NCBI RefSeq assembly: GCF_030812315.1
Contig: NZ_JAUSSM010000016.1
Coordinates: forward strand, 1 to 64,000
Reading direction: 5' to 3'
Source: Arthrobacter oryzae
Lineage (GTDB): Bacteria > Actinomycetota > Actinomycetes > Actinomycetales > Micrococcaceae
Length of the DNA: 64,000 bases
Shown here: piece after piece, positions 1-64,000 of the stretch
Numbering within the stretch: position 1 is the first letter of the stretch
Layout of the letters: each line of letters begins with the position of its first letter
Notes under the pieces: generated by a model
Database searches by the model: none
What the model was told of the DNA's origin: nothing
Seen by the model: the letters and a program-made list of their open reading frames with translations, nothing else
Translations under genes and position numbers: made by a program

Positions 1-762
1 ATCCTCGCCGCCACCAACCCGGCAGTGGTCACCTACGACCCCGCCTACGGCTACGAAATGGGCCACATCATGCGCGACGGCATCGAGCGCATGTATGGAC
101 CAGATTCCGAAGGAAACAACGGGGACCGGAACCTGATGTACTACATCACCGTCTACAACGAACCCATCACCCAGCCAAACGAACCCGAGAACCTCGATGT
201 CAACGGTGTGCTGAAAGGCATCTATCGGGTGTCGGCGTCGGGCGCTGAAGGTCCCAGGAGCCAGATCCTGGCCTCCGGCGTCTCGGTGCCGTGGGCGCTG
301 GAGGCCCAGCGGATCCTGGCCGAGGACTGGGGCGTCTCCGCGGACGTCTGGTCCGTCACGTCCTGGAACGAACTGCGCCGCGACGGCCTCGCCGCCGAGG
401 AGGAAGCATTCCTGAATCCCGGCGAACCGGCCCGGATCCCGTTTGTGGCCCAGCAGCTGGCCGATGCGCAAGGGCCCGTCGTGGCGGTCTCGGACTACAT
501 GAAGGCCGTCCCGGACCAGATCCGCCAGTTCCTCCCGCACCAGTACGCCTCGCTCGGCGCGGACGGCTTCGGCTTCTCCGACACCCGGGCCGCGGCACGC
601 CGCTTCTTCAAGAACGACACCCACTCCATCGTGGTGAAGACGCTGCAGCTGCTCGCGGCGAGGGGCGACGTCGAGGCGGGCGCGCCGTCGTACGCCATGG
701 ACCGCTACAAGCTCCTGGACGTCAACGCCGGGACTACCGGCGGAGCGGGCGGCGACGCCTGA
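1..762 (+). CDS. aceE: Pyruvate dehydrogenase E1 component (homodimeric type), C-terminal part
   Basis: The frame is open from base 1 and ends at TGA 760-762, so only the last 253 residues are present; the start lies outside the window. AceE decarboxylates pyruvate with thiamine diphosphate and hands the acetyl group to the lipoylated E2. Family segments visible are 'TYDPAYGYEMGHI', 'YYITVYNEP', the C-terminal transketolase-like stretch 'SGVSVPWALEAQRILAEDW' and 'SWNELRRDG', and the terminal 'SLGADGFGFSDTRAAARRFF'. The last dozen residues are a Gly-rich tail. No E2 or E3 gene follows within the window. Identification as the single-chain actinobacterial/proteobacterial E1, not the alpha/beta type, is confident. 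Confidence 0.93.
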   Translation: MLAATNPAVVTYDPAYGYEMGHIMRDGIERMYGPDSEGNNGDRNLMYYITVYNEPITQPNEPENLDVNGVLKGIYRVSASGAEGPRSQILASGVSVPWALEAQRILAEDWGVSADVWSVTSWNELRRDGLAAEEEAFLNPGEPARIPFVAQQLADAQGPVVAVSDYMKAVPDQIRQFLPHQYASLGADGFGFSDTRAAARRFFKNDTHSIVVKTLQLLAARGDVEAGAPSYAMDRYKLLDVNAGTTGGAGGDA

Positions 763-845
763 CGGGCCTATTCATTCGACAGCTGACGGCGGTGTCCCTT
801 CGGGGCGCCGCCGTCTGCCGTCATCTGGGTGGATAGGCTGGGGCG

Positions 846-1454
846 ATGGCTGACTCGACTGAACGGCGCACGACGGCGGTGCTGCTCGCCGCGGGGGCGG
901 GCACCCGGCTGGGGCGGGGGGCCAAGGCCCTGCTGCCGTTCCGCGGCCGGACCCTGGTCGAAGTGCTGGCCGGCGTGCTGTTCGACGGCGGCTGCCGCGA
1001 GGTGGTAATCGTCCTCGGGGCCGACATGGCGAAGGTCCGGGACGCCACCGACCTGACGCCATACACCGTCATCGAAAACCCTGACTGGCATTCCGGAATG
1101 GGCAGTTCGTTCCGGCTGGGAATTGCTGCGGCGGCAGCTGACGACCATGTGCTGATCGCCCTCGTGGACCAGCCCGGCCTGACCAAGGAAACGGTGGCCC
1201 GCGTGCTGGCTGCGCACCGGCCCGGCCGGGTGACCGCCGCCGCGTACCGCGGGCCGGACGGCACCCTCCGGCGCGGCCATCCGCTGCTGCTGGACGTAGC
1301 CCTGCGCGCCGAAGCGGCGGAATCAGCAACGGGCGACGCCGGAGCCCGGTTGTTTCTGCAGGCCCACCCGGAACTCATCGACCTGGTGGACTGCAGTGAC
1401 CAGTCCGGCGGCGAGGACCTGGACACGCCGGACCAGCTGCGGCTACTCGGGTAG
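846..1454 (+). CDS. MocA-like nucleotidyltransferase (molybdenum cofactor cytidylyltransferase family)
   Basis: 202-residue single-domain NTP-transferase. The nucleotide-binding loop 'LLAAGAGTRLGRGAKALLPF' lies at about residues 13-32, and 'IALVDQPGLTKETV' carries the metal-binding Asp of the MobA/MocA fold. MocA enzymes add CMP to molybdopterin to make the dinucleotide cofactor used by xanthine dehydrogenase-type hydroxylases; E. coli mocA lies beside xdhD in a purine cluster. Here the gene lies 2.3 kb from a fused xanthine dehydrogenase, separated by a glycosylase, DUF488 and an aldo/keto reductase, so a role in maturing that enzyme is an inference from family and neighbourhood. Other MobA-like NTP transferases share these motifs. 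The ATG follows 'GGGGCG', a weak ribosome site. Confidence 0.75.
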   Translation: MADSTERRTTAVLLAAGAGTRLGRGAKALLPFRGRTLVEVLAGVLFDGGCREVVIVLGADMAKVRDATDLTPYTVIENPDWHSGMGSSFRLGIAAAAADDHVLIALVDQPGLTKETVARVLAAHRPGRVTAAAYRGPDGTLRRGHPLLLDVALRAEAAESATGDAGARLFLQAHPELIDLVDCSDQSGGEDLDTPDQLRLLG

Positions 1455-1489
1455 GCCACAACCAACGGCCCCCAAACCGGGTGACCGGC

Positions 1490-2140
1490 CTACTGCCGGA
1501 CGCCCGCTGAGAGCAGCTCCTCCAGTCCCCGCTTGAACCCGGAGCGGCCGCCGTGGGCGGGATGCCTGATTTTCGGCACGTCCAGGCCACCTCGCTGCAG
1601 GCTGAGATGGGCCACATTGCCCACGGCCACCACGGTTTCGATGGGAAACAGCTCCGTCAGCGCCTGCCAGAACGGCGTACCAAGGGCTGCTTCAGCGGCA
1701 GTTGGCGTGCGGTTGGACAGCGGCCGTCCCGGCACATGCGTATGCCAGGGGCAGGCGCTCCACAGCACAGGCAGGAATTCCAGCTCGGCCAGCACCTGCC
1801 ACATCACTGTTGCGGTCGGCTCGGACGCAATGCCCGCCGCTTCGGGAGGCAGCACGTAGCCCTTTCCTGGCCCGAACAGCCCGAAGCTGTTCGCGGGCCC
1901 GTCGAACATGGTGCGGTTGGTGAAGGGAACGCCGGTGATCCGCATGCCCCTGAAGCCGGGAGCCTCCCCCACCAGCAGCACCTTCGGACGGCGGTCCAGC
2001 ATTTCCTGCAGGTAGATTCCCAGATTCCGCCTGCGCTGCGCGTTAGCCGGAAGGGCGTGATCGAAGAAGTTGGTGCACCCGGGTCCTGTTGCCACGGCCG
2101 CGAGCCGGTCAACAAAGCCGTCGATGGAGGATGAAGTCAT
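1490..2140 (-). CDS. Uracil-DNA glycosylase superfamily protein
   Basis: 216 residues. The superfamily's first motif is seen as 'LLVGEAPGFRGMRITGVPFT' (about residues 55-74), with a phenylalanine-containing base pocket region ('NRTMFDGPANSFG') and a C-terminal 'IRHPAHGG' in the position of the HPS/HPG DNA-intercalation motif. The four-cysteine Fe-S signature of family 4/5 enzymes is absent; only two cysteines are seen. The usual role is excision of uracil or a damaged base from DNA, but divergent members of this fold have uncertain substrates. It is convergent with the MocA-like gene and divergent from DUF488. Confidence 0.75.
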   Translation of the reverse strand: MTSSSIDGFVDRLAAVATGPGCTNFFDHALPANAQRRRNLGIYLQEMLDRRPKVLLVGEAPGFRGMRITGVPFTNRTMFDGPANSFGLFGPGKGYVLPPEAAGIASEPTATVMWQVLAELEFLPVLWSACPWHTHVPGRPLSNRTPTAAEAALGTPFWQALTELFPIETVVAVGNVAHLSLQRGGLDVPKIRHPAHGGRSGFKRGLEELLSAGVRQ

Positions 2141-2238
2141 TCGATGCCCACTTCCGTTGGCAGCCCGGTAGGGGAATCAGGATATCCGGGCCGGTTCACT
2201 GCCGCCTTGGCACCTGACCGCAGCCTTAGCATTGGGGC

Positions 2239-2763
2239 ATGGCGGACATGACCATCTTCACGGTCGGGCACTCCACGCATCCCATCGAGGAATTCATCGG
2301 CATCCTGAAGGCCCACGGCGTCAGGAAGCTGATCGATGTGCGCACCGTCCCGAAGTCGCGGCACAATCCCCAGTTCAATGAGGACGCCCTGGCGGCGAGC
2401 CTGCGTGCCAGCGGGATCACCTACCGGCGGATGCAATCCCTCGGAGGCCTGCGGCACGCCCGAAAGGACAGCGCCAACGAGGCCTGGCAAAACGCATCTT
2501 TCCGGGGCTACGCGGACTACATGCAGACTGAAGAATTCTCAACGGCCATCGGCCAGCTGCTGGAACGGGGGCGGACCAACAACGCGGCCATCATGTGCGC
2601 GGAAGCCGTCCCGTGGCGCTGCCACCGCTCACTGATCGGTGATGCGCTCGTGGTGCGGAACGTCGAGGTCCTGGACATCATGACGGAAAAGTCCGCCAAA
2701 CCCCACACCCTGACATCCTTCGCACGCGTGGACGGGGTGCGGGTCTGGTACCCGGCAGACTGA
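2239..2763 (+). CDS. DUF488 family protein
   Basis: 174 residues. The start of the DUF488 domain is clear: 'IFTVGHSTHPIEEFIGIL' followed by 'KLIDVRTVPKSRHNPQFN', a middle 'YRRMQSLGGLRHARK' and the closing 'AAIMCAEAVPWRCHRSLIGD' with a conserved Cys and His. The family is widespread and its biochemical function is unknown; the conserved Cys/His/Arg set suggests an enzyme or metal site. Two in-frame ATGs lie at the start (2239 and 2248); the first was used. It is divergently transcribed from the glycosylase-like gene across about 100 bp. Confidence 0.85.
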   Translation: MADMTIFTVGHSTHPIEEFIGILKAHGVRKLIDVRTVPKSRHNPQFNEDALAASLRASGITYRRMQSLGGLRHARKDSANEAWQNASFRGYADYMQTEEFSTAIGQLLERGRTNNAAIMCAEAVPWRCHRSLIGDALVVRNVEVLDIMTEKSAKPHTLTSFARVDGVRVWYPAD

Positions 2764-2815
2764 ATCAGTCCAGATCAATCAACCGACCAATCAGCGCCGG
2801 CGGGCGGCGGGCCGC

Positions 2816-3802
2816 CTACCAGCGCGGGTGGATCGATTCGCGGAAGTAGCGGTCGTAGATTTCGCGGACGCCGACGTCGAACGTTGTGTCAATCCCGGTG
2901 ACATCCGCCGCGGCGGCGTTGGAGCGCGCCTGGTCCACGTTTCGCGCGCCCGGGATCACCGTGCTGACGCCGTCCTGCGCCGCGATCCAAGCGATGGCCG
3001 CCTGGGCGGTGCTGACGCCGTCGGGCACGAGTTCCTCGAACTCGACCACCGCTTTGAGGCCCTGCCCGAAGTCCACGCCGGAGAAGGTCTCCCCGACATC
3101 GAACGAGGAGCCGTCGCGGTTGAAGTTCCGGTGGTCGTCCTCCGCGAAGGACGTGTCCTCCGTGTATTTGCCGGACAGCAGCCCCGAGGCGAGCGGAACC
3201 CGGGCGATGATGCCCACTCCGGCGGCCTCGGCCGCGGGCAGCACCAAGTCAAGGGGCTTGAGCCGGAAGGCGTTGAGGATGATCTGCACGGTGGCTGTGC
3301 CCTCGTGCCGGATGGCTTCGAGGGCTTCGTCGGTCCGCTCCACGCTGACGCCGTAGTTCCGGATGGCTCCGTCGGCGACGAGGGTGTCCAGTGCGTCATA
3401 GACTTCGGCGCTGCTGTACACGGCGGTGGGCGGGCAGTGCAGCTGGACCAGGTCCAGCTGCTCCGTGCCCAGGTTGCGCCGGGAACGGTCCGTCCACTCG
3501 CGGAAGTTGGCAAGGTTGTAGTTCTCCGGCTGCTGCTCCATCCGGCGGCCCATCTTGGTGGCCACCGTGATGTCCAGGCCGGGGTTGTCCGCCAGGAACG
3601 CGCCGATGGCCTGCTCGCTGCGGCCATCGCCGTAGACGTCCGCGGTGTCGAAGAACGTGACACCCGATTCCACGGACGCGGCCAGGATGTCCCGTGCCTG
3701 CGCGGTGTCCACGTCGCCCCAGTCCGCGCCAAGCTGCCAGGTCCCCAGGCCAACAATGGAGACGTTCCGTCCGGTCTTGCCCAATAAGCGCTTTTCCATC
3801 AT
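2816..3802 (-). CDS. Aldo/keto reductase
   Basis: 328-residue NADPH-dependent (alpha/beta)8-barrel reductase. Seen are the N-terminal 'GLGTWQLGADWG', the catalytic Asp/Tyr stretch 'FFDTADVYGDGRSEQAIG', Lys in 'VATKMG', the His motif 'LVQLHCPP', and the cofactor segment 'STVIPGARNVDQARSNA'. The start is ATG with only 4 bp between it and the stop of the upstream fused molybdopterin hydroxylase, so it is very probably the last gene of the purine minus-strand transcript. Substrate is not predictable; co-transcription with an aldehyde/purine hydroxylase hints at carbonyl chemistry or simple read-through. Confidence 0.88.
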   Translation of the reverse strand: MMEKRLLGKTGRNVSIVGLGTWQLGADWGDVDTAQARDILAASVESGVTFFDTADVYGDGRSEQAIGAFLADNPGLDITVATKMGRRMEQQPENYNLANFREWTDRSRRNLGTEQLDLVQLHCPPTAVYSSAEVYDALDTLVADGAIRNYGVSVERTDEALEAIRHEGTATVQIILNAFRLKPLDLVLPAAEAAGVGIIARVPLASGLLSGKYTEDTSFAEDDHRNFNRDGSSFDVGETFSGVDFGQGLKAVVEFEELVPDGVSTAQAAIAWIAAQDGVSTVIPGARNVDQARSNAAAADVTGIDTTFDVGVREIYDRYFRESIHPRW

Positions 3803-3806
3803 CCGA

Positions 3807-6716
3807 CTATAAGCCGTTAGCGCTCTCCAAACGCGAGGCCAGGCCCGCTTCCTTCAGTCCAAGGTAGATCTTGTCCCTGGCGATGGGCAGCTCGGCGAAC
3901 CTCACGCCCGTGGCGTTCCGGATGGCATTCGCCAGCGCCGGAGCAACCGGATTGAACGGGCTCTCGCTCATCGACTTCGCTCCCAGAGGACCCAGCTTGT
4001 CGCTGGTTTCGGCGAAGTACACCTCGCTGCGGGGCACGTCCGCGAAGGTGGGGATGTGGTACTGCCGCAGGATGTCCGTGGTGACCTTCCCGCCGTCGTC
4101 CACCTTCACTTCCTCGTACAGCGCGGCGCCGAGGGCCTGGGCGATCCCGCCTTCGATCTGGCCGCGGCACTGCCGCGGGTTCACCACCACGCCGGCGTCG
4201 GCGGCCTGGACGCTCTGCAGGATCTTCAGCTCCCCGGTTCCGGTGTTGACCGCCACCCGGAAGCCCTGGACATTGAACGCCACCGATCGCGGCGTCCCGC
4301 CCCAGTGCCCTTCGGTGGCAAGCTCGATGCCGGCCGCTTCCGCCGCGTCGAAGATTTCCGTCAGCGGCACCCGGGTTCCCTCGCAGATCACCGCGTCCTC
4401 CTCCAGCACGCAGCCGGAGGACTGGATCTGCCGGATGCCGGCGGCGAACGCGCGGATCCGGACCGCGAGCTCTTCGGCCGCGGCCAGCGTGGCCTTGCCT
4501 GCCACCACGGTCCCGGCCGACCCGAAAGCGCCGGTATCGTGCTGGACCAGGTCCGTGTCCGACTGCCGCACGGCGACACGCCCCGCCGTCGTGGACAGGG
4601 CGGTGGCCGCGAGCTGCGCATGGACCGTGGTGGTGCCGTTGCCGAATTCGGCGGTCCCGACGTCGGCCGCGTACGTGCCGTCCGGAAGGAGCCGGATCTT
4701 GGAGTGGGCAAAGTGGCCGCGCGGCGGGACGGTGTCGATCATGGACAGCGCCGTCCCCTCCCCCGCGACCCAGTCCGGACCCAGGTCATCCAGCCCGGCG
4801 GCCCGGTACCGTTCGAGCCCGCGCGCCAGGGCATCCTGAACCAGCCGGGTGCACTGATCCAGCCCGTAGCTTCCATAGTGCACGTCCTCCTCCGGTTCGG
4901 AATGCGTGGAGAGCATGTCGTCACCCTCGAGGACCATGTTGCGGCGGCGGAACTCCAGCGGATCCATCCCGATCCCGGTGGCGAGCTCGTCGATGCCGGA
5001 CTCGATGGCGAAGATCATCTGGCTCAGGCCGTAGCCACGGAATGCGCCGGACGGAACCGTGTTGGTGTAGACGGCGTGCGCATCCACCTTCTTGTTGGCG
5101 CACTTGTACACTCCCAGCGATTCGCCGCAGCCGTGGAACATCACGCCCGGGGCATGGTTGCCGTAGGCGCCGGTGTTGGTGAGCACGTCCAGCTGCAGCG
5201 CCGTGAGCCGGCCGTCCCTACTGGCGCCGGCCTTGAGATGGATGGTGAACGGGTGCCGGGTGGTGGAGGCCGTGAACTGCTCCGTCCGGGTGAATTCGAG
5301 CTGCACTGGCCGCTTCAGCTTCATTGCCGCCAGGGCAACAATGTCCTCGGTGAGGACCTCCTGTTTCCCGCCGAAGCCGCCGCCCACCCGGCCTGCCACC
5401 ACGCGGATCTGTTCCTCCGGCATGTCAAAGACCCGGGACAGGGTGCGCCGGACCAGGAACGGCACCTGGCTGGAGGTGCGGACCTGGAGCCGGCCGTCCG
5501 CGTCCACCGAGGCGATGGAGGCGTGTGTTTCCAATGCCGTGTGCTGCACGCGCTGGGTCCGGTAGGTCTGTTCGTGAATGAAATCGGCTTCGGTGAAACC
5601 GGCGGCCACACTGCCGAGTTCCGAGTGCAGCTCCGCCACGACGTTCTGTTCGGGCCGGCTGATTCGCGCGGTGGCCGCGTCCTTCCCGCCGTGGACGGCC
5701 GGTGCACCCGGCCGGATCGCTTCCTCGGGCGTGAAGACGGCGTCCAGCACCTGGTAGTCGACCTTGAGGGCACGCACGCCGGCTTCCGCCGCGGCCACGG
5801 AATCGGCGACGACGGCGGCGACCTTCTGTCCGATGAACCGGACGACGTCATCCAGGACGCGGGTATCGTCCGGATCGTCGGTGTAGAGCTCGTGCTGGGC
5901 GGTCGAGAAAAGCTGTGCGGGGGCGTCCTCGTGGGTGAAGACGGCCACCACGCCGGGGATTTCAAGCGCCGCGGTTGAGTCGATAGCGAGCACCCGGGCG
6001 TGGGCGTGCGGTGAACGCAGGAGCTTCAGGTGCAGCAGCCCCGGCAGTTCCTCCGCGGGCACATCAAGGGTGTAACGGGCTTTTCCGGTGACCACGGCGA
6101 GGCTGGCGGGGGCGGGCACGTCGTCGCCGAGCTGGCCCGGCTTGGGTTCCGGCTGGCCCTCACCGGCGATCCCCGAACCCGGGCCTTTGGGGTCCGGGTG
6201 TCCTTCGTGGCCGCAGATGGCATCCTCGATGGCCCGGTACCCGGTGCACCTGCAGAGATTGCCCTTGAGGTTGCGGGGCAGGTTTTCCTTCTGCTCCTCG
6301 TCGAACGTGGCGGCCGTCATCACCATGCCGGCGGTGCAGAATCCGCACTGGAATCCCTGGCGGTCCAGGAACTGCTGCTGCACAGGGTGGAGGGCGCCGG
6401 GCGTTCCTGCCGTGCTTGTGCCGTCCGCGCCGGTGCCGTTCGCGTCAGCCTGTCCGGACGATCCGCAGGCGCGCGCCAGGCCCTCGACGGTGGTGACGGC
6501 GTGCCCTTCGGCCCGCACAGCCGGGTAGATGCAGCTGTGCACGGGGGTGCCGTCGACGTGGACCGTGCAGGCTCCGCAGTCGCCGCCGTCGCAGCCCTTT
6601 TTGACGCCGAAGTTGCCCTGTTCCCGGAGGAAGGTGCGCAGGCACTGGCCGGGACGTGGTTCAGCTGCGGCCGGGACGCCGTTGATTTCGATGGTGCGGG
6701 TGGTGTCGTTGGCCAT
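3807..6716 (-). CDS. Xanthine dehydrogenase-type molybdopterin hydroxylase, fused [2Fe-2S] and Mo subunits
   Basis: 969-residue fusion. Residues 1-90 form a plant-type ferredoxin domain with C42, C47, C50 and C62; the second [2Fe-2S] domain carries C124, C127, C155 and C157 ('QCGFCTAG', 'CRCTGY'). A Gly/Thr/Ala-rich linker (about 85-107) separates the two. From about residue 200 the molybdopterin-binding domain follows, with '[12 protein letters not shown]', '[10 protein letters not shown]' and a C-terminal '[16 protein letters not shown]' holding the likely catalytic Glu. No FAD domain is present; that is the adjacent gene. The Fe-S plus Mo order matches E. coli XdhD, a purine hydroxylase. 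Expected reaction: hypoxanthine/xanthine to urate, although aldehyde oxidation cannot be excluded. The start lies 2 bp after the FAD-subunit stop. Confidence 0.9.
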
Positions 6717-6718
6717 GC

Positions 6719-7669
6719 TCAGGCCCCTTCCTGCTGAGACGAAGCCTGCTGTTGCGGGGGCCAGAAATCCCCGGAGACGCGGGCGGGCGGAACCCCGGCC
6801 GGGGCCTCCAGCTCAGCCCGGATCTCCTCCGCGAGGCGGTACGTCATGTCTTTGCGCCAGACCGGCAGGCCGTGGATGTCGTCGTGGTACAGCTCCGCCG
6901 GAATGGCGGCGTCCAGCGCTTCGACGAGGGCGGCCGCAGACGTCGACGCGCCGGACGGCGCCTCCCCCGTCGGAGCCGGAAAGCGCAGCTGGACGGGGCG
7001 TTTGGTGGCGGCGGTGACGGTGAGGACGAGGGTGCCGCCGGCGTCGAGCCTTCCAATCAGCAGCACTCCGGACCGGCCCAGGTTGCTGAGCGAAAGCCGC
7101 CGGAACGCCACCCGGGAGGAAAGGGCCAATGCCGGCAGGTGGATGCTGCGCAGGAGTTCGCCGGGCGCCAGGCAGTTCTTGCCGTCCCCCGTGACGAAGT
7201 CGGCAACGGGCACGGTGCGGCGTGCCCCGCCCGGGCTGAGCACGGTGGCCTCACCGTCGAGCGCGGCGCACAGCGAAATCATGGGACCGGCGGGCAGCGA
7301 CGTACAGAGGTTGCCGCCCACGGTGGACATGTTCCACACCTTGAACGAGGCCACGAAGGAGTCGCCGCAGGGGCGGACGAGGTCCAGTGCGGGCCAGGCG
7401 GCTGCCCGTTCCCCCAAAACGTCGGAGGACGGCAGGGCATACAGCTCCGCTACGGTGCAGGTTGCGGCGAGCTCGATGCCGCTGTCCGTCACGGTGACCG
7501 CGGGCCAGCCGGCGGCGCCGAGATCCAGCAGGCGGCGCAGCGGTTCCTTGCCGAACGCGAGGCTCCCGTAAGAGAAGAGGACCGTTCCGCCGGCGAGCCA
7601 GGCATCCCCGTCGCGCCATTCGGCCGGGTCCTCAGTGCGGACCACGGCCTCGATGGTGTTCATGTCCAT
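6719..7669 (-). CDS. FAD-binding subunit of xanthine dehydrogenase-type hydroxylase
   Basis: 316-residue FAD-binding (CoxM/YgfM-like) subunit, carrying electrons from the Fe-S clusters to NAD+ or another acceptor. Visible are '[13 protein letters not shown]' near residue 26 (FAD loop), '[17 protein letters not shown]' (second FAD-binding loop) and the C-terminal '[19 protein letters not shown]'. The ATG at 7669 was chosen because AGGAG lies 6 bp upstream; the frame runs further upstream but that part is the reverse frame of the neighbouring gene. It overlaps the end of the XdhC gene by 10 bp and ends 2 bp before the fused Fe-S/Mo gene, so the three are translationally coupled. Gene order XdhC-FAD-FeS/Mo supports a single enzyme unit. 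Confidence 0.88.
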
Positions 7670-8946
7670 GGGGTCTCCTGGTGTTGCGTGGTGTTCACGT
7701 GGTGAGTGGGGCCGGCGTGAATTGGGCCGGTGTGAATTGGGCCGGTGCCGTCCTTCAGTGATGATGCCTGCACGGATGCCCCAGCGCTGCGGCTGGCCAC
7801 CAGCTCGGCGGTGATGGACACAGCGACTTCGGCCGGGGTCACGGCACCGAGATCCAGGCCGATGGGCGAATGCAGCCGGGACAGTGCCTCGGCAGGGACC
7901 CCTGCGGCCAGCAGCGAATCGACGCGCTGCCGGTGGCTGCGTCGTGATCCCATGGCGCCCACGTACGCCAGGTCCAGGCTCAGCGCCGTTTCCAGCAGCG
8001 GGATGTCGAACTTGGGATCGTGGGTCAGGATGCAGGCTACGGTCCGGGCATCGATCCGCCCTGCCGCGTTTTCCTCCGCCAGATAGCGGTGCGGCCAGGC
8101 AGTGACCACCTGGTCCGCGCCCGCGAACCGGGACTGCCCGGCGAAGGCGGGCCGGGCGTCGCACAGCGTCACGTGGTAGCCCAGCAGCTGGGCCGCGGGC
8201 AGCAGGGCGGCGCCGAAGTCGTTGGCGCCGAAGATCAGCAGGCGGGCTGGCGTAAGCCGGCTCTCCACCAGCAGGGTGATGGGCTCCGGGCCGATTTCGG
8301 CGGTTTGTGCCGCGGCCCCCGGGTTTGCCTCGTGGAGGCAGCCCCGCGGCGGGGCGAGCCGGACCAGCCCGGTCCGGCCGCCGCGCAGCAGCGGTTCCAG
8401 CTGGGCGGCCGCGGCCAGCCGCAGCCGCCTGGCTTCCGGAGTTCCAACAGAGGCAAGTCCCAGCAGGGCCGCGAGTTCGGCGGAAGACGCCACCAGGAAG
8501 GACGCCGGATCAGGGATCACGACGGCGCCGCCCCCGTGGGCGTCCATCCTCCTGATCAGCGCCAGGGCACTGGCGGGGCCGTGCCCGGCGAGCGCCCGCA
8601 GGCTCTCCAGCCGGAGGCCCCCCGGGGCCGAGCCAAGCGGCTCGATGTGGATCTCCAGCTCCCCGCCGCAGGTGAGCCCGACGGCGAACGCATCCTCGGT
8701 GCTGTAGCCGAAAAACTCGCGGCGGGTGCCGCCGTCGTGCATTGCGGCCAGCGCCGCCTCCACGACGGCGCCCTCCACGCAGCCGCCGGACAGGCTGCCC
8801 AGGACTTCTCCCGCCTCGGACACGAGCATGGACGTGCCCAGCGGCCTCGGCACGGATCCGCCGGCGCCCACCACGGTGGCCACGGCGCAGCGCTGGCCGG
8901 TAGCGGCGGGCTGCCATTCCTTCAGTGAAGGCATCAGATCCAACAT
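7660..8946 (-). CDS. XdhC/CoxI family molybdoenzyme maturation factor
   Basis: 428 residues. The N-terminal XdhC domain has 'VATVVGAGGSVPRPLGTSM' and the conserved 'GSLSGGCVEGAVVEAA' with Cys. The C-terminal Rossmann domain has 'LLIFGANDFGAALLPAAQLL', then 'VVTAWPHRYL' and 'YVGAMGSRRSHRQRV'. XdhC binds molybdenum cofactor and delivers the sulphurated form to xanthine dehydrogenase. Start ATG follows 'AAGGGAG'. The last ~30 residues are unusual: a His/Gly/Pro tail repeating 'GPIHT', 'GPIHA', 'GPTHH', encoded by 15-bp tandem repeats just before the ribosome site of the FAD-subunit gene. The tail is not part of the family fold. Confidence 0.88.
   Translation of the reverse strand: MLDLMPSLKEWQPAATGQRCAVATVVGAGGSVPRPLGTSMLVSEAGEVLGSLSGGCVEGAVVEAALAAMHDGGTRREFFGYSTEDAFAVGLTCGGELEIHIEPLGSAPGGLRLESLRALAGHGPASALALIRRMDAHGGGAVVIPDPASFLVASSAELAALLGLASVGTPEARRLRLAAAAQLEPLLRGGRTGLVRLAPPRGCLHEANPGAAAQTAEIGPEPITLLVESRLTPARLLIFGANDFGAALLPAAQLLGYHVTLCDARPAFAGQSRFAGADQVVTAWPHRYLAEENAAGRIDARTVACILTHDPKFDIPLLETALSLDLAYVGAMGSRRSHRQRVDSLLAAGVPAEALSRLHSPIGLDLGAVTPAEVAVSITAELVASRSAGASVQASSLKDGTGPIHTGPIHAGPTHHVNTTQHQETPWT
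7702..7746 (-). repeat. 15-bp tandem repeat (3 copies) in the 3' end of the XdhC gene
   Basis: Two identical copies (7717-7731 and 7732-7746) of gtgaattgggccggt, and a diverged third copy at 7702-7716. Read on the minus strand they encode the pentapeptides GPIHT, GPIHA and GPTHH. The array is in frame and sits upstream of the next gene's ribosome site, so copy-number change would alter the XdhC tail and its spacing from that site without breaking the frame. Confidence 0.85.
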
Positions 8947-9074
8947 TGCTGCACTCCCTTTTCCTGTGCGGCGATGGTGTCCATATTCTCTTTCCTATCC
9001 TGCGCCGGGGGAAGCACCGGCGGTAGCGGCGCCTGCGTCAGTTGGGTTGCAGTTTGGTGGATCAGCAGTTTGGT

Positions 9075-9109
9075 GGACCGGGGCCGGCCCCATCTGCCAG
9101 CCCCGGTCC
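9075..9109 (-). terminator. Hairpin between the purine permease and XdhC genes
   Basis: Inverted repeat ggaccggggc / gccccggtcc with a 15-nt loop, lying 29 bp downstream of the permease stop on the minus strand. There is no T tract, so it may be a partial terminator, a processing site or a decay barrier inside the operon. The 191-bp gap also holds a 12-bp direct repeat (cagtttggtgga at 9050 and 9066). Confidence 0.5.
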
Positions 9110-9137
9110 GGTCTGTGTGGTCCCTACGCGGGGGTCC

Positions 9138-10634
9138 CTATGCGCCCAGCAGGGCGTTGATGGGACCGCGGGCGAAGTACACCAGGAAGCCGGCCGTAAC
9201 CACCCACATCAGCGGGTGAACCTTGCGGATCTTGCCGGAGCAGGCACTGATGACCGCCCAGGAGATGAAGCCCACGCCGATGCCGTTGGCGATGGAGTAG
9301 CTCAGCGGCATGGTGACGATGGTCAGGAACGCCGGCAGCGCCACAGAGAATTTGCTGAACTTGATCTCGCGGATCTGGGCCATCATCATGGCACCAACCA
9401 CCACCAGGGCCGCGGCGGCCACTTCCAGCGGCACCACTGACGTGAGCGGGGTCAGGAACATCGAGCCCAGGAACAGCACGCCCGTGACCACGGAGGCCAG
9501 TCCGGTGCGGGCGCCTTCCCCGATGCCCGCGGCGGAATCGATGTACACCGTGTTGGATGAACCGGAGGTGGCACCGCCCGCGACGGCTCCCAGGCCTTCG
9601 ACGATGAATGCCGACTTCAGCCGCGGGAAGGTGCCGTCCTTGTGCGCCACGCCGGCACTCTTGGCCAGGCCGGTCATGGTGCCCATGGCGTCGAAGAAGT
9701 TGGTGAACACCAGCGTGAACACCAGCATCACGGCAGCCAGCGCACCAATCCTGCCGAAGGCGCCGAACAGGTCGAACTGCCCCACCAGGGAAAGGTCAGG
9801 GGCGGACACGAGCTGGCCGGAGAGCACAGGGGTGTTCAGGTGCCAGCCGCCGGGGTTGCTTTCGCTGCCGGGGCCGATCTTCATGACTGCTTCGACGACC
9901 GCGGCCAGCACGGTGGTGGCCACGATGCCGATCAGCAGGCCGCCCTGGACCTTGCGGGCCACGAGGATGCCCATGACCAGCAGCCCCACGATGAACACCA
10001 GGGTGGGAACCGAGGTGATGGAGCCGTTGTCACCCAGCTGGACCGGAGGACCGGCGGTCGTGGCGCGGACAAAGCCCGAGTCCACGAAACCGATGAAGGC
10101 AATGAACAGGCCGATGCCCACCGTGATGGCGGCCTTCAGCTCCTTGGGCACTGCCCGGAAAATGGCCGTCCGGGCACCCGTGACGCCGAAGAGGACGATC
10201 AGGATGCCGTTGATGACCACCAGGCCCATGGCCTCGGCCCAGGTGACTTCCTGGATCACGGCCACTGCCAGGAAGGAGTTGATGCCCAGGCCGGCGGCGA
10301 GTCCGAACGGCAGGTTGGCGACCAGTCCGAACAGGATGGTCATCACGCCGGCGGTGAGGCCGGTAACGGCGCCGACCTGCGCTGCGGACAGCCAGCCCCC
10401 GGCAACGTCGGTGGGGGCATTGTCCGCGCTGAAGCCGCCAAGGATCAGCGGGTTCAGGATGACGATGTAGGCCATGGTGAAGAACGTGACCAGGCCGCCG
10501 CGCACCTCGCGGGCCAGGGTGGAACCGCGCTTGGTGATCTCGAAGAAACGGTCCAGGAAAGCGTTCGACGGCTGCGGGCGCTTCGGCGCGGCAGGCTGCT
10601 GCCGCTCTTCGGAGGTGGTGTCCAGGATTGTCAT
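9138..10634 (-). CDS. AzgA-type adenine/guanine/hypoxanthine permease
   Basis: About 498 residues, polytopic (roughly 12-14 hydrophobic segments). The family N-terminal signature 'REVRGGLVTFFTMAYIVILN' is present, followed by 'FGLAAGLGINSFLAV' and 'VFTNFFDAMGTMTGLA', all typical of the AzgA/PbuG/GhxQ group of proton-coupled purine transporters. ATG at 10634 is preceded by GGTGG with 5-nt spacing; a GTG 9 nt further upstream is the alternative. It begins about 15 bp after the guanine deaminase stop, so the two are co-transcribed: import and first deamination of guanine. E. coli GhxQ beside GuaD is the matching precedent. Confidence 0.9.
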   Translation of the reverse strand: MTILDTTSEERQQPAAPKRPQPSNAFLDRFFEITKRGSTLAREVRGGLVTFFTMAYIVILNPLILGGFSADNAPTDVAGGWLSAAQVGAVTGLTAGVMTILFGLVANLPFGLAAGLGINSFLAVAVIQEVTWAEAMGLVVINGILIVLFGVTGARTAIFRAVPKELKAAITVGIGLFIAFIGFVDSGFVRATTAGPPVQLGDNGSITSVPTLVFIVGLLVMGILVARKVQGGLLIGIVATTVLAAVVEAVMKIGPGSESNPGGWHLNTPVLSGQLVSAPDLSLVGQFDLFGAFGRIGALAAVMLVFTLVFTNFFDAMGTMTGLAKSAGVAHKDGTFPRLKSAFIVEGLGAVAGGATSGSSNTVYIDSAAGIGEGARTGLASVVTGVLFLGSMFLTPLTSVVPLEVAAAALVVVGAMMMAQIREIKFSKFSVALPAFLTIVTMPLSYSIANGIGVGFISWAVISACSGKIRKVHPLMWVVTAGFLVYFARGPINALLGA

Positions 10635-10648
10635 GTCAGCCACCGGCC

Positions 10649-11143
10649 CTAGTAGTCAATCCTGGAGTCGAGCGTGTTCCAGGTGTTGAACGGCTGGAGA
10701 ACCGGAGGCGACTGGGGGTCCTCGAGCTCCAGCTTGGCCACCGGCATCAGCGCGTCGCGCTGGTCATTCTCGAAGTACTCGTAGAACACGGCGTCGTCGA
10801 AGCCGACAGACGCGGCGTCATGCCGGTCCGCCGCGAACACCACGCGCTCCACCCGGGCCCACAGCGCCGAGGCAAGGCACATGGGGCACGGCTCGCAACT
10901 GGTGTAGAGGGTGGCCCCGGTGAGGTCGAACGTGCCAAGTTCGCTGCACGCCCGGCGGATGGCCGTGACTTCGGCGTGGGCTGTGGGGTCGTTGGTGGCG
11001 GTGACGCGGTTGACGCCGTCGAACGCTTGTCCGTCTGCCGTGACAATGACGGCGCCAAACGGACCGCCGCTGTTCAGGACGTTGGCCGTGGCCAACTCGA
11101 TGGATTTGGCCAGGAATTCCTGGGCCGTGACGGTGGTACTCAT
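10649..11143 (-). CDS. guaD: Guanine deaminase (cytidine-deaminase fold)
   Basis: 164 residues, the length of the B. subtilis-type guanine deaminase. The zinc site is complete: H56 and catalytic E58 in 'PTAHAEVTAI', C86 and C89 in 'SCEPCPMC'. 'FGAVIV' and the Tyr-rich C-terminus 'FYEYF...DSRIDY' fit the guanine deaminase subgroup and not tRNA adenosine deaminases. It converts guanine to xanthine plus ammonia, feeding the downstream xanthine dehydrogenase genes. Start ATG follows AAGGGAG with 7-nt spacing; a longer upstream frame has no such site. First gene of the minus-strand purine operon. Confidence 0.85.
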   Translation of the reverse strand: MSTTVTAQEFLAKSIELATANVLNSGGPFGAVIVTADGQAFDGVNRVTATNDPTAHAEVTAIRRACSELGTFDLTGATLYTSCEPCPMCLASALWARVERVVFAADRHDAASVGFDDAVFYEYFENDQRDALMPVAKLELEDPQSPPVLQPFNTWNTLDSRIDY

Positions 11144-11539
11144 GATGCGACTCCCTTTGCTTGGAAGCCGGTACGCCGAGGTGGAACGAAAGGGCCAGAT
11201 GCGACGGTTACCAGGCTTCAGCATGTGCTTTTGAAGGTTAAGTTGCGCCTGGTAGATAGCTTCCCCGGAGTCCGGGGGCCCGCCTTTGGCAAAATCGAGA
11301 TTAGCACCCGAACGTGAGCTGCGCCATAGGTTTTGGAAAGTTAATTTCGTGATGTGAAATTTGAATGTCCAAGTTGTCACAACGCGTTGGCTCACTCCGG
11401 GGCGTTGACGCGGCGCTTCCCGCCGTCCTACGCTGATGCCCAACCGGCGCTCGCCTTAGCCTGCCCCGGGAGCCTGGATCAGCAGACAGGCCTTCACTGA
11501 GCTGGCATTTCATCCGCACACTCAGACAGGAGCGCCCAC
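11144..11539. other. Divergent control region between the guanine deaminase and amidohydrolase genes
   Basis: 396 bp without a gene, less GC-rich in the middle than the flanks. It must hold promoters for the minus-strand purine operon and probably for the plus-strand amidohydrolase. Near the centre is the inverted repeat AATTTC-N7-GAAATT (11343-11361), directly preceded by 'TTTGGAAAG', which resembles half of an IclR-type TGGAA...TTCCA site. No convincing -35/-10 pair was found by eye. The amidohydrolase start is preceded by AGGAG at about 11527-11532. Confidence 0.55.
11343..11361. promoter_or_regulatory. Inverted repeat AATTTC-N7-GAAATT, candidate operator
   Basis: Perfect 6-bp arms around GTGATGT in an AT-rich patch of the divergent purine control region. 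Position between two oppositely oriented purine operons makes it a reasonable regulator site. The protein that would bind is unknown; the IclR protein encoded 6 kb away is one candidate. Confidence 0.4.
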
Positions 11540-12913
11540 ATGTCCACGCACCCCCCGCATCCCACGGAATCCCGGCTCTGGATCCGGAATCCGCTCGCGG
11601 CCTTCACGGCCAACGCCCTGGACGCCTCCGGCGGTCTCGTGGTCAGCGGCGGAGTGATCACGGAGGTTCTGGCCGCCGGCCAGCTGCCGTCCGTGCCCTG
11701 CCAGGCAACGTTCGACGCCGGCAGCCATGTCCTGCTGCCGGGCCTGATCAACACGCACCACCACTTCTACCAAACGCTTACCCGGGCCTGGGGTCCGGTG
11801 GCGAACGCGCCGCTGTTCCCGTGGCTGCAGAACCTGTATCCCGTCTGGGCACGGCTCAAGCCGCGGGACCTGGAACTGGCCACCACCGTCGCGCTCGCGG
11901 AACTGCTGCTCTCCGGCTGCACCACGGCCGCGGACCACCACTACCTCTTCCCCGACGGCATGGAAGACGCCATTGACGTTGAGGTCCGGGCGGTGCGCGA
12001 GCTGGGCATGCGGGCAACCCTCACCCGCGGTTCCATGACACTCGGGGAGGACGACGGCGGGCTGCCGCCGCAGTCCACCGTCCAGCCGCCGGACGTGATC
12101 CTGGCGGACAGCGAACGGCTCATCCGCGAGTACCACGAGCGCGGTGATGGCGCCGTCATCCAGATTGCCCTGGCGCCGTGCTCGCCTTTTTCCGTGACGA
12201 AGGAGATCATGGCCGAGAGCGCAGTCCTGGCGGAACGGCATGACGTCCGCCTGCACACGCACCTGGCCGAAACCCTGGACGAGGAGGACTTCTGCCGGGA
12301 GATGTTCGGCCTGCGCACCGTGGAGTACCTGGAGAGCGTGGGATGGCTGGGCAGCCGGACCTGGCTGGGCCACGGCATCCACTTCAGCGATGCCGAAATC
12401 GCCGCGCTGGGGGCCGCCGGCACCGCCGTCGCGCACTGCCCGACTTCGAACATGCGGCTGGCTTCGGGCATTGCCCGGGTGCTGGAACTGGAGGACGCGG
12501 GAGTCCCCGTAGGGCTGGGAGTGGACGGGTCGGCGTCGAACGATGCCTCCAACATGATCCTCGAGGCGCGGCAGGCGCTGTACCTGCAGCGGCTGCGCTA
12601 CGGGGCGCAGGTTCCAGTGGAACGGGCGCTGGGCTGGGCGACGCGCGGGTCGGCGGCGGTGCTGGGCCGCACTGATCTTGGGCAGCTGGCTCCGGGGATG
12701 CAGGCGGACCTGGCGTTGTTCAAACTCGATGACCTCCGGTTTTCCGGCAGCCACGACCCCCTCGCCGCGCTCCTGCTCTGCGCGGCGGACCGGGCCGACC
12801 GCGTGATGGTGGGCGGGCAGTGGCGCGTGGTGGACGGGCAGATTCCGGGTCTTGATGTTGCCGGGCTCATCGCCAAGCACTCGGCCGCGGCCCGGAAGCT
12901 GCTGAACGGCTAG
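11540..12913 (+). CDS. 8-oxoguanine deaminase-like amidohydrolase (SsnA/AtzA superfamily)
   Basis: 457 residues. Metal-dependent hydrolase barrel with 'GLINTHHHFYQTLTRAW' (His73/His75 metal ligands), 'LHTHLAETLDEEDFC', 'TWLGHGIHF', 'AHCPTSNMRLASG' and the Asp ligand in 'GLGVDGSASNDASN'. This combination matches bacterial 8-oxoguanine deaminases; the close relative in E. coli clusters is SsnA, and s-triazine hydrolases are more distant kin. Expected reaction: 8-oxoguanine to urate plus ammonia, which would put oxidised guanine directly into the uricase pathway. Start ATG has AGGAG 7 nt upstream. Transcribed away from the guanine deaminase operon. Substrate is inferred from family and context. 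Confidence 0.8.
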   Translation: MSTHPPHPTESRLWIRNPLAAFTANALDASGGLVVSGGVITEVLAAGQLPSVPCQATFDAGSHVLLPGLINTHHHFYQTLTRAWGPVANAPLFPWLQNLYPVWARLKPRDLELATTVALAELLLSGCTTAADHHYLFPDGMEDAIDVEVRAVRELGMRATLTRGSMTLGEDDGGLPPQSTVQPPDVILADSERLIREYHERGDGAVIQIALAPCSPFSVTKEIMAESAVLAERHDVRLHTHLAETLDEEDFCREMFGLRTVEYLESVGWLGSRTWLGHGIHFSDAEIAALGAAGTAVAHCPTSNMRLASGIARVLELEDAGVPVGLGVDGSASNDASNMILEARQALYLQRLRYGAQVPVERALGWATRGSAAVLGRTDLGQLAPGMQADLALFKLDDLRFSGSHDPLAALLLCAADRADRVMVGGQWRVVDGQIPGLDVAGLIAKHSAAARKLLNG

Positions 12914-12920
12914 CCACTCC

Positions 12921-12987
12921 GCCGTTTCGACGGTTCCCTGCGCACACGACGTTCCGCGCCGTGTCCCTGCAGGGAACCGTCGAAACG
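12921..12987. repeat. Long intergenic inverted repeat, 20-bp perfect arms
   Basis: Arms 12921-12940 (ccgtttcgacggttccctgc) and 12968-12987 are exact reverse complements with a 27-nt spacer. The element begins 7 bp after the amidohydrolase stop. No T tract follows, so it may end transcription as a strong hairpin or be a mobile palindromic element; similar constructs with other stem sequences recur in this window. Confidence 0.8.
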
Positions 12988-13028
12988 GGGCCTATCCCGC
13001 GGCATCCAATCGTTGCTAGCGTGTCGGA

Positions 13029-14273
13029 ATGAACCCGTCGAAGAGTCCGGCCGAGATCCTCAACATTGACGGCGCCGAGGTTCGCATCTCGAGTCCGGAC
13101 AAGGTGGTGTTCCCTGAGCCCGGGCTGACGAAGCTGGACCTGGTGCGCTACTACCTCGCCGTCGCCGATGGTGCGCTGCGCGGCGCCGGGGGCCGCCCGA
13201 TGGTGCTCAAGCGCTTTCCCAAAGGGATCGACGCCGAGGCGTTCTTTCAGAAGCGCGTGCCCGAGAACCACCCCGACTTCATCGACACGGCAGTACTGAA
13301 GTATGCGTCGGGGACGTCGGCAGAGGAGGCCGTCATCCGGGATGCTGCGGGCCTGGCGTGGGTCGTGAATCTTGGCTGCCTCGACCTCAACCCCCATCCC
13401 GTTCGCGCCGAGGACCTCGATCATCCCGACGAGCTCCGGGTCGACCTCGATCCCATGCCGGGGGTCGGCTGGTCCCAGATTGTCGACGTCGCCTATGTCG
13501 CGCGGGAGGTGCTCGACGACGTCGGACTGGTGGGGTGGCCGAAGACCAGCGGATCGCGCGGGCTCCACATCCTGGTGCGCATCGCGCCGCAGTGGTCGTA
13601 CCGCGACGTGCGGCTCGCCGCGGAGACGCTTGCCCGTGAAGTCGAAAATCGCGCTCCGGGCCTCGCCACCGCGCGGTGGTGGAAGGAGGAGCGCGGCGAG
13701 AGTGTGTTCGTCGACTTCAACCAGAATGCCAAGGACCGCACGGTGGCATCGGCGTACTCGATCCGGCCCCTGCCCGATGCCCGGGTCTCGACGCCGCTCG
13801 CCTGGGACGAGGTCCGCTCCGCCCGGCCGGAACAGTTCACGGTGCGCACGGTGCCCGGGCGCTTCGCCGACGTGGGCGACCCTCACGCCGGCATCGACGA
13901 GGCCGTCGGCATGCTCGACGGGCTGCTCGCGCTGGCGGCCGAGCTCGGCCCCGCCGAGAAGCCGCCGCGCAGCGGTGACGGTTCCGGCCGTCGGCAGTCG
14001 ATGATGCCGCTCATCGAGGTGGCCCGCACCAAGACCAAGCCCGAGGCGCTCGCGGCACTCGACGAGTGGAAGACCCTGCATCCCGGAGTCGTCCCGGCCC
14101 TGCACCCGGCCGATGTGCTCGTCGACGGAATGCGCGGTTCGAGTTCGCTCTGGTACCGGGTGCGGGTGAACCTGCAGCACGTCCCCGAAGCGGAGCGTCC
14201 GCCGCAGGAGGAGCTCATCGCCGACTACGACCCCTGGGACGGCAAGGAGTGGCCGGGGCGCCCGGGGTCCTGA
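13029..14273 (+). CDS. LigD-type polymerase-domain protein (stand-alone primase/polymerase of NHEJ)
   Basis: 414 residues covering only the LigD polymerase (archaeo-eukaryotic primase-like) domain; no ligase or phosphoesterase part. Landmarks: 'VVFPEPGLTKLDLVRYYLAV', 'PMVLKRFPKGIDAEAFFQKR', the catalytic Asp pair in 'ELRVDLDPMPG', 'KTSGSRGLHILVRI' and a third acidic motif 'VFVDFNQNAKDRTVASAYS'. In NHEJ this domain fills in DNA ends with Ku and a ligase, neither of which is nearby. The C-terminal ~90 residues ('MMPLIEVARTKTKPEAL') are an extra segment also seen in actinobacterial homologues. Codon use (many TCG, CTC, GTC before GAC) differs visibly from the surrounding purine genes, suggesting separate origin. 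Confidence 0.87.
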   Translation: MNPSKSPAEILNIDGAEVRISSPDKVVFPEPGLTKLDLVRYYLAVADGALRGAGGRPMVLKRFPKGIDAEAFFQKRVPENHPDFIDTAVLKYASGTSAEEAVIRDAAGLAWVVNLGCLDLNPHPVRAEDLDHPDELRVDLDPMPGVGWSQIVDVAYVAREVLDDVGLVGWPKTSGSRGLHILVRIAPQWSYRDVRLAAETLAREVENRAPGLATARWWKEERGESVFVDFNQNAKDRTVASAYSIRPLPDARVSTPLAWDEVRSARPEQFTVRTVPGRFADVGDPHAGIDEAVGMLDGLLALAAELGPAEKPPRSGDGSGRRQSMMPLIEVARTKTKPEALAALDEWKTLHPGVVPALHPADVLVDGMRGSSSLWYRVRVNLQHVPEAERPPQEELIADYDPWDGKEWPGRPGS

Positions 14274-14281
14274 GCCGGCGG

Positions 14282-14319
14282 CGCGCAAAGTGCCTGGCGA
14301 CGCGCAAAGTGCCTGGCGC
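14282..14319 (+). repeat. 19-bp tandem repeat, two copies
   Basis: Two adjacent copies of cgcgcaaagtgcctggcg(a/c) at 14282-14300 and 14301-14319, identical except at the last base, starting 8 bp after the LigD-polymerase stop. They lead directly into the palindrome at 14323. Confidence 0.8.
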
Positions 14320-14322
14320 AAC

Positions 14323-14370
14323 GCAAAAGGAATGGCGACACCCGAATTCCGGTGTCGCCACTCCTTTTGC
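14323..14370. terminator. Inverted repeat with 20-bp arms between convergent genes
   Basis: Arms gcaaaaggaatggcgacacc (14323-14342) and ggtgtcgccactccttttgc (14351-14370) pair fully, with one G-T wobble, around an 8-nt loop. It lies between the convergent LigD-polymerase gene and the small minus-strand gene and can serve both strands as a terminator. Short T and A runs flank the inside of the stem and not the outside. Confidence 0.6.
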
Positions 14371-14404
14371 GCGTCATCAGCGAAGATGCGTGTCGTCAGC
14401 CTTG

Positions 14405-14593
14405 TTACGAACGCTGGCCGCCGAAGCCCGGCAGTCCGTGGACCCAGCGCGAGAACCGGCCGGGGACGTGCTCCCGATCTGCGGGCAGGTAGAAGTCCGG
14501 ATCCGTTCCGCCTCCGAGGGGGAGGTAGAACTCCTGGACTGAGGGTGCCGCCGTCTGTGCCGGTGCAACCGGCGTTGTGTCCTGCTGGTACAT
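14405..14593 (-). CDS. Small hypothetical protein (62 aa)
   Basis: A real gene is supported by a near-ideal ribosome site, GGAGGAGG 5-6 nt before the ATG. The product is soluble, without membrane segment or cysteine, and contains a near-duplicate 'EFYLPLGGGTDP' / 'DFYLPADREHVP' followed by 'GRFSRWVHGLPGFGGQ'. I do not recognise the family. It ends 34 bp before the palindrome shared with the LigD-polymerase gene, and its promoter must lie in the same 356-bp region that precedes uricase, so it may be co-regulated with purine catabolism. Confidence 0.6.
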   Translation of the reverse strand: MYQQDTTPVAPAQTAAPSVQEFYLPLGGGTDPDFYLPADREHVPGRFSRWVHGLPGFGGQRS

Positions 14594-14734
14594 CTGATCC
14601 TCCTCCGAGGTGGTGGTCCCTTAGAATTCCGTAAGATGGAAAATAACTTTTGCTATGTGAAATAGCCTAAAGTGCATCCTCACCATTCGTCAATGGTCCG
14701 GGGCGCCCCCGGTCACAATCGGATTTTTCGATTA

Positions 14735-14748
14735 GTGATGTACACCAC
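14735..14748. promoter_or_regulatory. Near-palindrome GTGATGTACACCAC, candidate GntR-type operator
   Basis: One mismatch from a perfect 14-bp palindrome (GTGRTGTACAYCAC). The TGRT-N-ACCA type core resembles operators of the GntR superfamily. No GntR gene is present in the window, so the assignment is speculative. Confidence 0.3.
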
Positions 14749-14754
14749 GGCAAA

Positions 14755-14806
14755 GCTCCGCTACGCTTTAAGTCAACTCGTGGCGTAGGTCACGTAACCT
14801 GGGAGC
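14755..14806 (+). ncRNA. Possible structured leader RNA upstream of uricase
   Basis: GCTCC at 14755-14759 can pair with GGAGC at 14802-14806, enclosing CTACGC (14761-14766) with GCGTAG (14783-14788) and a small GGT...ACC hairpin. This two-hairpin unit is followed 19 nt later by an intrinsic terminator. It matches no riboswitch class that I recognise. It could be an attenuator leader or part of a ~100-nt small RNA; pairing was judged by eye only. Confidence 0.3.
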
Positions 14807-14824
14807 AGCAGGCAGGGTCGTAAT

Positions 14825-14856
14825 GAGCTGGCGTCATTGGATGCCGGCTCTTTTTT
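14825..14856 (+). terminator. Intrinsic terminator upstream of uricase
   Basis: Stem gagctggcgtc (14825-14835) with gatgccggctc (14840-14850), two G-T wobbles, loop attg, followed at once by TTTTTT (14851-14856). It is oriented along the plus strand, 94 bp before the uricase start and with no open gene upstream on that strand, so it ends a non-coding transcript or attenuates uricase. Confidence 0.7.
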
Positions 14857-14909
14857 GTTGGGTCGGCTCCATCAGAAACGCGTGGGAAACACGCGCTTAA
14901 TTTCAATGA

Positions 14910-14925
14910 TGGAACCTAGGTTCCA
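14910..14925. promoter_or_regulatory. Perfect 16-bp palindrome TGGAACCTAGGTTCCA, candidate IclR-family operator
   Basis: The TGGAA-N6-TTCCA architecture is that of IclR/AllR-type operators (AllR controls allantoin/glyoxylate genes in E. coli). It lies about 25 bp before the uricase ATG, where binding would block transcription. An IclR-family regulator is encoded 3 kb downstream in the same purine island. Confidence 0.6.
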
Positions 14926-14949
14926 CATCACGGAAGTTGGGAACAGACC

Positions 14950-15858
14950 ATGAGCAGCAAAATCATCCTCGGCCAGAACCAGTACGGCAAGGCCGAAGTC
15001 CGGGTCGTCAAGATCACCCGGGACACCGACCGCCACGAGATCGAAGACCTGAACGTCACCTCGCAGCTCCGCGGGGACTTCGCCGCAGCCCACCTCGAAG
15101 GCGACAACAGCCACGTCGTTGCCACGGATACGCAGAAGAACACCATCTACGCGTTTGCCCGCGGCGGCGTCGGCTCGCCGGAGGCGTTCCTCCTGCGGCT
15201 GGGCGAGCACTTCACGTCCAGCTTCGACTGGGTCACCGGCGGCCGCTGGGAAGCCGAGTCCTACAGCTGGGACCGGATCCAGGCTCACGGGGCAGAGCAC
15301 AACCACTCCTTCGTGCGCAACGGCCAGGAAGTCCGCACCGCCGTGCTGGTCCGCGACGGCGCGGCAACGCACCTCATCTCGGGCCTCAAGGACCTCACGG
15401 TGCTCAAGTCCACCCAGTCCGGATTCGTGGGATACCCGAAGGACAAGTACACCACCCTGCCGGAGACCACGGACCGCATCCTGGCCACGGACGTTTCCGC
15501 ACGCTGGCGGTTCAACGCCAACACGGACTTCAGCGCCCTCGATTTCAACAAAAGCTATGAAGACGTCAAGAGCCTCCTGCTGGAAGGCTTCACGGAAAAG
15601 TACTCACACGCCCTGCAGCAGACCCTGTTCGACATGGGCGCCAAGGTCCTGGAAGCGCACAGCGAGATTGACGAGATCAAGTTCTCGATGCCAAACAAGC
15701 ACCACTTCCTGGTGGACCTTTCACCGTTCGGCCTCGACAACCCCAACGAGGTCTTCTTCGCCGCAGACCGTCCGTACGGCCTGATCGAGGCCACAGTTCA
15801 GCGCGAAGACGCCGCTCCGGCAGATATCGCCTGGAACGGGATCGCCGGCTTCTGCTAA
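14950..15858 (+). CDS. pucL: Urate oxidase (uricase)
   Basis: 302 residues, the same length and sequence style as the well-known Arthrobacter globiformis uricase. Segments include 'LGQNQYGKAEVRVVKITR', 'DLNVTSQLRGDFAAAH', 'VVATDTQKNTIYAFAR', 'DRILATDVSARWRFN', 'IKFSMPNKHHFLVDL', 'NEVFFAADRPYGLIEATVQR' and the terminal 'GFC'. The cofactor-free enzyme oxidises urate to 5-hydroxyisourate with O2. Genes for hydroxyisourate hydrolase and OHCU decarboxylase, which usually follow, are not in the window. ATG start; the upstream 'GGAAGTTGGGAAC' is only a loose ribosome site. A hairpin terminator follows the stop, so it is probably monocistronic. Confidence 0.96.
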   Translation: MSSKIILGQNQYGKAEVRVVKITRDTDRHEIEDLNVTSQLRGDFAAAHLEGDNSHVVATDTQKNTIYAFARGGVGSPEAFLLRLGEHFTSSFDWVTGGRWEAESYSWDRIQAHGAEHNHSFVRNGQEVRTAVLVRDGAATHLISGLKDLTVLKSTQSGFVGYPKDKYTTLPETTDRILATDVSARWRFNANTDFSALDFNKSYEDVKSLLLEGFTEKYSHALQQTLFDMGAKVLEAHSEIDEIKFSMPNKHHFLVDLSPFGLDNPNEVFFAADRPYGLIEATVQREDAAPADIAWNGIAGFC

Positions 15859-15865
15859 CCATCTT

Positions 15866-15895
15866 CCGGTGGTTGAGCCCAGGCTCAACCACCGG
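15866..15895. terminator. Hairpin after uricase
   Basis: Perfect 14-bp arms ccggtggttgagcc / ggctcaaccaccgg separated by two bases, starting 7 bp after the uricase stop. There is no T tract, but stability and position support termination or 3'-end protection. Confidence 0.7.
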
Positions 15896-15912
15896 GCCCC
15901 ACCCCACGTCTT

Positions 15913-15976
15913 GGAGTTTTTGTCCACTTACGGCGACTTCCGGACGCCTAAACCCCTGTATCTGGACAAAAACTCC
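15913..15976. repeat. Long-spaced inverted repeat, 14-bp perfect arms
   Basis: ggagtttttgtcca at 15913-15926 and its exact complement at 15963-15976, around a 36-nt spacer. It follows the uricase hairpin directly. Same architecture as the other intergenic palindromes here, with an unrelated stem sequence. Confidence 0.75.
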
Positions 15977-16001
15977 GCACCAGCTTCACCGATTCAAACC
16001 T

Positions 16002-16076
16002 GTTAGCCAGACACCGTTAGCCAGACAAAGACGTCTGCCATGAACACCAAGAAAGTCTGCCATGAACATTAAGAAG
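16002..16076 (+). repeat. Two successive tandem duplications over the start of the urate permease
   Basis: A 14-bp unit gttagccagaca(cc/aa) is present at 16002-16015 and 16016-16029. A 22-bp unit beginning gtctgccatgaaca is present at 16033-16054 and 16055-16076, differing at only three positions. The second duplication copies the ATG region, so a decoy ATG at 16040 opens a 10-codon frame whose TAA (16070-16072) overlaps the real permease start at 16062. Confidence 0.85.
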
Positions 16077-17567
16077 AAATCGGCCGCTGCATTAGCCGGC
16101 ACCGGCCGCAAGCAGTCCGACCGCCCGGAGGACCAGCGGCTTTCCCTCGGAAGCACCTTCGCCTACGGCTTCCAGCACGTCCTCACCATGTACGGCGGCA
16201 TCATCGCCCCGCCGCTGATCATCGGCGCAGCGGCCGGGATGTCTTCGCAGGACATTGGGCTGCTGATCGCCGCCTGCCTCTTCGTTGGCGGCCTGGCCAC
16301 GATCCTTCAGACGATCGGCATCCGGTTCTTCGGATCCCAGCTGCCCCTGGTCCAAGGCGTCTCGTTTGCCGGAGTGTCCACCATGGTGGCGATCGTCCAC
16401 GGTGGCGGAGGGATCCAAGCCGTCTTCGGCTCCGTGATTGTGGCCTCGCTGATCGGCTTGCTCATCACCCCGCTGTTTTCCAAGATCATCCGCTTCTTCC
16501 CGCCGGTGGTCACGGGCACCGTAATCACCACCATCGGCCTGACGCTGATGCCCGTCGCAGCCAACTGGGCCATGGGCGGCAACAGCAAGGCGCCGAACTA
16601 CGGCAGCGTGGCCAACATCGGCCTTGCTGCGGCAACCATGGCAATCGTCCTGTTGCTCAGCAAGGTGGGCAGCGCCGCAATCTCCAGGCTTTCCATCCTG
16701 CTGGCCATGGTCCTCGGCACAGTGATTGCCTTCGTCTTCGGCATGGCTGACTTCTCCAAGGTGGGCCAGGGCGAAATCGTCGCGTTCCCCACCCCGTTCG
16801 CATTCGGTCCGCCCACGTTCGAGATCGCCGCGATCATCTCCATGCTGATCGTCATCCTCGTGACGCTCACCGAGACCTCCGCGGACATCATTGCGGTCGG
16901 CGAGATCGTGGGAACCAAAGTTGATTCCAAGCGCATCGGTGACGGCCTGCGGGCGGACATGCTCTCCAGCGCCATCTCGCCGCTGTTCAACTCCTTCACC
17001 CAGAGCGCCTTCGCCCAGAACGTGGGCCTCGTTGCGATCACGGGCGTCAAGAGCCGCTTCGTGGTGAGCGCCGGCGGCCTGATCCTGGTGATCCTTGGCC
17101 TCCTCCCGGTTCTTGGCCGCGTGGTCGCAGCGGTGCCGACTCCCGTCCTGGGCGGCGCCGGCGTCGTACTCTTTGGAACGGTTGCCGCCAGCGGCATCCG
17201 GACACTTGCCAAAGTCGAGTACAAGAACAACATGAACCTGATCATCGTGGCGGCGTCCATCGGTTTCGGCATGATCCCGATTGCCGCCCCCTCGTTCTAC
17301 GATCAGTTCCCGTCCTGGTTCGGCACCATCTTCCACTCCGGCATCAGCTCGGCCGCTGTCATGGCCATCCTGCTGAACCTGCTCTTCAACCACCTCAAGG
17401 CCGGCAACTCGGAGAACCAGTCAGTGTTCGTGGCCGGCACGGGGCGCGTGGTCCGCGAAGAGGACCTCAAGTGCCTGGCCGACGGCGACCGTTTCGAGGA
17501 CGGCAAGCTGATCGACTGCGACGGCAAGGAAGTCCCGGTGGAGTCGACGTCGAAGTCTGACCACTAA
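16062..17567 (+). CDS. NCS2 family urate/xanthine:cation symporter
   Basis: 501 residues, polytopic (about 14 segments). Family features: 'FAYGFQHVLTMYGGIIAPPL' with the conserved Gln-His in segment 1, 'GVSFAGVSTMVAIV', 'TETSADIIAVGEI' with the essential Glu, and the signature 'QSAFAQNVGLVAITGVKSRF'. This signature is of the urate/xanthine branch (PucJ/PucK, UacT, XanQ) and not uracil carriers. It would import urate or xanthine for uricase and the dehydrogenase. The C-terminal ~70 residues are a hydrophilic tail. The ATG is the second copy of a duplicated start region; a decoy ATG upstream reads 10 codons and stops inside the gene. Confidence 0.9.
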   Translation: MNIKKKSAAALAGTGRKQSDRPEDQRLSLGSTFAYGFQHVLTMYGGIIAPPLIIGAAAGMSSQDIGLLIAACLFVGGLATILQTIGIRFFGSQLPLVQGVSFAGVSTMVAIVHGGGGIQAVFGSVIVASLIGLLITPLFSKIIRFFPPVVTGTVITTIGLTLMPVAANWAMGGNSKAPNYGSVANIGLAAATMAIVLLLSKVGSAAISRLSILLAMVLGTVIAFVFGMADFSKVGQGEIVAFPTPFAFGPPTFEIAAIISMLIVILVTLTETSADIIAVGEIVGTKVDSKRIGDGLRADMLSSAISPLFNSFTQSAFAQNVGLVAITGVKSRFVVSAGGLILVILGLLPVLGRVVAAVPTPVLGGAGVVLFGTVAASGIRTLAKVEYKNNMNLIIVAASIGFGMIPIAAPSFYDQFPSWFGTIFHSGISSAAVMAILLNLLFNHLKAGNSENQSVFVAGTGRVVREEDLKCLADGDRFEDGKLIDCDGKEVPVESTSKSDH

Positions 17568-17615
17568 GGCTCCCCCGGCACGCCGGACACCGCCACAACT
17601 CAAACGCCACCACAA

Positions 17616-17702
17616 GCGCGAACGGACAGTTGAGGCCCTGTTTCCAGGGGCCTCAACTGTCCGTTCGTGCGTGCAGGATGGGCCTCAACTGTCCGTTCGC
17701 GC
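17616..17702. repeat. Three-armed palindromic element between urate permease and IclR genes
   Basis: The left arm (17616-17638) pairs perfectly over 23 bp with a distal arm (17680-17702) and over 17 bp plus inner pairs with a nearer arm (17651-17667). All three carry the same core gcctcaactgtccgttcg or its complement. Two alternative hairpins are therefore possible. It lies between convergent genes and can end transcription from both sides. Confidence 0.8.
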
Positions 17703-17725
17703 TACAAGAGGACGACGGCGGCGGG

Positions 17726-18481
17726 TCAGCTTTGGTTGAACTCGTCCGAGATCGCCTGGGCTGCTTCGCGCAGCAGCGGGACGGCGCGTTCCGCGAAGGA
17801 CTGGTCCACGCGGGAGACCGGGCCGGACACGGAGATGGCCGTGGGGGTCGGCGCATTCGGGACCGCCATGGCGAAGCACCGCACGCCGATCTCCTGCTCC
17901 TCCTCGTCAATGGAGTAGCCCCGTTCACGGATCAGCTTCAGGTCCAGGAGCAGGGAGTCGATGTCCCCGATGCTCTTGGGAGTGGGTGTGGGCATGCCGC
18001 TGCGCTGGATGATTCCGCGGACGGTCTCGTCGTCCAGCTGGGCCAGGATCGCCTTGCCGACGCCGGTGGCGTGGGTATGCGCCCGGCGGCCCACTTCAGT
18101 GAACATGCGCATGGAGTGCAGAGACGGCACCTGGGCCACGTAGATGACCATGTCCGAGTCCAGCACGGCCATGTTGGAGGTCTCCCCCAGCCGGTCCACG
18201 AGGGATTTGAGCTGCGGCCTGGCCAGTGCTCCGAGCTGCTTGTTGGCGCCTTCTCCGAGCCGGATGAGCCGCGGGCCGAGGGCATAACGCCGGTTCGGCA
18301 GCTGGCGGATGTAGCCCAAAGTGACCAGCGTTCGCAGCAGGCGGTGGATGGTTGGGAGCGGCAGATCGGTGGAGGAAGAAAGCTCGCTGAGCGTGACGTC
18401 TCCGCCGGCGTCAGTGATCAGTTCCAAAAGTTCGAAGACGCGCTCAACGGACTGCACGCCTCCCGGGGCTTTTTCAGCCAT
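17726..18481 (-). CDS. IclR family transcriptional regulator
   Basis: 251 residues. N-terminal winged helix ('QSVERVFELLELI', 'LSELSSSTDLPLPTIHRLLR', 'LGYIRQLPNRRYALGPRLI') followed by the IclR effector domain ('TSNMAVLDSDMVIYVAQVPS', 'HATGVGKAILAQL', 'RERGYSIDEEEQEIGVRCFA', 'AISVSGPVSR'). ATG at 18481 was chosen because AGGAG lies 9 nt upstream; a TTG 33 nt further out has no site. In purine clusters IclR proteins (AllR-like) sense glyoxylate or allantoin. It is divergent from the malic enzyme operon and a 16-bp IclR-type palindrome precedes uricase, so it is the likely local regulator; the effector is unknown. Confidence 0.88.
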   Translation of the reverse strand: MAEKAPGGVQSVERVFELLELITDAGGDVTLSELSSSTDLPLPTIHRLLRTLVTLGYIRQLPNRRYALGPRLIRLGEGANKQLGALARPQLKSLVDRLGETSNMAVLDSDMVIYVAQVPSLHSMRMFTEVGRRAHTHATGVGKAILAQLDDETVRGIIQRSGMPTPTPKSIGDIDSLLLDLKLIRERGYSIDEEEQEIGVRCFAMAVPNAPTPTAISVSGPVSRVDQSFAERAVPLLREAAQAISDEFNQS

Positions 18482-18596
18482 AACCGTGGTCTCCTGCGGT
18501 ATTGGTTCCGACAACTCTTATCCACATCGTGAAAAAAATTGCTTAGAAGACCCAAGATACAGCACGCTCCGGCCATCGTCGATGCACCCAAGGGGC

Positions 18597-18625
18597 TTGT
18601 GTTTCCACAAAGTAGATAATAATAT
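18597..18625 (+). promoter_or_regulatory. Candidate promoter of the malic enzyme operon with overlapping inverted repeat
   Basis: TTGTGT (18597-18602), a 17-bp spacer and TAATAT (18620-18625) in an unusually AT-rich stretch 80 bp before the malic enzyme start. The -35 box is embedded in the inverted repeat TTGTG-TTTC-CACAA (18597-18610), a possible regulator site. Boxes match the consensus only partly. Confidence 0.35.
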
Positions 18626-18702
18626 CCATAATACGAAAACATTTGATTGAGCAGTAAGCCCTGGTGCGCACCGCATCGGGGCCCGACCAGGAGGAACATC
18701 CA

Positions 18703-20178
18703 ATGGCGAACCCGAGCCCCGGAAATTCGATCACCCTGCGCGTGGAAGCACCGTCCAGCTTCACCGCCACGAGCGAGCTGGCCGCAGCCGTCGGAGCCGC
18801 CGGCGCAGCCATCACCGCCCTGGACGTCACCGAGTCCCACCACGAGACCCTGGTTGTGGACGTCACCTGCAACACCACCGACGACGAGCACGCCGCCCGC
18901 GTCAAGGACGCCCTGAACGCGCTCGACGGCGTCACGGTCCAGCACGTCTCCGACCGCACCTTCCTGATGCACCTCGGCGGCAAGCTTGAGGTCGTCCCGA
19001 AGGTCGCCCTCCGCAACCGCGACGACCTTTCCCGCGCCTACACCCCCGGCGTCGCCCGCGTCTGCCTGGCCATCGCGGAGGACCCCTCAGCGGCCCGCAA
19101 CCTAACGGTCAAGCGCAACACGATCGCCGTCCTTACCGACGGTTCAGCCGTCCTTGGCCTGGGCAACATCGGCCCGGCCGCGGCCCTGCCCGTCATGGAA
19201 GGCAAGGCCGCCCTTTTCAAGCAGTTCGCCAACGTTGACGCCTGGCCTGTCTGCCTGGACACCCAGGACACCGAGGAAATCATCATGATCGCCAAGGCCA
19301 TGGCCCCCGTCTACGGCGGCATCAACCTCGAGGACATCGCCGCACCGCGCTGCTTCGAGATCGAAAACCGGCTCCGCGAGGAACTGGATATCCCGGTCTT
19401 CCATGACGACCAGCACGGCACCGCAATCGTCACCCTGGCCGCCCTGGTCAACGCCCTGCGCGTCGTCGGCAAGAAACTGGACGAGGTCAAGATCGTGGTT
19501 TCGGGCGTCGGTGCCGCCGGCTCGGCCATCATCCAGCTCCTCAAGGCCCAGGGTGCACAGCACATCATCGCCGCCGGCCGTTCCGGTGCCATCCACTCCG
19601 GCGAGGAATACAGCGACGAACACCGCAGCTGGATCGCGGCCAACACCAACGGCGAAGGGTTCTCCGGAACACTGCATGAGGCACTCGTCGGGGCGGATGT
19701 CTTCATCGGCGTCAGCGCCCCGCACGTGATCGGCGAGGAACAGGTCGCCGCGATGGCTGAGAAGGCGATCGTATTCGCCATGGCCAACCCCACACCGGAA
19801 ATCGACCCGGTGGTAGCGTCGAAGCATGCGGCAGTGGTGGCTACGGGGCGCAGCGACTTCCCCAACCAGATCAACAACGTACTGGCATTCCCGGGGTTCT
19901 TCCGCGGGCTGCTGGACGCCGGCGCCTCGGACATCACGCCGGACATGCTGGTTGCCGCAGCGGAGGCGATCGCCAACCGCGTGGCGGACGATGAACTCAA
20001 CGCCAGCTACATCATCCCCAGCGTCTTCGACCCCCACGTTGCCGCCGACGTCGCAACCGCCGTGGCAAATGCAGCAAACGCAGCGAACGCAGCGAACGCA
20101 GCCAAAGCAGCAAACACTGCCAAAGCAGCCGCGCAGCCTGCCGCCCAGCACGCAACCCTAGAACCCGCCAACGCCTGA
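18703..20178 (+). CDS. NAD(P)-dependent malic enzyme with N-terminal ACT-like domain
   Basis: 491 residues. Residues ~8-85 form an ACT-like regulatory domain ('[20 protein letters not shown]'). The catalytic part shows '[14 protein letters not shown]', '[20 protein letters not shown]', '[20 protein letters not shown]', the nucleotide loop '[16 protein letters not shown]' and '[19 protein letters not shown]'. It decarboxylates malate to pyruvate. Start ATG follows CAGGAGGAAC. The last ~25 residues are a low-complexity NAA/KAA tail from 9-bp repeats. It heads an operon with malate synthase and the ureidoglycine enzyme, so malate formed from purine-derived glyoxylate can be turned into pyruvate and reducing power. 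Confidence 0.92.
20065..20130 (+). repeat. 9-bp repeat tract encoding an Asn-Ala-Ala tail
   Basis: Imperfect tandem copies of gcagcgaac and variants near the 3' end of the malic enzyme gene, giving [21 protein letters not shown]. All variation keeps the frame, so the tail can grow or shrink by slippage without harming the catalytic part. Confidence 0.8.
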
Positions 20179-20204
20179 TTCGCAGCCTAGAAAGGACCCG
20201 GACA

Positions 20205-21803
20205 ATGGCTCTCTCAGTCACAGACCCGCAGCCGATTGCACGAGCAGAGGAAATCCTCACCCCGAAGGCACTGGCCTTTGTGGAGGAACTCCACAAGCGG
20301 TTTGCGGGCACCCGCGCCGAACTCCTCAAAGCCCGCGTGGCCAAGCGCGAGCAGGTAGCCCGGACCGGAAAGCTTGATTTCCTGCCGGAAACCAAGGATG
20401 TCCGCGAGGGCGACTGGAAGGTTGCGCCGGCGCCTGCCGCGCTGCAGGACCGCCGCGTCGAAATGACCGGCCCCGCCTCGCCGGCCAAGATGGCCATTAA
20501 CGCCCTCAACTCCGGTGCCAAGGTGTGGCTGGCCGACCTCGAGGACGCCAGCACCCCCACCTGGGCCAACGTCATCGACGCGATCCTGAACCTGCGCGAT
20601 GCCGCCACCGGATCCCTGAGCTACACCTCCCCCGAGGGCAAGGAATACCGGCTCCGCACCGATGCGCCGCTCGCCGTCGTCGTGGCCCGGCCCCGCGGCT
20701 GGCACATGGACGAACGCCACCTCCTGCTCGACGGCGAACACACCGTGGGTGCGCTGGTGGACTTCGGCCTGCACTTCTTCCACACCGCCAAGCAGCTGGT
20801 CCTCAACGGCCACGGCCCGTACTACTACCTGCCCAAGATGGAAAGCCACCTTGAGGCGAGGCTCTGGAACGAAGTCTTCGTCTTCGCACAGGAGTTCCTG
20901 GGCATCCCGCAGGGCACCATCAAGGCCACCGTGCTGATCGAGACCATCCCCGCGGCGTTCGAGATGGACGAGATCCTGTACGAGCTCCGCGACCACGCCG
21001 CCGGACTCAACGCCGGCCGCTGGGACTACCTGTTCAGCATCATCAAGTACTTCCGCGACGCCGGAGCGGACTTTGTGCTGCCGGACCGCGCCACAGTGGC
21101 CATGACGGCACCCTTCATGCGTGCCTACACCGAACTGCTGGTCAAGACGTGCCACCACCGCGGCGCCTTTGCCATGGGCGGCATGGCTGCCGTTATCCCC
21201 AACCGCCGCGAACCCGAGGTCACCGCCCAGGCGTTCGAGAAGGTCCGTGCAGACAAGACGCGCGAGGCCAACGACGGCTTTGACGGCTCCTGGGTTGCCC
21301 ACCCGGACCTGGTGCCCGTGTGCCAGGAAGTGTTCGATTCCGTCCTCGGGGAGCGCCCCAACCAGCTGGACAAGCAGCGCCCGGAGGTCAGCGTCACAGC
21401 GGACCAGCTGCTGGACATCGCCTCGGCTGACGGCACGGTCACGGAGGCCGGGCTGCGCCTGAACCTCTATGTCGCCGTCGCATATACGGCCGTATGGATT
21501 TCGGGCAATGGCGCGGTGGCCATCCACAACCTGATGGAGGATGCAGCCACGGCCGAGATCTCCCGATCGCAGGTCTGGCAGCAGATCCGCAACGGCGTGG
21601 TCCTGGCCGATACGGGCAACACTGTCACCCGTGAACTGGTCACCACCATCCTTGCCGAGGAAACCGAAAGGCTCCGCGGCGAAGTGGGGGAAGAAACCTT
21701 CGCGAAGTATTACCTCGCGGCCAGCGAGCTGATCGCGGATATCTGCCTTTCCGAGGACTACACGGACTTCCTCACCACTCCGGCCTACGAACTGGTGGGC
21801 TGA
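20205..21803 (+). CDS. aceB: Malate synthase A
   Basis: 532 residues, normal length for form A. Key segments: 'VWLADLEDASTPTWANVIDA' (metal-binding acidic pair), 'VVVARPRGWHMDERHLLLDG' (catalytic Arg), 'YYYLPKMESHLEARLWNEVF', 'IKATVLIETIPAAFEMDEIL', 'FAMGGMAAVIPNRR' and the C-terminal general-base region 'ISGNGAVAIHNLMEDAATAE'. It condenses glyoxylate with acetyl-CoA to malate. No isocitrate lyase is nearby; its place between malic enzyme and ureidoglycine aminohydrolase indicates service to ureide-derived glyoxylate. It starts 26 bp after the malic enzyme stop with AAAGGA upstream. Confidence 0.95.
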   Translation: MALSVTDPQPIARAEEILTPKALAFVEELHKRFAGTRAELLKARVAKREQVARTGKLDFLPETKDVREGDWKVAPAPAALQDRRVEMTGPASPAKMAINALNSGAKVWLADLEDASTPTWANVIDAILNLRDAATGSLSYTSPEGKEYRLRTDAPLAVVVARPRGWHMDERHLLLDGEHTVGALVDFGLHFFHTAKQLVLNGHGPYYYLPKMESHLEARLWNEVFVFAQEFLGIPQGTIKATVLIETIPAAFEMDEILYELRDHAAGLNAGRWDYLFSIIKYFRDAGADFVLPDRATVAMTAPFMRAYTELLVKTCHHRGAFAMGGMAAVIPNRREPEVTAQAFEKVRADKTREANDGFDGSWVAHPDLVPVCQEVFDSVLGERPNQLDKQRPEVSVTADQLLDIASADGTVTEAGLRLNLYVAVAYTAVWISGNGAVAIHNLMEDAATAEISRSQVWQQIRNGVVLADTGNTVTRELVTTILAEETERLRGEVGEETFAKYYLAASELIADICLSEDYTDFLTTPAYELVG

Positions 21804-21806
21804 GGC

Positions 21807-23081
21807 ATGGCAGTACCCCCAGGTTCCCTCAGCCCCAACGATCTTGCGCAGATCGACGCGCAGCTGGCCCCTACCGACCAGCTGCTGGAGCGCAATTATC
21901 CGGGCGACGACGGCACCCGCCAGCCCTTACATACCGTGTATGTACCGGCGGACCGTTTCACGCCGTCGTTCGCCTCTGAGTGGGGGGCACAGGCGCTGGC
22001 GACCGCCGACGCCCACGGCGGCCTGGGCCACCTGGGCCACCTGCTGGGCCAGGACGCCGACCTCGCCGAGGCAGTGGCGTCACGGGTCCAGGCGAAGCTG
22101 GAAGGCGAACCGATCGAGGACCTGCGCCTTGACTTCGAAGACGGGTTCGGGGACAGGGGCGACGACGCCGAGGACGCCGCCGCTGTTGAGGCGGCGTCCG
22201 CCGTGGCCGAGGCAGTTGCAGCCGGCACAGCGCCCCCGTTCATCGGCATCCGCTTCAAATGCTTCGAAGCGGCCACGCGTGCCCGCGGACTGCGGACGCT
22301 GGACCTGTTCGTCTCCGGCCTGGCCTCCGCGGGCGAGTTGCCGCAGGGCCTGATCCTCACCCTGCCCAAGGTCACCACCGTGGCGCAGGTCAAGGCCATG
22401 GACTTCGCCGTCTCCCGGCTGGAGGAAGCGCACTCGCTTCCTGCGGGCCGGCTGCGGTTCGAGGTGCAGGTGGAGACGCCGCAGCTCATCCTCGGTCCGG
22501 ACGGCACGTCACCGGTGGCGCAGCTTCCGCATGCCGTCCCGGGCAGGATCAGCGGCCTGCACTACGGCACCTACGACTACTCCGCCTCCCTGCAGATCTC
22601 CGCCGAATACCAGTCCATGGAACACCCTGTAGCGGACTACGCCAAGGAAGTAATGCAGCTGGCGGTGGCCGGAACGGGCATCCGGCTGTCGGACGGCTCC
22701 ACCAACATCATCCCGGTGGGCGACAACGTGGAAAACGCGTGGCGACTGCACGGCCGGCTGGTGCGGCGTTCCCTGGAACGCGGCTACTACCAGGGCTGGG
22801 ACCTGCACCCGGCCCAGCTGCCCAGCCGTTTCGCGGCGACCTACGCGTTCTACCGCCAGGGGCTGCCCGCCGCGGCGGCGCGGCTGCGCAACTATGCGGA
22901 CCGCACTGAAGGCGGGGTCATGGACGAGCCCGCCACCGCCCGCGCGCTGGCCGCGTTCGTGCTGCGCGGCGTCCAGTGCGGCGCCGTGGGCGCCGAAGAC
23001 GTCCAGGCGCTTGCCGGCGTCGGAATCCCCCAACTCACCGGCCTGGCCCACCCGAGGCTGGCCCACACCATTTCGAAGTAA
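21807..23081 (+). CDS. DUF6986-like protein, HpcH/HpaI aldolase/citrate-lyase-type fold (function unknown)
   Basis: 424 residues. The fold is suggested by 'IEDLRLDFEDGFGDRGDDAE' (acidic metal/phosphate pocket), 'FIGIRFKCFEAATRARGLRT', 'LILTLPKVTTVAQVKAMD', 'LRFEVQVETPQLILGPDG' and 'RISGLHYGTYDYSASLQIS', spaced as in malyl-CoA lyase/citramalyl lyase-type barrels. In databases homologues are labelled DUF6986 or, without proof, phosphoenolpyruvate kinase. It starts 3 bp after malate synthase and ends 7 bp before the ureidoglycine enzyme, so it belongs to the same pathway unit. A lyase, hydrolase or CoA-thioester step on glyoxylate or malate would fit, but this is inference. Confidence 0.7.
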   Translation: MAVPPGSLSPNDLAQIDAQLAPTDQLLERNYPGDDGTRQPLHTVYVPADRFTPSFASEWGAQALATADAHGGLGHLGHLLGQDADLAEAVASRVQAKLEGEPIEDLRLDFEDGFGDRGDDAEDAAAVEAASAVAEAVAAGTAPPFIGIRFKCFEAATRARGLRTLDLFVSGLASAGELPQGLILTLPKVTTVAQVKAMDFAVSRLEEAHSLPAGRLRFEVQVETPQLILGPDGTSPVAQLPHAVPGRISGLHYGTYDYSASLQISAEYQSMEHPVADYAKEVMQLAVAGTGIRLSDGSTNIIPVGDNVENAWRLHGRLVRRSLERGYYQGWDLHPAQLPSRFAATYAFYRQGLPAAAARLRNYADRTEGGVMDEPATARALAAFVLRGVQCGAVGAEDVQALAGVGIPQLTGLAHPRLAHTISK

Positions 23082-23088
23082 GGATCCA

Positions 23089-23904
23089 ATGATGGGCAAG
23101 TACTACTACCCCCAGGGCGGCCTGCCGCCGCAGACCCACCTCACCACGGAACGGGCCATCGTCACGGAGGCCTACACGGTCATCCCCAAGGGCGTCATGA
23201 CCGACATCGTAACCAGCACCCTCCCGGGTTTCTCCAACACCCGGTCCTGGATCCTGGCCCGCCCGATCTCCGGGTTTGCCACCACGTTTTCGCAGCTGAT
23301 CGTGGAGATCGGCCCGGGCGGCGGCGCTCCCAAGGCCGAGTTTGAGCCCGGCGTCGAAGGCGTCGTCTTCGTCACCAAGGGCAAGGTCAACCTGACCCTC
23401 GACGGCGAACTGCACCAGCTTGAGGAGGGCGGCTACGCCTACCTGGCCGCCGGTGCTACCTGGGGTCTGGAGAACGTCTCGGATGACATTGTCTCCATCC
23501 AATGGATCCGCAAGGCCTACGAGCGGCTTGAGGGCTACGAGGCAAAGTCCTTCGTCACCAGTGATGCCGAGGTGGAACCCACAGCGATGCCGGATACCGA
23601 CGGCGCCTGGAAGACCACCCGCTTCACGGATTCCAGCGATCTGGCCCACGACATGCAGGTGAACATTGTGACGTTCCAGCCGGGCGGGGTCATCCCGTTC
23701 CCGGAGACCCACGTCATGGAACACGGCCTGTACGTCCTCGAGGGCAAGGCCATGTACCTCCTTAACAACGACTGGGTTGAGGTGGAGGCCGGCGACTTCA
23801 TGTGGCTGCGCGCCTTCTGCCCGCAGGCCTGCTATGCCGGCGGCCCGGGCCAGTTCCGTTACTTGCTGTACAAGGACATGAACCGCCAGATCCGGCTGAC
23901 CTAG
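23089..23904 (+). CDS. allE: (S)-ureidoglycine aminohydrolase (bicupin)
   Basis: 271 residues with two cupin domains. The N-terminal half has 'TRSWILARPISGFATTFSQL' and 'GVEGVVFVTKGKVNLTLDGE'; the C-terminal half holds the metal-binding 'PGGVIPFPETHVMEHGLYVL' (Glu, His) and 'VEAGDFMWLRAFCPQACYAG'. AllE releases ammonia from (S)-ureidoglycine to give ureidoglycolate. ATG at 23089 follows AAGGAT, 7 bp after the preceding stop; a second ATG is adjacent. It is the last gene of the malic enzyme operon. Its presence shows that the organism runs urate degradation past allantoate, although the allantoinase and allantoate steps are not in the window. Confidence 0.9.
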   Translation: MMGKYYYPQGGLPPQTHLTTERAIVTEAYTVIPKGVMTDIVTSTLPGFSNTRSWILARPISGFATTFSQLIVEIGPGGGAPKAEFEPGVEGVVFVTKGKVNLTLDGELHQLEEGGYAYLAAGATWGLENVSDDIVSIQWIRKAYERLEGYEAKSFVTSDAEVEPTAMPDTDGAWKTTRFTDSSDLAHDMQVNIVTFQPGGVIPFPETHVMEHGLYVLEGKAMYLLNNDWVEVEAGDFMWLRAFCPQACYAGGPGQFRYLLYKDMNRQIRLT

Positions 23905-23919
23905 CCCGGGCTCTTTCCC

Positions 23920-23983
23920 CCAACTGACTCGCAGTTAACGTCGCCAAACCGCGGTTTCGCGACGTTAACTGCGAGTCAGTTGG
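23920..23983. repeat. 64-bp near-perfect palindrome after the ureide operon
   Basis: Arms of 32 bp meet at a central ccgcgg with a single mismatched pair; the outer 25 bp (ccaactgactcgcagttaac... and complement) match exactly. It lies 16 bp after the allE stop. It would form an extremely stable hairpin and a potential cruciform; no T tract. It can act as terminator, but length and sequence are beyond what termination needs. Confidence 0.8.
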
Positions 23984-24048
23984 GTTAGTGGGAACTTAGC
24001 CGACACCGCATCCGACAGCTATTGACGCCTCCGGACGGGCTGAGGAAC

Positions 24049-25212
24049 ATGAGTTCCGTGGCTTGGATTCGCACCCTGCTGTTCCGGCTCGTCGCCGCAG
24101 CAACGGCCGCCGGGCTCGCAGGCGCACTCGGCGGCTGCACTGCGGCCCCGAATCCCCCTGAGCAGCTCCCTTCCACCGCCCGGCTGGCGGAAGCGCTGGA
24201 AGAATTCAGCAACAGGATGCTCGACGACGGCGCCCCCGCGGTCCTCATGCAGGCCAAAGTGCGTGGCGAGGAATGGTCCCGGGCTTCCGGTGTCAGGAGC
24301 CTGGAGAGCCAGGAGCCGGTTGAGATTACGGATTCCCTGCACGTCGCCAGCGTGACCAAGAGCTTCGTGGCGGTGTCCGTACTCAAGCTGGCCGCAGAGG
24401 GAAGGCTGGGACTCGACGACCCCGTCAGCAAGCATTTGCCGGAGTTTGACAGCATCATGCACCCGCCCGGGCCGGTCACGATCCGGCGGCTGCTCCAACA
24501 CGAGTCCGGGATGCCGGATTACGGCATCCCGCTCCTTCAGCAGGGGAGCCTGCGTGACGTGCTTGCGACCAGCTGGAGCCACCGGGACCTCCTCGCCCTG
24601 GCGGCGACCCAGCGGTGGGAACGACGACTGGGACAGGGTTTTGAGTACTCGAACACGAACTACGTCGCACTGGGCATGGTTGTGGAACGGCTGCGCGGGA
24701 GGCCCATCGGTGATGTAATTCGGTCTGACATTGTCGAACCGCTCGGCCTCACTGCCACCAGGATGACCGACCGTGGCCCGTCCCCGCCCTCGCTGGTGCA
24801 TGGATACGTCACCATCTTCGGCGAGCGCCTGGACGTCAGCTACCCTGCCCTTCACTCAGGTGCCGCCGCCAGCGGTCTCGTATCCAGCGTCGACGACGTG
24901 GACACCTTCTACGCCGCGCTACTGCAGGGCCGCCTGCTCCCGGCGGCCATGGTGACGGAAATGCAGAGCCCACTCTACGCCCGATACGGTTTGGGCATCC
25001 GGCGCTGGAACGATACCTGCACCAACAACTACTACTACGGCCATGCCGGTGACACTGCCGGGTACGGCACCGTTTCCATGTCCAGCGCGGATGGGACCCG
25101 GCAGGCAACAGTCTCCCTCACGTATCCGCCGGAGCCTCACAGCGTCACCGGCAACGGCATTGTGGACGAGTTGCTGGGCGTAGTGGAGGAAGCCCTCAAC
25201 AACAGCTGTTAG
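24049..25212 (+). CDS. Class C beta-lactamase-like serine hydrolase, lipoprotein
   Basis: 387 residues. Residues 1-27 are a lipoprotein signal with lipobox 'GALGGC'. The penicillin-binding-like domain shows the SxxK motif in 'HVASVTKSFVAVSVLKL', the Tyr motif 'FEYSNTNYVALG' (YSN) and 'YYGHAGDTAGYG' in the KTG position (HAG). Such proteins act outside the membrane as D-aminopeptidases, esterases or carboxypeptidases and are not necessarily true lactamases. ATG at 24049 with GAGGA just upstream was used. Its stop overlaps the convergent small membrane gene by 4 bp. Confidence 0.87.
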   Translation: MSSVAWIRTLLFRLVAAATAAGLAGALGGCTAAPNPPEQLPSTARLAEALEEFSNRMLDDGAPAVLMQAKVRGEEWSRASGVRSLESQEPVEITDSLHVASVTKSFVAVSVLKLAAEGRLGLDDPVSKHLPEFDSIMHPPGPVTIRRLLQHESGMPDYGIPLLQQGSLRDVLATSWSHRDLLALAATQRWERRLGQGFEYSNTNYVALGMVVERLRGRPIGDVIRSDIVEPLGLTATRMTDRGPSPPSLVHGYVTIFGERLDVSYPALHSGAAASGLVSSVDDVDTFYAALLQGRLLPAAMVTEMQSPLYARYGLGIRRWNDTCTNNYYYGHAGDTAGYGTVSMSSADGTRQATVSLTYPPEPHSVTGNGIVDELLGVVEEALNNSC

Positions 25213-25505
25213 GAACGCCGCCGCCCCACGCGGTGACCGGCCCAGAAGGTGAGCGCCAGCAACCCGACTCCGGCCAGCACCAGGCCTGCCTTGGTCCGGG
25301 CGCTGAGGAAGAAGATTCCGTCAGGCAGGAAGGCCTGTGAGGACAGCGGCGCGTAGGCAAACCAGCCGAATGATTCCTGGCCGGTTCCTGTGATGGCGAG
25401 GAGGGAACCCGCAATCAGCAGCGCCAGGGCGCCGATCGGCACCGCAATCCTGGCGATGCGGGTGGTACGGGCGGGCCGCCGGTCATCATCCCCCAATGAG
25501 TCCAT
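25209..25505 (-). CDS. Small membrane protein (98 aa), unknown function
   Basis: Two clear membrane helices: 'IAVPIGALALLIAGSLLAI' (about residues 20-38) and 'AGLVLAGVGLLALTFWAGH' (about 73-91), linked by an extracytoplasmic-looking loop with the motif 'SFGWFAYAPLS'. The 'FGWFAY.PL' loop occurs in many small actinobacterial membrane proteins without known function. A much longer frame upstream on this strand is only the reverse of the CHAD gene; ATG at 25505 is the natural start although no strong ribosome site is visible. Confidence 0.65.
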   Translation of the reverse strand: MDSLGDDDRRPARTTRIARIAVPIGALALLIAGSLLAITGTGQESFGWFAYAPLSSQAFLPDGIFFLSARTKAGLVLAGVGLLALTFWAGHRVGRRRS

Positions 25506-25565
25506 GGACCAACCATAGCGCCGAAGGACTCTTCTGGCGGCACCCCAGCGGACGTAGAGTGAAGC

Positions 25566-26465
25566 ATGCCCACCACAGCCGGCGAGGTCCTGACAAACTA
25601 CTTGGCCCAGCAGCTTGCCGAGCTCAGGCATCAGGAGCCCTTGGTGCGACGGGAAGAGCCGGACTCTGTCCATCAGATGCGGATGTGCGCCCGCCGGCTG
25701 CGGTCGGTGCTGGCAACAGGGCAGAAGCTCTTCAACGACGGCGCCGTTTCTGAGGTGAGGGCTGAACTGCGGTGGCTCTCCGAGGTGCTCGGTTCTGCCA
25801 GGGATCCGGAAGTGATCCACGACCGGCTCCGGGAGCTCCTGGCCAAGGAGCCGGACGCGCTGGTCTTCGGACCGGCGGCCCAGCGGATCGGCAACGAACT
25901 CGATGCCACCTCCGCTGCGGGCCGGCGCGCCGTCCTGGAGGCCCTCGACGGCGACCGTTACGCCAGCCTCATCTCCCGCCTTGAAGCGCTGATGCAGGCT
26001 CCGCCGCTGACAGAGAAAGCTGCAGGGGACGCGCGCAAGACCACGCGGAAGCTGGTGTCCAGGGACACCAAAAGGGTCCGGCGCAGGGTACGGGAGTTGG
26101 AGGCACGGCCGGATGGCGGCAGCGGCGAAGCCAGCCCTGCGCCGGGCGGCCCGGCCCGCGACGCCGGCCTTCACGAAGTGCGCAAGGCTGCCAAGCGGCT
26201 CCGGTACGCTGCCGAGGCCGCCGAGCCGGTGGCGGGCAGGAAGGCCGCCAGAATGGCCAAACGTGCGCACAAACTGCAGCAGATCCTTGGCCTTCACCAG
26301 GACAGCGTGGTGGCAAGGAAGCTCCTCGCCGATCTTGGCGCCCGGGCCTTCCGCAGCGGCGAGAACGGCTTCACGTACGGACGGCTGCACGCACAGGAAG
26401 AAGCCCTTGCGGACCGGTCCGAGGCCAAATTCAGGAAGGCCTGGAAGAAGTTTCCCGGCAGCTAA
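25566..26465 (+). CDS. CHAD domain protein
   Basis: 299 residues, helical and rich in Arg/Lys. The domain opens with 'SVHQMRMCARRLRSVLATG' and its second repeat has 'GLHEVRKAAKRLRYAAEAAE', the conserved His/Arg/Lys face that binds polyphosphate. CHAD proteins associate with inorganic polyphosphate granules and are often paired with CYTH phosphatases, but none is adjacent here. The linker 'RPDGGSGEASPAPGGPARD' separates the halves. Confidence 0.9.
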   Translation: MPTTAGEVLTNYLAQQLAELRHQEPLVRREEPDSVHQMRMCARRLRSVLATGQKLFNDGAVSEVRAELRWLSEVLGSARDPEVIHDRLRELLAKEPDALVFGPAAQRIGNELDATSAAGRRAVLEALDGDRYASLISRLEALMQAPPLTEKAAGDARKTTRKLVSRDTKRVRRRVRELEARPDGGSGEASPAPGGPARDAGLHEVRKAAKRLRYAAEAAEPVAGRKAARMAKRAHKLQQILGLHQDSVVARKLLADLGARAFRSGENGFTYGRLHAQEEALADRSEAKFRKAWKKFPGS

Positions 26466-26486
26466 TCCGGGAACCAAAGCCGGGGA

Positions 26487-27662
26487 CTAAGGCTGCAGCA
26501 CGACCTTGATGCAGCCGTCCTCCTTCTTCTGGAATTTCTCGTACATGGCCGGGGCCTCGTCCAGTCCCACCCGGTGCGTTACAAGGTCCATGGTGCCCAA
26601 GGGATCAGCATCGTCTTCCACGAGGGGCAGCAGCTGGTCGGTCCAGTTCCGGACGTTGCACTGGCCCATCCGAAGCTGGATCTGCTTGTCGAACATCGAC
26701 AGCAGCGGCATCGGGCTGGCCTGTCCCCCATATACGCCGCTCAGGGAAACCGTGCCTCCCCGGCGGACGGCGTCGATGGACGTGTGCAGGGCAGCGAGGC
26801 GGTCCACACCCGCCGTTTCCATGGCCTTTTGCGCCAATTTGTCCGGCAGGAGTCCCAGCGCCTGGTGCGCAAAGCCAGCGATCGGGGATCCGTGCGCCTC
26901 CATGCCGACGGCGTCAATCACCGAATCGGGGCCCCGCCCACCGGTCGCCTCACGGAGTTCATCGGCAATGCCCTTGGCATAGTCCAGTGTTTCGATGCCA
27001 TGCCGGGCTGCCATCGCGCGCCGCTCGGGGACGGGATCCACTCCGATGACCCGCAGACCGAAGTGCTTTCCGATGCGTGTGGCGAACTGCCCCACCGGGC
27101 CGAGGCCAAACACGGCCAGCGTGCCGCCCGCCTCGGTATCCGCGTATTTCACTGCCTGCCAGGCGGTGGGCAGGATGTCAGAGAGGAACAGGTAGCGTTC
27201 ATCCGGAAGTTCCGTGCCTACCTTGATGGGCCCGTAGTCCGCGTGGGGTACGCGCAGGTATTCGGCCTGGCCTCCCGGAACCGACCCGTACAGCTCCGAA
27301 TATCCGAAAAGGGCAGCGCCGGAGCCCTTGTCCTTCACCTGGGTTATCTCGCATTGTGACTGCAGGCCGCGTTGGCACATGAAACAGGTTCCGCAGGCGA
27401 TGTTGAACGGGATCACCACGCGGTCCCCTTTGGAAAGGTTCGTGACTGAGCTTCCCACTTCCTCCACGATGCCCATGGGTTCGTGCCCGATGACATCACC
27501 TTTGTGCATATAGGGACCGAGGACCTCATAGAGGTGCAGATCCGATCCGCAGATTGCCGTGGAGGTGATGCGGATGATTGCGTGCGTGGGCTCCTGGATT
27601 ATCGGGTCCGGAACGTTCTCGACGCTGACGGAGCGTTTGCCTTGCCAGGTAAGTGCCTTCAT
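26487..27662 (-). CDS. Zinc-dependent alcohol dehydrogenase (MDR family, formaldehyde dehydrogenase-like)
   Basis: 391 residues. Catalytic zinc ligands C38 and H60-E61 ('AICGSDLHLYE', 'VIGHEPMG'), structural zinc site in 'ACGTCFMCQRGLQSQC' with four Cys, and Rossmann loop 'LAVFGLGPVGQFATRIG' followed by 'VIGVDPVPER'. The long insertion with 'GMEAHGSPIAGFAHQALGLL' is characteristic of the glutathione-independent formaldehyde dehydrogenase-like group. NAD(P)-dependent oxidation of an alcohol or aldehyde hydrate; substrate unknown. Start ATG is preceded by AAAGG. Divergent from a small acidic protein gene over 198 bp. Confidence 0.9.
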   Translation of the reverse strand: MKALTWQGKRSVSVENVPDPIIQEPTHAIIRITSTAICGSDLHLYEVLGPYMHKGDVIGHEPMGIVEEVGSSVTNLSKGDRVVIPFNIACGTCFMCQRGLQSQCEITQVKDKGSGAALFGYSELYGSVPGGQAEYLRVPHADYGPIKVGTELPDERYLFLSDILPTAWQAVKYADTEAGGTLAVFGLGPVGQFATRIGKHFGLRVIGVDPVPERRAMAARHGIETLDYAKGIADELREATGGRGPDSVIDAVGMEAHGSPIAGFAHQALGLLPDKLAQKAMETAGVDRLAALHTSIDAVRRGGTVSLSGVYGGQASPMPLLSMFDKQIQLRMGQCNVRNWTDQLLPLVEDDADPLGTMDLVTHRVGLDEAPAMYEKFQKKEDGCIKVVLQP

Positions 27663-27796
27663 GGTGCGCCTTTCTGTCAATGTGCGCCGACCTTCCAACA
27701 GGCCACTTCGACCGTAACGCCGATCAACGGCGAAGAAAAGATCAGTAAGCTTATTGTTTTACGAAACACAAAAACTAAGCAAACTGAGCAAATCCC

Positions 27797-27825
27797 TTGC
27801 CTGCGGACGCGTCGGATCATAGCGT
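27797..27825 (+). promoter_or_regulatory. Candidate promoter of the small acidic protein gene
   Basis: TTGCCT (27797-27802), 17-bp spacer, TAGCGT (27820-27825), about 36 bp before the ATG. The upstream part of the 198-bp divergent gap is AT-rich (27740-27790). The -10 box is weak. Confidence 0.3.
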
Positions 27826-27860
27826 TGGATCATCCCGAGCATCGAGGAAAGGCAACGACA

Positions 27861-28079
27861 ATGACGCTGTACCAGCCAGAACCGGTGGAAATTTCCACAC
27901 GGATGCGTCCCGGCGAGTGGACCGAATCGAGCCTTGAAGACCTGGTCACGTCCTACCGGGCCAAGCTCATGGAAATGGGGGCGGGGCCCGCCGATGTGAT
28001 CACCGAGGTTGAACGCGACGACGACGGCTCCGTCAGCGTTGCGGTGTCCTGGAACAAGGGCGACATCGCCGACGCCTAG
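27861..28079 (+). CDS. Small acidic hypothetical protein (72 aa)
   Basis: Starts with ATG after GAGGAAAGG. The sequence has a helical part 'SSLEDLVTSYRAKLMEMGAG' and a beta-like end 'DDDGSVSVAVSWNKGD'. No membrane segment, no cysteine. I do not recognise the family. It is convergent with the HAD phosphatase gene, the two stops overlapping by 4 bp. Confidence 0.65.
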   Translation: MTLYQPEPVEISTRMRPGEWTESSLEDLVTSYRAKLMEMGAGPADVITEVERDDDGSVSVAVSWNKGDIADA

Positions 28080-28777
28080 GACCTTGCGGCGAGCCTGCCT
28101 ACGGCGCTGTCTCGCAGGTTCGCCAGCAGGTCCCGCGGATTTTCATAGATTTCCACCGCACCAGCCTCCATCAGTTCGCCCGCGCTGGTGCCGCCGCAGG
28201 TGAGGCCTATCGTGGGCATGCCGAGCTTGCCGGCAGCGTACACGTCCCACACGGCATCCCCGACATAAACCGCATCCCCGGCCTGCAGGCCAACGGCCTC
28301 CAGGGCCGCCTCCAGGATGTCCGGGTCCGGCTTGCTTTCCTTGGCATCATTGGCGCTCGTGGCGGCATGGATGAAGGAATCGGCGCGGAGCGTCGAGCGC
28401 AGCACCTCCAGGTCCTGCGCTCGGGCCGAAGATGCGAGCGCGACGGCGAAGCCGCTTTCATAGCACTGGGCCAGGAGGTCCCGCGCTCCGTCGAACGGGC
28501 GCAGCGCGGGCCAGAAGGTGGCGAATACCGCACCGTGGGCGGCCATGATGGACTCGTCGAGGGCCTTGTCACGGCCAGCCGGGAGAAGCCGGTCAACAAG
28601 CTTGTCCCCTCCCATACCCACCGAGCGGTGGATGGACGCCATCGGAACATCCAGGCCTGCCTGCCTGAAGGCCTGCCACCACGCCAGAGTATGTATATAG
28701 CTCGAATCCACCAGGGTCCCGTCGACGTCGAAGAGAACGCCGCGTGTCCGCCGCGCGCCGGATCCGATGTTGGGCAT
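28076..28777 (-). CDS. HAD superfamily phosphatase
   Basis: About 233 residues. Motif I 'VLFDVDGTLVDSSYIHTLAW', motif II 'VALASSARAQDLEVL', motif III Lys in 'KESKPDPDILEAALEAVG' and motif IV 'AVYVGDAVWDVYAAGKLGMP' are all present, with a helical cap after motif I. Similar to beta-phosphoglucomutase/phosphoglycolate phosphatase-type hydrolases; substrate undetermined. ATG at 28777 with AAGGTGG upstream; a GTG two codons earlier is possible. Follows the YegP-like gene on the same strand by 14 bp. Confidence 0.85.
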   Translation of the reverse strand: MPNIGSGARRTRGVLFDVDGTLVDSSYIHTLAWWQAFRQAGLDVPMASIHRSVGMGGDKLVDRLLPAGRDKALDESIMAAHGAVFATFWPALRPFDGARDLLAQCYESGFAVALASSARAQDLEVLRSTLRADSFIHAATSANDAKESKPDPDILEAALEAVGLQAGDAVYVGDAVWDVYAAGKLGMPTIGLTCGGTSAGELMEAGAVEIYENPRDLLANLRDSAVGRLAARS

Positions 28778-28791
28778 GGCCACCTTAGGGC

Positions 28792-29103
28792 TCAGTGATG
28801 CGTACGGGCTCGCTTTTGACCTGTGCTTCCCGTTGGCCGCCCGGACCCCAGAACGCCTATGTTCTTCGGAGCCTTGATGTGTTGCCGCACGGGCGGCTGC
28901 TTGAGCGGCTCGGAGTCCTGGCTCTCGCTAAGGTCCCGGATCAGGCCGGTCCCCGCAATCTCCCTGGCTTTGGCCACGCCTGCTGCTGCGGCGCGCTTGG
29001 TGGGAAAGGTCACCGAGATGGCCATCAAGGCTCCGGTACCGTCGATAAGCTTGACGCGGTAGCCGCCGTCGGGGGCATCAACCAGCTCGAAATATCCAGC
29101 CAT
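28792..29103 (-). CDS. YegP-like DUF1508 domain protein
   Basis: 103 residues. The DUF1508 fold covers residues ~1-60 ('YFELVDAPDGGYRVKLIDGT' and 'SVTFPTKRAAAAGVAKARE'). The C-terminal ~40 residues are a basic, Pro/Gly-rich, disordered-looking tail. DUF1508 proteins bind unknown ligands and are often induced by stress. Start ATG has an excellent GGAGGAG site. A 14-bp palindrome lies 38 bp upstream. Confidence 0.7.
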   Translation of the reverse strand: MAGYFELVDAPDGGYRVKLIDGTGALMAISVTFPTKRAAAAGVAKAREIAGTGLIRDLSESQDSEPLKQPPVRQHIKAPKNIGVLGSGRPTGSTGQKRARTHH

Positions 29104-29140
29104 TGCAACTCCTCCGTCTTTACCCCAACCTGAGGTATTA

Positions 29141-29154
29141 GTAAGTATACTTAC
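29141..29154. promoter_or_regulatory. Perfect palindrome GTAAGTATACTTAC
   Basis: 14-bp palindrome in an AT-rich patch, 38 bp upstream of the YegP-like start. It may contain or overlap the -10 region (TATACT) or be an operator. The rest of the 214-bp gap shows nothing else of note. Confidence 0.4.
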
Positions 29155-29317
29155 CTCTGCTGGATAAGGAAGGCCCGAGGATATCCAGGCGACGGCCATC
29201 TAGCCGTTGACTACCGAAAGAACATTGCCGGCGGGGTCCGGCCGTCGGAGACGTCCAGCCCCAGTGTCTCCCCTTGCCACAAGCCTGGACCCTTGGCGAA
29301 GGCCCGCCGGTTCCGGA

Positions 29318-30190
29318 CTAGAGTGCTGCGGTTTGGCAAAGAACCTGGCGCTGACGGCCCAGTCCTTCGATTTCCACCTCCAGTACATCGCCGTCTTGGA
29401 GGTAGGGAAAGCGCCCGGAGAGGGCCACGCCCTCCGGGGTCCCGGTCAGGATGACGTCGCCGGCCTCCAGGACCATGAACTGGCTCAGGTGGTGCACGAT
29501 GGCGGGAACGTCGAAAATGAGGTCCGCCGTGGACGAGTCCTGGCGCAGCTCGCCGTTGACCCAGGTCCGCAGCCGAAGGTCGGCGGGGTCCAGGTCTGCG
29601 GCCGGGACGAACCACGGCCCAAGGGGCGTGGACGCAGGGAGCGACTTTCCTTTGACCCACTGTCCTGCCGCGCCGGGCAGCTGGTAGTCCCGCTCTGAAA
29701 GGTCGTTGGCCAGCACATAGCCGGCGATGCGGTCAGCGGCCTCGTCGACCGACGTCAGGTAGGAGGTGCGCCGCCCGATCACCACGGCCAGCTCGACTTC
29801 CCAGTCGTACTTTCGGGACCGCGGCGGGATGGGGGCGTCGTCGAACGGCCCTGCCACCGTGTTGCTTGGCTTAAGGAACACCACCGGCACCTCCGGCACG
29901 GCGACTCCCGACTCGGCCGCATGGCCGGCGTAATTCAGGCCGATGCCCACCACGGCACCTGGGCGGGCCAGCGGAGTGCCCGTGCGAAGGGCGCCTGCGT
30001 CGGAAATCTCGGCCAGTTCCCCGGCCGCGAGCGCATCGCGGACCTGATCGACGCCGCCGCGTTCCAGGAACGTTCCGTCGATGTCGGCGGCCAGACCGGC
30101 GAGGGAATACCACTTCCCGTCCGAGTCCGGCCCGCCGGGCTGAACGGCAGGCTGTTCCCTGCCTGGATCTCCGAGACGCGCAAATTTCAC
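29318..30190 (-). CDS. Fumarylacetoacetate hydrolase family protein
   Basis: 290 residues. The C-terminal FAH domain is clear: 'VVGIGLNYAGHAAESGVAVP', 'PVVFLKPSNTVAGPFDD', 'YDWEVELAVVIGRRTSYL', 'GYVLANDLSERDYQ', 'KSLPASTPLGPWFVPA' and 'LEAGDVILTGTPEGVALSG', with the metal-binding Glu residues (E-x-E). Members hydrolyse or decarboxylate beta-diketo acids or hydrate 2-oxo acids in aromatic or sugar catabolism. GTG start with GAAGGAG 8-9 nt upstream. Downstream of the GH15 gene on the same strand. Confidence 0.87.
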   Translation of the reverse strand: MKFARLGDPGREQPAVQPGGPDSDGKWYSLAGLAADIDGTFLERGGVDQVRDALAAGELAEISDAGALRTGTPLARPGAVVGIGLNYAGHAAESGVAVPEVPVVFLKPSNTVAGPFDDAPIPPRSRKYDWEVELAVVIGRRTSYLTSVDEAADRIAGYVLANDLSERDYQLPGAAGQWVKGKSLPASTPLGPWFVPAADLDPADLRLRTWVNGELRQDSSTADLIFDVPAIVHHLSQFMVLEAGDVILTGTPEGVALSGRFPYLQDGDVLEVEIEGLGRQRQVLCQTAAL

Positions 30191-30283
30191 CGGTCAACAC
30201 TCCTTCGTGCCTGCTCCGAATAGGTTCGTGACCATGGAACCACGCAGCGGCCCCGGGTCCCCAGCTGAACCAAATGTGACCGC

Positions 30284-30357
30284 GCGGCAAGCCGAGCTGC
30301 CGGGCCGCCACGCGGCAAGCCGAGCTGCCGGGCGGGCGGACGGCAAGCCGAGCCGCC
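30284..30357. repeat. 28-bp-period repeat of short hairpins between the GH15 and FAH genes
   Basis: gcggcaagccgagctgccgg occurs at 30284 and 30312, and a shortened, changed copy (cggcaagccgagccgcc) at 30341. Each unit contains ggca...tgcc-type self-complementarity, so several small hairpins can form. It lies directly after the GH15 stop on the minus strand and may serve as its terminator. Confidence 0.7.
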
Positions 30358-30362
30358 GCCCG

Positions 30363-32156
30363 CTAGCTCCCGTGCACCGGCGTATCGCTGCGCTGCACGC
30401 TGTCCTCGTGCAGTTCCAATGCACTCATGATCAGCGCGAAGTGGCTGAAGGCCTGCGGGGTGTTCCCCAGCTGTCGGCCGCTGTCGACTCCCCATTCCTC
30501 GCTCAGGAGACCTACGTCGTTGCGCAGCGCCAGGAGCCGTTCGAATAGCTCCTTGGCCTCGTGGCGCCGGCCCACCCCGATGAGCGCTTCCACCAGCCAG
30601 AAAGAACAGGCGAGGAAGACGCCTTCGTTCCCGGGAAGGCCGTCGTCGGCTTCCTCCGTCCGGTAGCGCAGCAGGAAACCGTCGTGCGTAAGTTCGCGCT
30701 GCACGGCCTCAATGGTGCCCACCACCCTGGGGTCGTCCGCCGGCAGGAAGCCGACGCGGGGTATGAGCAGAAGGCTGGCGTCCAGCTCCGGCCGCCCGTA
30801 GGACTGCACGAACGTGTTCCGCTCTGTGTCGAAGCCGTTGGCCATGACATTGGCGTGGATGGTGTCCCGCAGTTCCTCCCAGCGGTCAGCCGGACCAACC
30901 AGCCCGAAATCCCGCACCCCCTTGACCATCCGGTCGGCCGCAACCCATGCCATCACCTTTGAGTGCGTGAAGTGGCGGCGGGGGCCGCGCATCTCCCATA
31001 GGCCGTTGTCGGGCCGCTGCCAGGCACCCTCAAGGTGTTCCATGAGCGCAACCTGGACGTCCCACGCCTCGTCGCTGTGCTTCAGCAGGGAGTACCTTGT
31101 CAGGGACAGGCAATCCAGGACCTCGCCCCAGACGTCCAGCTGAAGCTGGCCGGCGGCGCCGTTGCCGATCCGCACCGGGGCGGACTTTTCGTAGCCCTGC
31201 AGCCACGGGAGCTCCATCTCCGGCAGCCTCCGCTCCCCGTGGATCCCGTACATGATCTGCAGGTCCGCGGGGTCGCCGGCTACTGCCCGCAGCAGCCAGT
31301 CGCGCCAGGAGGCTGCCTCTTCGGTGTAGCCGGCGGCAAGCAACGCCTGCAGCGTAAGCGTTGCGTCCCGGAGCCAGCAGTACCTGTAGTCCCAGTTCCG
31401 GGAGCCGCCCAGCTGTTCCGGCAGGGACGTGGTCACAGCGGCCACAATCCCGCCCGTTGGATCGTAGGTCAGTGCCTTGAGCGTGATCAGCGAACGCTGG
31501 ATGGCCTCACGGTAGGGGCCGGTGATGGTGCATTTCGCGGACCAATCCAGCCAGAACGTCTCCGTGGCCGCCAGGACGGCCTCTGGGTCGATGTACGGCG
31601 GGCGGTACAGGTGGCTCGGTGTCCAAGCCAGCACAAAAGGCACCCTCTCGCCCGCGCGGACGGTGAAGTCGCTGACTGTCCGCATGCGTTCGCCACGCAG
31701 CGGAGCTTCTGTGACGAGGTAGGCGGCATCCGGACCGGCGATGGCATGGATGCCATGGTCATCGTGCCGGACCCACGGCACGATGTGGCCGTAATCGAAC
31801 CTCAGCGCCAGTTCGCCGCGCATCCGGACGGAACCGTGCACGCCCACCACGATCCGCACAATGTCCGCCACACGGTCACGCGGGGGCATGAAGTCGATGA
31901 CTTTCACGGTGCCGGAGGGCGTTTCCCATTCGGTCTCCAGAATGAGGGTCCCCTTGCGGTAATGGCGGCGGGTGCAGTCTCCGCCGCCCGCAGGCGCCAG
32001 CAGCCACCGGCCCGACTTCGGCGTGTCGAGCAGCGCGTTGAAGCAGGCCGGCGAGTCGAACCGCGGGAGGCACAGCCAGTCGATGGAACCCTCCGTGCTG
32101 ATGAGTGCCGCCGTGTGGAGGTCACCCACCACCGCGTAGTCCTCTATGCGTGCCAT
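30363..32156 (-). CDS. Glycoside hydrolase family 15 protein (glucoamylase/trehalase type)
   Basis: 597 residues. N-terminal 'IEDYAVVGDLHTAALISTEG' and 'SIDWLCLPRFDSPACFNALL' are the family opening; the (alpha/alpha)6 catalytic part shows 'LGGSRNWDYRYCWLRDATLT' with catalytic Asp/Glu region, and the second acid lies in 'GNEGVFLACSFWLVEALIG'. Actinobacterial homologues are annotated as trehalases or glucan 1,4-alpha-glucosidases; no signal peptide is present, so it acts inside the cell on maltooligosaccharides or trehalose. Start ATG is divergent from the DUF72 gene over about 70 bp. Confidence 0.9.
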   Translation of the reverse strand: MARIEDYAVVGDLHTAALISTEGSIDWLCLPRFDSPACFNALLDTPKSGRWLLAPAGGGDCTRRHYRKGTLILETEWETPSGTVKVIDFMPPRDRVADIVRIVVGVHGSVRMRGELALRFDYGHIVPWVRHDDHGIHAIAGPDAAYLVTEAPLRGERMRTVSDFTVRAGERVPFVLAWTPSHLYRPPYIDPEAVLAATETFWLDWSAKCTITGPYREAIQRSLITLKALTYDPTGGIVAAVTTSLPEQLGGSRNWDYRYCWLRDATLTLQALLAAGYTEEAASWRDWLLRAVAGDPADLQIMYGIHGERRLPEMELPWLQGYEKSAPVRIGNGAAGQLQLDVWGEVLDCLSLTRYSLLKHSDEAWDVQVALMEHLEGAWQRPDNGLWEMRGPRRHFTHSKVMAWVAADRMVKGVRDFGLVGPADRWEELRDTIHANVMANGFDTERNTFVQSYGRPELDASLLLIPRVGFLPADDPRVVGTIEAVQRELTHDGFLLRYRTEEADDGLPGNEGVFLACSFWLVEALIGVGRRHEAKELFERLLALRNDVGLLSEEWGVDSGRQLGNTPQAFSHFALIMSALELHEDSVQRSDTPVHGS

Positions 32157-32229
32157 GGGACATACAGTGCCACACGCCGCCCCGGCAGACTACTATCCAT
32201 GGCATGCTGCAAGGGAATGTCGGAGGCTC

Positions 32230-33009
32230 GTGTCCGACCATATCCGTACGCGCGGCAGACTGACGGCGAGGGGCAACTTGGGGATCCACATCGGCACGTC
32301 CGGCTGGAGCTACGACCACTGGGAGAACGTGCTCTACCCGCCGGGACTGCCGGCGCGCGACCGGCTGGCGCATTATGTGGCGCGCTTCAGTACCGTGGAG
32401 CTGAACGCGAGTTTCTACCGCTGGCCACGGGATACCACCTTCGCGAGCTGGCGCCGCCGCCTCCCTGCGGGATTTGCCATGTCGGTCAAGGCCCCGCGCG
32501 GCCTGACTCATGGGAAGAAGCTGTACAGCCCCGAAGTCTGGGTGGAGCGGATCATCAGGTGCTGGCATGAGCTGGGCGACAAACGGGCGGTGCTGCTGGT
32601 CCAGCTCCCGCCTGATTTTGCCCGGGACGATGCCCGCCTTGGCTACTTCCTGGCGGCCTTGCCGTGGTGGGTCCGGGTTGCGGTGGAGTTCCGGCACCCC
32701 AGTTGGGACCATCCCGACGTGTATGCCCTGCTTGAGCGGCACGAGGCTGCCTATTGCATCATGAGCGGTGCAAACCTTCCGTGCATCCTGCGGGCTACGG
32801 CGCCGTTCGTGTACGTCCGCCTGCATGGCCCGGACCACCAGTACCTCTACGGGGGCTCGTATTCGGAGGATGACCTTCGGTGGTGGGCAGACCGCGTCCG
32901 GGAGTGGCAGGGCTCCGGCAAGGACGTATACGTCTATTTCAATAACGACGGCGGCGGCAACGCCGTGCGGAACGCCGACACATTGCGGTGGCTGCTCGGG
33001 GAAGGCTGA
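32230..33009 (+). CDS. DUF72 family protein
   Basis: About 259 residues. Characteristic start 'IHIGTSGWSYDHWENVLYPP', 'STVELNASFYRWPRDTTFAS', 'AMSVKAPRGLTHGKKLY', 'AVEFRHPSWDHPDVYALL' and the C-terminal 'DVYVYFNNDGGGNAVRNA'. The family adopts a TIM-barrel-like fold and has no proven function. The exact start is uncertain: GTG at 32230 follows GGAGG closely, and TTG at 32278 after GAGGGG is an alternative; the frame itself extends back into the divergent GH15 gene. Confidence 0.85.
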   Translation: MSDHIRTRGRLTARGNLGIHIGTSGWSYDHWENVLYPPGLPARDRLAHYVARFSTVELNASFYRWPRDTTFASWRRRLPAGFAMSVKAPRGLTHGKKLYSPEVWVERIIRCWHELGDKRAVLLVQLPPDFARDDARLGYFLAALPWWVRVAVEFRHPSWDHPDVYALLERHEAAYCIMSGANLPCILRATAPFVYVRLHGPDHQYLYGGSYSEDDLRWWADRVREWQGSGKDVYVYFNNDGGGNAVRNADTLRWLLGEG

Positions 33010-33129
33010 CTCACCTGCGCCGGTCCCTTGGTCGTCAGCTCCCGCTGCGCCGCCGGCCGGTTGTTACGGTGAAGAGCCTTTGTCGCCGCCAGCGGTCGCC
33101 GGAGGCCCCCCTTGTGGCAGAGTGGAGGC

Positions 33130-34188
33130 ATGGAATTGGCGTCGCAGGAATCATCGTTGCCCGGAACCCACGCGCTCCGGGTGGCGCACAAGGTCTCGGA
33201 TACGGTCAACGGTGTCCGCATCCAGCTGGCCCGGCGCTGGAATTTTGCCCCGCAGACCGTTGCCTACCAGGGGTACGGCTCCACGTCTTGGGTGCGGGTC
33301 CTTGGCCGCGTAGTGCTGACCAGCAAGCTGAAACCGGGCAGCCGCGCCGAGCACGCGGCGAAGAACGGCAACCAGAATGTCCGCGGCTGGAGGGCGTTCA
33401 CCAGTGTGCCCCTGCAGTTTACGGATGTGGACATCGAAATCGAGGGTGTGACCACCCGCGTGAAGGCGGACCGTGGCGGGCTGGTGGACACAGTGGTGAA
33501 CGTTCAGCTATCCCCGGGCTGGCACACCGCAACGCTGCGCGCCGAAGGGACCGAGGCCGTGAAGGCCAGCATCCTGGTCATTGGCCCGGACACCAAGTTC
33601 GGGATCGTGTCCGACATCGACGACACTGTGATGGTCACGGCGCTCCCCCGGCCCTTCCTGGCCCTGTGGAACACCTTTGTGCTTAGCGAGCGGGCGCGGA
33701 TGGCCACCCCCGGCATGCCGGTGCTGATGGACAGGCTGGTGGTGGAACACCCCGACGCCCCTGTGATCTACCTTTCCACCGGACCATGGAACGCGGCACC
33801 AACGCTGGCGCGGTTCCTGAGCCGCAACATGTACCCGGCCGGCCCCCTGCTCCTGACGGACTGGGGCCTGACCCAGGACCGCTGGTTCCGCAGCGGCCAG
33901 GAGCACAAGAACGGCAACCTGGACCGGCTGGCCAAGGAATTCCCGGATGTGCGGTGGCTGCTGATCGGCGACAACGGCCAGCACGACGAACAGATCTACT
34001 CACGGTTTGCCAGGGACCACGGCGACCGCGTTGCCGCCATTGCCATCCGCCAGCTATCCGTTGGCGAATCAGTGCTGGCTGGTGGCCATTCTGAAACCGG
34101 GGACCACAGCGCCTCTGCCGTCCCGTGGATCTACTCCCCCGACGGCGCAGGGATCACCAAGGGCCTGGCCGACCTGAAACTGGTCTGA
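33130..34188 (+). CDS. App1-like (DUF2183) phosphatase
   Basis: 352 residues. The C-terminal HAD-like phosphatase domain has 'GIVSDIDDTVMVTALPRPFL' (DxDxT catalytic motif), 'VIYLSTGPWNAAPTLARFL', 'LTDWGLTQDRWFRSG' and 'WLLIGDNGQHDEQIYSRFA'. The yeast member App1 is a phosphatidate phosphatase; bacterial members are presumed lipid or phospho-monoester phosphatases. The N-terminal ~150 residues form a beta-rich domain. ATG at 33130 has GGAGG only 1 nt away; TTG at 33112 has GGAGG at 6 nt and may be the real start (adds 6 residues). Confidence 0.83.
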   Translation: MELASQESSLPGTHALRVAHKVSDTVNGVRIQLARRWNFAPQTVAYQGYGSTSWVRVLGRVVLTSKLKPGSRAEHAAKNGNQNVRGWRAFTSVPLQFTDVDIEIEGVTTRVKADRGGLVDTVVNVQLSPGWHTATLRAEGTEAVKASILVIGPDTKFGIVSDIDDTVMVTALPRPFLALWNTFVLSERARMATPGMPVLMDRLVVEHPDAPVIYLSTGPWNAAPTLARFLSRNMYPAGPLLLTDWGLTQDRWFRSGQEHKNGNLDRLAKEFPDVRWLLIGDNGQHDEQIYSRFARDHGDRVAAIAIRQLSVGESVLAGGHSETGDHSASAVPWIYSPDGAGITKGLADLKLV

Positions 34189-34242
34189 CCGAAGACACAC
34201 TCTTCCCCGGCACCCCCAGCGCGCACCTGAGGCGCGGGTGGG

Positions 34243-35793
34243 TCAGGCCACCGGCTCGGGTTCCCCTTCAGCCGCGGGCGGTTTAGTCGGTTGGGCGGGG
34301 GCGGAACCGCCACCGGCTTCTTCCGTCTCGGCGGTGGCCACCGCGGCGGCCTGCAGCCGCTCGGCCTGCAGCTCCTGCAGCCAGTAGTACGATGCCTTTG
34401 GCGTCCTGTCCAGCGTGTCGAAGTCCACATGCAGGAGGCCGAACGGCTGTTTGTAGCCGGCTGACCATTCGAAGTTGTCCAGCAGGGACCACACGTAATA
34501 ACCGCGCAAGTCCACCGATTCCGCAGGACCGCCGGGAGACGTTGCCATCAGGGCGCTGGAAATGTGTTCGGCAAGATAACGCAGCCGGCGTTCGTCCGGA
34601 ATGATGGTCCGGCCCCCGGCCTTGTCCCGAATCACAACATCCTCAAAGCTCGCTCCGCCTTCCGTGATGAAGACGGGCGGAAGGCCGGGGTAGCGTTCCG
34701 CCATTTCCGCGAGTGCCACTTGCATGTAATCAGGCCGGATCGGCCAGCCGTAAGCGGTTGTTTCCGAATCAGGGAAGGCTGTGATGTGGAAAGGTGCACC
34801 CGGTGCGGTGCCGCTGAGATCGTCCCCCATAGCCTCTGCCATGCCCGCGGGTACAGCTCCCTCGCCGGGGCCGGCGGCGACACGGGTTGGCATGTAGTAA
34901 TTCAGTCCGTAGAAGTCCATTGGCTGCGAAATCAGTTCCATGTCTTCGTCGGAGGGGCTGAACGGCGTGAAGAACGTGGCAGCCCGGATGACGTCCGGGT
35001 ACTTTCCGAGCAGGACAGGGTCGGCGAACAGCCTGTTCTGGAAGACGTCCATCAGCCCCGAGCTCAGCTTGTCCAGTGGATTGCCCGAGGCGGGAATCAT
35101 GGGCGAGTACACATTTGTCATGCCGATCTCGCCGGGGACTTTTGCTGCTCGCAGCGCCTGCATTGCCAGGCCGTGGCCAAGCAGCTGGTGATGGACGGTG
35201 GGCAGGGCCTGCAGGAGCTGCGATTCGCCCGGCGCATGAAGGCCTAATGCGTAGCCGTTGGTGGTCAGGGTGGCCGGTTCATTGACCGTCACCCAGCGGG
35301 CCACCCTGTCTCCATATGCCGCAGCCGCGATCGCGGCGAACTCCCCCAGCCGGTAGGCCGTATCTCGTATCATCCAGCCTCCGGCCTCGTCCAAGGGAAG
35401 CGGCGTGTCCCAGTGGTAGAGGGTCACCATCGGCGAAATACCGCTGGCGAGCAATTGGTCCAGCAGTCTGTCGTAGAAATCGAGCCCCGCCCTGTTGACC
35501 GGGCCCTTGCCGCCCGGCTGGATACGGGACCAGGACAGTGAGAACCGGTAGGAGTCGATTCCCAGTTCCTTCATCAACGCAACGTCTTCGGGCATGCGGT
35601 GGTAGTGATCGCAGGCCACTGCGGGGCTGTGGTCCTCCACGATCGCTCCCGGCTTCTTCGCGAAAATGTCCCAGCCGGATGGTCCCCGGCCGTCTTCGTC
35701 CAAGGCACCCTCGATTTGGAAGGCGGCGGTTGCGACCCCCAAAGTGAAGGACGGGGGGATCATGGCGGCCATTTCTTTGGCGGAAAAGTTCAT
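34243..35793 (-). CDS. Glycoside hydrolase family 1 beta-glucosidase
   Basis: 516 residues. The barrel starts 'FTLGVATAAFQIEGALDEDG'; acid/base Glu172 in 'WVTVNEPATL'; nucleophile Glu378 in 'PVFITEGGASFED'; sugar-binding 'YYVWSLLDNFEWSAGYKQPF'. The nucleophile motif reads TEGG where most GH1 enzymes have TENG. The last ~40 residues are a Glu/Pro/Ala-rich tail. It cleaves terminal beta-glucosides or related oligosaccharides in the cytoplasm. Start ATG is preceded by AAGGGG. Oriented the same way as the damaged gene and heat-shock genes upstream. Confidence 0.93.
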   Translation of the reverse strand: MNFSAKEMAAMIPPSFTLGVATAAFQIEGALDEDGRGPSGWDIFAKKPGAIVEDHSPAVACDHYHRMPEDVALMKELGIDSYRFSLSWSRIQPGGKGPVNRAGLDFYDRLLDQLLASGISPMVTLYHWDTPLPLDEAGGWMIRDTAYRLGEFAAIAAAAYGDRVARWVTVNEPATLTTNGYALGLHAPGESQLLQALPTVHHQLLGHGLAMQALRAAKVPGEIGMTNVYSPMIPASGNPLDKLSSGLMDVFQNRLFADPVLLGKYPDVIRAATFFTPFSPSDEDMELISQPMDFYGLNYYMPTRVAAGPGEGAVPAGMAEAMGDDLSGTAPGAPFHITAFPDSETTAYGWPIRPDYMQVALAEMAERYPGLPPVFITEGGASFEDVVIRDKAGGRTIIPDERRLRYLAEHISSALMATSPGGPAESVDLRGYYVWSLLDNFEWSAGYKQPFGLLHVDFDTLDRTPKASYYWLQELQAERLQAAAVATAETEEAGGGSAPAQPTKPPAAEGEPEPVA

Positions 35794-35833
35794 CGGCTTG
35801 ACCCCTTATGTAGTTACCGGTGGTGGATTGATA

Positions 35834-36222
35834 TTAGTGCACCGTCGTGTCCGACCCGAAGAGGAATTCCTTGGCGTGCAGCAGGGCTTTTTTGAAGGCA
35901 TCGTTGCGGAGGGTGATCAGGTGCTCCGTGTCATTGGCCGCCGGTTCAAGGTAACCGGTAAATCCTGGCCGCAGCACCCAGATGTCACCCGTCGGCGGCA
36001 GATAGAAGACCCCAAAGGACCGGTGCTGAGGATCGTCCGGCGTCCAGATCGGGACAACCGCGAGTGCCGCGCCGTCTCCGGATGGATCCACTGCGCCCGT
36101 GGGAGCGGCTCCTCATGGGCCTCGGGGTCCAGGAACGGGGCTGTACCCGCACCCCACCTTTGCTCAAAGCGTTCATGGAACGCCGGAATCAGGTGGGAAT
36201 CATAACGGCGCCAGGCGCTCAT
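35834..36222 (-). pseudogene. Hypothetical gene split by a frameshift
   Basis: ATG at 36222 has AAGGAG 7 nt upstream and opens 'MSAWRRYDSHLIPAFHERF...LPRAQWIHP'. Near 36085-36095 the protein-like sequence continues in another frame as '..DPSGDGAALAVVPIWTPDD', 'RSFGVFYLPPTGDIWVLRPG' down to TAA at 35834. The whole span is 389 nt, not a multiple of 3, consistent with a one-base indel at the run around cagtggatccatccgg. Joined, it would be about 128 residues. I do not recognise the family. A second frame that runs on past the break turns Arg/Ser-rich, as out-of-frame GC-rich DNA does. Confidence 0.65.
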
Positions 36223-36253
36223 GGACTGCTCCTTCTCTGCTATTGGATGCCCG

Positions 36254-36610
36254 CTATCCGGCGCCTGCCCGCGGGCCGCGTTCCCAGAGGACGGGTGTAA
36301 CCCGCAGCAGCGGTGGCTGCTGCGCACGGACTCGGCGGACCGGCACCTCCTGCGGCGCGCCGAGGCCGGTGGTCGGCGCGGACAGCCTTTTGTCGTATTC
36401 GGCACGGACCCCCGGATCCCCCAGTACAGCAAATGCCTCCATGATCTCCAGCAGGCCTCCGTTGCCGGGACCAGCAGTCCCGCTGCCGCCGTCGTCGACG
36501 TCCGGGTGGTGGATCCTCATCAAGGCCCGGTATGCGCGCGCGATTTCCTGCCGTGTGGCCGTCCTGTCCACCTTCAGCACTTCGTAATAGTCACGCGGTT
36601 GGTTGCTCAT
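36254..36610 (-). CDS. Small J-domain protein
   Basis: 118 residues. Residues 6-70 form a DnaJ J domain: 'RDYYEVLKVDRTATRQEIAR', the HPD motif at 35-37 in 'MRIHHPDVDD', and 'LLEIMEAFAVLGDPGVRAEY'. No Gly/Phe region, zinc fingers or CTD, so it would act as a minimal DnaK co-chaperone. An ATG at 36667 in the same frame would add 19 residues without family similarity and is less likely. It follows the Hsp20 gene on the same strand by about 60 bp, suggesting a heat-shock operon. Confidence 0.83.
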   Translation of the reverse strand: MSNQPRDYYEVLKVDRTATRQEIARAYRALMRIHHPDVDDGGSGTAGPGNGGLLEIMEAFAVLGDPGVRAEYDKRLSAPTTGLGAPQEVPVRRVRAQQPPLLRVTPVLWERGPRAGAG

Positions 36611-36673
36611 GGCCGTGGTCCGTGGCGGGGAGGGTGCCGTCCTAACGGCAACCTCCCCGGCCTTCATTCCCGA

Positions 36674-37102
36674 CTAGCTGCTGATTTCGTGCATGCCTTC
36701 CTGCTTGGATTCGATTTCAATCTTGCGCGGTTTGGCCTGCTCGGCGATCGGGATGCGGAGGGTCAGGACGCCGGCGTTGTAGCTGGCCTTGACGTTGTCC
36801 GTGTCCAGGGTGTCGCCGAGGATCAGCTGGCGGCTGAAGACGCCGCGGGGGCGCTCCGAAAAGACCAGCTCCACATTGGGCTGAGTCTGATCGCGCCGTT
36901 CAGCCCGCACAGTCAGCACGTTCCGCTCAATATTGAGGTCCACAGAGTCGACGTCGACTCCTGGCAGATCGAACGAGACCACGAACTCCCCGTCTTCCTG
37001 CCAGGCGTCCATCGGCATGGCCGCGGGCCGGGCAGCGGTTCCAAAGACCTGCTGGGTAAGCCTGTCCAGTTCACGGAACGGGTCCGTACGCATCAACATC
37101 AT
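36674..37102 (-). CDS. Hsp20/alpha-crystallin small heat-shock protein
   Basis: 142 residues. The alpha-crystallin domain spans ~35-130 with '[20 protein letters not shown]', 'LTVRAERR' and the C-terminal '[18 protein letters not shown]' (GVL motif). N-terminal '[17 protein letters not shown]' is the usual actinobacterial form (Mycobacterium Hsp18/HspX class). ATG at 37102 is preceded by AAGGAG at 6 nt. It holds unfolding proteins for refolding by chaperones. Divergent from an HspR-like MerR regulator over 140 bp, and followed by a J-domain gene. Confidence 0.93.
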
Positions 37103-37159
37103 TTCCCACTCCTTCGACAATGTGGTTGTTGCACTATTCTCTCTTTGCTAGCCCGCCCT

Positions 37160-37183
37160 AATCTATGGTGACGGGTATAGATT
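37160..37183. promoter_or_regulatory. Inverted repeat AATCTAT-N10-ATAGATT between Hsp20 and the HspR-like gene
   Basis: Perfect 7-bp arms centred in the AT-rich divergent gap. MerR/HspR proteins bind spaced inverted repeats, and the adjacent regulator would be expected to act here. It does not match the classic HAIR sequence (CTTGAGT-N7-ACTCAAG), so the regulator may recognise a diverged site. Confidence 0.45.
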
Positions 37184-37242
37184 TTTTATAGCACCAGTGA
37201 GAGACTGTGGCAAGGGCAACGAACGAAAAACCGAGGAGGACC

Positions 37243-37593
37243 ATGGCAGCGCGTGGTGCGGAGACCGGCGTGTATGCCATCTCCGTGGTGGCCCACCTGG
37301 TGGGCACAGGCCAACAGAACATCAGGCTCTACGAACGGAAGGGCCTGCTCACGCCGGACCGCACGTCCGGCGGGACACGGCAGTACAGCGACTCGGACCT
37401 CGCCGTGCTGAAACGCATCGGCGAGCTATTGGACGAAGGGCTCAACCTTGCCGGCATAGCGAAAGTGCTGGAACTTGAGGCGGCCAACGCAAGGCTCCGG
37501 GCCGAGCTGAAAAGGGCCCGCACACGCCCGCAGGGCCCGGGGTCACCAGGAGCAACAGGGTCACCAGGAGCATCAGGGTCACCAGGAGCATGA
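37243..37593 (+). CDS. HspR-like MerR family regulator with collagen-like tail
   Basis: 116 residues. The MerR helix-turn-helix region 'VYAISVVAHLVGTGQQNIRL' and 'YERKGLLTPDRTSGGTRQYS' plus 'EGLNLAGIAKVLELEAANAR' resembles HspR, the repressor of dnaK/clpB/hsp20 genes in actinobacteria. The C-terminus ends in Gly-X-Y repeats 'GSPGATGSPGASGSPGA'. ATG at 37243 has AGGAGG close by; a GTG 12 codons earlier is in frame. Divergent position to Hsp20/J-domain genes supports a role as their repressor. Confidence 0.82.
   Translation: MAARGAETGVYAISVVAHLVGTGQQNIRLYERKGLLTPDRTSGGTRQYSDSDLAVLKRIGELLDEGLNLAGIAKVLELEAANARLRAELKRARTRPQGPGSPGATGSPGASGSPGA
37540..37593 (+). repeat. 18-bp tandem repeat, 3 copies, ending the HspR-like gene
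   Basis: Copies of gggtcaccaggagca(aca/tca/tga) at 37540, 37558 and 37576. Each adds six residues (GSPGA plus T or S); in the last copy a single base change makes TGA, the stop codon. The collagen-like tail is thus repeat-derived and could vary in length. Confidence 0.9.
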
Positions 37594-37609
37594 GGGGCCT
37601 GGGCCCTGC

Positions 37610-37915
37610 TTACTTCCGGCCGCCGGCAAGCAGGTAGGACTCCTCGAGAAGTTCCGCCAGTTCCTGCACATCGATCCGGTCAAGCCGGACCAGGACCAGC
37701 TGCGATGAGCGCTCGTGGTGAGGGGTCCAGAAGTACGTGGCGGGGTCCGTCCCGGCGAGCGCTTCCCGCTCCGCGGTCTTGACGGTCAGGACGCCGTCCT
37801 CCCAGATCCTGGCCATGAGCGTCCGGGCAAACCACGCAGGCTGGTTCCAGCTGGGACGCTCGGTGACATCCGGCAGGGCGAGGCAGATGCGCCGGACGTC
37901 CTCTTCGCTGGCCAT
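37610..37915 (-). CDS. MmcQ/YjbR family protein
   Basis: 101 residues, the usual size. Seen are 'CLALPDVTERPSWNQPAWFA', 'LMARIWEDGVLTVKTAEREA', 'PATYFWTPHHERSSQLVLVR' and 'ELAELLEESYLLAG'. The fold binds DNA in YjbR; biological role unknown. It begins 6 bp after the PAP2 phosphatase stop, so the two are co-transcribed. Its stop lies 17 bp from the convergent HspR-like gene. Confidence 0.87.
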   Translation of the reverse strand: MASEEDVRRICLALPDVTERPSWNQPAWFARTLMARIWEDGVLTVKTAEREALAGTDPATYFWTPHHERSSQLVLVRLDRIDVQELAELLEESYLLAGGRK

Positions 37916-37921
37916 TCTTCG

Positions 37922-38704
37922 CTAGCCTTCCACCGTATCGGCCTTGGACAGTTCGCCGGTGATCTGCTCGCCCGGGACGCGGGCCGTGCGCCAGGTATCC
38001 ACGGCGATGACGGCTCCCAGCACAACGAAGGAGATGAACAGTGAGGCCAGGGCGTCGCTGACCCAGTGATACCCCAGGTAGAGCCGGCTCACCGAGGCCA
38101 GGACAATCCCGACGGCGGCGGCGGCGAAGCCAGCCACAGCCGGCCACGTGCTTTGGCGCCGCGAGAATATGAGGAACGCTGTGATCAGGAGGAAATCGCA
38201 GGCACCGAGCACATGCCCGGAGGGGAAGGAGAACGTGACGTCGGGACCAAACAGCATAAGGTCCAGGGGCGGACGCTGGCGGTCCACCGCCCGCCCGATG
38301 ATCTGGGCCAGCGCCACGCCCGTAAGCATGGCTCCGGCCAGCAGCAGGGGGCGCCAGGCGTGCTTGGCGGCGAGGCCCCAGGCCACGGTGACCACCAGGA
38401 TGATGATAGGCAGCGCCACGGGTCCGAAAACGATCGCAAGGAAGATCATGACGGCGGTGAGCGGTTCCGAGCGCTGACCGAGCAGCCAGGCGCGGGCGGG
38501 TTCGTCGAGGCCGGTCAGCCCGTCCCTTCCAAGGACATCCGCGAGAGTCAGCGCGAACAAACCGGCACCCAGGACCATCAGGAGCAGGGCGATCCGGTAC
38601 AGGTTCTTCCGGGACGCCGCGTTCATGTACCGCTCTTCAACCACGAACTTGTCGTGGAAGACCTGCCACCAGTGCGGCGATTTCCGTGATCGATCTTCAG
38701 CCAT
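37922..38704 (-). CDS. PAP2 family membrane phosphatase
   Basis: About 260 residues, six membrane helices. The three phosphatase motifs are present: 'RAVDRQRPPLDL' (KX6RP type), 'FSFPSGHVLGACDF' (PSGH) and 'SRLYLGYHWVSDALAS' (SRX5HX3D). Such enzymes dephosphorylate phosphatidate, undecaprenyl pyrophosphate or related lipids at the membrane. ATG at 38704 was preferred over a TTG 27 nt upstream. Confidence 0.88.
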   Translation of the reverse strand: MAEDRSRKSPHWWQVFHDKFVVEERYMNAASRKNLYRIALLLMVLGAGLFALTLADVLGRDGLTGLDEPARAWLLGQRSEPLTAVMIFLAIVFGPVALPIIILVVTVAWGLAAKHAWRPLLLAGAMLTGVALAQIIGRAVDRQRPPLDLMLFGPDVTFSFPSGHVLGACDFLLITAFLIFSRRQSTWPAVAGFAAAAVGIVLASVSRLYLGYHWVSDALASLFISFVVLGAVIAVDTWRTARVPGEQITGELSKADTVEG

Positions 38705-38849
38705 TTCACGCCCCGCTTCAGCATTCCTCAACGATGTTCTCCGCTGAGATTATCCCGGTTCCGCCGTTTTGGCTCGCGGCGGACCGCCGACGGCCGGCCG
38801 CTACCTGCCGGATGTCCGGAGAGCATGGATCCGGCGGTAGCCTGACTGG

Positions 38850-39965
38850 ATGGGTGCCATGAACGAACTGATTGACCGGGCCGCCGTCGGTTTGCTGGTC
38901 CGGGTGCTGGCCGAGGCGTCACCCGGCACGTCCTGGGCGAACGCGACGGCTGCCGGCGGCGCGCTGGACCACCTCAGCCTCCGCGGACGCACGGACCACG
39001 TGAGCCGGGGACTTTTGGCGGACATCGCCGAGGCAGCCGGCCCGCAGGCAGAGTACCCGACCGCGGCGCGCATCTTCCGCCGCGCCCTCCAGGACGCCGA
39101 CTTCACGGGCTGGACCCTCTGGCCCGTCACCGAAACGGCCGTGACGCTGGCCCTGGCTTCAACGGACCCCGGCGATTTCGAAGACTGCCTGCGGCTTCTC
39201 GCCGAACTGACTCCGCGGCTGACCGGCGAATTCGCGATCCGGCGGCTTCTCGCCGCAGACCTGGACCGTTCCCTCGCCGTCGTGCTGACGTGGACGGCCC
39301 ACGCCGACGAGCACGTCCGCCGCCTCGCCAGCGAAGGCACCCGCCCCTACCTTCCGTGGGCTGTCCGGATTCCCGGCCTGGTGGAGCGGCCAGAGGCAAC
39401 GATTCCGATCCTCGACGCCCTGTACCGGGACCCGCACGAGTATGTCCGGCGCTCGGTGGCAAACCACCTCAACGACCTGGCACGCCACTCCCCCGAGGCG
39501 GTGCTGGCCGCGGCTGCGGCCTGGGCCGCGGAACCGGACGCCAATACGCCCTGGGTGATCCGGCATGGACTGCGCACCCTGGTCAAGAAAGCCCACCCGG
39601 GCGCCCTGGCCCTGCAGGGGTTCGCTCCGGCGTCGCTCACAGTAACAGCGCCGAGGCTGGACCGGAGCGTCGTGGCGCTGCCGGCTGACCTCGCCTTCGA
39701 ATTCGAGATCTCAAACACGGGTTCCGACCCGGCCAGGCTCGCGGTGGACTACATCGTGCACTACATGAAGGCGAACGGGTCGCAGTCGGAAAAGGTCTTC
39801 AAACTGGCGGCCCTGACCCTGCATCCCGGCGAAACCAGGACAGTATCCAAGAGCCACGCCTTCCGGCAGATGACCACGCGCGTGCACCACGCTGGCAATC
39901 ATGGCCTGGAACTTCAGATCAACGGCGTCCGCTACGCGCATACCGAGTTCGTCGTCGAAACTTAA
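38850..39965 (+). CDS. AlkC-like DNA alkylation repair glycosylase (HEAT-like repeats plus Ig-like domain)
   Basis: 371 residues. Residues ~1-250 are helical HEAT-like repeats with 'HADEHVRRLASEGTRPYLPW', 'DPHEYVRRSVANHLNDLAR' and 'PWVIRHGLRTLVKKAHPGAL', matching the AlkC subgroup of AlkD-like, non-base-flipping glycosylases. Residues ~260-371 are a beta-sandwich, Ig-like domain ('LAFEFEISNTGSDPARLAVD', 'LHPGETRTVSKSHAF') as found fused in AlkC. It would remove 3-methyladenine/3-methylcytosine from DNA. Two in-frame ATGs (38850, 38859) precede the domain. Stands alone. Confidence 0.85.
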   Translation: MGAMNELIDRAAVGLLVRVLAEASPGTSWANATAAGGALDHLSLRGRTDHVSRGLLADIAEAAGPQAEYPTAARIFRRALQDADFTGWTLWPVTETAVTLALASTDPGDFEDCLRLLAELTPRLTGEFAIRRLLAADLDRSLAVVLTWTAHADEHVRRLASEGTRPYLPWAVRIPGLVERPEATIPILDALYRDPHEYVRRSVANHLNDLARHSPEAVLAAAAAWAAEPDANTPWVIRHGLRTLVKKAHPGALALQGFAPASLTVTAPRLDRSVVALPADLAFEFEISNTGSDPARLAVDYIVHYMKANGSQSEKVFKLAALTLHPGETRTVSKSHAFRQMTTRVHHAGNHGLELQINGVRYAHTEFVVET

Positions 39966-40046
39966 CGCCGGCAGCCTCGGACGTCAGGTGGGCCGGAGAC
40001 GGGGACGGTAGCGGCCCGCGGCAACGGCCGTCGGCATAAATGTGAT

Positions 40047-40075
40047 TTGACTCACAAGACCGCGCCCGTTATGCT
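40047..40075 (+). promoter_or_regulatory. Sigma-70-type promoter of the multiple-monosaccharide transporter operon
   Basis: TTGACT (40047-40052), exactly 17 bp, TATGCT (40070-40075). Predicted start near 40082, so the LacI-type palindrome lies across the initiation site. It is within the 331-bp gap 39966-40296, the rest of which is a long 5' untranslated region of about 215 nt with no gene. Confidence 0.7.
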
Positions 40076-40083
40076 CATTTCGT

Positions 40084-40097
40084 TGTTAGCGCTAACA
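40084..40097. promoter_or_regulatory. LacI/GalR-type operator TGTTAGCGCTAACA
   Basis: Perfect 14-bp palindrome with the central CG typical of LacI-family sites, immediately downstream of the promoter. The cognate regulator is not adjacent; the LacI protein encoded at 55.4 kb is paired with a different sequence, so this site likely answers to a protein outside the window. Confidence 0.7.
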
Positions 40098-40296
40098 TAT
40101 CTATCGTCTTTGTGGACTCAAACTCCCGGAACCGGCCGATGCGGCCGGCCCCGGAAACGAAATACTTGTGGTGACGGATCTCCGGGTCCGGCACCAATCG
40201 ACCGGCTCCCACCGGCCGGCCCCCGGCCGGGAAGCGCAGATGCCTCCCGGCTCAGTACAAATTCGCGGACTGCGTTGTCCGCGGAAGGAGATAAAC

Positions 40297-41421
40297 GTGA
40301 GAATCAAGAAACTCCTGGGCGCAATCGCCGTCGTCCTCGCAGTCACAGTGGGGGCCACGGGGTGCGGAAGCCGGGGCGGAGCGGCCAGTCCTACCGGCAG
40401 CGCCGATGCAGCGGGCTCGCTCGTGGGCATTTCAATGCCCACCCAGACCTCCGAACGCTGGATCGCGGACGGCAAGAACGTCTCCGATTCGGTCACGAAA
40501 CTGGGCTACAAGGCTGACCTGCAGTTCGCCAATGACGACATCCCCACGCAGGTCTCGCAGATCGAAAACATGCTCACGAAGGGCGCCAAAGCGCTCATCA
40601 TTGCGGCCATTGACGGCACCACGCTGACCGACGTCCTCGCCAAGGCGAAAGAGCAGAACGTGAAGGTGATCGCCTACGACCGCCTGATCAACGGCACTGA
40701 AAACGTGGACTACTACACCACGTTCGACAACTACACCGTGGGCGTCCAGCAGGCCACGTCACTGCTGACCGGCCTGGGCCTACTTGACGCCAGCGGCAAG
40801 AAGGTCGAAGGCAAGGGCCCGTTCAATGTGGAGCTTTTCGCCGGCAGCCCGGATGACAACAACGCCAACTTCTTCTGGACCGGCGCCATGGACACGCTCC
40901 AGCCGTTCCTGGATGCCGGAACCCTGAAGGTCCCCAGCGGCCAGACAAAGTTCGAGCAGGCAGCCATCCTGCGCTGGCAGGCCCCCGTGGCCCAGAAGCG
41001 CATGGAGGACATCCTGACCGCGGCCTACAGCTCCGGTACCAAGCTTGACGGTGTCCTCTCCCCCTATGACGGCCTGTCCATCGGCATCATCTCCGCACTG
41101 ACCAGCACCGGCGGCTACGCCAAGGGCAACCTTCCGATCGTGACCGGCCAGGATGCAGAGAAGGGCTCGGTGAAGTCCATCATCGCCGGCGAGCAGTACT
41201 CCACCATCTTCAAGGACACGCGCAAGCTCGGTGAGCAGGCCGTGAAAATGGTTGACGCCGTCCTGAAGGGCCAGCAGCCCGAGACCAACGACACCGAGAC
41301 CTACAACAACAAGGTCAAGGTGGTCCCGGCCTTCCTGCTCGAGTCAGTCATCATCACCAAGGACAACTACAAGCAGGAGCTGGTTGATTCCGGCTACTAC
41401 ACGGAGGCAGACATCAAGTAG
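40297..41421 (+). CDS. chvE: Multiple monosaccharide ABC transporter, substrate-binding lipoprotein
   Basis: 374 residues. Lipoprotein signal (residues 1-24, lipobox before Cys24 in '[10 protein letters not shown]') followed by a periplasmic-binding type 1 fold close to ChvE: '[20 protein letters not shown]', '[20 protein letters not shown]', '[20 protein letters not shown]', '[20 protein letters not shown]', '[20 protein letters not shown]'. ChvE binds several aldoses and uronic acids. GTG start with GGAAGGAG 6 nt upstream. First gene of a three-gene transporter operon. Confidence 0.93.
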
Positions 41422-41521
41422 CTGCCGTGCCGGGTGCGGCCGGGCCTGGTCCCGGCCGCACCCCACCGGGGGACGCTGCATCCGCAGGAGTCCGGCTCTG
41501 ACAAGTCATCGGGAAATCACC

Positions 41522-43051
41522 ATGAACGTACCTATTCTTCAAATGCGGGGAATCACCAAAACCTTTCCCGGGGTGAAAGCCCTCCAGGACGTCACCCTGG
41601 ACGTGAACCGCGGCGAGGTGCATGCCATCTGCGGTGAAAACGGCGCAGGAAAATCCACCCTCATGAAAGTCCTCTCCGGTGTGTACGCACACAACACCTT
41701 TGAGGGCGACATCCTCTTCGAGAACGAACCGTGCGACTTTTCCACCATCAGTGACAGCGAAAAGCGCGGCATCGTGATCATCCACCAGGAACTGGCGCTG
41801 AGCCCCTACCTGTCCATTGCCGAAAACATCTACCTCGGCAACGAACTGGCCAGGAACGGCTGGGTGGACTGGCGCAAGACGAACCTCGAAGCCGCCAAAC
41901 TGCTGGCGCGCGTCGGGCTGAGTGAAAACCCCGTGACCCCGATCCAGCACATCAGCGTCGGTAAGCAGCAGCTGGTCGAAATCGCCAAGGCGCTCTCGAA
42001 GGAAGTTAAGCTGCTCATTCTGGATGAGCCGACTGCGGCACTCAACGACGAGGACTCCGACCATCTCCTGGACCTCATCCTGCACCTGAAGGGCCAGGGC
42101 GTCACGAGCATCATCATAAGCCACAAGCTCAATGAAATCCGCAAGGTTGCCGATGCCGTGACCATCATCCGCGATGGCAAATCGATTGAGACCCTGCGGC
42201 TGGACCAAGGGCAGATCACCCAGGAACGCATAATCCGCGGCATGGTGGGCCGCGACCTCGAAAGCCTGTATCCGGACCGCACCCCCAGCATTGGCGAGGA
42301 GGTCCTCCGCATTGAAGACTGGACCGTGCAGCATCCCCAGGATCACAGCCGCACGGTGGTCCACAATGCCAGCCTGAACGTGCGGAAGGGCGAAGTCGTC
42401 GGGCTTGCCGGACTCATGGGCGCAGGCCGGACCGAACTGGCCATGAGCGTCTTCGGACGCACGTACGGACGGGCTGTTTCCGGCAAGGTGTACAAGTACG
42501 GCAAGGAAATCAGCACCGCTACCGTCTCCGATGCCATCCAGCACGGCATCGCGTATGCCACCGAGGACCGGAAGCACTACGGCCTGAACCTGATCGAAGA
42601 CATCAAGCGCAACATCTCGATGGCAGCCCTGCACAAGCTCGCCAAGCGCGGCTGGGTGGACAAGAACGAAGAAACCACCGTCGCCAACCGCTATCGGAAG
42701 AGCATGAACATCAAGGCCCCCTCCGTGGCAGCCATCACCGGAAAGCTTTCCGGCGGGAACCAGCAGAAAGTCGTGCTGAGCAAATGGATGTTCTCGGACC
42801 CTGACGTGCTTATCCTCGATGAACCAACCCGCGGCATCGATGTCGGGGCCAAGTTCGAGATCTACACGATCATCGCCCAGCTCGCTGCGGAGGGGAAGGC
42901 CGTGATCGTGATCTCCTCCGAGCTCCCGGAGCTCCTGGGCATCTGCGACAGGATCTATACCCTGTCCGCCGGTCACGTCACCGGCGAGGTTCCCATCGCC
43001 GAGGCCACCCAGGAATCCCTCATGCACTTCATGACCCAAGAGAAGGAATAG
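41522..43051 (+). CDS. gguA: Multiple monosaccharide ABC transporter, ATP-binding protein (two ATPase domains)
   Basis: 509 residues with duplicated ABC modules. Module 1: Walker A '[20 protein letters not shown]', signature region '[15 protein letters not shown]', Walker B '[11 protein letters not shown]'. Module 2: degenerate Walker A '[20 protein letters not shown]', signature '[15 protein letters not shown]', Walker B '[12 protein letters not shown]'. This asymmetry is typical of the sugar-importer MglA/GguA class. ATG at 41522 begins 100 bp after chvE; the ribosome site is weak (CGGGAAATCACC). Ends 5 bp before the permease. Confidence 0.95.
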
Positions 43052-43056
43052 CGAAC

Positions 43057-44370
43057 ATGTCCGCCCTACGAGAATCACTTGGCTTCCTGACAAGCCGCCT
43101 CCGCCAGGTTGGCATCTTCGTCGCCCTGATCCTGATCGTCCTGCTTTTCCAGGTCCTCACTGACGGCATCCTGCTGCAGCCGCAGAACGTCACCAACCTG
43201 GTGGTCCAGAACAGCTACATCCTGATCCTGGCCATTGGCATGGTCATGGTCATCATCGCCGGCCACATCGACCTCTCCGTGGGGTCCATCGCCGGCTTCA
43301 TCGGCGCCGTGTCTGGTGTGATGATCGTCCACTGGGGCTGGGCCTGGTGGATCGCCATACCGGCCTGCCTGCTGGTCGGTGCCCTGGTGGGTGCCTGGCA
43401 GGGCTACTGGATTGCCTACGTGGGCATCCCCGCGTTCATCGTGACCCTCGCGGGCATGCTCATCTTCCGCGGATTGACCCTGATCACCCTGAAGAACCAG
43501 CAGATCACGCCGTTCCCGGCCGAACTGCGCGCCCTCGGCGGCGGCTTCCTGCCCGACATTTCCGGCGGCACCTCCGTCCTGGAATGGCTGACTGTCATCC
43601 TGGGCGTCGGAGGCACGGCGGCCATCCTGTTCCAGGCCATCAAGGAACGCCGGGTCCGCCGGAAGTTCAACCTCGAAAACGAACCCATGGCCTGGTTCGC
43701 CATCAAGACCGGGTTCATCGCGCTGCTGATGCTCAGCATCACGTTCCTGCTCGCCAGCTACCGGGGAACGCCGATCGTGCTGATCGTGCTGGCCGTCCTG
43801 GTCATTGTCTATTCGGCGCTCATGAACAACAGCATCTTCGGCCGCCACACGTACGCGATCGGCGGCAACCTGCATGCAGCCGAACTTTCCGGCATCAAGA
43901 CCAAGGCAGTGACCTTCCGGCTGTTCGTGAACATGGGTGTCCTGGCCGCACTGGCCGGCCTCGTCTTCACTGCCCGCCTGAACTCGGCCCAGCCGGCCGG
44001 CGGCACTGGCTTCGAGCTGGATTCCATCGCCGCCGCCTTTATCGGCGGCGCCGCGGTACAGGGCGGCATCGGCACCGTGGCCGGGGCCATGGTGGGCGGC
44101 CTGATCATGGGCGTGCTCAACAACGGCATGTCGATCCTCGGCCTCGGCACCGACTACCAGCAGCTCATCAAGGGCCTGGTGCTCCTCCTTGCCGTGGGCT
44201 TCGACATCTTCAACAAGAACCGCAGCAGCGGCGGCGGATCCGCCATCGGAAAGCGGTTCAAGCTCAAGACGACACCCCCTGCCGGTGCGGAAACCAAAGA
44301 ACCGGCCCAGGACCGTCCGGTGGCCGTGCCCGCCGGTACCCAGCAGAAGAGCGCCGTCCGCAACCCCTGA
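43057..44370 (+). CDS. gguB: Multiple monosaccharide ABC transporter, permease
   Basis: 437 residues, about ten membrane segments; 'ILILAIGMVMVIIAGHIDLS' and 'VGSIAGFIGAVSGVMIVHWG' are the BPD_transp_2 signature, with the coupling region 'AELSGIKTKAVTFRLFVNMG' and 'FIGGAAVQGGIGTVAGAMVG'. The ~50-residue C-terminal tail is hydrophilic, Pro/Ala/Lys-rich. It forms the membrane channel for the ChvE-like binding protein. Starts 5 bp after the ATPase stop. Confidence 0.95.
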   Translation: MSALRESLGFLTSRLRQVGIFVALILIVLLFQVLTDGILLQPQNVTNLVVQNSYILILAIGMVMVIIAGHIDLSVGSIAGFIGAVSGVMIVHWGWAWWIAIPACLLVGALVGAWQGYWIAYVGIPAFIVTLAGMLIFRGLTLITLKNQQITPFPAELRALGGGFLPDISGGTSVLEWLTVILGVGGTAAILFQAIKERRVRRKFNLENEPMAWFAIKTGFIALLMLSITFLLASYRGTPIVLIVLAVLVIVYSALMNNSIFGRHTYAIGGNLHAAELSGIKTKAVTFRLFVNMGVLAALAGLVFTARLNSAQPAGGTGFELDSIAAAFIGGAAVQGGIGTVAGAMVGGLIMGVLNNGMSILGLGTDYQQLIKGLVLLLAVGFDIFNKNRSSGGGSAIGKRFKLKTTPPAGAETKEPAQDRPVAVPAGTQQKSAVRNP

Positions 44371-44416
44371 GTCCGTCCACGGACGAAGCCCTACCCAGCC
44401 GGAAAGGACAGCCCGC

Positions 44417-44638
44417 ATGTCCCCGCCAATTGAGCAGATCGACGAAGCACCGGAAAACTGGCGGATGCTGATTGGCAGCTGGGTGGAACTGCGCCACGAG
44501 GGCCGGTTAGTCCGCACCGGCGAGGTGGAAGACGCCACGGCTGACTCAGCCGTGATGTGGCTGAAGTTCAACGGCAACCACGGCCGCCAGCTGGTGGCGG
44601 AGAGCGACGGCTACGAGATTCGCCGGATCGGCCGCTAG
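44417..44638 (+). CDS. Small hypothetical protein (73 aa) downstream of the sugar transporter
   Basis: Starts 46 bp after the permease stop with GGAAAGGA upstream. Sequence: acidic N-terminus, then a compact beta-like part 'GSWVELRHEGRLVRTGEVED', 'ADSAVMWLKFNGNHGRQLV' and 'GYEIRRIGR'. This looks like a small barrel domain; I do not recognise the family. A strong hairpin follows after 35 bp, so it is the last gene of the transcript. Confidence 0.68.
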   Translation: MSPPIEQIDEAPENWRMLIGSWVELRHEGRLVRTGEVEDATADSAVMWLKFNGNHGRQLVAESDGYEIRRIGR

Positions 44639-44673
44639 GCAGGATCAAAAGCAGGACCAACGGCATTGATCCG

Positions 44674-44723
44674 AAACGGGAGGCCGACGGCGGCAGTCAC
44701 GTGCCGCCGTCGGCCTCCCGTTT
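44674..44723. terminator. Perfect 22-bp hairpin, bidirectional terminator (copy 1)
   Basis: Arms 44674-44695 (aaacgggaggccgacggcgg..) and 44702-44723 pair without mismatch around gtcacg; the stem ends in AAA/TTT. It separates the plus-strand small gene from the convergent NYN gene. A near-identical copy lies at 45674, on the other side of the NYN gene. Confidence 0.85.
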
Positions 44724-44731
44724 GTGGTTCT

Positions 44732-45592
44732 TCAGGCCTTGGCGCCGGCTGTCGGCCTCGCGGACGGAGTGTTGGTCACCTTGAGCCCGCAGCCTTCTTC
44801 GGCAAACGCCGTCAGGGTCTTGTAACCGAAGGTCCGGTAAGTGACATCGGGCCAGCGGTCCCTCAGCATCTGGCCGAGGCGAGGCGCGTTCACCAGGCCG
44901 TTCACCCAAAGGGTGGGATCGTCCTTGAGGAAGGCGTGGACGCTTGCTTTGAAAAGTTCGAGTTGCGTGTGCTGGTCGGCGGCTGGATTCTTCTTGGTCG
45001 GCGCCTTGACCGGCGCCTTGATCGGTGCCTTCACCGACGCCGTCGTCGTCGGCTTCATCACAACCGCTGCTACGGGTGCGGCCGGAGGCGCGGGGATGTC
45101 GATGACATGGAAGTGGTCCGCCACGGATTGCAGCACTTTATTGACGACGCCAGCTTTAGGTTGCGAGGTGGTGGCCACCAGCGAACGCTTTCCGAGCGCG
45201 TGCAGGCGGCGGATGAGCGGAACGAAGTCGCCGTCGCCGCTGACGATCACGAAGAGTTCTATCCAGGGCATGTCCGTGGCGACTGCCAGGGCATCAACCA
45301 CCAGTTCGATGTCGGCGGCGTTCTTGGCGCTGTTCCCGAAGGAAAAGACCTGGACGGGTTCGATGTTGTTGGCCAGAAGCTGGCTCCGGTATCCGGTCAT
45401 CTCGGGGTGCGCCCAGTTGGCGTAGGCACGCGCTATGGCCGTGTCACCGCCCAGCCCGCTATTCCCGGCTGCCTCCTTGATATCACGCACGATCTTGGCC
45501 AGCGGCACGGAGGTGACATCGTTCCTGTACCCGCCAAAGAGATTTTCCATATCAAGGAAAATGGCCACATTCCGTCGTTGCGACCCAGCCAC
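44732..45592 (-). CDS. NYN domain (PIN-like) protein with C-terminal OST-HTH/LOTUS-like domain
   Basis: 286 residues. The NYN nuclease fold opens with 'NVAIFLDMENLFGGYRND' (first catalytic Asp), followed by 'ARAYANWAHPEMTGYRSQLL', 'KNAADIELVVDALAVATDMP' and 'LFVIVSGDGDFVPLIRRLHA' (acidic active-site residues). A Lys/Pro/Ala linker with 'APIKAPVKAPTKK' repeats leads to a C-terminal helical domain 'LFKASVHAFLKDDPTLWVNG...GYKTLTAFAEE' resembling OST-HTH RNA-binding modules. Likely an RNA-processing or decay enzyme. GTG start, GGAGG 8 nt upstream. Flanked on both sides by copies of one hairpin. Confidence 0.83.
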   Translation of the reverse strand: MAGSQRRNVAIFLDMENLFGGYRNDVTSVPLAKIVRDIKEAAGNSGLGGDTAIARAYANWAHPEMTGYRSQLLANNIEPVQVFSFGNSAKNAADIELVVDALAVATDMPWIELFVIVSGDGDFVPLIRRLHALGKRSLVATTSQPKAGVVNKVLQSVADHFHVIDIPAPPAAPVAAVVMKPTTTASVKAPIKAPVKAPTKKNPAADQHTQLELFKASVHAFLKDDPTLWVNGLVNAPRLGQMLRDRWPDVTYRTFGYKTLTAFAEEGCGLKVTNTPSARPTAGAKA

Positions 45593-45673
45593 GTGACCGT
45601 CCTCCCCCAGCGAATAGTAAGCAGATCCTATCCCCCGCCGCGGCCGATCTTGCCCGGACGCGCAATGACAGCG

Positions 45674-45723
45674 AACGGGAGGCCGACGGCGGCAGTCACG
45701 TGCCGCCGTCCGCCTCCCTGTTT
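45674..45723. terminator. Second copy of the hairpin flanking the NYN gene
   Basis: Shares 37 consecutive bases with copy 1 (45674-45710 versus 44675-44711), including both stem arms' core and the loop, but the distal arm carries a c for g change and a small indel, so the stem has a mismatch. It follows the minus-strand aldo/keto reductase stop by 33 bp and can terminate that operon. Confidence 0.8.
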
Positions 45724-45755
45724 CAGTGGTTCCGCCGCAGTGGTCCCGGTGCTGC

Positions 45756-46787
45756 TTAGCGGCCGCCCTCGATCTTCCGGCTGCGCTGTTCCTGTGCCAT
45801 CGGACCATACGGGTACACGCCCACGTGCGGCTGGCTGATGTCGGTCAGCCGCCTGGTTTCGTCCTCCGACAGCTGCAGGTCCGCCGCGGCAAGGTTATCC
45901 GCCAGCTGCTCCGTGGTGCGGGCTCCGAGGATCACGGACGTGACAGCAGGGCGGTCCGCCAGCCAGGCCAGCGCAACCTGCGAGGCACTCACGCCGTGGT
46001 CTGCCGCGATCTTCTCCACGGTTCCGATGACCTCCCAGGTCCGCGGATTGTCGTTGCGGGCCTGCCAGGCTTCCATGCCGCGTTTGGGATTCTCGCCGAG
46101 CCGGGTGGCGCCTGCCGGCGCCTCGTCGCGCTTGTACTTGCCGGAGAGCCAGCCGCCGCCAAGCGGCGACCACGGCAGCAGGCCGATGCCGGCGTCCAGG
46201 GCGGCGGGAACAATCTCCGATTCAATGTCGCGGACCAGCAGGCTGTATTGCGGCTGCAGGGTAACCGGTGCGCTCCAGCCGTGGGCCTTGGCGACGTGCA
46301 CCGCCTTGGTCAGCTGCCAGCCCAGGAAATTGGAGAAGCCGTAGTAGGCAATCTTGCCGCTGCTGACCGAGTCGTGCAGGAACCGCAGCGTCTCCTCCAG
46401 CGGCGTGATGGGATCCCAGGCGTGCATCTGGTACAGGTCAATCTGTTCGACGCCGAGGCGGCGCAGCGAATCGTCCAGGGCACGCGTCAGGTGCCGCCGG
46501 GAGGTTCCGACGTCGTTCGGGGCCTGGCCCATGGGGAATCGGCCCTTGGTAGCCAGGACGGCACGGTCCCGGACCTCGGCACGGGCGGCCAGCCAGCGGC
46601 CGATAATCTGTTCCGAGACACCCTGGCTGTAGACGTCCGCGGTGTCGATGAAGTTGCCGCCAGCTGCAAAGTAGTCATCAAGGATGGCGAAGGACGTGTC
46701 CTCAGTGGCTTCAGCGCCGAACGTCATGGTGCCCAGCGCGTAGTTGGATACGACGGCGCCGCTGTTCCCTAGTGTGCGGTATTCCAT
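45756..46787 (-). CDS. Aldo/keto reductase
   Basis: 343 residues. 'LGNSGAVVSNYALGTMTFGA', catalytic region 'NFIDTADVYSQGVSEQIIGR', Lys in 'VLATKGRFPMG', His in 'IDLYQMHAWDPITPLEETLR', cofactor end 'SVILGARTTEQLADNLAAAD'. Belongs to the AKR11/12-like NADPH-dependent group. ATG after GAGGAG. It starts 8 bp after the sugar-nucleotide-type dehydrogenase gene, suggesting a two-gene operon for a sugar or sugar acid. Confidence 0.92.
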   Translation of the reverse strand: MEYRTLGNSGAVVSNYALGTMTFGAEATEDTSFAILDDYFAAGGNFIDTADVYSQGVSEQIIGRWLAARAEVRDRAVLATKGRFPMGQAPNDVGTSRRHLTRALDDSLRRLGVEQIDLYQMHAWDPITPLEETLRFLHDSVSSGKIAYYGFSNFLGWQLTKAVHVAKAHGWSAPVTLQPQYSLLVRDIESEIVPAALDAGIGLLPWSPLGGGWLSGKYKRDEAPAGATRLGENPKRGMEAWQARNDNPRTWEVIGTVEKIAADHGVSASQVALAWLADRPAVTSVILGARTTEQLADNLAAADLQLSEDETRRLTDISQPHVGVYPYGPMAQEQRSRKIEGGR

Positions 46788-46795
46788 AGTGCTCC

Positions 46796-47668
46796 TCAGT
46801 CCTCGGTGGGGGTGGTGCGGTTCGGGTGGTAACTGCGCCAGCTGTGCTCGGGGGCGTAGCCCAGGAGCCGTTTGGCCTTGTCGATGGACAGCATGGTCTC
46901 GTGTTCGCCAAGCTCCCTGGTCACCTTGACGCCGGGAAAAACTTCCGCGGCAAGGCTGGCGCTGGACCGACTCATGACCGTGTCCTCGTTGGCAATGATG
47001 AATGCCTCGAACCCTGGCTGGCCGTTCTCCAGCGCCCGCGCCACGGCCTGGGCACCGTCGCGGCCGTCGATGTAGCCCCACAGGTTCCACTTCCGCAGCG
47101 TGGCGTCAGAGTCGAAGGACGGAAAGTCCTCGTAGTCCTCAGGGTCCATGACATTGGAGAACCGCAGTCCCACAATGCTCAGTTCCGGGTCCCAGCGGGT
47201 CAGTTGGATGGCCATCTGCTCCTCCAGGTGTTTGACGAGCGAATATGTGCTCTCCGGCCGGGCCGGGTAGTCCTCATCCACCGGGATGTAGGGCGGCTCG
47301 ACGTCGAACGGCAACCCCAGGACCGTCTCGCTGGAGGCGTAGACAATCTTCTTGATCCCGGCGCGACGCGCGGCCTGGAAGACGTTGTAAGTGGCCAGCA
47401 TGTTGTTCTCGAAGGTGGCCGCGTCCGGCGCAAGCCCGGGTGCCGGAATGGCACCCAGGTGCACTACGGCGTCGAAGCCCTGGTGGCGGTCATCGAGGCC
47501 AAGGATGACGTCCAGCACCTGGCCGTAGTTGCGCAGGTCCACTTCGGTGAAGCCGCGGCCCCTGGTGCCCGATCGGTCCAGGTTCAGGACGTCGTGGCCG
47601 TCTGCAACGAGCCTGCGGACCACGCTTCTGCCCAGCTTTCCGCTTCCTCCGGTAACAGCAACTCTCAT
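46796..47668 (-). CDS. NAD-dependent epimerase/dehydratase family (extended SDR) protein
   Basis: 290 residues. N-terminal nucleotide loop 'VAVTGGSGKLGRSVVRRL', the 'VVHLGAIPAPG' strand, 'YASSETVLG' and the catalytic Tyr-x-x-x-Lys in 'STYSLVKHLEEQM'. Similar to uronate/hexose dehydrogenases and UDP-glucose epimerase-like enzymes. First gene of a pair with the aldo/keto reductase. Its exact substrate cannot be read from sequence. Confidence 0.88.
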   Translation of the reverse strand: MRVAVTGGSGKLGRSVVRRLVADGHDVLNLDRSGTRGRGFTEVDLRNYGQVLDVILGLDDRHQGFDAVVHLGAIPAPGLAPDAATFENNMLATYNVFQAARRAGIKKIVYASSETVLGLPFDVEPPYIPVDEDYPARPESTYSLVKHLEEQMAIQLTRWDPELSIVGLRFSNVMDPEDYEDFPSFDSDATLRKWNLWGYIDGRDGAQAVARALENGQPGFEAFIIANEDTVMSRSSASLAAEVFPGVKVTRELGEHETMLSIDKAKRLLGYAPEHSWRSYHPNRTTPTED

Positions 47669-47851
47669 CAGGAACTCCTCTGGGTTGTTGGCGGCAGCGG
47701 AGCCTCTTTGGTCTCTGGCACCGCTGTCGTCATCCCACCCTAGGGGCGCTGCGGCACGCGCGCAGCCCTTTTGGCTGGTCCTCTGAGTCCTAGGAAGGAG
47801 CGGCCCTGCCTGCCAGCGACCTCAGCTGGCCGAAGCAGGCGAAGTGGGCCC

Positions 47852-48169
47852 TTAGATGTGCTGCGACTGGCCTGGCAGGCCGAGGCTCGGGCGTCCGAAC
47901 GGAAGCCTGCTCGACCCCATGCCCAGGGAGGCGTAGTAACCACCGGCCACCATCACTGCGAAACCGGAGACGCCTAGATACAGCAGCTGCAGGGCGGCAC
48001 CTGCGATCACCAAGAGGAAGCCGCAGATCACGCAAACCGCACCAAGGACCATCCTGCGCATCAATAAACGCGGCCGGCCTTCCATACGCGCGGCGAATCT
48101 CGGATCATCCTCGAGAAGCGACTCTTCGATCTGCCTGAGGACGTCCCTTTCATGTTCAGAAAGCGGCAT
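47852..48169 (-). CDS. DUF3040 family membrane protein
   Basis: 105 residues with the family signature 'MPLSEHERDVLRQIEESLLE' and 'DDPRFAARM', then two membrane helices ('MVLGAVCVICGFLLVIAGAA', 'LGVSGFAVMVAGGYYASLGM'). Found only in actinobacteria, often in cell-division or stress contexts; function unknown. ATG with a strong GGAGGTAAC site. Alone on its strand. Confidence 0.9.
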   Translation of the reverse strand: MPLSEHERDVLRQIEESLLEDDPRFAARMEGRPRLLMRRMVLGAVCVICGFLLVIAGAALQLLYLGVSGFAVMVAGGYYASLGMGSSRLPFGRPSLGLPGQSQHI

Positions 48170-48370
48170 TGTTACCTCCGAACTGGATTGATATTAAGGA
48201 TCGTCCACTCTGCCGCTATGTCAATAGAGCCAAAAGACATGGACGAAAGACGGTGGCTTTGGACCTCCCTTGTTCAGTGACTTTGTGCCCTAATCCCGCT
48301 TGGTGTCCAAGCCCTAACCTGAATTCATGAGCGCGGTGAGCACCGCGCGCCACGTCCCGGGAGCATCGTC

Positions 48371-49060
48371 ATGAAAGCCGCAACGGCGAGCATCATCGCA
48401 GGAGGAGTCCTGCTGCTGGCCGGCGTCCTGCTGTTGCTGGAGTCGCTGGGTGTGCTCGATTCCGGAGCGCTGGTGTGGCCGTTTATTTTTGGCACGGCCG
48501 GCGCCGCCTTCCTGGCGGTATTTTCCAGGAGCCGCGCCAATTGGTGGACCGCCATCCCGGGCTTTATCCTGCTGGGGCTGGCCGCGGTCATCATTGCCAC
48601 CGAGCTGTGGCCCGGATCAGCGGGCGACTGGCCGGGCTGGTTGTTCTTCCTGTTTATCGCCGCCGGCTTTGCGGCTGTTTACTTCCGGGAGCAGGACAAC
48701 TGGTGGGCGCTGATTCCCTGCGGCGTGATGCTCACGCTGGCCCTGGTGGTTGCCCTGCCGCCCGGGCTGGACGGAACACCGGTGGCGGCAGTGCTGTTCC
48801 TGGGTCTCGCCGCGACGTTCGCCACGCTGGCCGCCACGCCGGAGCGGATGAAATGGCCCTTGATCCCGGCCGCGGTGCTTGCCGTCCTTGGTCTGTCCTT
48901 AGCCATCCAGTCCACGGTGACCTTCGGCGCCATGGACTACATCACTGCCCTCGTCCCGCTGGTGGCTGGCCTCTACCTGTTGTATTACGCCTTCCACAGC
49001 CGCCGGCAACCCGCACACGGGCAGGGCCGTTACCGATCCCATGAAACAAGGACTGGGTGA
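48371..49060 (+). CDS. Polytopic membrane protein of unknown function
   Basis: 229 residues, about eight short hydrophobic segments in pairs: 'ASIIAGGVLLLAGVLLLLES', 'PFIFGTAGAAFLAVF', 'AIPGFILLGLAAVIIATELW', 'GWLFFLFIAAGFAAVYF' and so on. Repeated 'W(W)xxIPxxxL' pattern ('NWWTAIPGFILLG', 'NWWALIPCGVMLT', 'MKWPLIPAAVLAV') suggests internal duplication. The TGA stop overlaps the ATG of the response-regulator gene (TGATG), so the two are translationally coupled; a sensory or stress-envelope role is inferred. Confidence 0.8.
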   Translation: MKAATASIIAGGVLLLAGVLLLLESLGVLDSGALVWPFIFGTAGAAFLAVFSRSRANWWTAIPGFILLGLAAVIIATELWPGSAGDWPGWLFFLFIAAGFAAVYFREQDNWWALIPCGVMLTLALVVALPPGLDGTPVAAVLFLGLAATFATLAATPERMKWPLIPAAVLAVLGLSLAIQSTVTFGAMDYITALVPLVAGLYLLYYAFHSRRQPAHGQGRYRSHETRTG

Positions 49061-49698
49061 TGCTCACAGTGGCCACCGACCCAGCACACGGGGACAACGT
49101 TGTTGGGGGAACGCGGGTGTATATCCTCGACAGCCATGCCCTCGTCCGGCTGGGGCTCCGGGAGCTCCTGGAAGAGGCGCATTTCGTGGTGGTCGGCGAG
49201 AGTGGCTCGGCCGCCGAGGCAAGCCTACGGATCCCGGCACTGAACCCCGATCTGGTGGTGATCGGAGCCCATCTGCCGGAGGGTACCGGCATCGAGGTGT
49301 GCCGGGAAATCCTCTCCGACAACGCGCCACTCCGGTGCCTGCTGCTCAGCAGTTACGACGACGACCATGCCCTGGGCGGTGCGGTGTTGGCCGGGGCGGC
49401 CGGCTATGTGCTGCGGCAACTGCCCGGAACCGCCCTTATCGAGGGAATCCGCAGGGTAGCCACCGGGGAATCCTTGCTGGCGCCAGGGGCCAAACGCAGA
49501 GTCATGGAGGGCCTGTACCAGGCCCAGGCGGAGCGCAGTAATAGCGGCCTGAGCTCGCACGAGCTGACGGTCCTCGCCCTGATGGGCCAGGGCCTGACCA
49601 ACCGCGAGATCAGCGAGGAAACCCGCTTTGCCCGGGCCGCGGTGAAGATGCACGTGGCCGGAATCCTGGTGAAGCTGGGCTTCGAATTGCGCAGCTAG
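49060..49698 (+). CDS. NarL-type response regulator with atypical receiver lacking the phospho-acceptor Asp
   Basis: 212 residues. Receiver fold 'RVYILDSHALVRLGLRELLE' to about residue 135, then a LuxR/NarL helix-turn-helix 'LSSHELTVLALMGQGLTNRE' and 'VKMHVAGILVKLGF'. The position of the usual phosphorylated Asp (PD-x-x-LLD-x-x-LP) reads 'PDLVVIGAHLP', Gly69 in place of Asp; the conserved Lys is Arg in 'YVLRQLPG'. Output is therefore unlikely to depend on standard phosphotransfer. AAGGA lies 7 nt before the ATG. Convergent with a DevS-like kinase gene that would be its natural partner. Confidence 0.87.
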   Translation: MLTVATDPAHGDNVVGGTRVYILDSHALVRLGLRELLEEAHFVVVGESGSAAEASLRIPALNPDLVVIGAHLPEGTGIEVCREILSDNAPLRCLLLSSYDDDHALGGAVLAGAAGYVLRQLPGTALIEGIRRVATGESLLAPGAKRRVMEGLYQAQAERSNSGLSSHELTVLALMGQGLTNREISEETRFARAAVKMHVAGILVKLGFELRS

Positions 49699-49769
49699 GC
49701 TCTTGCCCGGGGCAGCACGCCCCTTGGGTCAGCACGCCGGCGCCTTCCCGGGTCACGGCGCATTCCCGG

Positions 49770-51440
49770 TCACTTGGAGGGGGCGCTCCAAGTCAGGCGG
49801 GTGCCGCGCCCCGGGCTGCTCTTGATCGAGCATTCACCGCCCAGGGCCACGGCCCGGTGCTTCATGTTGGCGATTCCGCTGACGCGCAGGGGGTTTTCGA
49901 ACCCGCAGCCGTTGTCCGCAATCCTGAGCTCCACACCGTCTGTCCTGGCCGTCAGGGAGATGTCGATTTCATCAGCACCGGAGTGCCGGACGGCGTTGCT
50001 CAGCCCCTCCGACAGCACCGGCAGGAGCTGCTCGACGACGGCGTCGGGCACAGCTTCGTCCACCGGTCCGGTCAGCTGAACCTTGGGTGAGAATTCGGAG
50101 TTCCGGATCCCCTCGTGGATGGTCCGCATGATGAGCCCGGTAAGCGGCTCCTTCTGCCCATGACCGGTCCGCATCGAGTAGATGGTGTCCCTGAGCTCGT
50201 GGATGGTGCTGTCCAGCTCCGCAGTAACCACCGAGATGCGGTCCTGGGCCACGGGGTCCGGGATGTACCGCCGCAGGCTCTGCATGCTCAAGCCCGCCCC
50301 GAACAGCCGCTGGATCACAAGGTCGTGCAGGTCCCGGGCGATCCTGTCGCGGTCAGTGGACAGCAGCTGCTCTTCCCTGCGCTCCCTTGCCCGGACCAGC
50401 CCCAGGGCCAGCCCCACCCGGGAACCGAATACGGCGCTCGACTGGATGTCGGATTGGAGGTACAGCGCCGCTCCGGCGGGCCGCGCGAGGATCAGGAGGC
50501 CACATTCACTGCTCTTGCGCCCCAGGGCCGCCACCAGCAGCGGACCCAGTTTCCCGTCAGTTCCGGATCCGAACACGTCGCTGGGATCCCGGACCAGCGC
50601 CGACATTCCGCTGTCCATGACCTCGGCGACGATCTTCGACGCCGGCAGTTCCTGACCGGCGGGGAGGGACTGGACGCCCACCATCGTCCGGCACCGCTGG
50701 GTACCGTCGGCATCGGGATAGGCAACCACGGCCAGGATTGAGTCCGAAACGGTCAATGCCCGCTCAGCCACAAGATCCAGGTTGTCCGTTTCGCCGGGAA
50801 ACAACGCCGAACTCAGCTGGTCGCTGACCTCAAGCCCCGCTTCAAGCCACTGCTGCCGCCGCCGGGCGTCTTCATACAGCCGCGCATTCTCGATGGCGAC
50901 CCCCGCGGCCGACGCCAGCGCCGAGGCCAGCTCCTGGTCCTCCGCGGTGAACGGCCCGCCGTCGAGCTTCTCTGTCAGGTAAAGGTTCCCGAACACCGCG
51001 CCCCGGACACGGACCGGCACTCCGAGGAAGGTCTTCATGTCCGGATGGTTCGGCGGGAAGCCGCTGGCCATCCCGTGGGCCCCCAGGTCGTCCAGCCGCA
51101 GGGCTTCGGGCTCGTTGATCAGGTGCCCGAGTACGCCGCGTCCGGTGGGAAGCTCGCCGATCAGCCGGATGCCGTCGTCGTCGATTCCCACCGTGATGAA
51201 ATGTCCCAGTTGATGGTCATCGTCGAGCACGCCAAGCGCGCCGTAGCGCGCTCCCACCAGTTCGCAGGCGGACTGGACCACTCTGTCCAGGACGGCTTCC
51301 AGGCTGAGGTCCTCGGTGAGCGAAACAACGGCGGCCAACAGGCCCTGCATCTGGTCTTGGGCTCGCACGAGCTCGTCGGCCCGGGCTACGAAGTCGCGGA
51401 GCAGGTCCTCGGTTCGTCTTCGGATGGGTTCACGCCACAT
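49770..51440 (-). CDS. GAF-GAF sensor histidine kinase (DevS/DosS-like)
   Basis: 556 residues, no membrane segment. First GAF domain ~residues 35-190 ('ACELVGARYGALGVLDDDHQ', 'FLGVPVRVRGAVFGNLYLTE'), second GAF ~205-355, then HisKA_3 with phospho-His in 'DRIARDLHDLVIQRLFGAGL' and the ATPase box 'LSEGLSNAVRHSGADEID', 'DNGCGF', 'GRGTRLTWSA'. DevS/DosS kinases sense O2, NO, CO or redox through a GAF domain. Convergent with the atypical response regulator, separated by 71 bp. ATG start; the ribosome site is weak. Confidence 0.92.
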   Translation of the reverse strand: MWREPIRRRTEDLLRDFVARADELVRAQDQMQGLLAAVVSLTEDLSLEAVLDRVVQSACELVGARYGALGVLDDDHQLGHFITVGIDDDGIRLIGELPTGRGVLGHLINEPEALRLDDLGAHGMASGFPPNHPDMKTFLGVPVRVRGAVFGNLYLTEKLDGGPFTAEDQELASALASAAGVAIENARLYEDARRRQQWLEAGLEVSDQLSSALFPGETDNLDLVAERALTVSDSILAVVAYPDADGTQRCRTMVGVQSLPAGQELPASKIVAEVMDSGMSALVRDPSDVFGSGTDGKLGPLLVAALGRKSSECGLLILARPAGAALYLQSDIQSSAVFGSRVGLALGLVRARERREEQLLSTDRDRIARDLHDLVIQRLFGAGLSMQSLRRYIPDPVAQDRISVVTAELDSTIHELRDTIYSMRTGHGQKEPLTGLIMRTIHEGIRNSEFSPKVQLTGPVDEAVPDAVVEQLLPVLSEGLSNAVRHSGADEIDISLTARTDGVELRIADNGCGFENPLRVSGIANMKHRAVALGGECSIKSSPGRGTRLTWSAPSK

Positions 51441-51711
51441 GGCGCCATCGAACGCAGGCGGATTTGTACGGGTCGAAAACGGGAAAGTCCGGGCTCACGT
51501 GTCTCCCCACGGCAATGAGACTCACACGGCGGACTGCTTCACCGAGTTCCAATAAATCAACCCCAGACTGATGACAACACAGTACCAAGCCGGACACAGC
51601 CGCTCAAGGGAAACCAAGCGGGACTAAAGGCACTGGGAACCCGCAAGCACGGGTGGGAACCTAAAACAGCGGAATATCTTGGCTCCCCTGGATGTGAGGA
51701 GGTGATCCGTT

Positions 51712-52749
51712 GTGCGCATCGGACTGATCGCCCCGCCATGGTTGCCAGTGCCTCCGCCCCGTTATGGCGGCACCGAAGTGGTGGTTGACGGTTTGGCCCG
51801 CGGACTGGCTGCGGTCGGTCACGAGGTGCTGCTGGCAGCCCCGGCAGGAAGCACCTGCCCGGTTCCTCTCGTACCGGACATGCCAAAGCCGAGCGGCATG
51901 TCCGGCACCTGGTCCGCCGCCGAGCTCTACCATGTGGCCCGGGCCTACGCCGCTTTGACGGACGTGGACCTGGTGCACGACCACACAGTGGCAGGCCCCT
52001 TTTTCCGCTACCGTCCCGCCGCCCTGCCCGTGGTCACCACCAACCACGGGCCGTTCAGCTCGCGCCTTGGCGATCTGTACCGGCTCATGGGGCCTGATGT
52101 GTCCATGGTGGCGATCTCGCACCGACAGGCTGCCGATGCCGGAGGCATCCGCATCGCCAGGGTGATCCACCACGGCATCGACCTGGACGCCGTTCCGGTG
52201 GGTGACGGACGTGGCGGATACGCCGCGTTCCTCGGGCGGATGAGTCCGGACAAGGGCCCGAGGGAAGCCATTCTGGTGGCGCGGGAGGCGGGATTCAGGC
52301 TGCTGATGTCCGCCCGCGTCGAAGGCCAGGAGGAAACTGACTACTTCGACAGCCAGGTTGCCCCGCTTCTGGGGCCGGACGTCGAATTCCTTGGTGAACT
52401 GACCGCAGTGGAAAAATACCAGCTGATGGGCGGCGCTGCCGTCTTCCTCAACCCGATCCAGTGGCCGGAACCCTTCGGCCTGGTGATGATCGAAGCGCTG
52501 GCAACCGGCACTCCCGTGGTGGGTACGGGTTCCGGTGCGGCCCCTGAAATCGTCGACGACGGCGTCACCGGCTACCTCCGCGGCACCGTCCGGGAACTGG
52601 CCGAAGCCCTGGTCCTGGCGTCCGCACTGGACCGGCGCGCATGCCGTCAGGCTGCAGAGCTGCGCTTCAGCATCGGACGCATGGTGGCCGACCATGTCTC
52701 GCTATACGGCGAAGTGTTGCAGGGAAGGCTGCCGCCGTCGGGGCGCTAG
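51712..52749 (+). CDS. Glycosyltransferase family 4 protein
   Basis: 345 residues, GT-B fold. 'IGLIAPPWLPVPPPRYGGTE' at the N-terminus, 'VDLVHDHTVAGPFF', and in the C-terminal domain 'YAAFLGRMSPDKGPREAILV', 'PIQWPEPFGLVMIEALATGT' (E-x7-E motif) and 'GAAPEIVDDGVTGYL'. GTG start preceded by an almost full anti-Shine-Dalgarno match (AGGAGGTGATC, 4 nt spacing). It transfers a sugar from a nucleotide donor; acceptor unknown. Its stop overlaps the convergent fusion gene by 4 bp. Confidence 0.92.
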   Translation: MRIGLIAPPWLPVPPPRYGGTEVVVDGLARGLAAVGHEVLLAAPAGSTCPVPLVPDMPKPSGMSGTWSAAELYHVARAYAALTDVDLVHDHTVAGPFFRYRPAALPVVTTNHGPFSSRLGDLYRLMGPDVSMVAISHRQAADAGGIRIARVIHHGIDLDAVPVGDGRGGYAAFLGRMSPDKGPREAILVAREAGFRLLMSARVEGQEETDYFDSQVAPLLGPDVEFLGELTAVEKYQLMGGAAVFLNPIQWPEPFGLVMIEALATGTPVVGTGSGAAPEIVDDGVTGYLRGTVRELAEALVLASALDRRACRQAAELRFSIGRMVADHVSLYGEVLQGRLPPSGR

Positions 52750-54107
52750 ACGGCGGACTCCGCGCCGCCCCCCATCCCTTCGCTTCCGCTTTCTCCGCTT
52801 CCGCCCGGCACCAGGTAGCGGAGGAACCAGTCCCTGGCCAGCGCCGCGGCCTCGGACAGTGTTCCGGGTTCCTCGAACAGGTGCGTGGCTCCCGGCACCA
52901 CCGACAGCTGGTTGGGACAGCGCATGAGGGACTGGGCCCAATGGTTGAGTTCCAGCACCTCGCGGTCGGCGCCGCCCACGATCAGGAGCGTGGGGGCGTG
53001 GACATTGGTGAGCATCTTGCCAGCGAGGTCCGGACGGCCTCCCCGCGAAACCACGGCCTCAATCCGCACCCCGGGTTCCGCCGCCGCCCACAGCGCGGCA
53101 CCGGCGCCTGTGCTTGCACCGAAGTACCCCACACGGCTGCGGGCGGTTTCCGGCCGGTCGGCGAGCCACTTTGTTGCCCCTGTGAGCCGGCGGGCAAGCA
53201 ATTCGATGTCGAATACATTGGCACGGTGGAGTTCCTCGGCGGGCGTAAGCAGGTCCAGGAGCAGTGTCCCAAGGCCCGCCCGTTGCAGGAACGAGGCCAC
53301 AAATCGGTTGCGGGGGCTGTGCCTGCTGCTGCCGCTTCCATGCGCGAAAACCACCACGGCCGCCGCCGTCACCGGCAGGTAGAGATGCCCCTGGAGCTGC
53401 ACCGTCCCCACGTCGATCTCCACGTCCTCATCGACGCCATTCCCGTTCGCGGCGGACTGGGCGCTGTGCAGCCGCCTGGCTGCAGCGTCGAGCAGCAGCA
53501 CCACTTCGTCGTCGCCCGTGGGAGAAAAGTCGCGGTAGTGGTAGCCGACGGCGGTGAAGTGCCGGGGCGTGGCCAGGCACACGATTTCGTCCGCCTCCCT
53601 GAGGTCCGAGAGCGTGTCTGCCGGTGCCACCGGAACTGCGAGCACCACCTTGGCGGCGCCCAGCTGCCGGGCAATCAGGCACGCCACGCGCGCCGTGGAA
53701 CCGGTGGCGATTCCGTCGTCGACAATCACGGCGGTGCGGCCCCTCAGGTCAATGCGGGTCCGTCCCTTCCGGAAGCGTTCCACCCGCGACTCAAGCACGG
53801 CGCGCTCCCGCTCCTCAACCGCGACGATTTCGCCTTCCGCTACCCGGACGTGGGAGATGATGTGCTTGTCCAGCACTTGTGCGCCGCCTTCACCGATGGC
53901 TCCCATGGCCAGCTCAGGCTGGAACGGCACACCCAATTTCCGCACCACGATAACGTCCAGTGGTGCATCCAGCGCCGCGGCGACCTCGAAAGCCACCGGA
54001 ACGCCGCCCCGGGGCAGCCCGAGGATCACGATGTTCTGGCCGCGAAGGTATTCGAGGCGCTGTCCCAGACGTCGTCCCGCTTCAATCCTGTCCTCGAAAA
54101 TGCTCAT
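52746..54107 (-). CDS. Phosphoribosyltransferase-dienelactone hydrolase fusion protein
   Basis: 453 residues. Residues ~1-215: type I phosphoribosyltransferase fold, 'IVILGLPRGGVPVAFEVAAA', PRPP loop 'TAVIVDDGIATGSTARVACL'. Residues ~230-440: alpha/beta hydrolase of the dienelactone hydrolase type, 'AVVVFAHGSGSSRHSPRNRF', nucleophile elbow 'VGYFGASTGAGAALWAA', 'PTLLIVGGADREVLELN' and His in 'VPGATHLFEEPGTL'. The same fusion occurs in M. tuberculosis Rv0571c, a member of the DosR dormancy regulon. C-terminus is Gly/Ser/Glu-rich. ATG at 54107 was chosen; upstream frame lacks a convincing start. Confidence 0.88.
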   Translation of the reverse strand: MSIFEDRIEAGRRLGQRLEYLRGQNIVILGLPRGGVPVAFEVAAALDAPLDVIVVRKLGVPFQPELAMGAIGEGGAQVLDKHIISHVRVAEGEIVAVEERERAVLESRVERFRKGRTRIDLRGRTAVIVDDGIATGSTARVACLIARQLGAAKVVLAVPVAPADTLSDLREADEIVCLATPRHFTAVGYHYRDFSPTGDDEVVLLLDAAARRLHSAQSAANGNGVDEDVEIDVGTVQLQGHLYLPVTAAAVVVFAHGSGSSRHSPRNRFVASFLQRAGLGTLLLDLLTPAEELHRANVFDIELLARRLTGATKWLADRPETARSRVGYFGASTGAGAALWAAAEPGVRIEAVVSRGGRPDLAGKMLTNVHAPTLLIVGGADREVLELNHWAQSLMRCPNQLSVVPGATHLFEEPGTLSEAAALARDWFLRYLVPGGSGESGSEGMGGGAESAV

Positions 54108-54489
54108 CGCCAGCCGTTCGCAGTGTGACATTGGCCGCTGTCCGCGTCCGGGCAATCCATCGGTAGGCAGGTGTGCGGGCAAGGACTTCGGCGGCCGCCC
54201 TTCTCCCACTATCCGGCAGGCGGGGGCCGGTAGCGAGGGCCTTTCGGCCCGGATTCGGCGGGCACGGAAGGCATGGCTGCCACCGCTCACCAGGCCGTCG
54301 GCGCCCTTTTGTCGCGCGTCCGGACTCCGGCAAGGGATGTATATACTTTCCCGGTACGGTTTAGCAGAGAGCCGTTGGATAGTTCTACGATCCGGCTTCT
54401 CTGCGTGCTTCCCCGCGATTCAAACTTTCGGGGTGGATTGCCGCGCCGCCGGCTCGTTTTGACCTGAACGAAATGGCAGCAAGAACATC
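54108..54489. other. 382-bp gap between the fusion gene and the GAF-ANTAR gene
   Basis: No gene seen. The left part (54108-54300) is GC-rich with nothing I can name. At 54336-54352 'gatgtatatactttccc' is a local AT-rich patch with a TATACT -10 candidate but no matching -35. From 54364 a hairpin-forming segment leads to the GAF-ANTAR start. Confidence 0.5.
54364..54404 (+). ncRNA. Hairpin in the leader of the GAF-ANTAR gene
   Basis: gcagagagccg (54364-54374) pairs with cggcttctctgc (54393-54404) with a single bulged base; an inner ggat/atcc pair extends the stem. A smaller ccccg/cgggg hairpin follows at 54411-54433. ANTAR domains bind paired RNA hairpins, so a leader hairpin next to an ANTAR gene is suggestive of autoregulation, but the loop sequences were not matched to the known hexaloop pattern. 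Confidence 0.35.
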
Positions 54490-55233
54490 GTGGCCAGCGA
54501 GTCGACCGCAGACACCGGAACGTCAATCAGCCAGCACCTGCACGAAATGGTGTTGAACAGCTCAGATGTAGGCGAATTCCTTCACGAGCTCGCACGCGTA
54601 TCCGCGCGCAGCCTTTCCGAACCGGGGGATGCCGTCCTGTGCGGGGTCACGCTGCTCCGGCACAAGAAAGCAGCGACGGTGGCCAGCAGCAGCGCGGAAG
54701 CGCACGCCATGGATGAAATCCAGTACGCCTTCGGTGACGGCCCGTGCATGACCGCCTCCCGCGACCAGGAAACTGTCCACATCAGGGACCTTGAAGACCA
54801 TGACCGCTGGCCCAAGTACTCGGACACTGTCCTGGGCCACGGGGTCCGGTCCATCCTCGCCGTACCGTTCCGGCTCGACGGTAACACCCGGGCGGCGCTA
54901 AACCTCTATTCGCACCGGCCTGGCCGGTTCGAGGGCAAGGTTATGGAGCTTGCCGAGGACTTTGTCAGCCAGACGTCAATGGCCCTCCGGCTGGCCGTGC
55001 GGTTCGCCCACTTCAGCGAGACCGCGGCAAACCTGAAGGCAACGCTGGAATCCCGCACCGCCATCGACGTTGCCATCGGCATCATCATGGCCCAGAACCG
55101 GTGCAGCCAGGAGGAGGCATTCGAGCTGCTCAAGGCCGCCTCAAGCGCCAGGAACGTCAAGCTTCACGGTGTGGCCACTGCCATCGTCGATTCCCTGGGT
55201 CACGGGCCGGCGAGGACGCATTTCGAGCTGTAA
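54490..55233 (+). CDS. GAF-ANTAR domain RNA-binding regulator
   Basis: 247 residues. GAF domain ~residues 25-170 ('QYAFGDGPCMTASRDQETVH', 'VRSILAVPFRLDGNTRAALN') and C-terminal ANTAR domain 'SRTAIDVAIGIIMAQNRCSQ', 'EEAFELLKAASSARNVKLHG' with the conserved aromatic/Ala pattern slightly varied. ANTAR proteins bind nascent RNA hairpins to prevent termination; the GAF domain would sense a small ligand or redox state. GTG start with a poor ribosome site. The LacI gene follows 177 bp downstream. Confidence 0.88.
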   Translation: MASESTADTGTSISQHLHEMVLNSSDVGEFLHELARVSARSLSEPGDAVLCGVTLLRHKKAATVASSSAEAHAMDEIQYAFGDGPCMTASRDQETVHIRDLEDHDRWPKYSDTVLGHGVRSILAVPFRLDGNTRAALNLYSHRPGRFEGKVMELAEDFVSQTSMALRLAVRFAHFSETAANLKATLESRTAIDVAIGIIMAQNRCSQEEAFELLKAASSARNVKLHGVATAIVDSLGHGPARTHFEL

Positions 55234-55281
55234 TCGGACGCGGCTTCCTTGGTTGCCGGCCCCATCTCGCCAAAAACAACG

Positions 55282-55310
55282 TTGCGCCCGAGTGTGATGC
55301 ATGCCATACT
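55282..55310 (+). promoter_or_regulatory. Candidate promoter of the LacI-family regulator gene
   Basis: TTGCGC (55282-55287), 17-bp spacer, CATACT (55305-55310). Predicted start at about 55317 falls inside the first operator, the usual arrangement for autorepression. Confidence 0.45.
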
Positions 55311-55315
55311 TTTTC

Positions 55316-55342
55316 TCGATGCGCATCGACGATGCGTATCGA
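55316..55342. promoter_or_regulatory. Tandem LacI-type operators upstream of the lacI-family gene
   Basis: Perfect palindrome TCGATGCGCATCGA at 55316-55329 followed directly by a near-copy CGATGCGTATCGA at 55330-55342. The same sequence with one change (TCGATACGCATCGA) lies before the transporter operon at 56498-56511. Central CG and half-site length are those of LacI-family operators. Confidence 0.75.
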
Positions 55343-55410
55343 CAACGAGTTAGCCAAGCCCCAACCAGAGGGCCTGCGCCAGAAGGCCCGACGCACAGGA
55401 GGTGGGAAGC

Positions 55411-56433
55411 GTGCCAACCAGCAAAGACGTCGCGGAAGCGGCCGGCGTTGCCCAAAGCACCGTCTCCTACGTCCTGAGCGGCAAGCGGCCCATCTCGGAG
55501 AAGACCCGAAAAAAGGTCGAAGCGGCAATTGAGCAGCTGACCTACCAGCCCAATGCCGGCGCCCGGGCGCTGGCCAGCCGCAAGACCCGCGTCATCGGCC
55601 TGGTCATTCCGTTTATCCCCGAGCTTCATATGGCGTCGATCATGGAGTTTGTTTCCGTGATCGCCAACACCGCCCGCCAGCACGATCACGACATTCTGCT
55701 GGTCACGGAGGACGAGGGCGCCCCGGGGCTCCGGCGGGTGGTGGGCCAACAGATCTGCGACGGGCTCATCCTCATGCAGGTGGAGGGCAACGACGAACGC
55801 CTTCCCGTGGTCCGCAGCCTGAACGTACCGGTGGTGCTCATCGGAATACCCCGGGATCCAACAGGCCTGGTCTGCATCGATGCGGACTTCGAAATGGCCG
55901 GCGATCAGTGCGTGCGGGACCTGGCAGCAGCCGGGCACTCCGTGGTTTCCGTGATCGATTGGCAGCCCGAGGTAGTGGACCGCCATGTGAACTACGTGGA
56001 CCGTTTCATGCGCGGGACCGATAAGGCCGCAGGTGAACTCGGAGTGACAGTGCTGCACCTGCCGGGAGGCACTGACCGGGACGTCATTGCCGATTCCGTG
56101 GACAAGGCCCTGGCCAAAACCACGGGAAGCCCGGCCTTCATCGCACCGGACGGCACGGTCCAGGACCTTCTGCGCCGGGTCCTGTCCAGCCGCGGCCTCA
56201 CTCCGGGAGTGGACGTGTCCGTCATCGGCAGCGCCTCCCCGACGCTTGCCGACCTCCAGCCCATCCCGCTTACCACCATCGACCTGCGGCCGGCGGAAGT
56301 TTCCCGCCGCGCAGTGAAGATCATCTGCCAGCTCCTCGAAGCCGACTCCCAGGGACCACACGAATCCCTGGAGTTGGTTCCCACGGTGATCACGCACCGA
56401 TCCAGCACGCTCCGCCCACCCCGCGGCGCCTAG
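55411..56433 (+). CDS. LacI family transcriptional regulator
   Basis: 340 residues. DNA-binding headpiece 'TSKDVAEAAGVAQSTVSYVL' and hinge 'ARALASRKTRVIGLVIPFIP'; periplasmic-binding-type ligand domain follows with 'GQQICDGLILMQVEGNDERL' and 'PVVLIGIPRDPTGLVCIDAD'. GTG start has AGGAGG 8 nt upstream. It should repress the sugar ABC transporter-ThuA-oxidoreductase operon that follows, and itself, through the shared TCGATRCGYATCGA sites. The inducer is unknown, probably a disaccharide or sugar derivative. Confidence 0.92.
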   Translation: MPTSKDVAEAAGVAQSTVSYVLSGKRPISEKTRKKVEAAIEQLTYQPNAGARALASRKTRVIGLVIPFIPELHMASIMEFVSVIANTARQHDHDILLVTEDEGAPGLRRVVGQQICDGLILMQVEGNDERLPVVRSLNVPVVLIGIPRDPTGLVCIDADFEMAGDQCVRDLAAAGHSVVSVIDWQPEVVDRHVNYVDRFMRGTDKAAGELGVTVLHLPGGTDRDVIADSVDKALAKTTGSPAFIAPDGTVQDLLRRVLSSRGLTPGVDVSVIGSASPTLADLQPIPLTTIDLRPAEVSRRAVKIICQLLEADSQGPHESLELVPTVITHRSSTLRPPRGA

Positions 56434-56460
56434 CCACCCGCCCTGCCCGCTCTTGACCAG

Positions 56461-56496
56461 TTTTCTTTTTTGATCATCTTTTCTTTTTTGATCATC
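56461..56496 (+). repeat. Tandem 18-bp T-rich direct repeat before the sugar ABC operon
   Basis: ttttcttttttgatcatc occurs twice without a mismatch (56461-56478, 56479-56496), directly abutting the LacI-type operator. Each unit contains TTGATC, so the duplication may double a -35-like element; it may also act as a weak T-rich terminator region for the LacI gene. Confidence 0.85.
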
Positions 56497-56497
56497 G

Positions 56498-56511
56498 TCG
56501 ATACGCATCGA
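56498..56511. promoter_or_regulatory. LacI-type operator TCGATACGCATCGA of the sugar ABC operon
   Basis: One base from the perfect palindrome in front of the LacI gene; located 42 bp upstream of the binding-protein start. Promoter boxes around it are not clear by eye. Confidence 0.7.
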
Positions 56512-56553
56512 TGATTCGAACTATTCGCAAACCTACAACACAAGGAACAGACA

Positions 56554-57786
56554 ATGAAGTCAGCAATCAGGAAAAACCGGCCCCTTGCCGTGGCCGTCAC
56601 CGCCCTCGTGGGACTGCCGGTCCTGCTCTCCGGGTGCGGCACCACCGCCTCATCTTCCACGGAGTCAGTTTCGGAGATCGCCGTCATGGATTACTACAAC
56701 AACGAACCGGACAAGGGCTTCATTGGCGACGCCCTCAACGCCTGCGGCACCAAGGCGGGCGTCACCATCAAACGGGAGACAGTGCCCGGCAAATCGCTGA
56801 TCTCCAAGGTCCTCCAGCAGTCCTCCTCCAAGACCCTGCCCGACGTCCTGATGCTGGACAACCCGGACCTGCAGCAGATTGCGGCCACCGGCGCGTTGGC
56901 TCCCTTGGCTGATTTCGACATCAGTACCGCGGACTTCGCCCCCGGCGTCCTCAGCGCGGGCACCTACAAGGACAAGGTGTACGGGCTGGCCCCCACCGTC
57001 AACACCATCGCCCTGTTCTACAACAAGGACATCCTGGCGAAGGCCGGCGTCACCCCGCCCGCCACGTGGGACGAACTGGAAGCGGCGGCCGCGAAGCTGA
57101 CGTCCGGGGACCAGTACGGGCTGGCCTTCAACGCCAACCCCACCTATGAAGGCACCTGGCAGTTCCTGCCGGTCATGTGGTCCAATGGCGGCGACGAAAA
57201 GAACATCGACACCGAGGAAACGGCACAGGCCCTGAAGCTCTGGACCGACCTGGTGAAGGACGGTTCGGTGTCCTCATCGGCCCTGAACTGGACGCAGGCC
57301 GACGTCAAGGACCAGTTCCTGGCGGGCAAAGCCGCCATGATGGTCAACGGTCCGTGGCAGATCCCCTCCCTCGACAAGCAGGCCTCGCTGCAGTACGGCG
57401 TGGTGAAGATCCCGGTCCGGGAAGCCAGCCAGACAGCTGTTGCCCCGCTCGGAGGAGAAGTCTGGACCGTTCCGCAGACCGGGAACAAAGCCCGCCAGGC
57501 CAAGGCCGCAGAGGTGGTCTCCTGCCTGAACAGCGACGAAAACCAGCTGGCCATGGCCAAGGTCCGGAACACCATCCCCTCCAAGACCACCCTGGCTGCC
57601 AAGTTCGCCGAGGAAAACCCCAAACTCGCCACCTTCACCGAACTCGTGAAGACGGCACGCGCCCGCACCGGACAGCTCGGCGAGGAATGGCCCGCGCAGG
57701 CAACCAAGATCTACACCGCCATCCAGACCGCGCTCACGGGCAAGGCGTCCCCGTCCGAAGCCCTGAAGCAAGCGCAGGGACAGTAG
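56554..57786 (+). CDS. Sugar ABC transporter, family 1 extracellular solute-binding lipoprotein
   Basis: 410 residues. Lipoprotein signal with lipobox 'VLLSGC' (Cys28). Mature part is a maltose-binding-type fold: 'PDVLMLDNPDLQQIAATGAL', 'VYGLAPTVNTIALFYNKDIL', 'AGVTPPATWDELEAAAAKLT', 'FLAGKAAMMVNGPWQIPSLD' and 'APLGGEVWTVPQTGNKARQA'. Captures an oligosaccharide or glycoside for import. ATG after AAGGA. First gene of the operon; the partner ATPase is not present, so a shared MsiK-like ATPase elsewhere is expected, as is common in actinobacteria. Confidence 0.93.
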   Translation: MKSAIRKNRPLAVAVTALVGLPVLLSGCGTTASSSTESVSEIAVMDYYNNEPDKGFIGDALNACGTKAGVTIKRETVPGKSLISKVLQQSSSKTLPDVLMLDNPDLQQIAATGALAPLADFDISTADFAPGVLSAGTYKDKVYGLAPTVNTIALFYNKDILAKAGVTPPATWDELEAAAAKLTSGDQYGLAFNANPTYEGTWQFLPVMWSNGGDEKNIDTEETAQALKLWTDLVKDGSVSSSALNWTQADVKDQFLAGKAAMMVNGPWQIPSLDKQASLQYGVVKIPVREASQTAVAPLGGEVWTVPQTGNKARQAKAAEVVSCLNSDENQLAMAKVRNTIPSKTTLAAKFAEENPKLATFTELVKTARARTGQLGEEWPAQATKIYTAIQTALTGKASPSEALKQAQGQ

Positions 57787-57796
57787 GCACCGGGCC

Positions 57797-58807
57797 ATGT
57801 CACTGACCACTGATCTCTCGCAGGCGCCGCCACCCCACGAAAACGCGGCCAAAGGAATGCCGGGCGGGGGGAAGGCCGGCGGCGGGACACTGGACACCGT
57901 TCCCGCGCCGCGGCGCCGCAGCCGCCAGCGGCGGGAGCGCCTCTTCCAGTGGCTGTTCCTTGTCCCCGCCGTCGTCTACATGGCATTGTTCTTCGGCTAC
58001 CCCGTGGTCAAGAACGTCGTCATGAGCTTCCAGGACTACACCACGGCCACGTTCTTCACCGGCGAAGCCCCGTGGGTGGGGCTTGCCAACTACGTGACGG
58101 TCCTGTCGTCGTCGTTGTTCTCCACGTCCCTGCTCAACACCGCGCTGTTCACGGTTGGGTCCATTCTGGGCCAGTTCGTGATCGGGCTTGCGCTGGCCAT
58201 CTTCTTCCAGCGGAAGTTCCCGCTCAACGGGATCCTCCGGAGTTTGCTCCTTCTCCCCTGGCTGCTGCCGCTGATTGTCTCCAGCGCTGTGTGGCGCTGG
58301 ATCCTGGACAAGGACAGCGGCGCGCTGAACCGGTTCCTGGGCGACCTGAACATCGTGGACACCGGGGTGCCGTGGCTGACCAGCACGTCGCTGGCGCTCA
58401 TCGCCGTCGTCGGGGTCAACATCTGGATCGGCATCCCGTTCAACCTGACCATCCTCTACGGCGGCCTGCAGGAAATCCCCGACGAGCTGTATGAAGCCGG
58501 CTCCCTGGACGGCGCCACGGGATGGAAGGCATTCCGGCACATCACCTGGCCCATGCTCCGGCCGGTGGTGAGCGTGGTCCTGGTGCTCGGCGTTGTGTAC
58601 ACGCTCAAGGTCCTGGACATCATCCTGGGCCTGACCAACGGCGGCCCCGCCAACTCTACCCAGACCATCGCGACGCAGTCCTATGCGCTCTCCTTCCAGG
58701 AATTCAAGTTCGGCGAGGGCGCCGCGCTGGGCAACATCCTGGTGATCATTTCGCTGGTGTTCGCGGTCCTGTACCTCCGCGCCAGCCGGCGAGCCGTGGA
58801 CGAGTGA
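57797..58807 (+). CDS. Sugar ABC transporter permease (MalF-like)
   Basis: 336 residues. After a ~45-residue basic, Gly/Pro-rich cytoplasmic N-terminus come six membrane helices. The EAA loop reads 'PDELYEAGSLDGATGWKAFR' followed by 'HITWPMLRPVVSVVLVLG'. Pairs with the next permease to form the translocation channel. Starts 10 bp after the binding-protein stop. Confidence 0.94.
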   Translation: MSLTTDLSQAPPPHENAAKGMPGGGKAGGGTLDTVPAPRRRSRQRRERLFQWLFLVPAVVYMALFFGYPVVKNVVMSFQDYTTATFFTGEAPWVGLANYVTVLSSSLFSTSLLNTALFTVGSILGQFVIGLALAIFFQRKFPLNGILRSLLLLPWLLPLIVSSAVWRWILDKDSGALNRFLGDLNIVDTGVPWLTSTSLALIAVVGVNIWIGIPFNLTILYGGLQEIPDELYEAGSLDGATGWKAFRHITWPMLRPVVSVVLVLGVVYTLKVLDIILGLTNGGPANSTQTIATQSYALSFQEFKFGEGAALGNILVIISLVFAVLYLRASRRAVDE

Positions 58808-58814
58808 GGAAACC

Positions 58815-59711
58815 ATGACGACGACGACAATCACCTCCCGCACGGGCCTCACCCGCACCGGCCGCGGCGGACGCAAGGGGACCGGTCGCGGTTCCGGGCC
58901 CGCCCCGGACCGCCAGAACTGGGGTTCCACAGCGCTGGCCATCTTCTTCCTGGCCATCATGCTGTTCCCGGTCTACTGGATGGTCAACGCCTCGCTGCAG
59001 CCCAACGGCACCACGCTGGAAACGTCCTGGCTGCCGCTGAAACCGGACTTCACCGGCTACGCCACCGCCATCAGTGAACAGGGCGGCAACCTGGGCACCA
59101 GCCTGGTCATTTCGCTCGGCAGCGTGGCGCTGAGCCTGGCCATCGCCGCTCCGGCAGCGTATGCCTTGGCCTACTTCAAGGTCCGCGGCGCCGGCATCGT
59201 GCTGTTCGCGATCCTGATCAGCCAGATGATTCCCGGCATCGTGGTGGCCAACGCCCTCTACACCGCCTACAACGACCTCGGCCTGCTCAACTCCATCCCA
59301 GGGCTGATCCTGGCCGACTCGGCGCACGGCATCCCGTTCGCGATCCTGATCATCCGGGCGTTCATGAACGGCATGCCTGCCTCGGTGATCGAGGCGGCCA
59401 GGGTGGACGGCGCCGGGCACATCCGGGCGTTCTGGTCCATCGTTCTGCCGCTGAGCCGGAACTCGCTCATCACCGCCGGGCTGTTCACGTTCCTGTTCGC
59501 CTGGAGCGACTTCCTGTTCGCCCTGACGCTCACCACCACCGAGGCCGTCCGGCCCGTGACCCTGGGCATTTTCCAGTACATCGGCGCGTACGTGAACGAC
59601 TGGAGTTCGGTCATGGCGACTGCGGTGCTCGCCTCCATTCCGGCCATCGTCCTGCTGGTGGCTGCCCAGAAGTACATCGCCGCGGGCACGACCGGCGGCG
59701 CGGTTAAGTAG
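58815..59711 (+). CDS. Sugar ABC transporter permease (MalG-like)
   Basis: 298 residues. 'ALAIFFLAIMLFPVYWMVNA' opens the membrane part; EAA loop 'PASVIEAARVDGAGHIRAFW' and 'SIVLPLSRNSLITAGLFTFL'. C-terminal 'VLLVAAQKYIAAGTTGGAVK' is the typical end of MalG-like proteins. Starts 7 bp after the MalF-like gene. Confidence 0.94.
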   Translation: MTTTTITSRTGLTRTGRGGRKGTGRGSGPAPDRQNWGSTALAIFFLAIMLFPVYWMVNASLQPNGTTLETSWLPLKPDFTGYATAISEQGGNLGTSLVISLGSVALSLAIAAPAAYALAYFKVRGAGIVLFAILISQMIPGIVVANALYTAYNDLGLLNSIPGLILADSAHGIPFAILIIRAFMNGMPASVIEAARVDGAGHIRAFWSIVLPLSRNSLITAGLFTFLFAWSDFLFALTLTTTEAVRPVTLGIFQYIGAYVNDWSSVMATAVLASIPAIVLLVAAQKYIAAGTTGGAVK

Positions 59712-59757
59712 CTAATCCCTCAACTTTCCAACCACCCACTTCTTTCTAGGAGCAACC

Positions 59758-60546
59758 ATGACACCGCAAGCAACCCCGCAAAACGGCACTGTCCGCGTCA
59801 CCGTCTGGAGCGAGAACCGGCACGAAAAGCGCGACGAACTCGTGGCCCGCCTCTATCCCGACGGCATGCACGGCGCCGTCAAGGCAGGCATCGAAGAAAA
59901 TCTCGGCAGCAAGGTCAGCGTCCGCACCGCCACGCTGGACGAGCCCGAGCACGGCCTCACCGAGGAAGTCCTGGCCAATACCGACGTCCTGACCTGGTGG
60001 GGGCACATGTCCCACGGCGACGTGGACGACGAAATCGTGGAGCGGGTGCACGGCCATGTTCTGGCCGGCATGGGCCTGATCGTGCTGCACTCCGGACACT
60101 GGTCCAAGATCTTCACCAAGCTCATGGGCACGTCCTGCACCCTGCGCTGGCGTTCCGAGCAGGACCGCGAACTTGTCTGGACCGTGGACCCCACCCACCC
60201 GATCGCCAAGGGCGTGCCGCACCCCATCGTGATCGACCAGCAGGAAATGTACGGCGAATTCTTCGACATCCCCACCCCCGAGGAACTCGTGTTCATCAGT
60301 TCCTTCAGCGGCGGCGAAGTCTTCCGCTCCGGCTGCACATTCCGCCGTGGCCACGGCAAGATCTTCTTCTTCAGCCCGGGCGACCAGGACTACCCCGTGT
60401 ACCACCACAAGGACGTCCGCCGGGTCATCGCGAACGCCGTCGAGTGGGCCGTCACCGACCGCCCCGAGCGTGCCTATCCCGAACTGCTGCGCTACGAAAC
60501 GAACGATTTCTTCAACGGCAAGAGCTACCAGGGGGCCACCGCGTGA
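59758..60546 (+). CDS. ThuA family protein (trehalose/glycoside utilisation)
   Basis: 262 residues, glutamine-amidotransferase-like fold without the usual catalytic Cys: '[20 protein letters not shown]', '[20 protein letters not shown]', '[20 protein letters not shown]' and '[20 protein letters not shown]'. ThuA proteins occur with sugar ABC transporters and Gfo/Idh/MocA oxidoreductases and are linked to trehalose or 3-keto-glycoside use. AGGAG precedes the ATG. Its stop overlaps the next start (GTGA). Confidence 0.9.
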
Positions 60547-61673
60547 GCACCCCCTTCGCCACCATTCCCGACGACGGAACTCCGCTGCGCGTCGTCGTCG
60601 TCGGTGCCGGCGGCATGGGCCGCGCCTGGCTGAACACGGTCGAACAGTCACCGGAGGTGGAACTGGCCGGCATCGTGGACCTTGACCTTGATGCCGCCCG
60701 CGCGGCAGCCGCCGCCATCGGGCGCCCGGACCTTCCGGTCGGGACCGTCACCGCAGCGCTGGCGGCCGACGTCGGAGCCCGGGCCGTCATCAACGTCACC
60801 GTCCCTGCGGCGCACCACCCGGTGACCACGGAGGCGCTGTCCGCCGGCCTGCCGGTCCTCGGCGAAAAGCCCGTGGCCTCCACCGTGGTGCAGGGCCTGT
60901 CCCTTGCCGCCGCCGCGGAACTGTCCGGCCAGCTGTTTATGGTCAGCCAGTCCCGCCGCTACAACCGGCAGCTTTTCGAGGCGAAGCGCCTGGCCGCCTC
61001 GCTGGGCAGCGTCGGGATCGTTTCGGCCGAATTCTTCAAGGCCCCGCACTTCGGCGGCTTCCGCGACGCCATGGACCACCCTCTCCTGCTGGACATGGCC
61101 ATCCACCAGTTCGACATGGCCCGGTTCCTGCTCGACGCCGACCCGGTCTCGGTCTTCTGCGAGGAGTACAACCCGTCGTGGAGCTGGTACCGCGGGGATG
61201 CCGGGGCCAGCGCCATTTTCGAAATGACGGGCGGCGAAAGATTCGTTTTCACCGGCAGCTGGTGCAGCCCCGGACAGGAGACGTCCTGGAACGCTTCATG
61301 GCGGATCAGCGGCGAACACGGCACCGTGCTGTGGGACGGCGACAACGATCCGACAGTGGAAACGGCGGAATCAACTGGAGCCACCGGGACAGCCGGCGGC
61401 CAGGATCCCGGTCAGGAAATCGCCGGCTCACTGCGGGACTTCGTGGCAGCGCTCCGCACCGGGAGCACCCCGATGGGACAGGTCCACCGCAACATCATGA
61501 GCCTGGTGATGGTGGAGGCCGCCGTGCTCAGCGCCTCCACCGGAACCAGGGTTTCCGTCGATGCCCTGCTGGAGGAGTCCTACCGGCAGGCCATCCTGGA
61601 AGAGCGCGATCCCGGCGCGCTGGAGGTCCTCAAGTCCTGGCCTTCCGCCCGGACCGCCCTGTCCGCGCGTTAG
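60543..61673 (+). CDS. Gfo/Idh/MocA family oxidoreductase
   Basis: 376 residues. Rossmann domain '[20 protein letters not shown]', then the family's catalytic Lys in '[20 protein letters not shown]' and '[20 protein letters not shown]' with the conserved His. GTG start inside the ThuA stop (4-bp overlap) signals translational coupling. Likely a sugar or glycoside dehydrogenase acting with ThuA on the imported substrate. A long in-frame extension upstream exists but is only the alternate frame of thuA. Confidence 0.92.
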
Positions 61674-61716
61674 GAAGTCCGCGTCCTAGGCCGTTCGCGT
61701 CCTGGGCGTCCGGATC

Positions 61717-62121
61717 CTAGAACATCGGCAACAGGAAGCCGGCAACCATGGCCGCCGCCCCGATGCCGGTCAGGATCCAGCCAAGGACTCCGGCCGCCTC
61801 CCCTCGAACCTCCGGCGCACTGGTCTGCCAGCGGGTGGGCGTCTTCACCGCGTAATGAATGGTGACGGCGTCCCCCGGGGCCATGTGCCGGATGTCATGC
61901 GGCGACATCGGTGCATTATGGACCTGGTAGTGGTGGTCGAACCAGCGGAAACCCACTCCTGTCTCGTCGGAGTAGACCACGCCCTCCGACTGGGTCCACT
62001 GATCCTCGAACCGCCGCATCGTCCCGACGGCCACCAGCAGTATGAGACCGGCAGGCAGGCAAATCCACGTCAGCACTTCGAGGATGGGGCCAGCAATGTC
62101 GAGAACTCCGGGCATGGTCAT
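61717..62121 (-). CDS. Membrane-anchored hypothetical protein (DUF3592-like)
   Basis: About 134 residues with an N-terminal helix 'LEVLTWICLPAGLILLVAV' and a C-terminal helix 'VLGWILTGIGAAAMVAGFLL', and between them an extracytoplasmic beta domain 'SEGVVYSDETGVGFRWFDHH', 'MAPGDAVTIHYAVKTPTRWQ'. The GxVV...Y topology resembles DUF3592 proteins. Start ATG at 62121 or 62115. Function unknown. Divergent from CsbD. Confidence 0.72.
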   Translation of the reverse strand: MTMPGVLDIAGPILEVLTWICLPAGLILLVAVGTMRRFEDQWTQSEGVVYSDETGVGFRWFDHHYQVHNAPMSPHDIRHMAPGDAVTIHYAVKTPTRWQTSAPEVRGEAAGVLGWILTGIGAAAMVAGFLLPMF

Positions 62122-62258
62122 GATGCTACCGTTCCCGTACGCCCGATGCGGACCCGAAAAGTCGCATGGAAAATAGCGAAGCCGGTTGCACCTAGGGTGG
62201 AGGGGCAACGGTCGGCATCCGCCTTCCTGCGACTGATCAACTGATTGAGGAAACAAAC

Positions 62259-62435
62259 ATGGGTTTGGGCGACAAGATCAAGAACGCGACCGAGAAAGCA
62301 ATCGGCGAGGCCAAGGAAGCTTTCGGCAAACTGACTGGCAACGGCAAGCTCGAGACCGAGGGCAAGATTGATCAGGGCACGGCCGACGCGAAGCACGCCG
62401 CCGAGGACGTCAAGGACACCATCAACGACAAGTAG
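62259..62435 (+). CDS. CsbD family stress protein
   Basis: 58 residues, too short for many gene lists but unmistakable: 'MGLGDKIKNATEKAIGEAKE', 'GNGKLETEGKIDQGTADAKH', 'AAEDVKDTINDK'. Highly charged and helical. CsbD proteins are general-stress-response products of unknown mechanism (sigma-B regulon in Bacillus). ATG with TGAGGA 8 nt upstream. A perfect terminator follows, so monocistronic. Confidence 0.92.
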   Translation: MGLGDKIKNATEKAIGEAKEAFGKLTGNGKLETEGKIDQGTADAKHAAEDVKDTINDK

Positions 62436-62446
62436 TCGTTACCGGA

Positions 62447-62486
62447 TGGCCGGGCCGCGGAGACTTCCGCGGCCCGGCCATTTTTT
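62447..62486 (+). terminator. Rho-independent terminator of csbD
   Basis: tggccgggccgcgga (62447-62461) and its exact complement 62466-62480, tetraloop gact, followed by TTTTTT (62481-62486). The clearest terminator of the window. Confidence 0.95.
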
Positions 62487-62614
62487 ATGCCCGCCGGCCG
62501 GGACCTTCGCCCCTTCCGCCTTGGAGCATCGGCGGCCAGTCTGGTCACATGGCAGCCCGCCCCGGGGGGAAACAGACACGGGCAGGCAATTGATCGGCAC
62601 AGGCGGCGACGGCC

Positions 62615-63562
62615 ATGGACGAGGCAGTGGTCCACATCAGCGGCTTCCGGATGGACTTCGCGGACACCACCGTGGTCCGCAACCTATCCTTCGACGTCCG
62701 GAAAGGCGAGACCTTCGGATTCCTGGGCAGCAACGGCTCAGGAAAGACCACCACCATCCGCGCACTGCTGGGTCTCTACGAGCCCACGGCAGGGATCCTG
62801 CACGTTAACGGGCGCCCCTTCAAACCGGAGGACGGCGGCCGGCTGGGCTACCTTCCCGAGGAACGAGGGCTGTACAAGAAGGAAAAGGTCATTGATGTCA
62901 TGACCTACTTCGGCCGGCTCAAGGGACTGGACCGGCACGCCGCGCGGCAGTGGTCGCTGGCGTACCTGGACCGCGTGGACTTGGCCGGCAAGGCCTCCAC
63001 CCAGGTGGACAAGCTCTCCAGCGGCGAGCAGCAGAAGGTCCAGCTCGGCGTAACCATCATGAACCGTCCCGAGCTCCTCATCCTGGACGAACCAACCAAG
63101 GGTTTCGACCCGGTGAACCGCCGGCTGCTGATGGATATCATCGCGGAGCAGAAGAACGACGGCGCCACAGTGGTCATGGTGACCCACCAGATGGAGGAGG
63201 TGGAGCGGCTCTGTGACCGCATTATCCTTCTGAAGGACGGCACGTCCGAGGCCTACGGCACCATCGATGAAGTCCAGAACAAGTACGGCGGAAGGGTTGT
63301 CCGCCTCCGGCACTCAGGATCCATTCCGGCTTCACCCCACTATGAGGTAACGCTGAAGGAAACCAACTATGCCGAGCTGTCCATCTCTGATGACACCGAT
63401 GAAGCGTCCATCCTACGGGAACTCATGGACGCCGGCGTGGTGATCCGCAGTTTCACCACCACCAAGATCTCGCTGGAGGACATCTTCATCCGCGTCTACG
63501 GCGAGCAGAACACACCGCCGTCGCCAGTCGCCGCCGGCGTGGGCCTAAGGGCGGGGGCTTAG
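62615..63562 (+). CDS. ABC transporter ATP-binding protein (NatA-like)
   Basis: 315 residues. Walker A 'GFLGSNGSGKTTTIRALLGL', signature 'LSSGEQQKVQLGVTIMNRPE', Walker B '[13 protein letters not shown]', switch 'VMVTHQMEEVERLCDRIILL'. The C-terminal ~80 residues are a DUF4162 extension ('RSFTTTKISLEDIFIRVYGE'), as in NatA/YhaQ-type exporters of sodium or small molecules. ATG start; weak ribosome site. Ends 2 bp before the permease start. Confidence 0.93.
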   Translation: MDEAVVHISGFRMDFADTTVVRNLSFDVRKGETFGFLGSNGSGKTTTIRALLGLYEPTAGILHVNGRPFKPEDGGRLGYLPEERGLYKKEKVIDVMTYFGRLKGLDRHAARQWSLAYLDRVDLAGKASTQVDKLSSGEQQKVQLGVTIMNRPELLILDEPTKGFDPVNRRLLMDIIAEQKNDGATVVMVTHQMEEVERLCDRIILLKDGTSEAYGTIDEVQNKYGGRVVRLRHSGSIPASPHYEVTLKETNYAELSISDDTDEASILRELMDAGVVIRSFTTTKISLEDIFIRVYGEQNTPPSPVAAGVGLRAGA

Positions 63563-63564
63563 AC

Positions 63565-64000
63565 GTGGCGCAGCACAATCTGGGCACGGTGATCAGGTTC
63601 GAGTTCGTCCGCACGGTCACCAAGGCGCGGTTCTGGATCGGAACACTGTCCGTGCCCGTCATCATGGCCATCGTGTTCGGGATGATCTTCCTTAGCAACA
63701 CGAGCACCAGCACAGCCGCCGAGGCCCAGAAGAACGCCCAGTTCAGCATCTCCTACGTGGATGCCTCCGGCCTGATCACCCCTGCCGATGCCGCCGCGTT
63801 CGGTGCCATTGCCGCGGCGTCGTCCGACGCCGGGATCCGGGACGTCCAGTCCGGCGCCGTCGATGCCTTCTTTGAGTTTCCGGCACATCCCGAGAAGACG
63901 GCAGTGCGGGTTTACGGGACGGACAAGGGTGTGTTCGAGAACGGCAAGTACGCCGCCGTCGCCCAGGCCATGCTCGCCCACGCCGTTGCCTTGAGGATCG
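63565..64000 (+). CDS. ABC-2 type permease (NatB/YhaP-like), N-terminal part
   Basis: Open to the end of the window; 145 residues are present. 'GTVIRFEFVRTVTKARFWIG' then a first membrane helix 'VPVIMAIVFGMIFLSN' and a long extracytoplasmic segment ('ISYVDASGLITPADAAAFGA'), as in NatB-like permeases. GTG start 3 bp after the ATPase stop with AAGGGCGGGGG upstream. It would form the membrane part of an exporter with the preceding ATPase; the remaining helices lie beyond the window. Confidence 0.88.
   Translation, partial: MAQHNLGTVIRFEFVRTVTKARFWIGTLSVPVIMAIVFGMIFLSNTSTSTAAEAQKNAQFSISYVDASGLITPADAAAFGAIAAASSDAGIRDVQSGAVDAFFEFPAHPEKTAVRVYGTDKGVFENGKYAAVAQAMLAHAVALRI

Follow-up and report, generated by a model that had tools for sequence, protein, structure and literature searches.

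A terminator-like hairpin repeated on either side of an NYN-domain gene in Arthrobacter oryzae, and its relatives across the genus

Bidirectional intrinsic (Rho-independent) terminators between convergent genes are among the systems that the hairpins described here resemble most closely: the likeness lies in a GC-rich perfect stem, an A-rich 5' foot, a T-rich 3' foot and a position that is mostly immediately downstream of stop codons. The difference is that here a near-identical stem is reused at many genes, which are packed in one chromosomal zone. REP/BIME palindromes, which are associated with RAYT transposases, are intergenic, multicopy and palindromic and lie near gene 3' ends. The present family shares these traits, but it is regionally confined and is not accompanied by a Y1 transposase domain in the 4 genomes searched. 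Deletion between short direct repeats proceeds either by a RecA-dependent route or by slippage. The locus examined here has two repeat copies 1 kb apart, and a sister species has one copy and no gene; unlike in the general case, the repeat is itself a terminator-like palindrome, so that the remaining junction keeps one. Integron gene cassettes are single genes bounded by shared folded attC sites. Genes of the zone are similarly bounded by shared folded sites, and their order differs between species; in contrast to cassettes, the core of these sites is a strict palindrome and the hairpins follow genes on either strand.

The hairpin pair and its genes

Positions 44675-44719 and 45674-45718 of the window (the whole 64-kb stretch of A. 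oryzae DNA that was analysed) form a direct repeat in which 44/45 bases are identical, with a spacing of 999 bp. An earlier note on this DNA had reported 37 identical bases at the same spacing, and indeed the first 37 bases of the repeat are free of mismatches. The repeat and its surroundings comprise the following features.

43057..44370, plus strand: gguB, sugar ABC transporter permease, the upstream operon gene (NCBIfam GguB, 553 bits against a cut-off of 450; PF02653)
44417..44638, plus strand: orf73 (P0001), encoding 73 aa, family unassigned (translation); the last gene on the left side, convergent to the NYN gene
44675-44730, plus strand: hairpin copy 1 (repeat extent), with stem 44674-44695 / 44702-44723; probable bidirectional terminator of orf73 and the NYN gene (blastn, folding)
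44732..45592, minus strand: gene for an NYN-domain (LabA-like) protein of 286 aa (Pfam)
45674-45732, plus strand: hairpin copy 2, with stem 45677-45718; probable terminator at the 3' end of the AKR gene (blastn, folding)
45756..46787, minus strand: aldo/keto reductase gene, AKR (PF00248, E 3e-82)

Hairpin 1 lies between the convergent orf73 and NYN genes, and hairpin 2 between the start of the NYN gene and the end of the AKR gene. To the left of hairpin 1 the plus strand carries the ggu sugar-transporter operon, whose ATPase gene we take to be gguA, and then orf73, the product of which has no match in Pfam or NCBIfam.

In copy 1 a 6-nt loop caps a perfect stem of 22 bp, and the stem of copy 2 has 18 positions with one mismatch. 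By blastn, copy 2 runs to 45732, and about 12 right-flank bases are common to both copies with small indels. RNA folding gave -50.0/-49.1 kcal/mol for copy 1 (z ~ -10) and -39.3/-40.4 kcal/mol for copy 2 (z ~ -7), and for each copy none of 200 shuffles was equally stable in either fold. Both copies therefore have the stable GC-rich hairpin of an intrinsic terminator (-50 and -39 kcal/mol), and copy 1 is placed as such a terminator would be, beginning 35 bases past the orf73 stop. The T-tracts 3' of both stems are short: copy 1 on the plus strand passes a rule of 5 T in 8 for the tail, and copy 1 on the minus strand and copy 2 are not among the passes listed.

When up to 3 mismatches were allowed, the 34-nt core was found in the window at the two copies only (chance expectation 0.00 from 100 shuffles). 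A search of the whole genome for more copies, as the earlier note had proposed, returned by blastn one further close hairpin at C4:178684-178729 and a weak match at C1:22659-22704. The C4 hairpin (178682-178738) has a perfect 22-bp stem, and its loop differs from that of the window pair. Rfam gave 0 matches at gathering score in the window, and a tRNA search found none. Hairpins of other kinds were also observed in the window. A 66-nt palindrome at 23919-23984, with arms of 32 positions and one mismatch, is unlike the hairpin family and has a relative at C17:26680 of the same genome; it may be a small mobile element or a palindromic repeat of another kind. Strong hairpins with non-family stems at 14322-14371, 17616-17670 and 62446-62481 are candidates for ordinary terminators.

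Presence and absence of the NYN gene among relatives

The locus was compared between the A. oryzae genome (G000) and congeners in Arthrobacter and Pseudarthrobacter, which carry the other G-numbers. A close NYN orthologue (E <= 1e-40) is present in 7/206 genomes of the genus, A. oryzae included, and only in A. oryzae does the gene have hairpins on both sides (1/7). In G123, G101 and G020 the family hairpin lies only between the NYN and AKR genes, and orf73 and the NYN gene are close together. In G063 and G114 it lies between gguB and orf73, with none directly beside the NYN gene; the hairpin towards AKR is unrelated to the family. Since three of these genomes have a hairpin on one side only and two have none beside the NYN gene, the gene can persist without a hairpin on each side. 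In G162 the NYN gene is found at another place, with no hairpin found beside it. The hairpin between gguB and orf73 in G114 (L335 3578-3613) and G063 (L272 1103-1140) may cut orf73 off from the operon.

Eight congeners that lack a close NYN gene keep a hairpin after orf73 (G148, G141, G059, G098, G087, G090, G016 and G004). Of 14 orf73 loci that were examined, A. oryzae included, 9 have the family hairpin directly after orf73; since it was mostly the hairpin that led to these loci, this count is no measure of how often the two occur together. Homology between G098 and the window ends at 44718, inside the hairpin, beyond which G098 has an unrelated gene; in G004 a different gene faces orf73. 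Inspected by eye, both of these genes look like subtilisin-type proteases. Next to orf73 the ggu operon is absent from G020 and G123, and none was found there in G101 or G059. Among 29 AKR loci of other congeners, orf73 is within 1.5 kb only in G020 and G059, and neither orf73 nor the NYN gene was found within that distance at the other 27. The window region is collinear with G020 and G123 except for missing blocks.

In G148, G141 and G059 the order is orf73, one hairpin, AKR, with no NYN gene between. These genomes have no close NYN gene elsewhere, because the genus-wide search found orthologues in seven genomes only. Of the loci examined, that of G148 is closest to A. oryzae (GguB 99% identical, DNA ~92%). 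Its homology with the window reaches 44730 on the left and resumes on the right at 45666, just before hairpin 2, and both homology arms land on the same single hairpin of G148. The two loci therefore differ by the NYN gene plus one hairpin, a unit of 999 bp. The earlier note had suggested that the direct repeat could allow deletion of the gene, and had proposed a look for strains that lack the interval. At the level of species this is indirectly supported by the three congeners with one hairpin and no NYN gene and by the arms of G148; within one strain no excision or polymorphism was seen, and the gene may instead have been gained.

The AKR tree places G148 and G000 as sisters (98/97), likewise G059 and G123 (99/98), and the presence of the NYN gene therefore needs 3 changes, whether gains or losses; 4/11 inner branches are well supported, and no more than 3 changes suffice in 38/500 shuffles of the NYN label. 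In all 15 pairs the NYN gene has diverged more than AKR, by a factor of 1.40-2.38 (1.77-2.38 for pairs that include G000, 1.40-2.06 for the rest), a pattern consistent with descent from a shared ancestor and repeated loss. Both A. oryzae copies have the loop TCACGT, and G148 and G141 have TCACAT. The identical loops of A. oryzae fit a recent duplication or gene conversion and speak against a simple ancestral pair. As far as sequence comparison goes, the divergence ratios point to descent and the shared loop base to recent duplication, and the gene may have been either lost or gained.

The reading that we favour, and hold to be probable, is that the pair is a duplicate of a bidirectional intrinsic terminator and that homologous exchange or slippage between the copies removes or inserts the NYN unit. 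On this reading a single bidirectional terminator would stand between AKR and the convergent orf73, which closes the ggu operon in this genome. The NYN gene and one hairpin copy would then make up the 999-bp unit that is present or absent between sister species, with its edges at the hairpins. Homologous exchange or replication slippage between the palindrome copies would delete the gene, or insert it in the reverse direction, and each exchange would leave one working terminator at the junction. Recombination between the copies is the simplest route.

Alternatively, the hairpins might be two ordinary terminators of separate origin, or separately retained, that were kept alike by gene conversion, with the NYN gene having come and gone in some other way. 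Terminators are expected at both places, each hairpin occurs without the other in some species (that of orf73 in G098 and G087, that of AKR in G020, G123 and G101), and the identical loops of A. oryzae would fit conversion. Nevertheless, exactly one hairpin lies between orf73 and AKR in G148, G141 and G059, and we regard this explanation as unlikely.

A hairpin family and a zone of sister hairpins

The stem of the hairpin, searched as GGCCGACGGCGGCAG-NNNN-CTGCCGCCGTCGGCC with up to 3 mismatches, was found in 77/150 genomes of the genus; this is an upper bound, several of the 31 loci inspected being imperfectly paired and perhaps coding. The reversed control pattern was found in 0 among the rows listed. 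No description of the family was met in the literature searched, mostly the openings of abstracts. In the available part of one article Arthrobacter appears once, in a table row for A. livingstonensis, and this hairpin is not described there (PMC12306157).

Following the stem core through the A. oryzae genome led to a sister hairpin type, CGACGGCGGGANNTCCCGCCGTCG. Its 16 exact copies in this genome all fall within C7:220-305 kb and C17:43-55 kb, about 107 kb in total; the two contigs adjoin end to end by the gene order of G020. Exact copies are similarly concentrated in G098 (9/9 within 296-365 kb, 69 kb), G123 (8/8 within 3972-4062 kb, 90 kb), G029 (2/3 within 457-480 kb) and G020 (at least 12 in 991-1105 kb). 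Clustering was judged by exact patterns because the covariance model R1 scored 150 of 14,141-17,440 first-look candidates per genome. The core CGACGGCGG/CCGCCGTCG is carried by 14/16 strong hairpins at C7:212-306 kb, by 0/2 at C7:1-21 kb and by 1/4 at C4:170-190 kb. In the 64-kb window it is carried by 1/8, namely copy 1, copy 2 having a mismatch. In a scan of public sequences, 107/109 stretches among the matches listed, which may omit near relatives of the A. oryzae genome, are titled Arthrobacter or Pseudarthrobacter; the remaining two are MAGs, one labelled Micrococcaceae and one Rhodospirillaceae. The contig labelled as Rhodospirillaceae (L230) carries an Arthrobacter-type palindrome and is possibly a binning error. 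The view of the earlier note that repetition of a terminator is unusual thus fails for this genus, in which the stem occurs in up to 77/150 genomes and the sister type is multicopy.

Within the C7 zone, where gene calls are rough, 12/19 hairpins lie no more than 50 bp from the 3' end of a called gene, on either strand. The other 7/19 have no called 3' end within this distance, and three of them are inside a called, perhaps spurious, ORF. Of these seven, the hairpin at C7:229785 seems to lie between divergent genes. A mobile REP-like palindrome, spread in trans to sites between genes by a transposase, would account for a sister type in many copies and for a family hairpin that takes three different gaps of the NYN locus across species. 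However, a search for PF01797, the Y1 transposase domain of RAYTs, detected it in 0/4 genomes, with the control search positive in 5/14 named genomes, and the position of the 12 copies at gene 3' ends also argues against it. We therefore rejected a REP/RAYT origin, to which we give little credence.

Another explanation takes the zone palindrome as the DNA site of a region-specific chromosome-organising protein, the pair in the window being outliers. A fixed 22-base palindromic core and its regional confinement would suit such a site. However, in 45 zone hairpins the bases flanking this core vary and still pair beyond the shuffled expectation: just outside the core, pairing is found in 42/45 at position -1 (34.9 in shuffles) and in 38/45 at position -4 (25.0 in shuffles), and beyond position -6 it is not above shuffles. 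Pairing that is kept just past the core while the bases change, and a location at gene 3' ends, fit RNA hairpins rather than a protein site, and the chances of this explanation are slimmer still.

Many genes are common to the zones of A. oryzae and G020, and their order and orientation differ. In the zones of four species, the neighbours at junctions with a family hairpin stayed adjacent in 38/139 comparisons versus 77/125 for hairpin-free junctions (p 2e-8); the contrast with junctions that contain other hairpins (10/19, p 0.03) is weaker, and the comparisons are not independent of each other. A first test that mixed the zone with its flanks gave 41/144 versus 166/274 kept, and later tests were limited to the zone. 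When junctions were defined more strictly, by genes and with a gap of 60 bp or more, 16/73 hairpin junctions versus 57/108 others were kept; shuffling the labels within species and orientation class gave a value as low as 16/73 in 29/5000 cases. For junctions with both flanks mapped the difference is small (16/22 with a hairpin versus 93/108 controls), and the effect is therefore mainly one of presence or absence of a neighbour; some of the missing neighbours fall outside the stretches compared.

A single rechecked event is used here as an example of exchange, the list of swap events being inflated by hairpins less than 600 bp apart. The left flank of the hairpin at C7:297458-297505 corresponds to G098 360493-361463 and its right flank to G098 335568-335815, and each alignment stops within a hairpin of G098, the two places being 26 kb apart. 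Of the other events rechecked, event 1 (G020/G123) is not a clean case, event 3 resembles a unit swap and event 4 is uninformative.

If the pair in the window is a duplicated terminator between whose copies DNA is exchanged, as we favour, the same process acting on the sister hairpin, with 8 to 16 copies in ~70 to 110 kb, may scramble the gene order of the zone. We offer only tentatively the further suggestion that the zone is an integron-like shuffling region without an integrase, in which single-gene modules are exchanged at a palindromic bidirectional terminator, a working copy remaining each time, and of which the NYN unit is an outlying example. Were hairpin terminators such recombination joints, genes could be lost, gained and moved with transcription boundaries intact, and terminator sequence would be linked to genome plasticity. 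The clustering in one zone is readily testable in long-read genomes, and the zone offers a natural system for studying how terminator stems homogenise.

The NYN protein

The product of the NYN gene matches PF01936 with E 1.1e-28 (101 bits against a cut-off of 24.2). The earlier note had called it an NYN/OST-HTH protein; the NYN part of this label stands, whereas the C-terminal OST-HTH/LOTUS domain (PF12872) scores 19.8 bits, under the Pfam cut-off of 23.8. PADLOC gave only a weak LabA-like NYN match (E 8e-5), and a sequence search of the PDB gave one weak match, 2qip (E 0.0016). A structure model built from 7 sequences has a mean pLDDT of 48.8; residues ~211-270 reach ~80 and are barely covered by the fold comparison. 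Foldseek returned no match for the model at E <= 0.001. In a second fold comparison the NYN chains of MARF1 scored Z 6.8 and 5.9, tied with unrelated folds and in a range common for such folds, so that the model is uninformative beyond Pfam.

The earlier note had also proposed that the hairpin RNA is a target of the flanking protein, as substrate or ligand, a reading for which the proximity of the two, the NYN domain and the MARF1 matches may be cited but which we rejected as the main one and consider very improbable, because hairpins occur without a close NYN gene in eight congeners and the family at many NYN-free genes, the gene is flanked on both sides in 1/7 genomes, and none was found beside it in G162. 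The hairpin copies need not be recognised by the NYN protein. A distant NYN paralogue (28% identical) was observed inside the hairpin zone of A. oryzae, at C7:274012-274572, and another in the zone of G020, at 1011802-1012374; their presence there is probably a coincidence.
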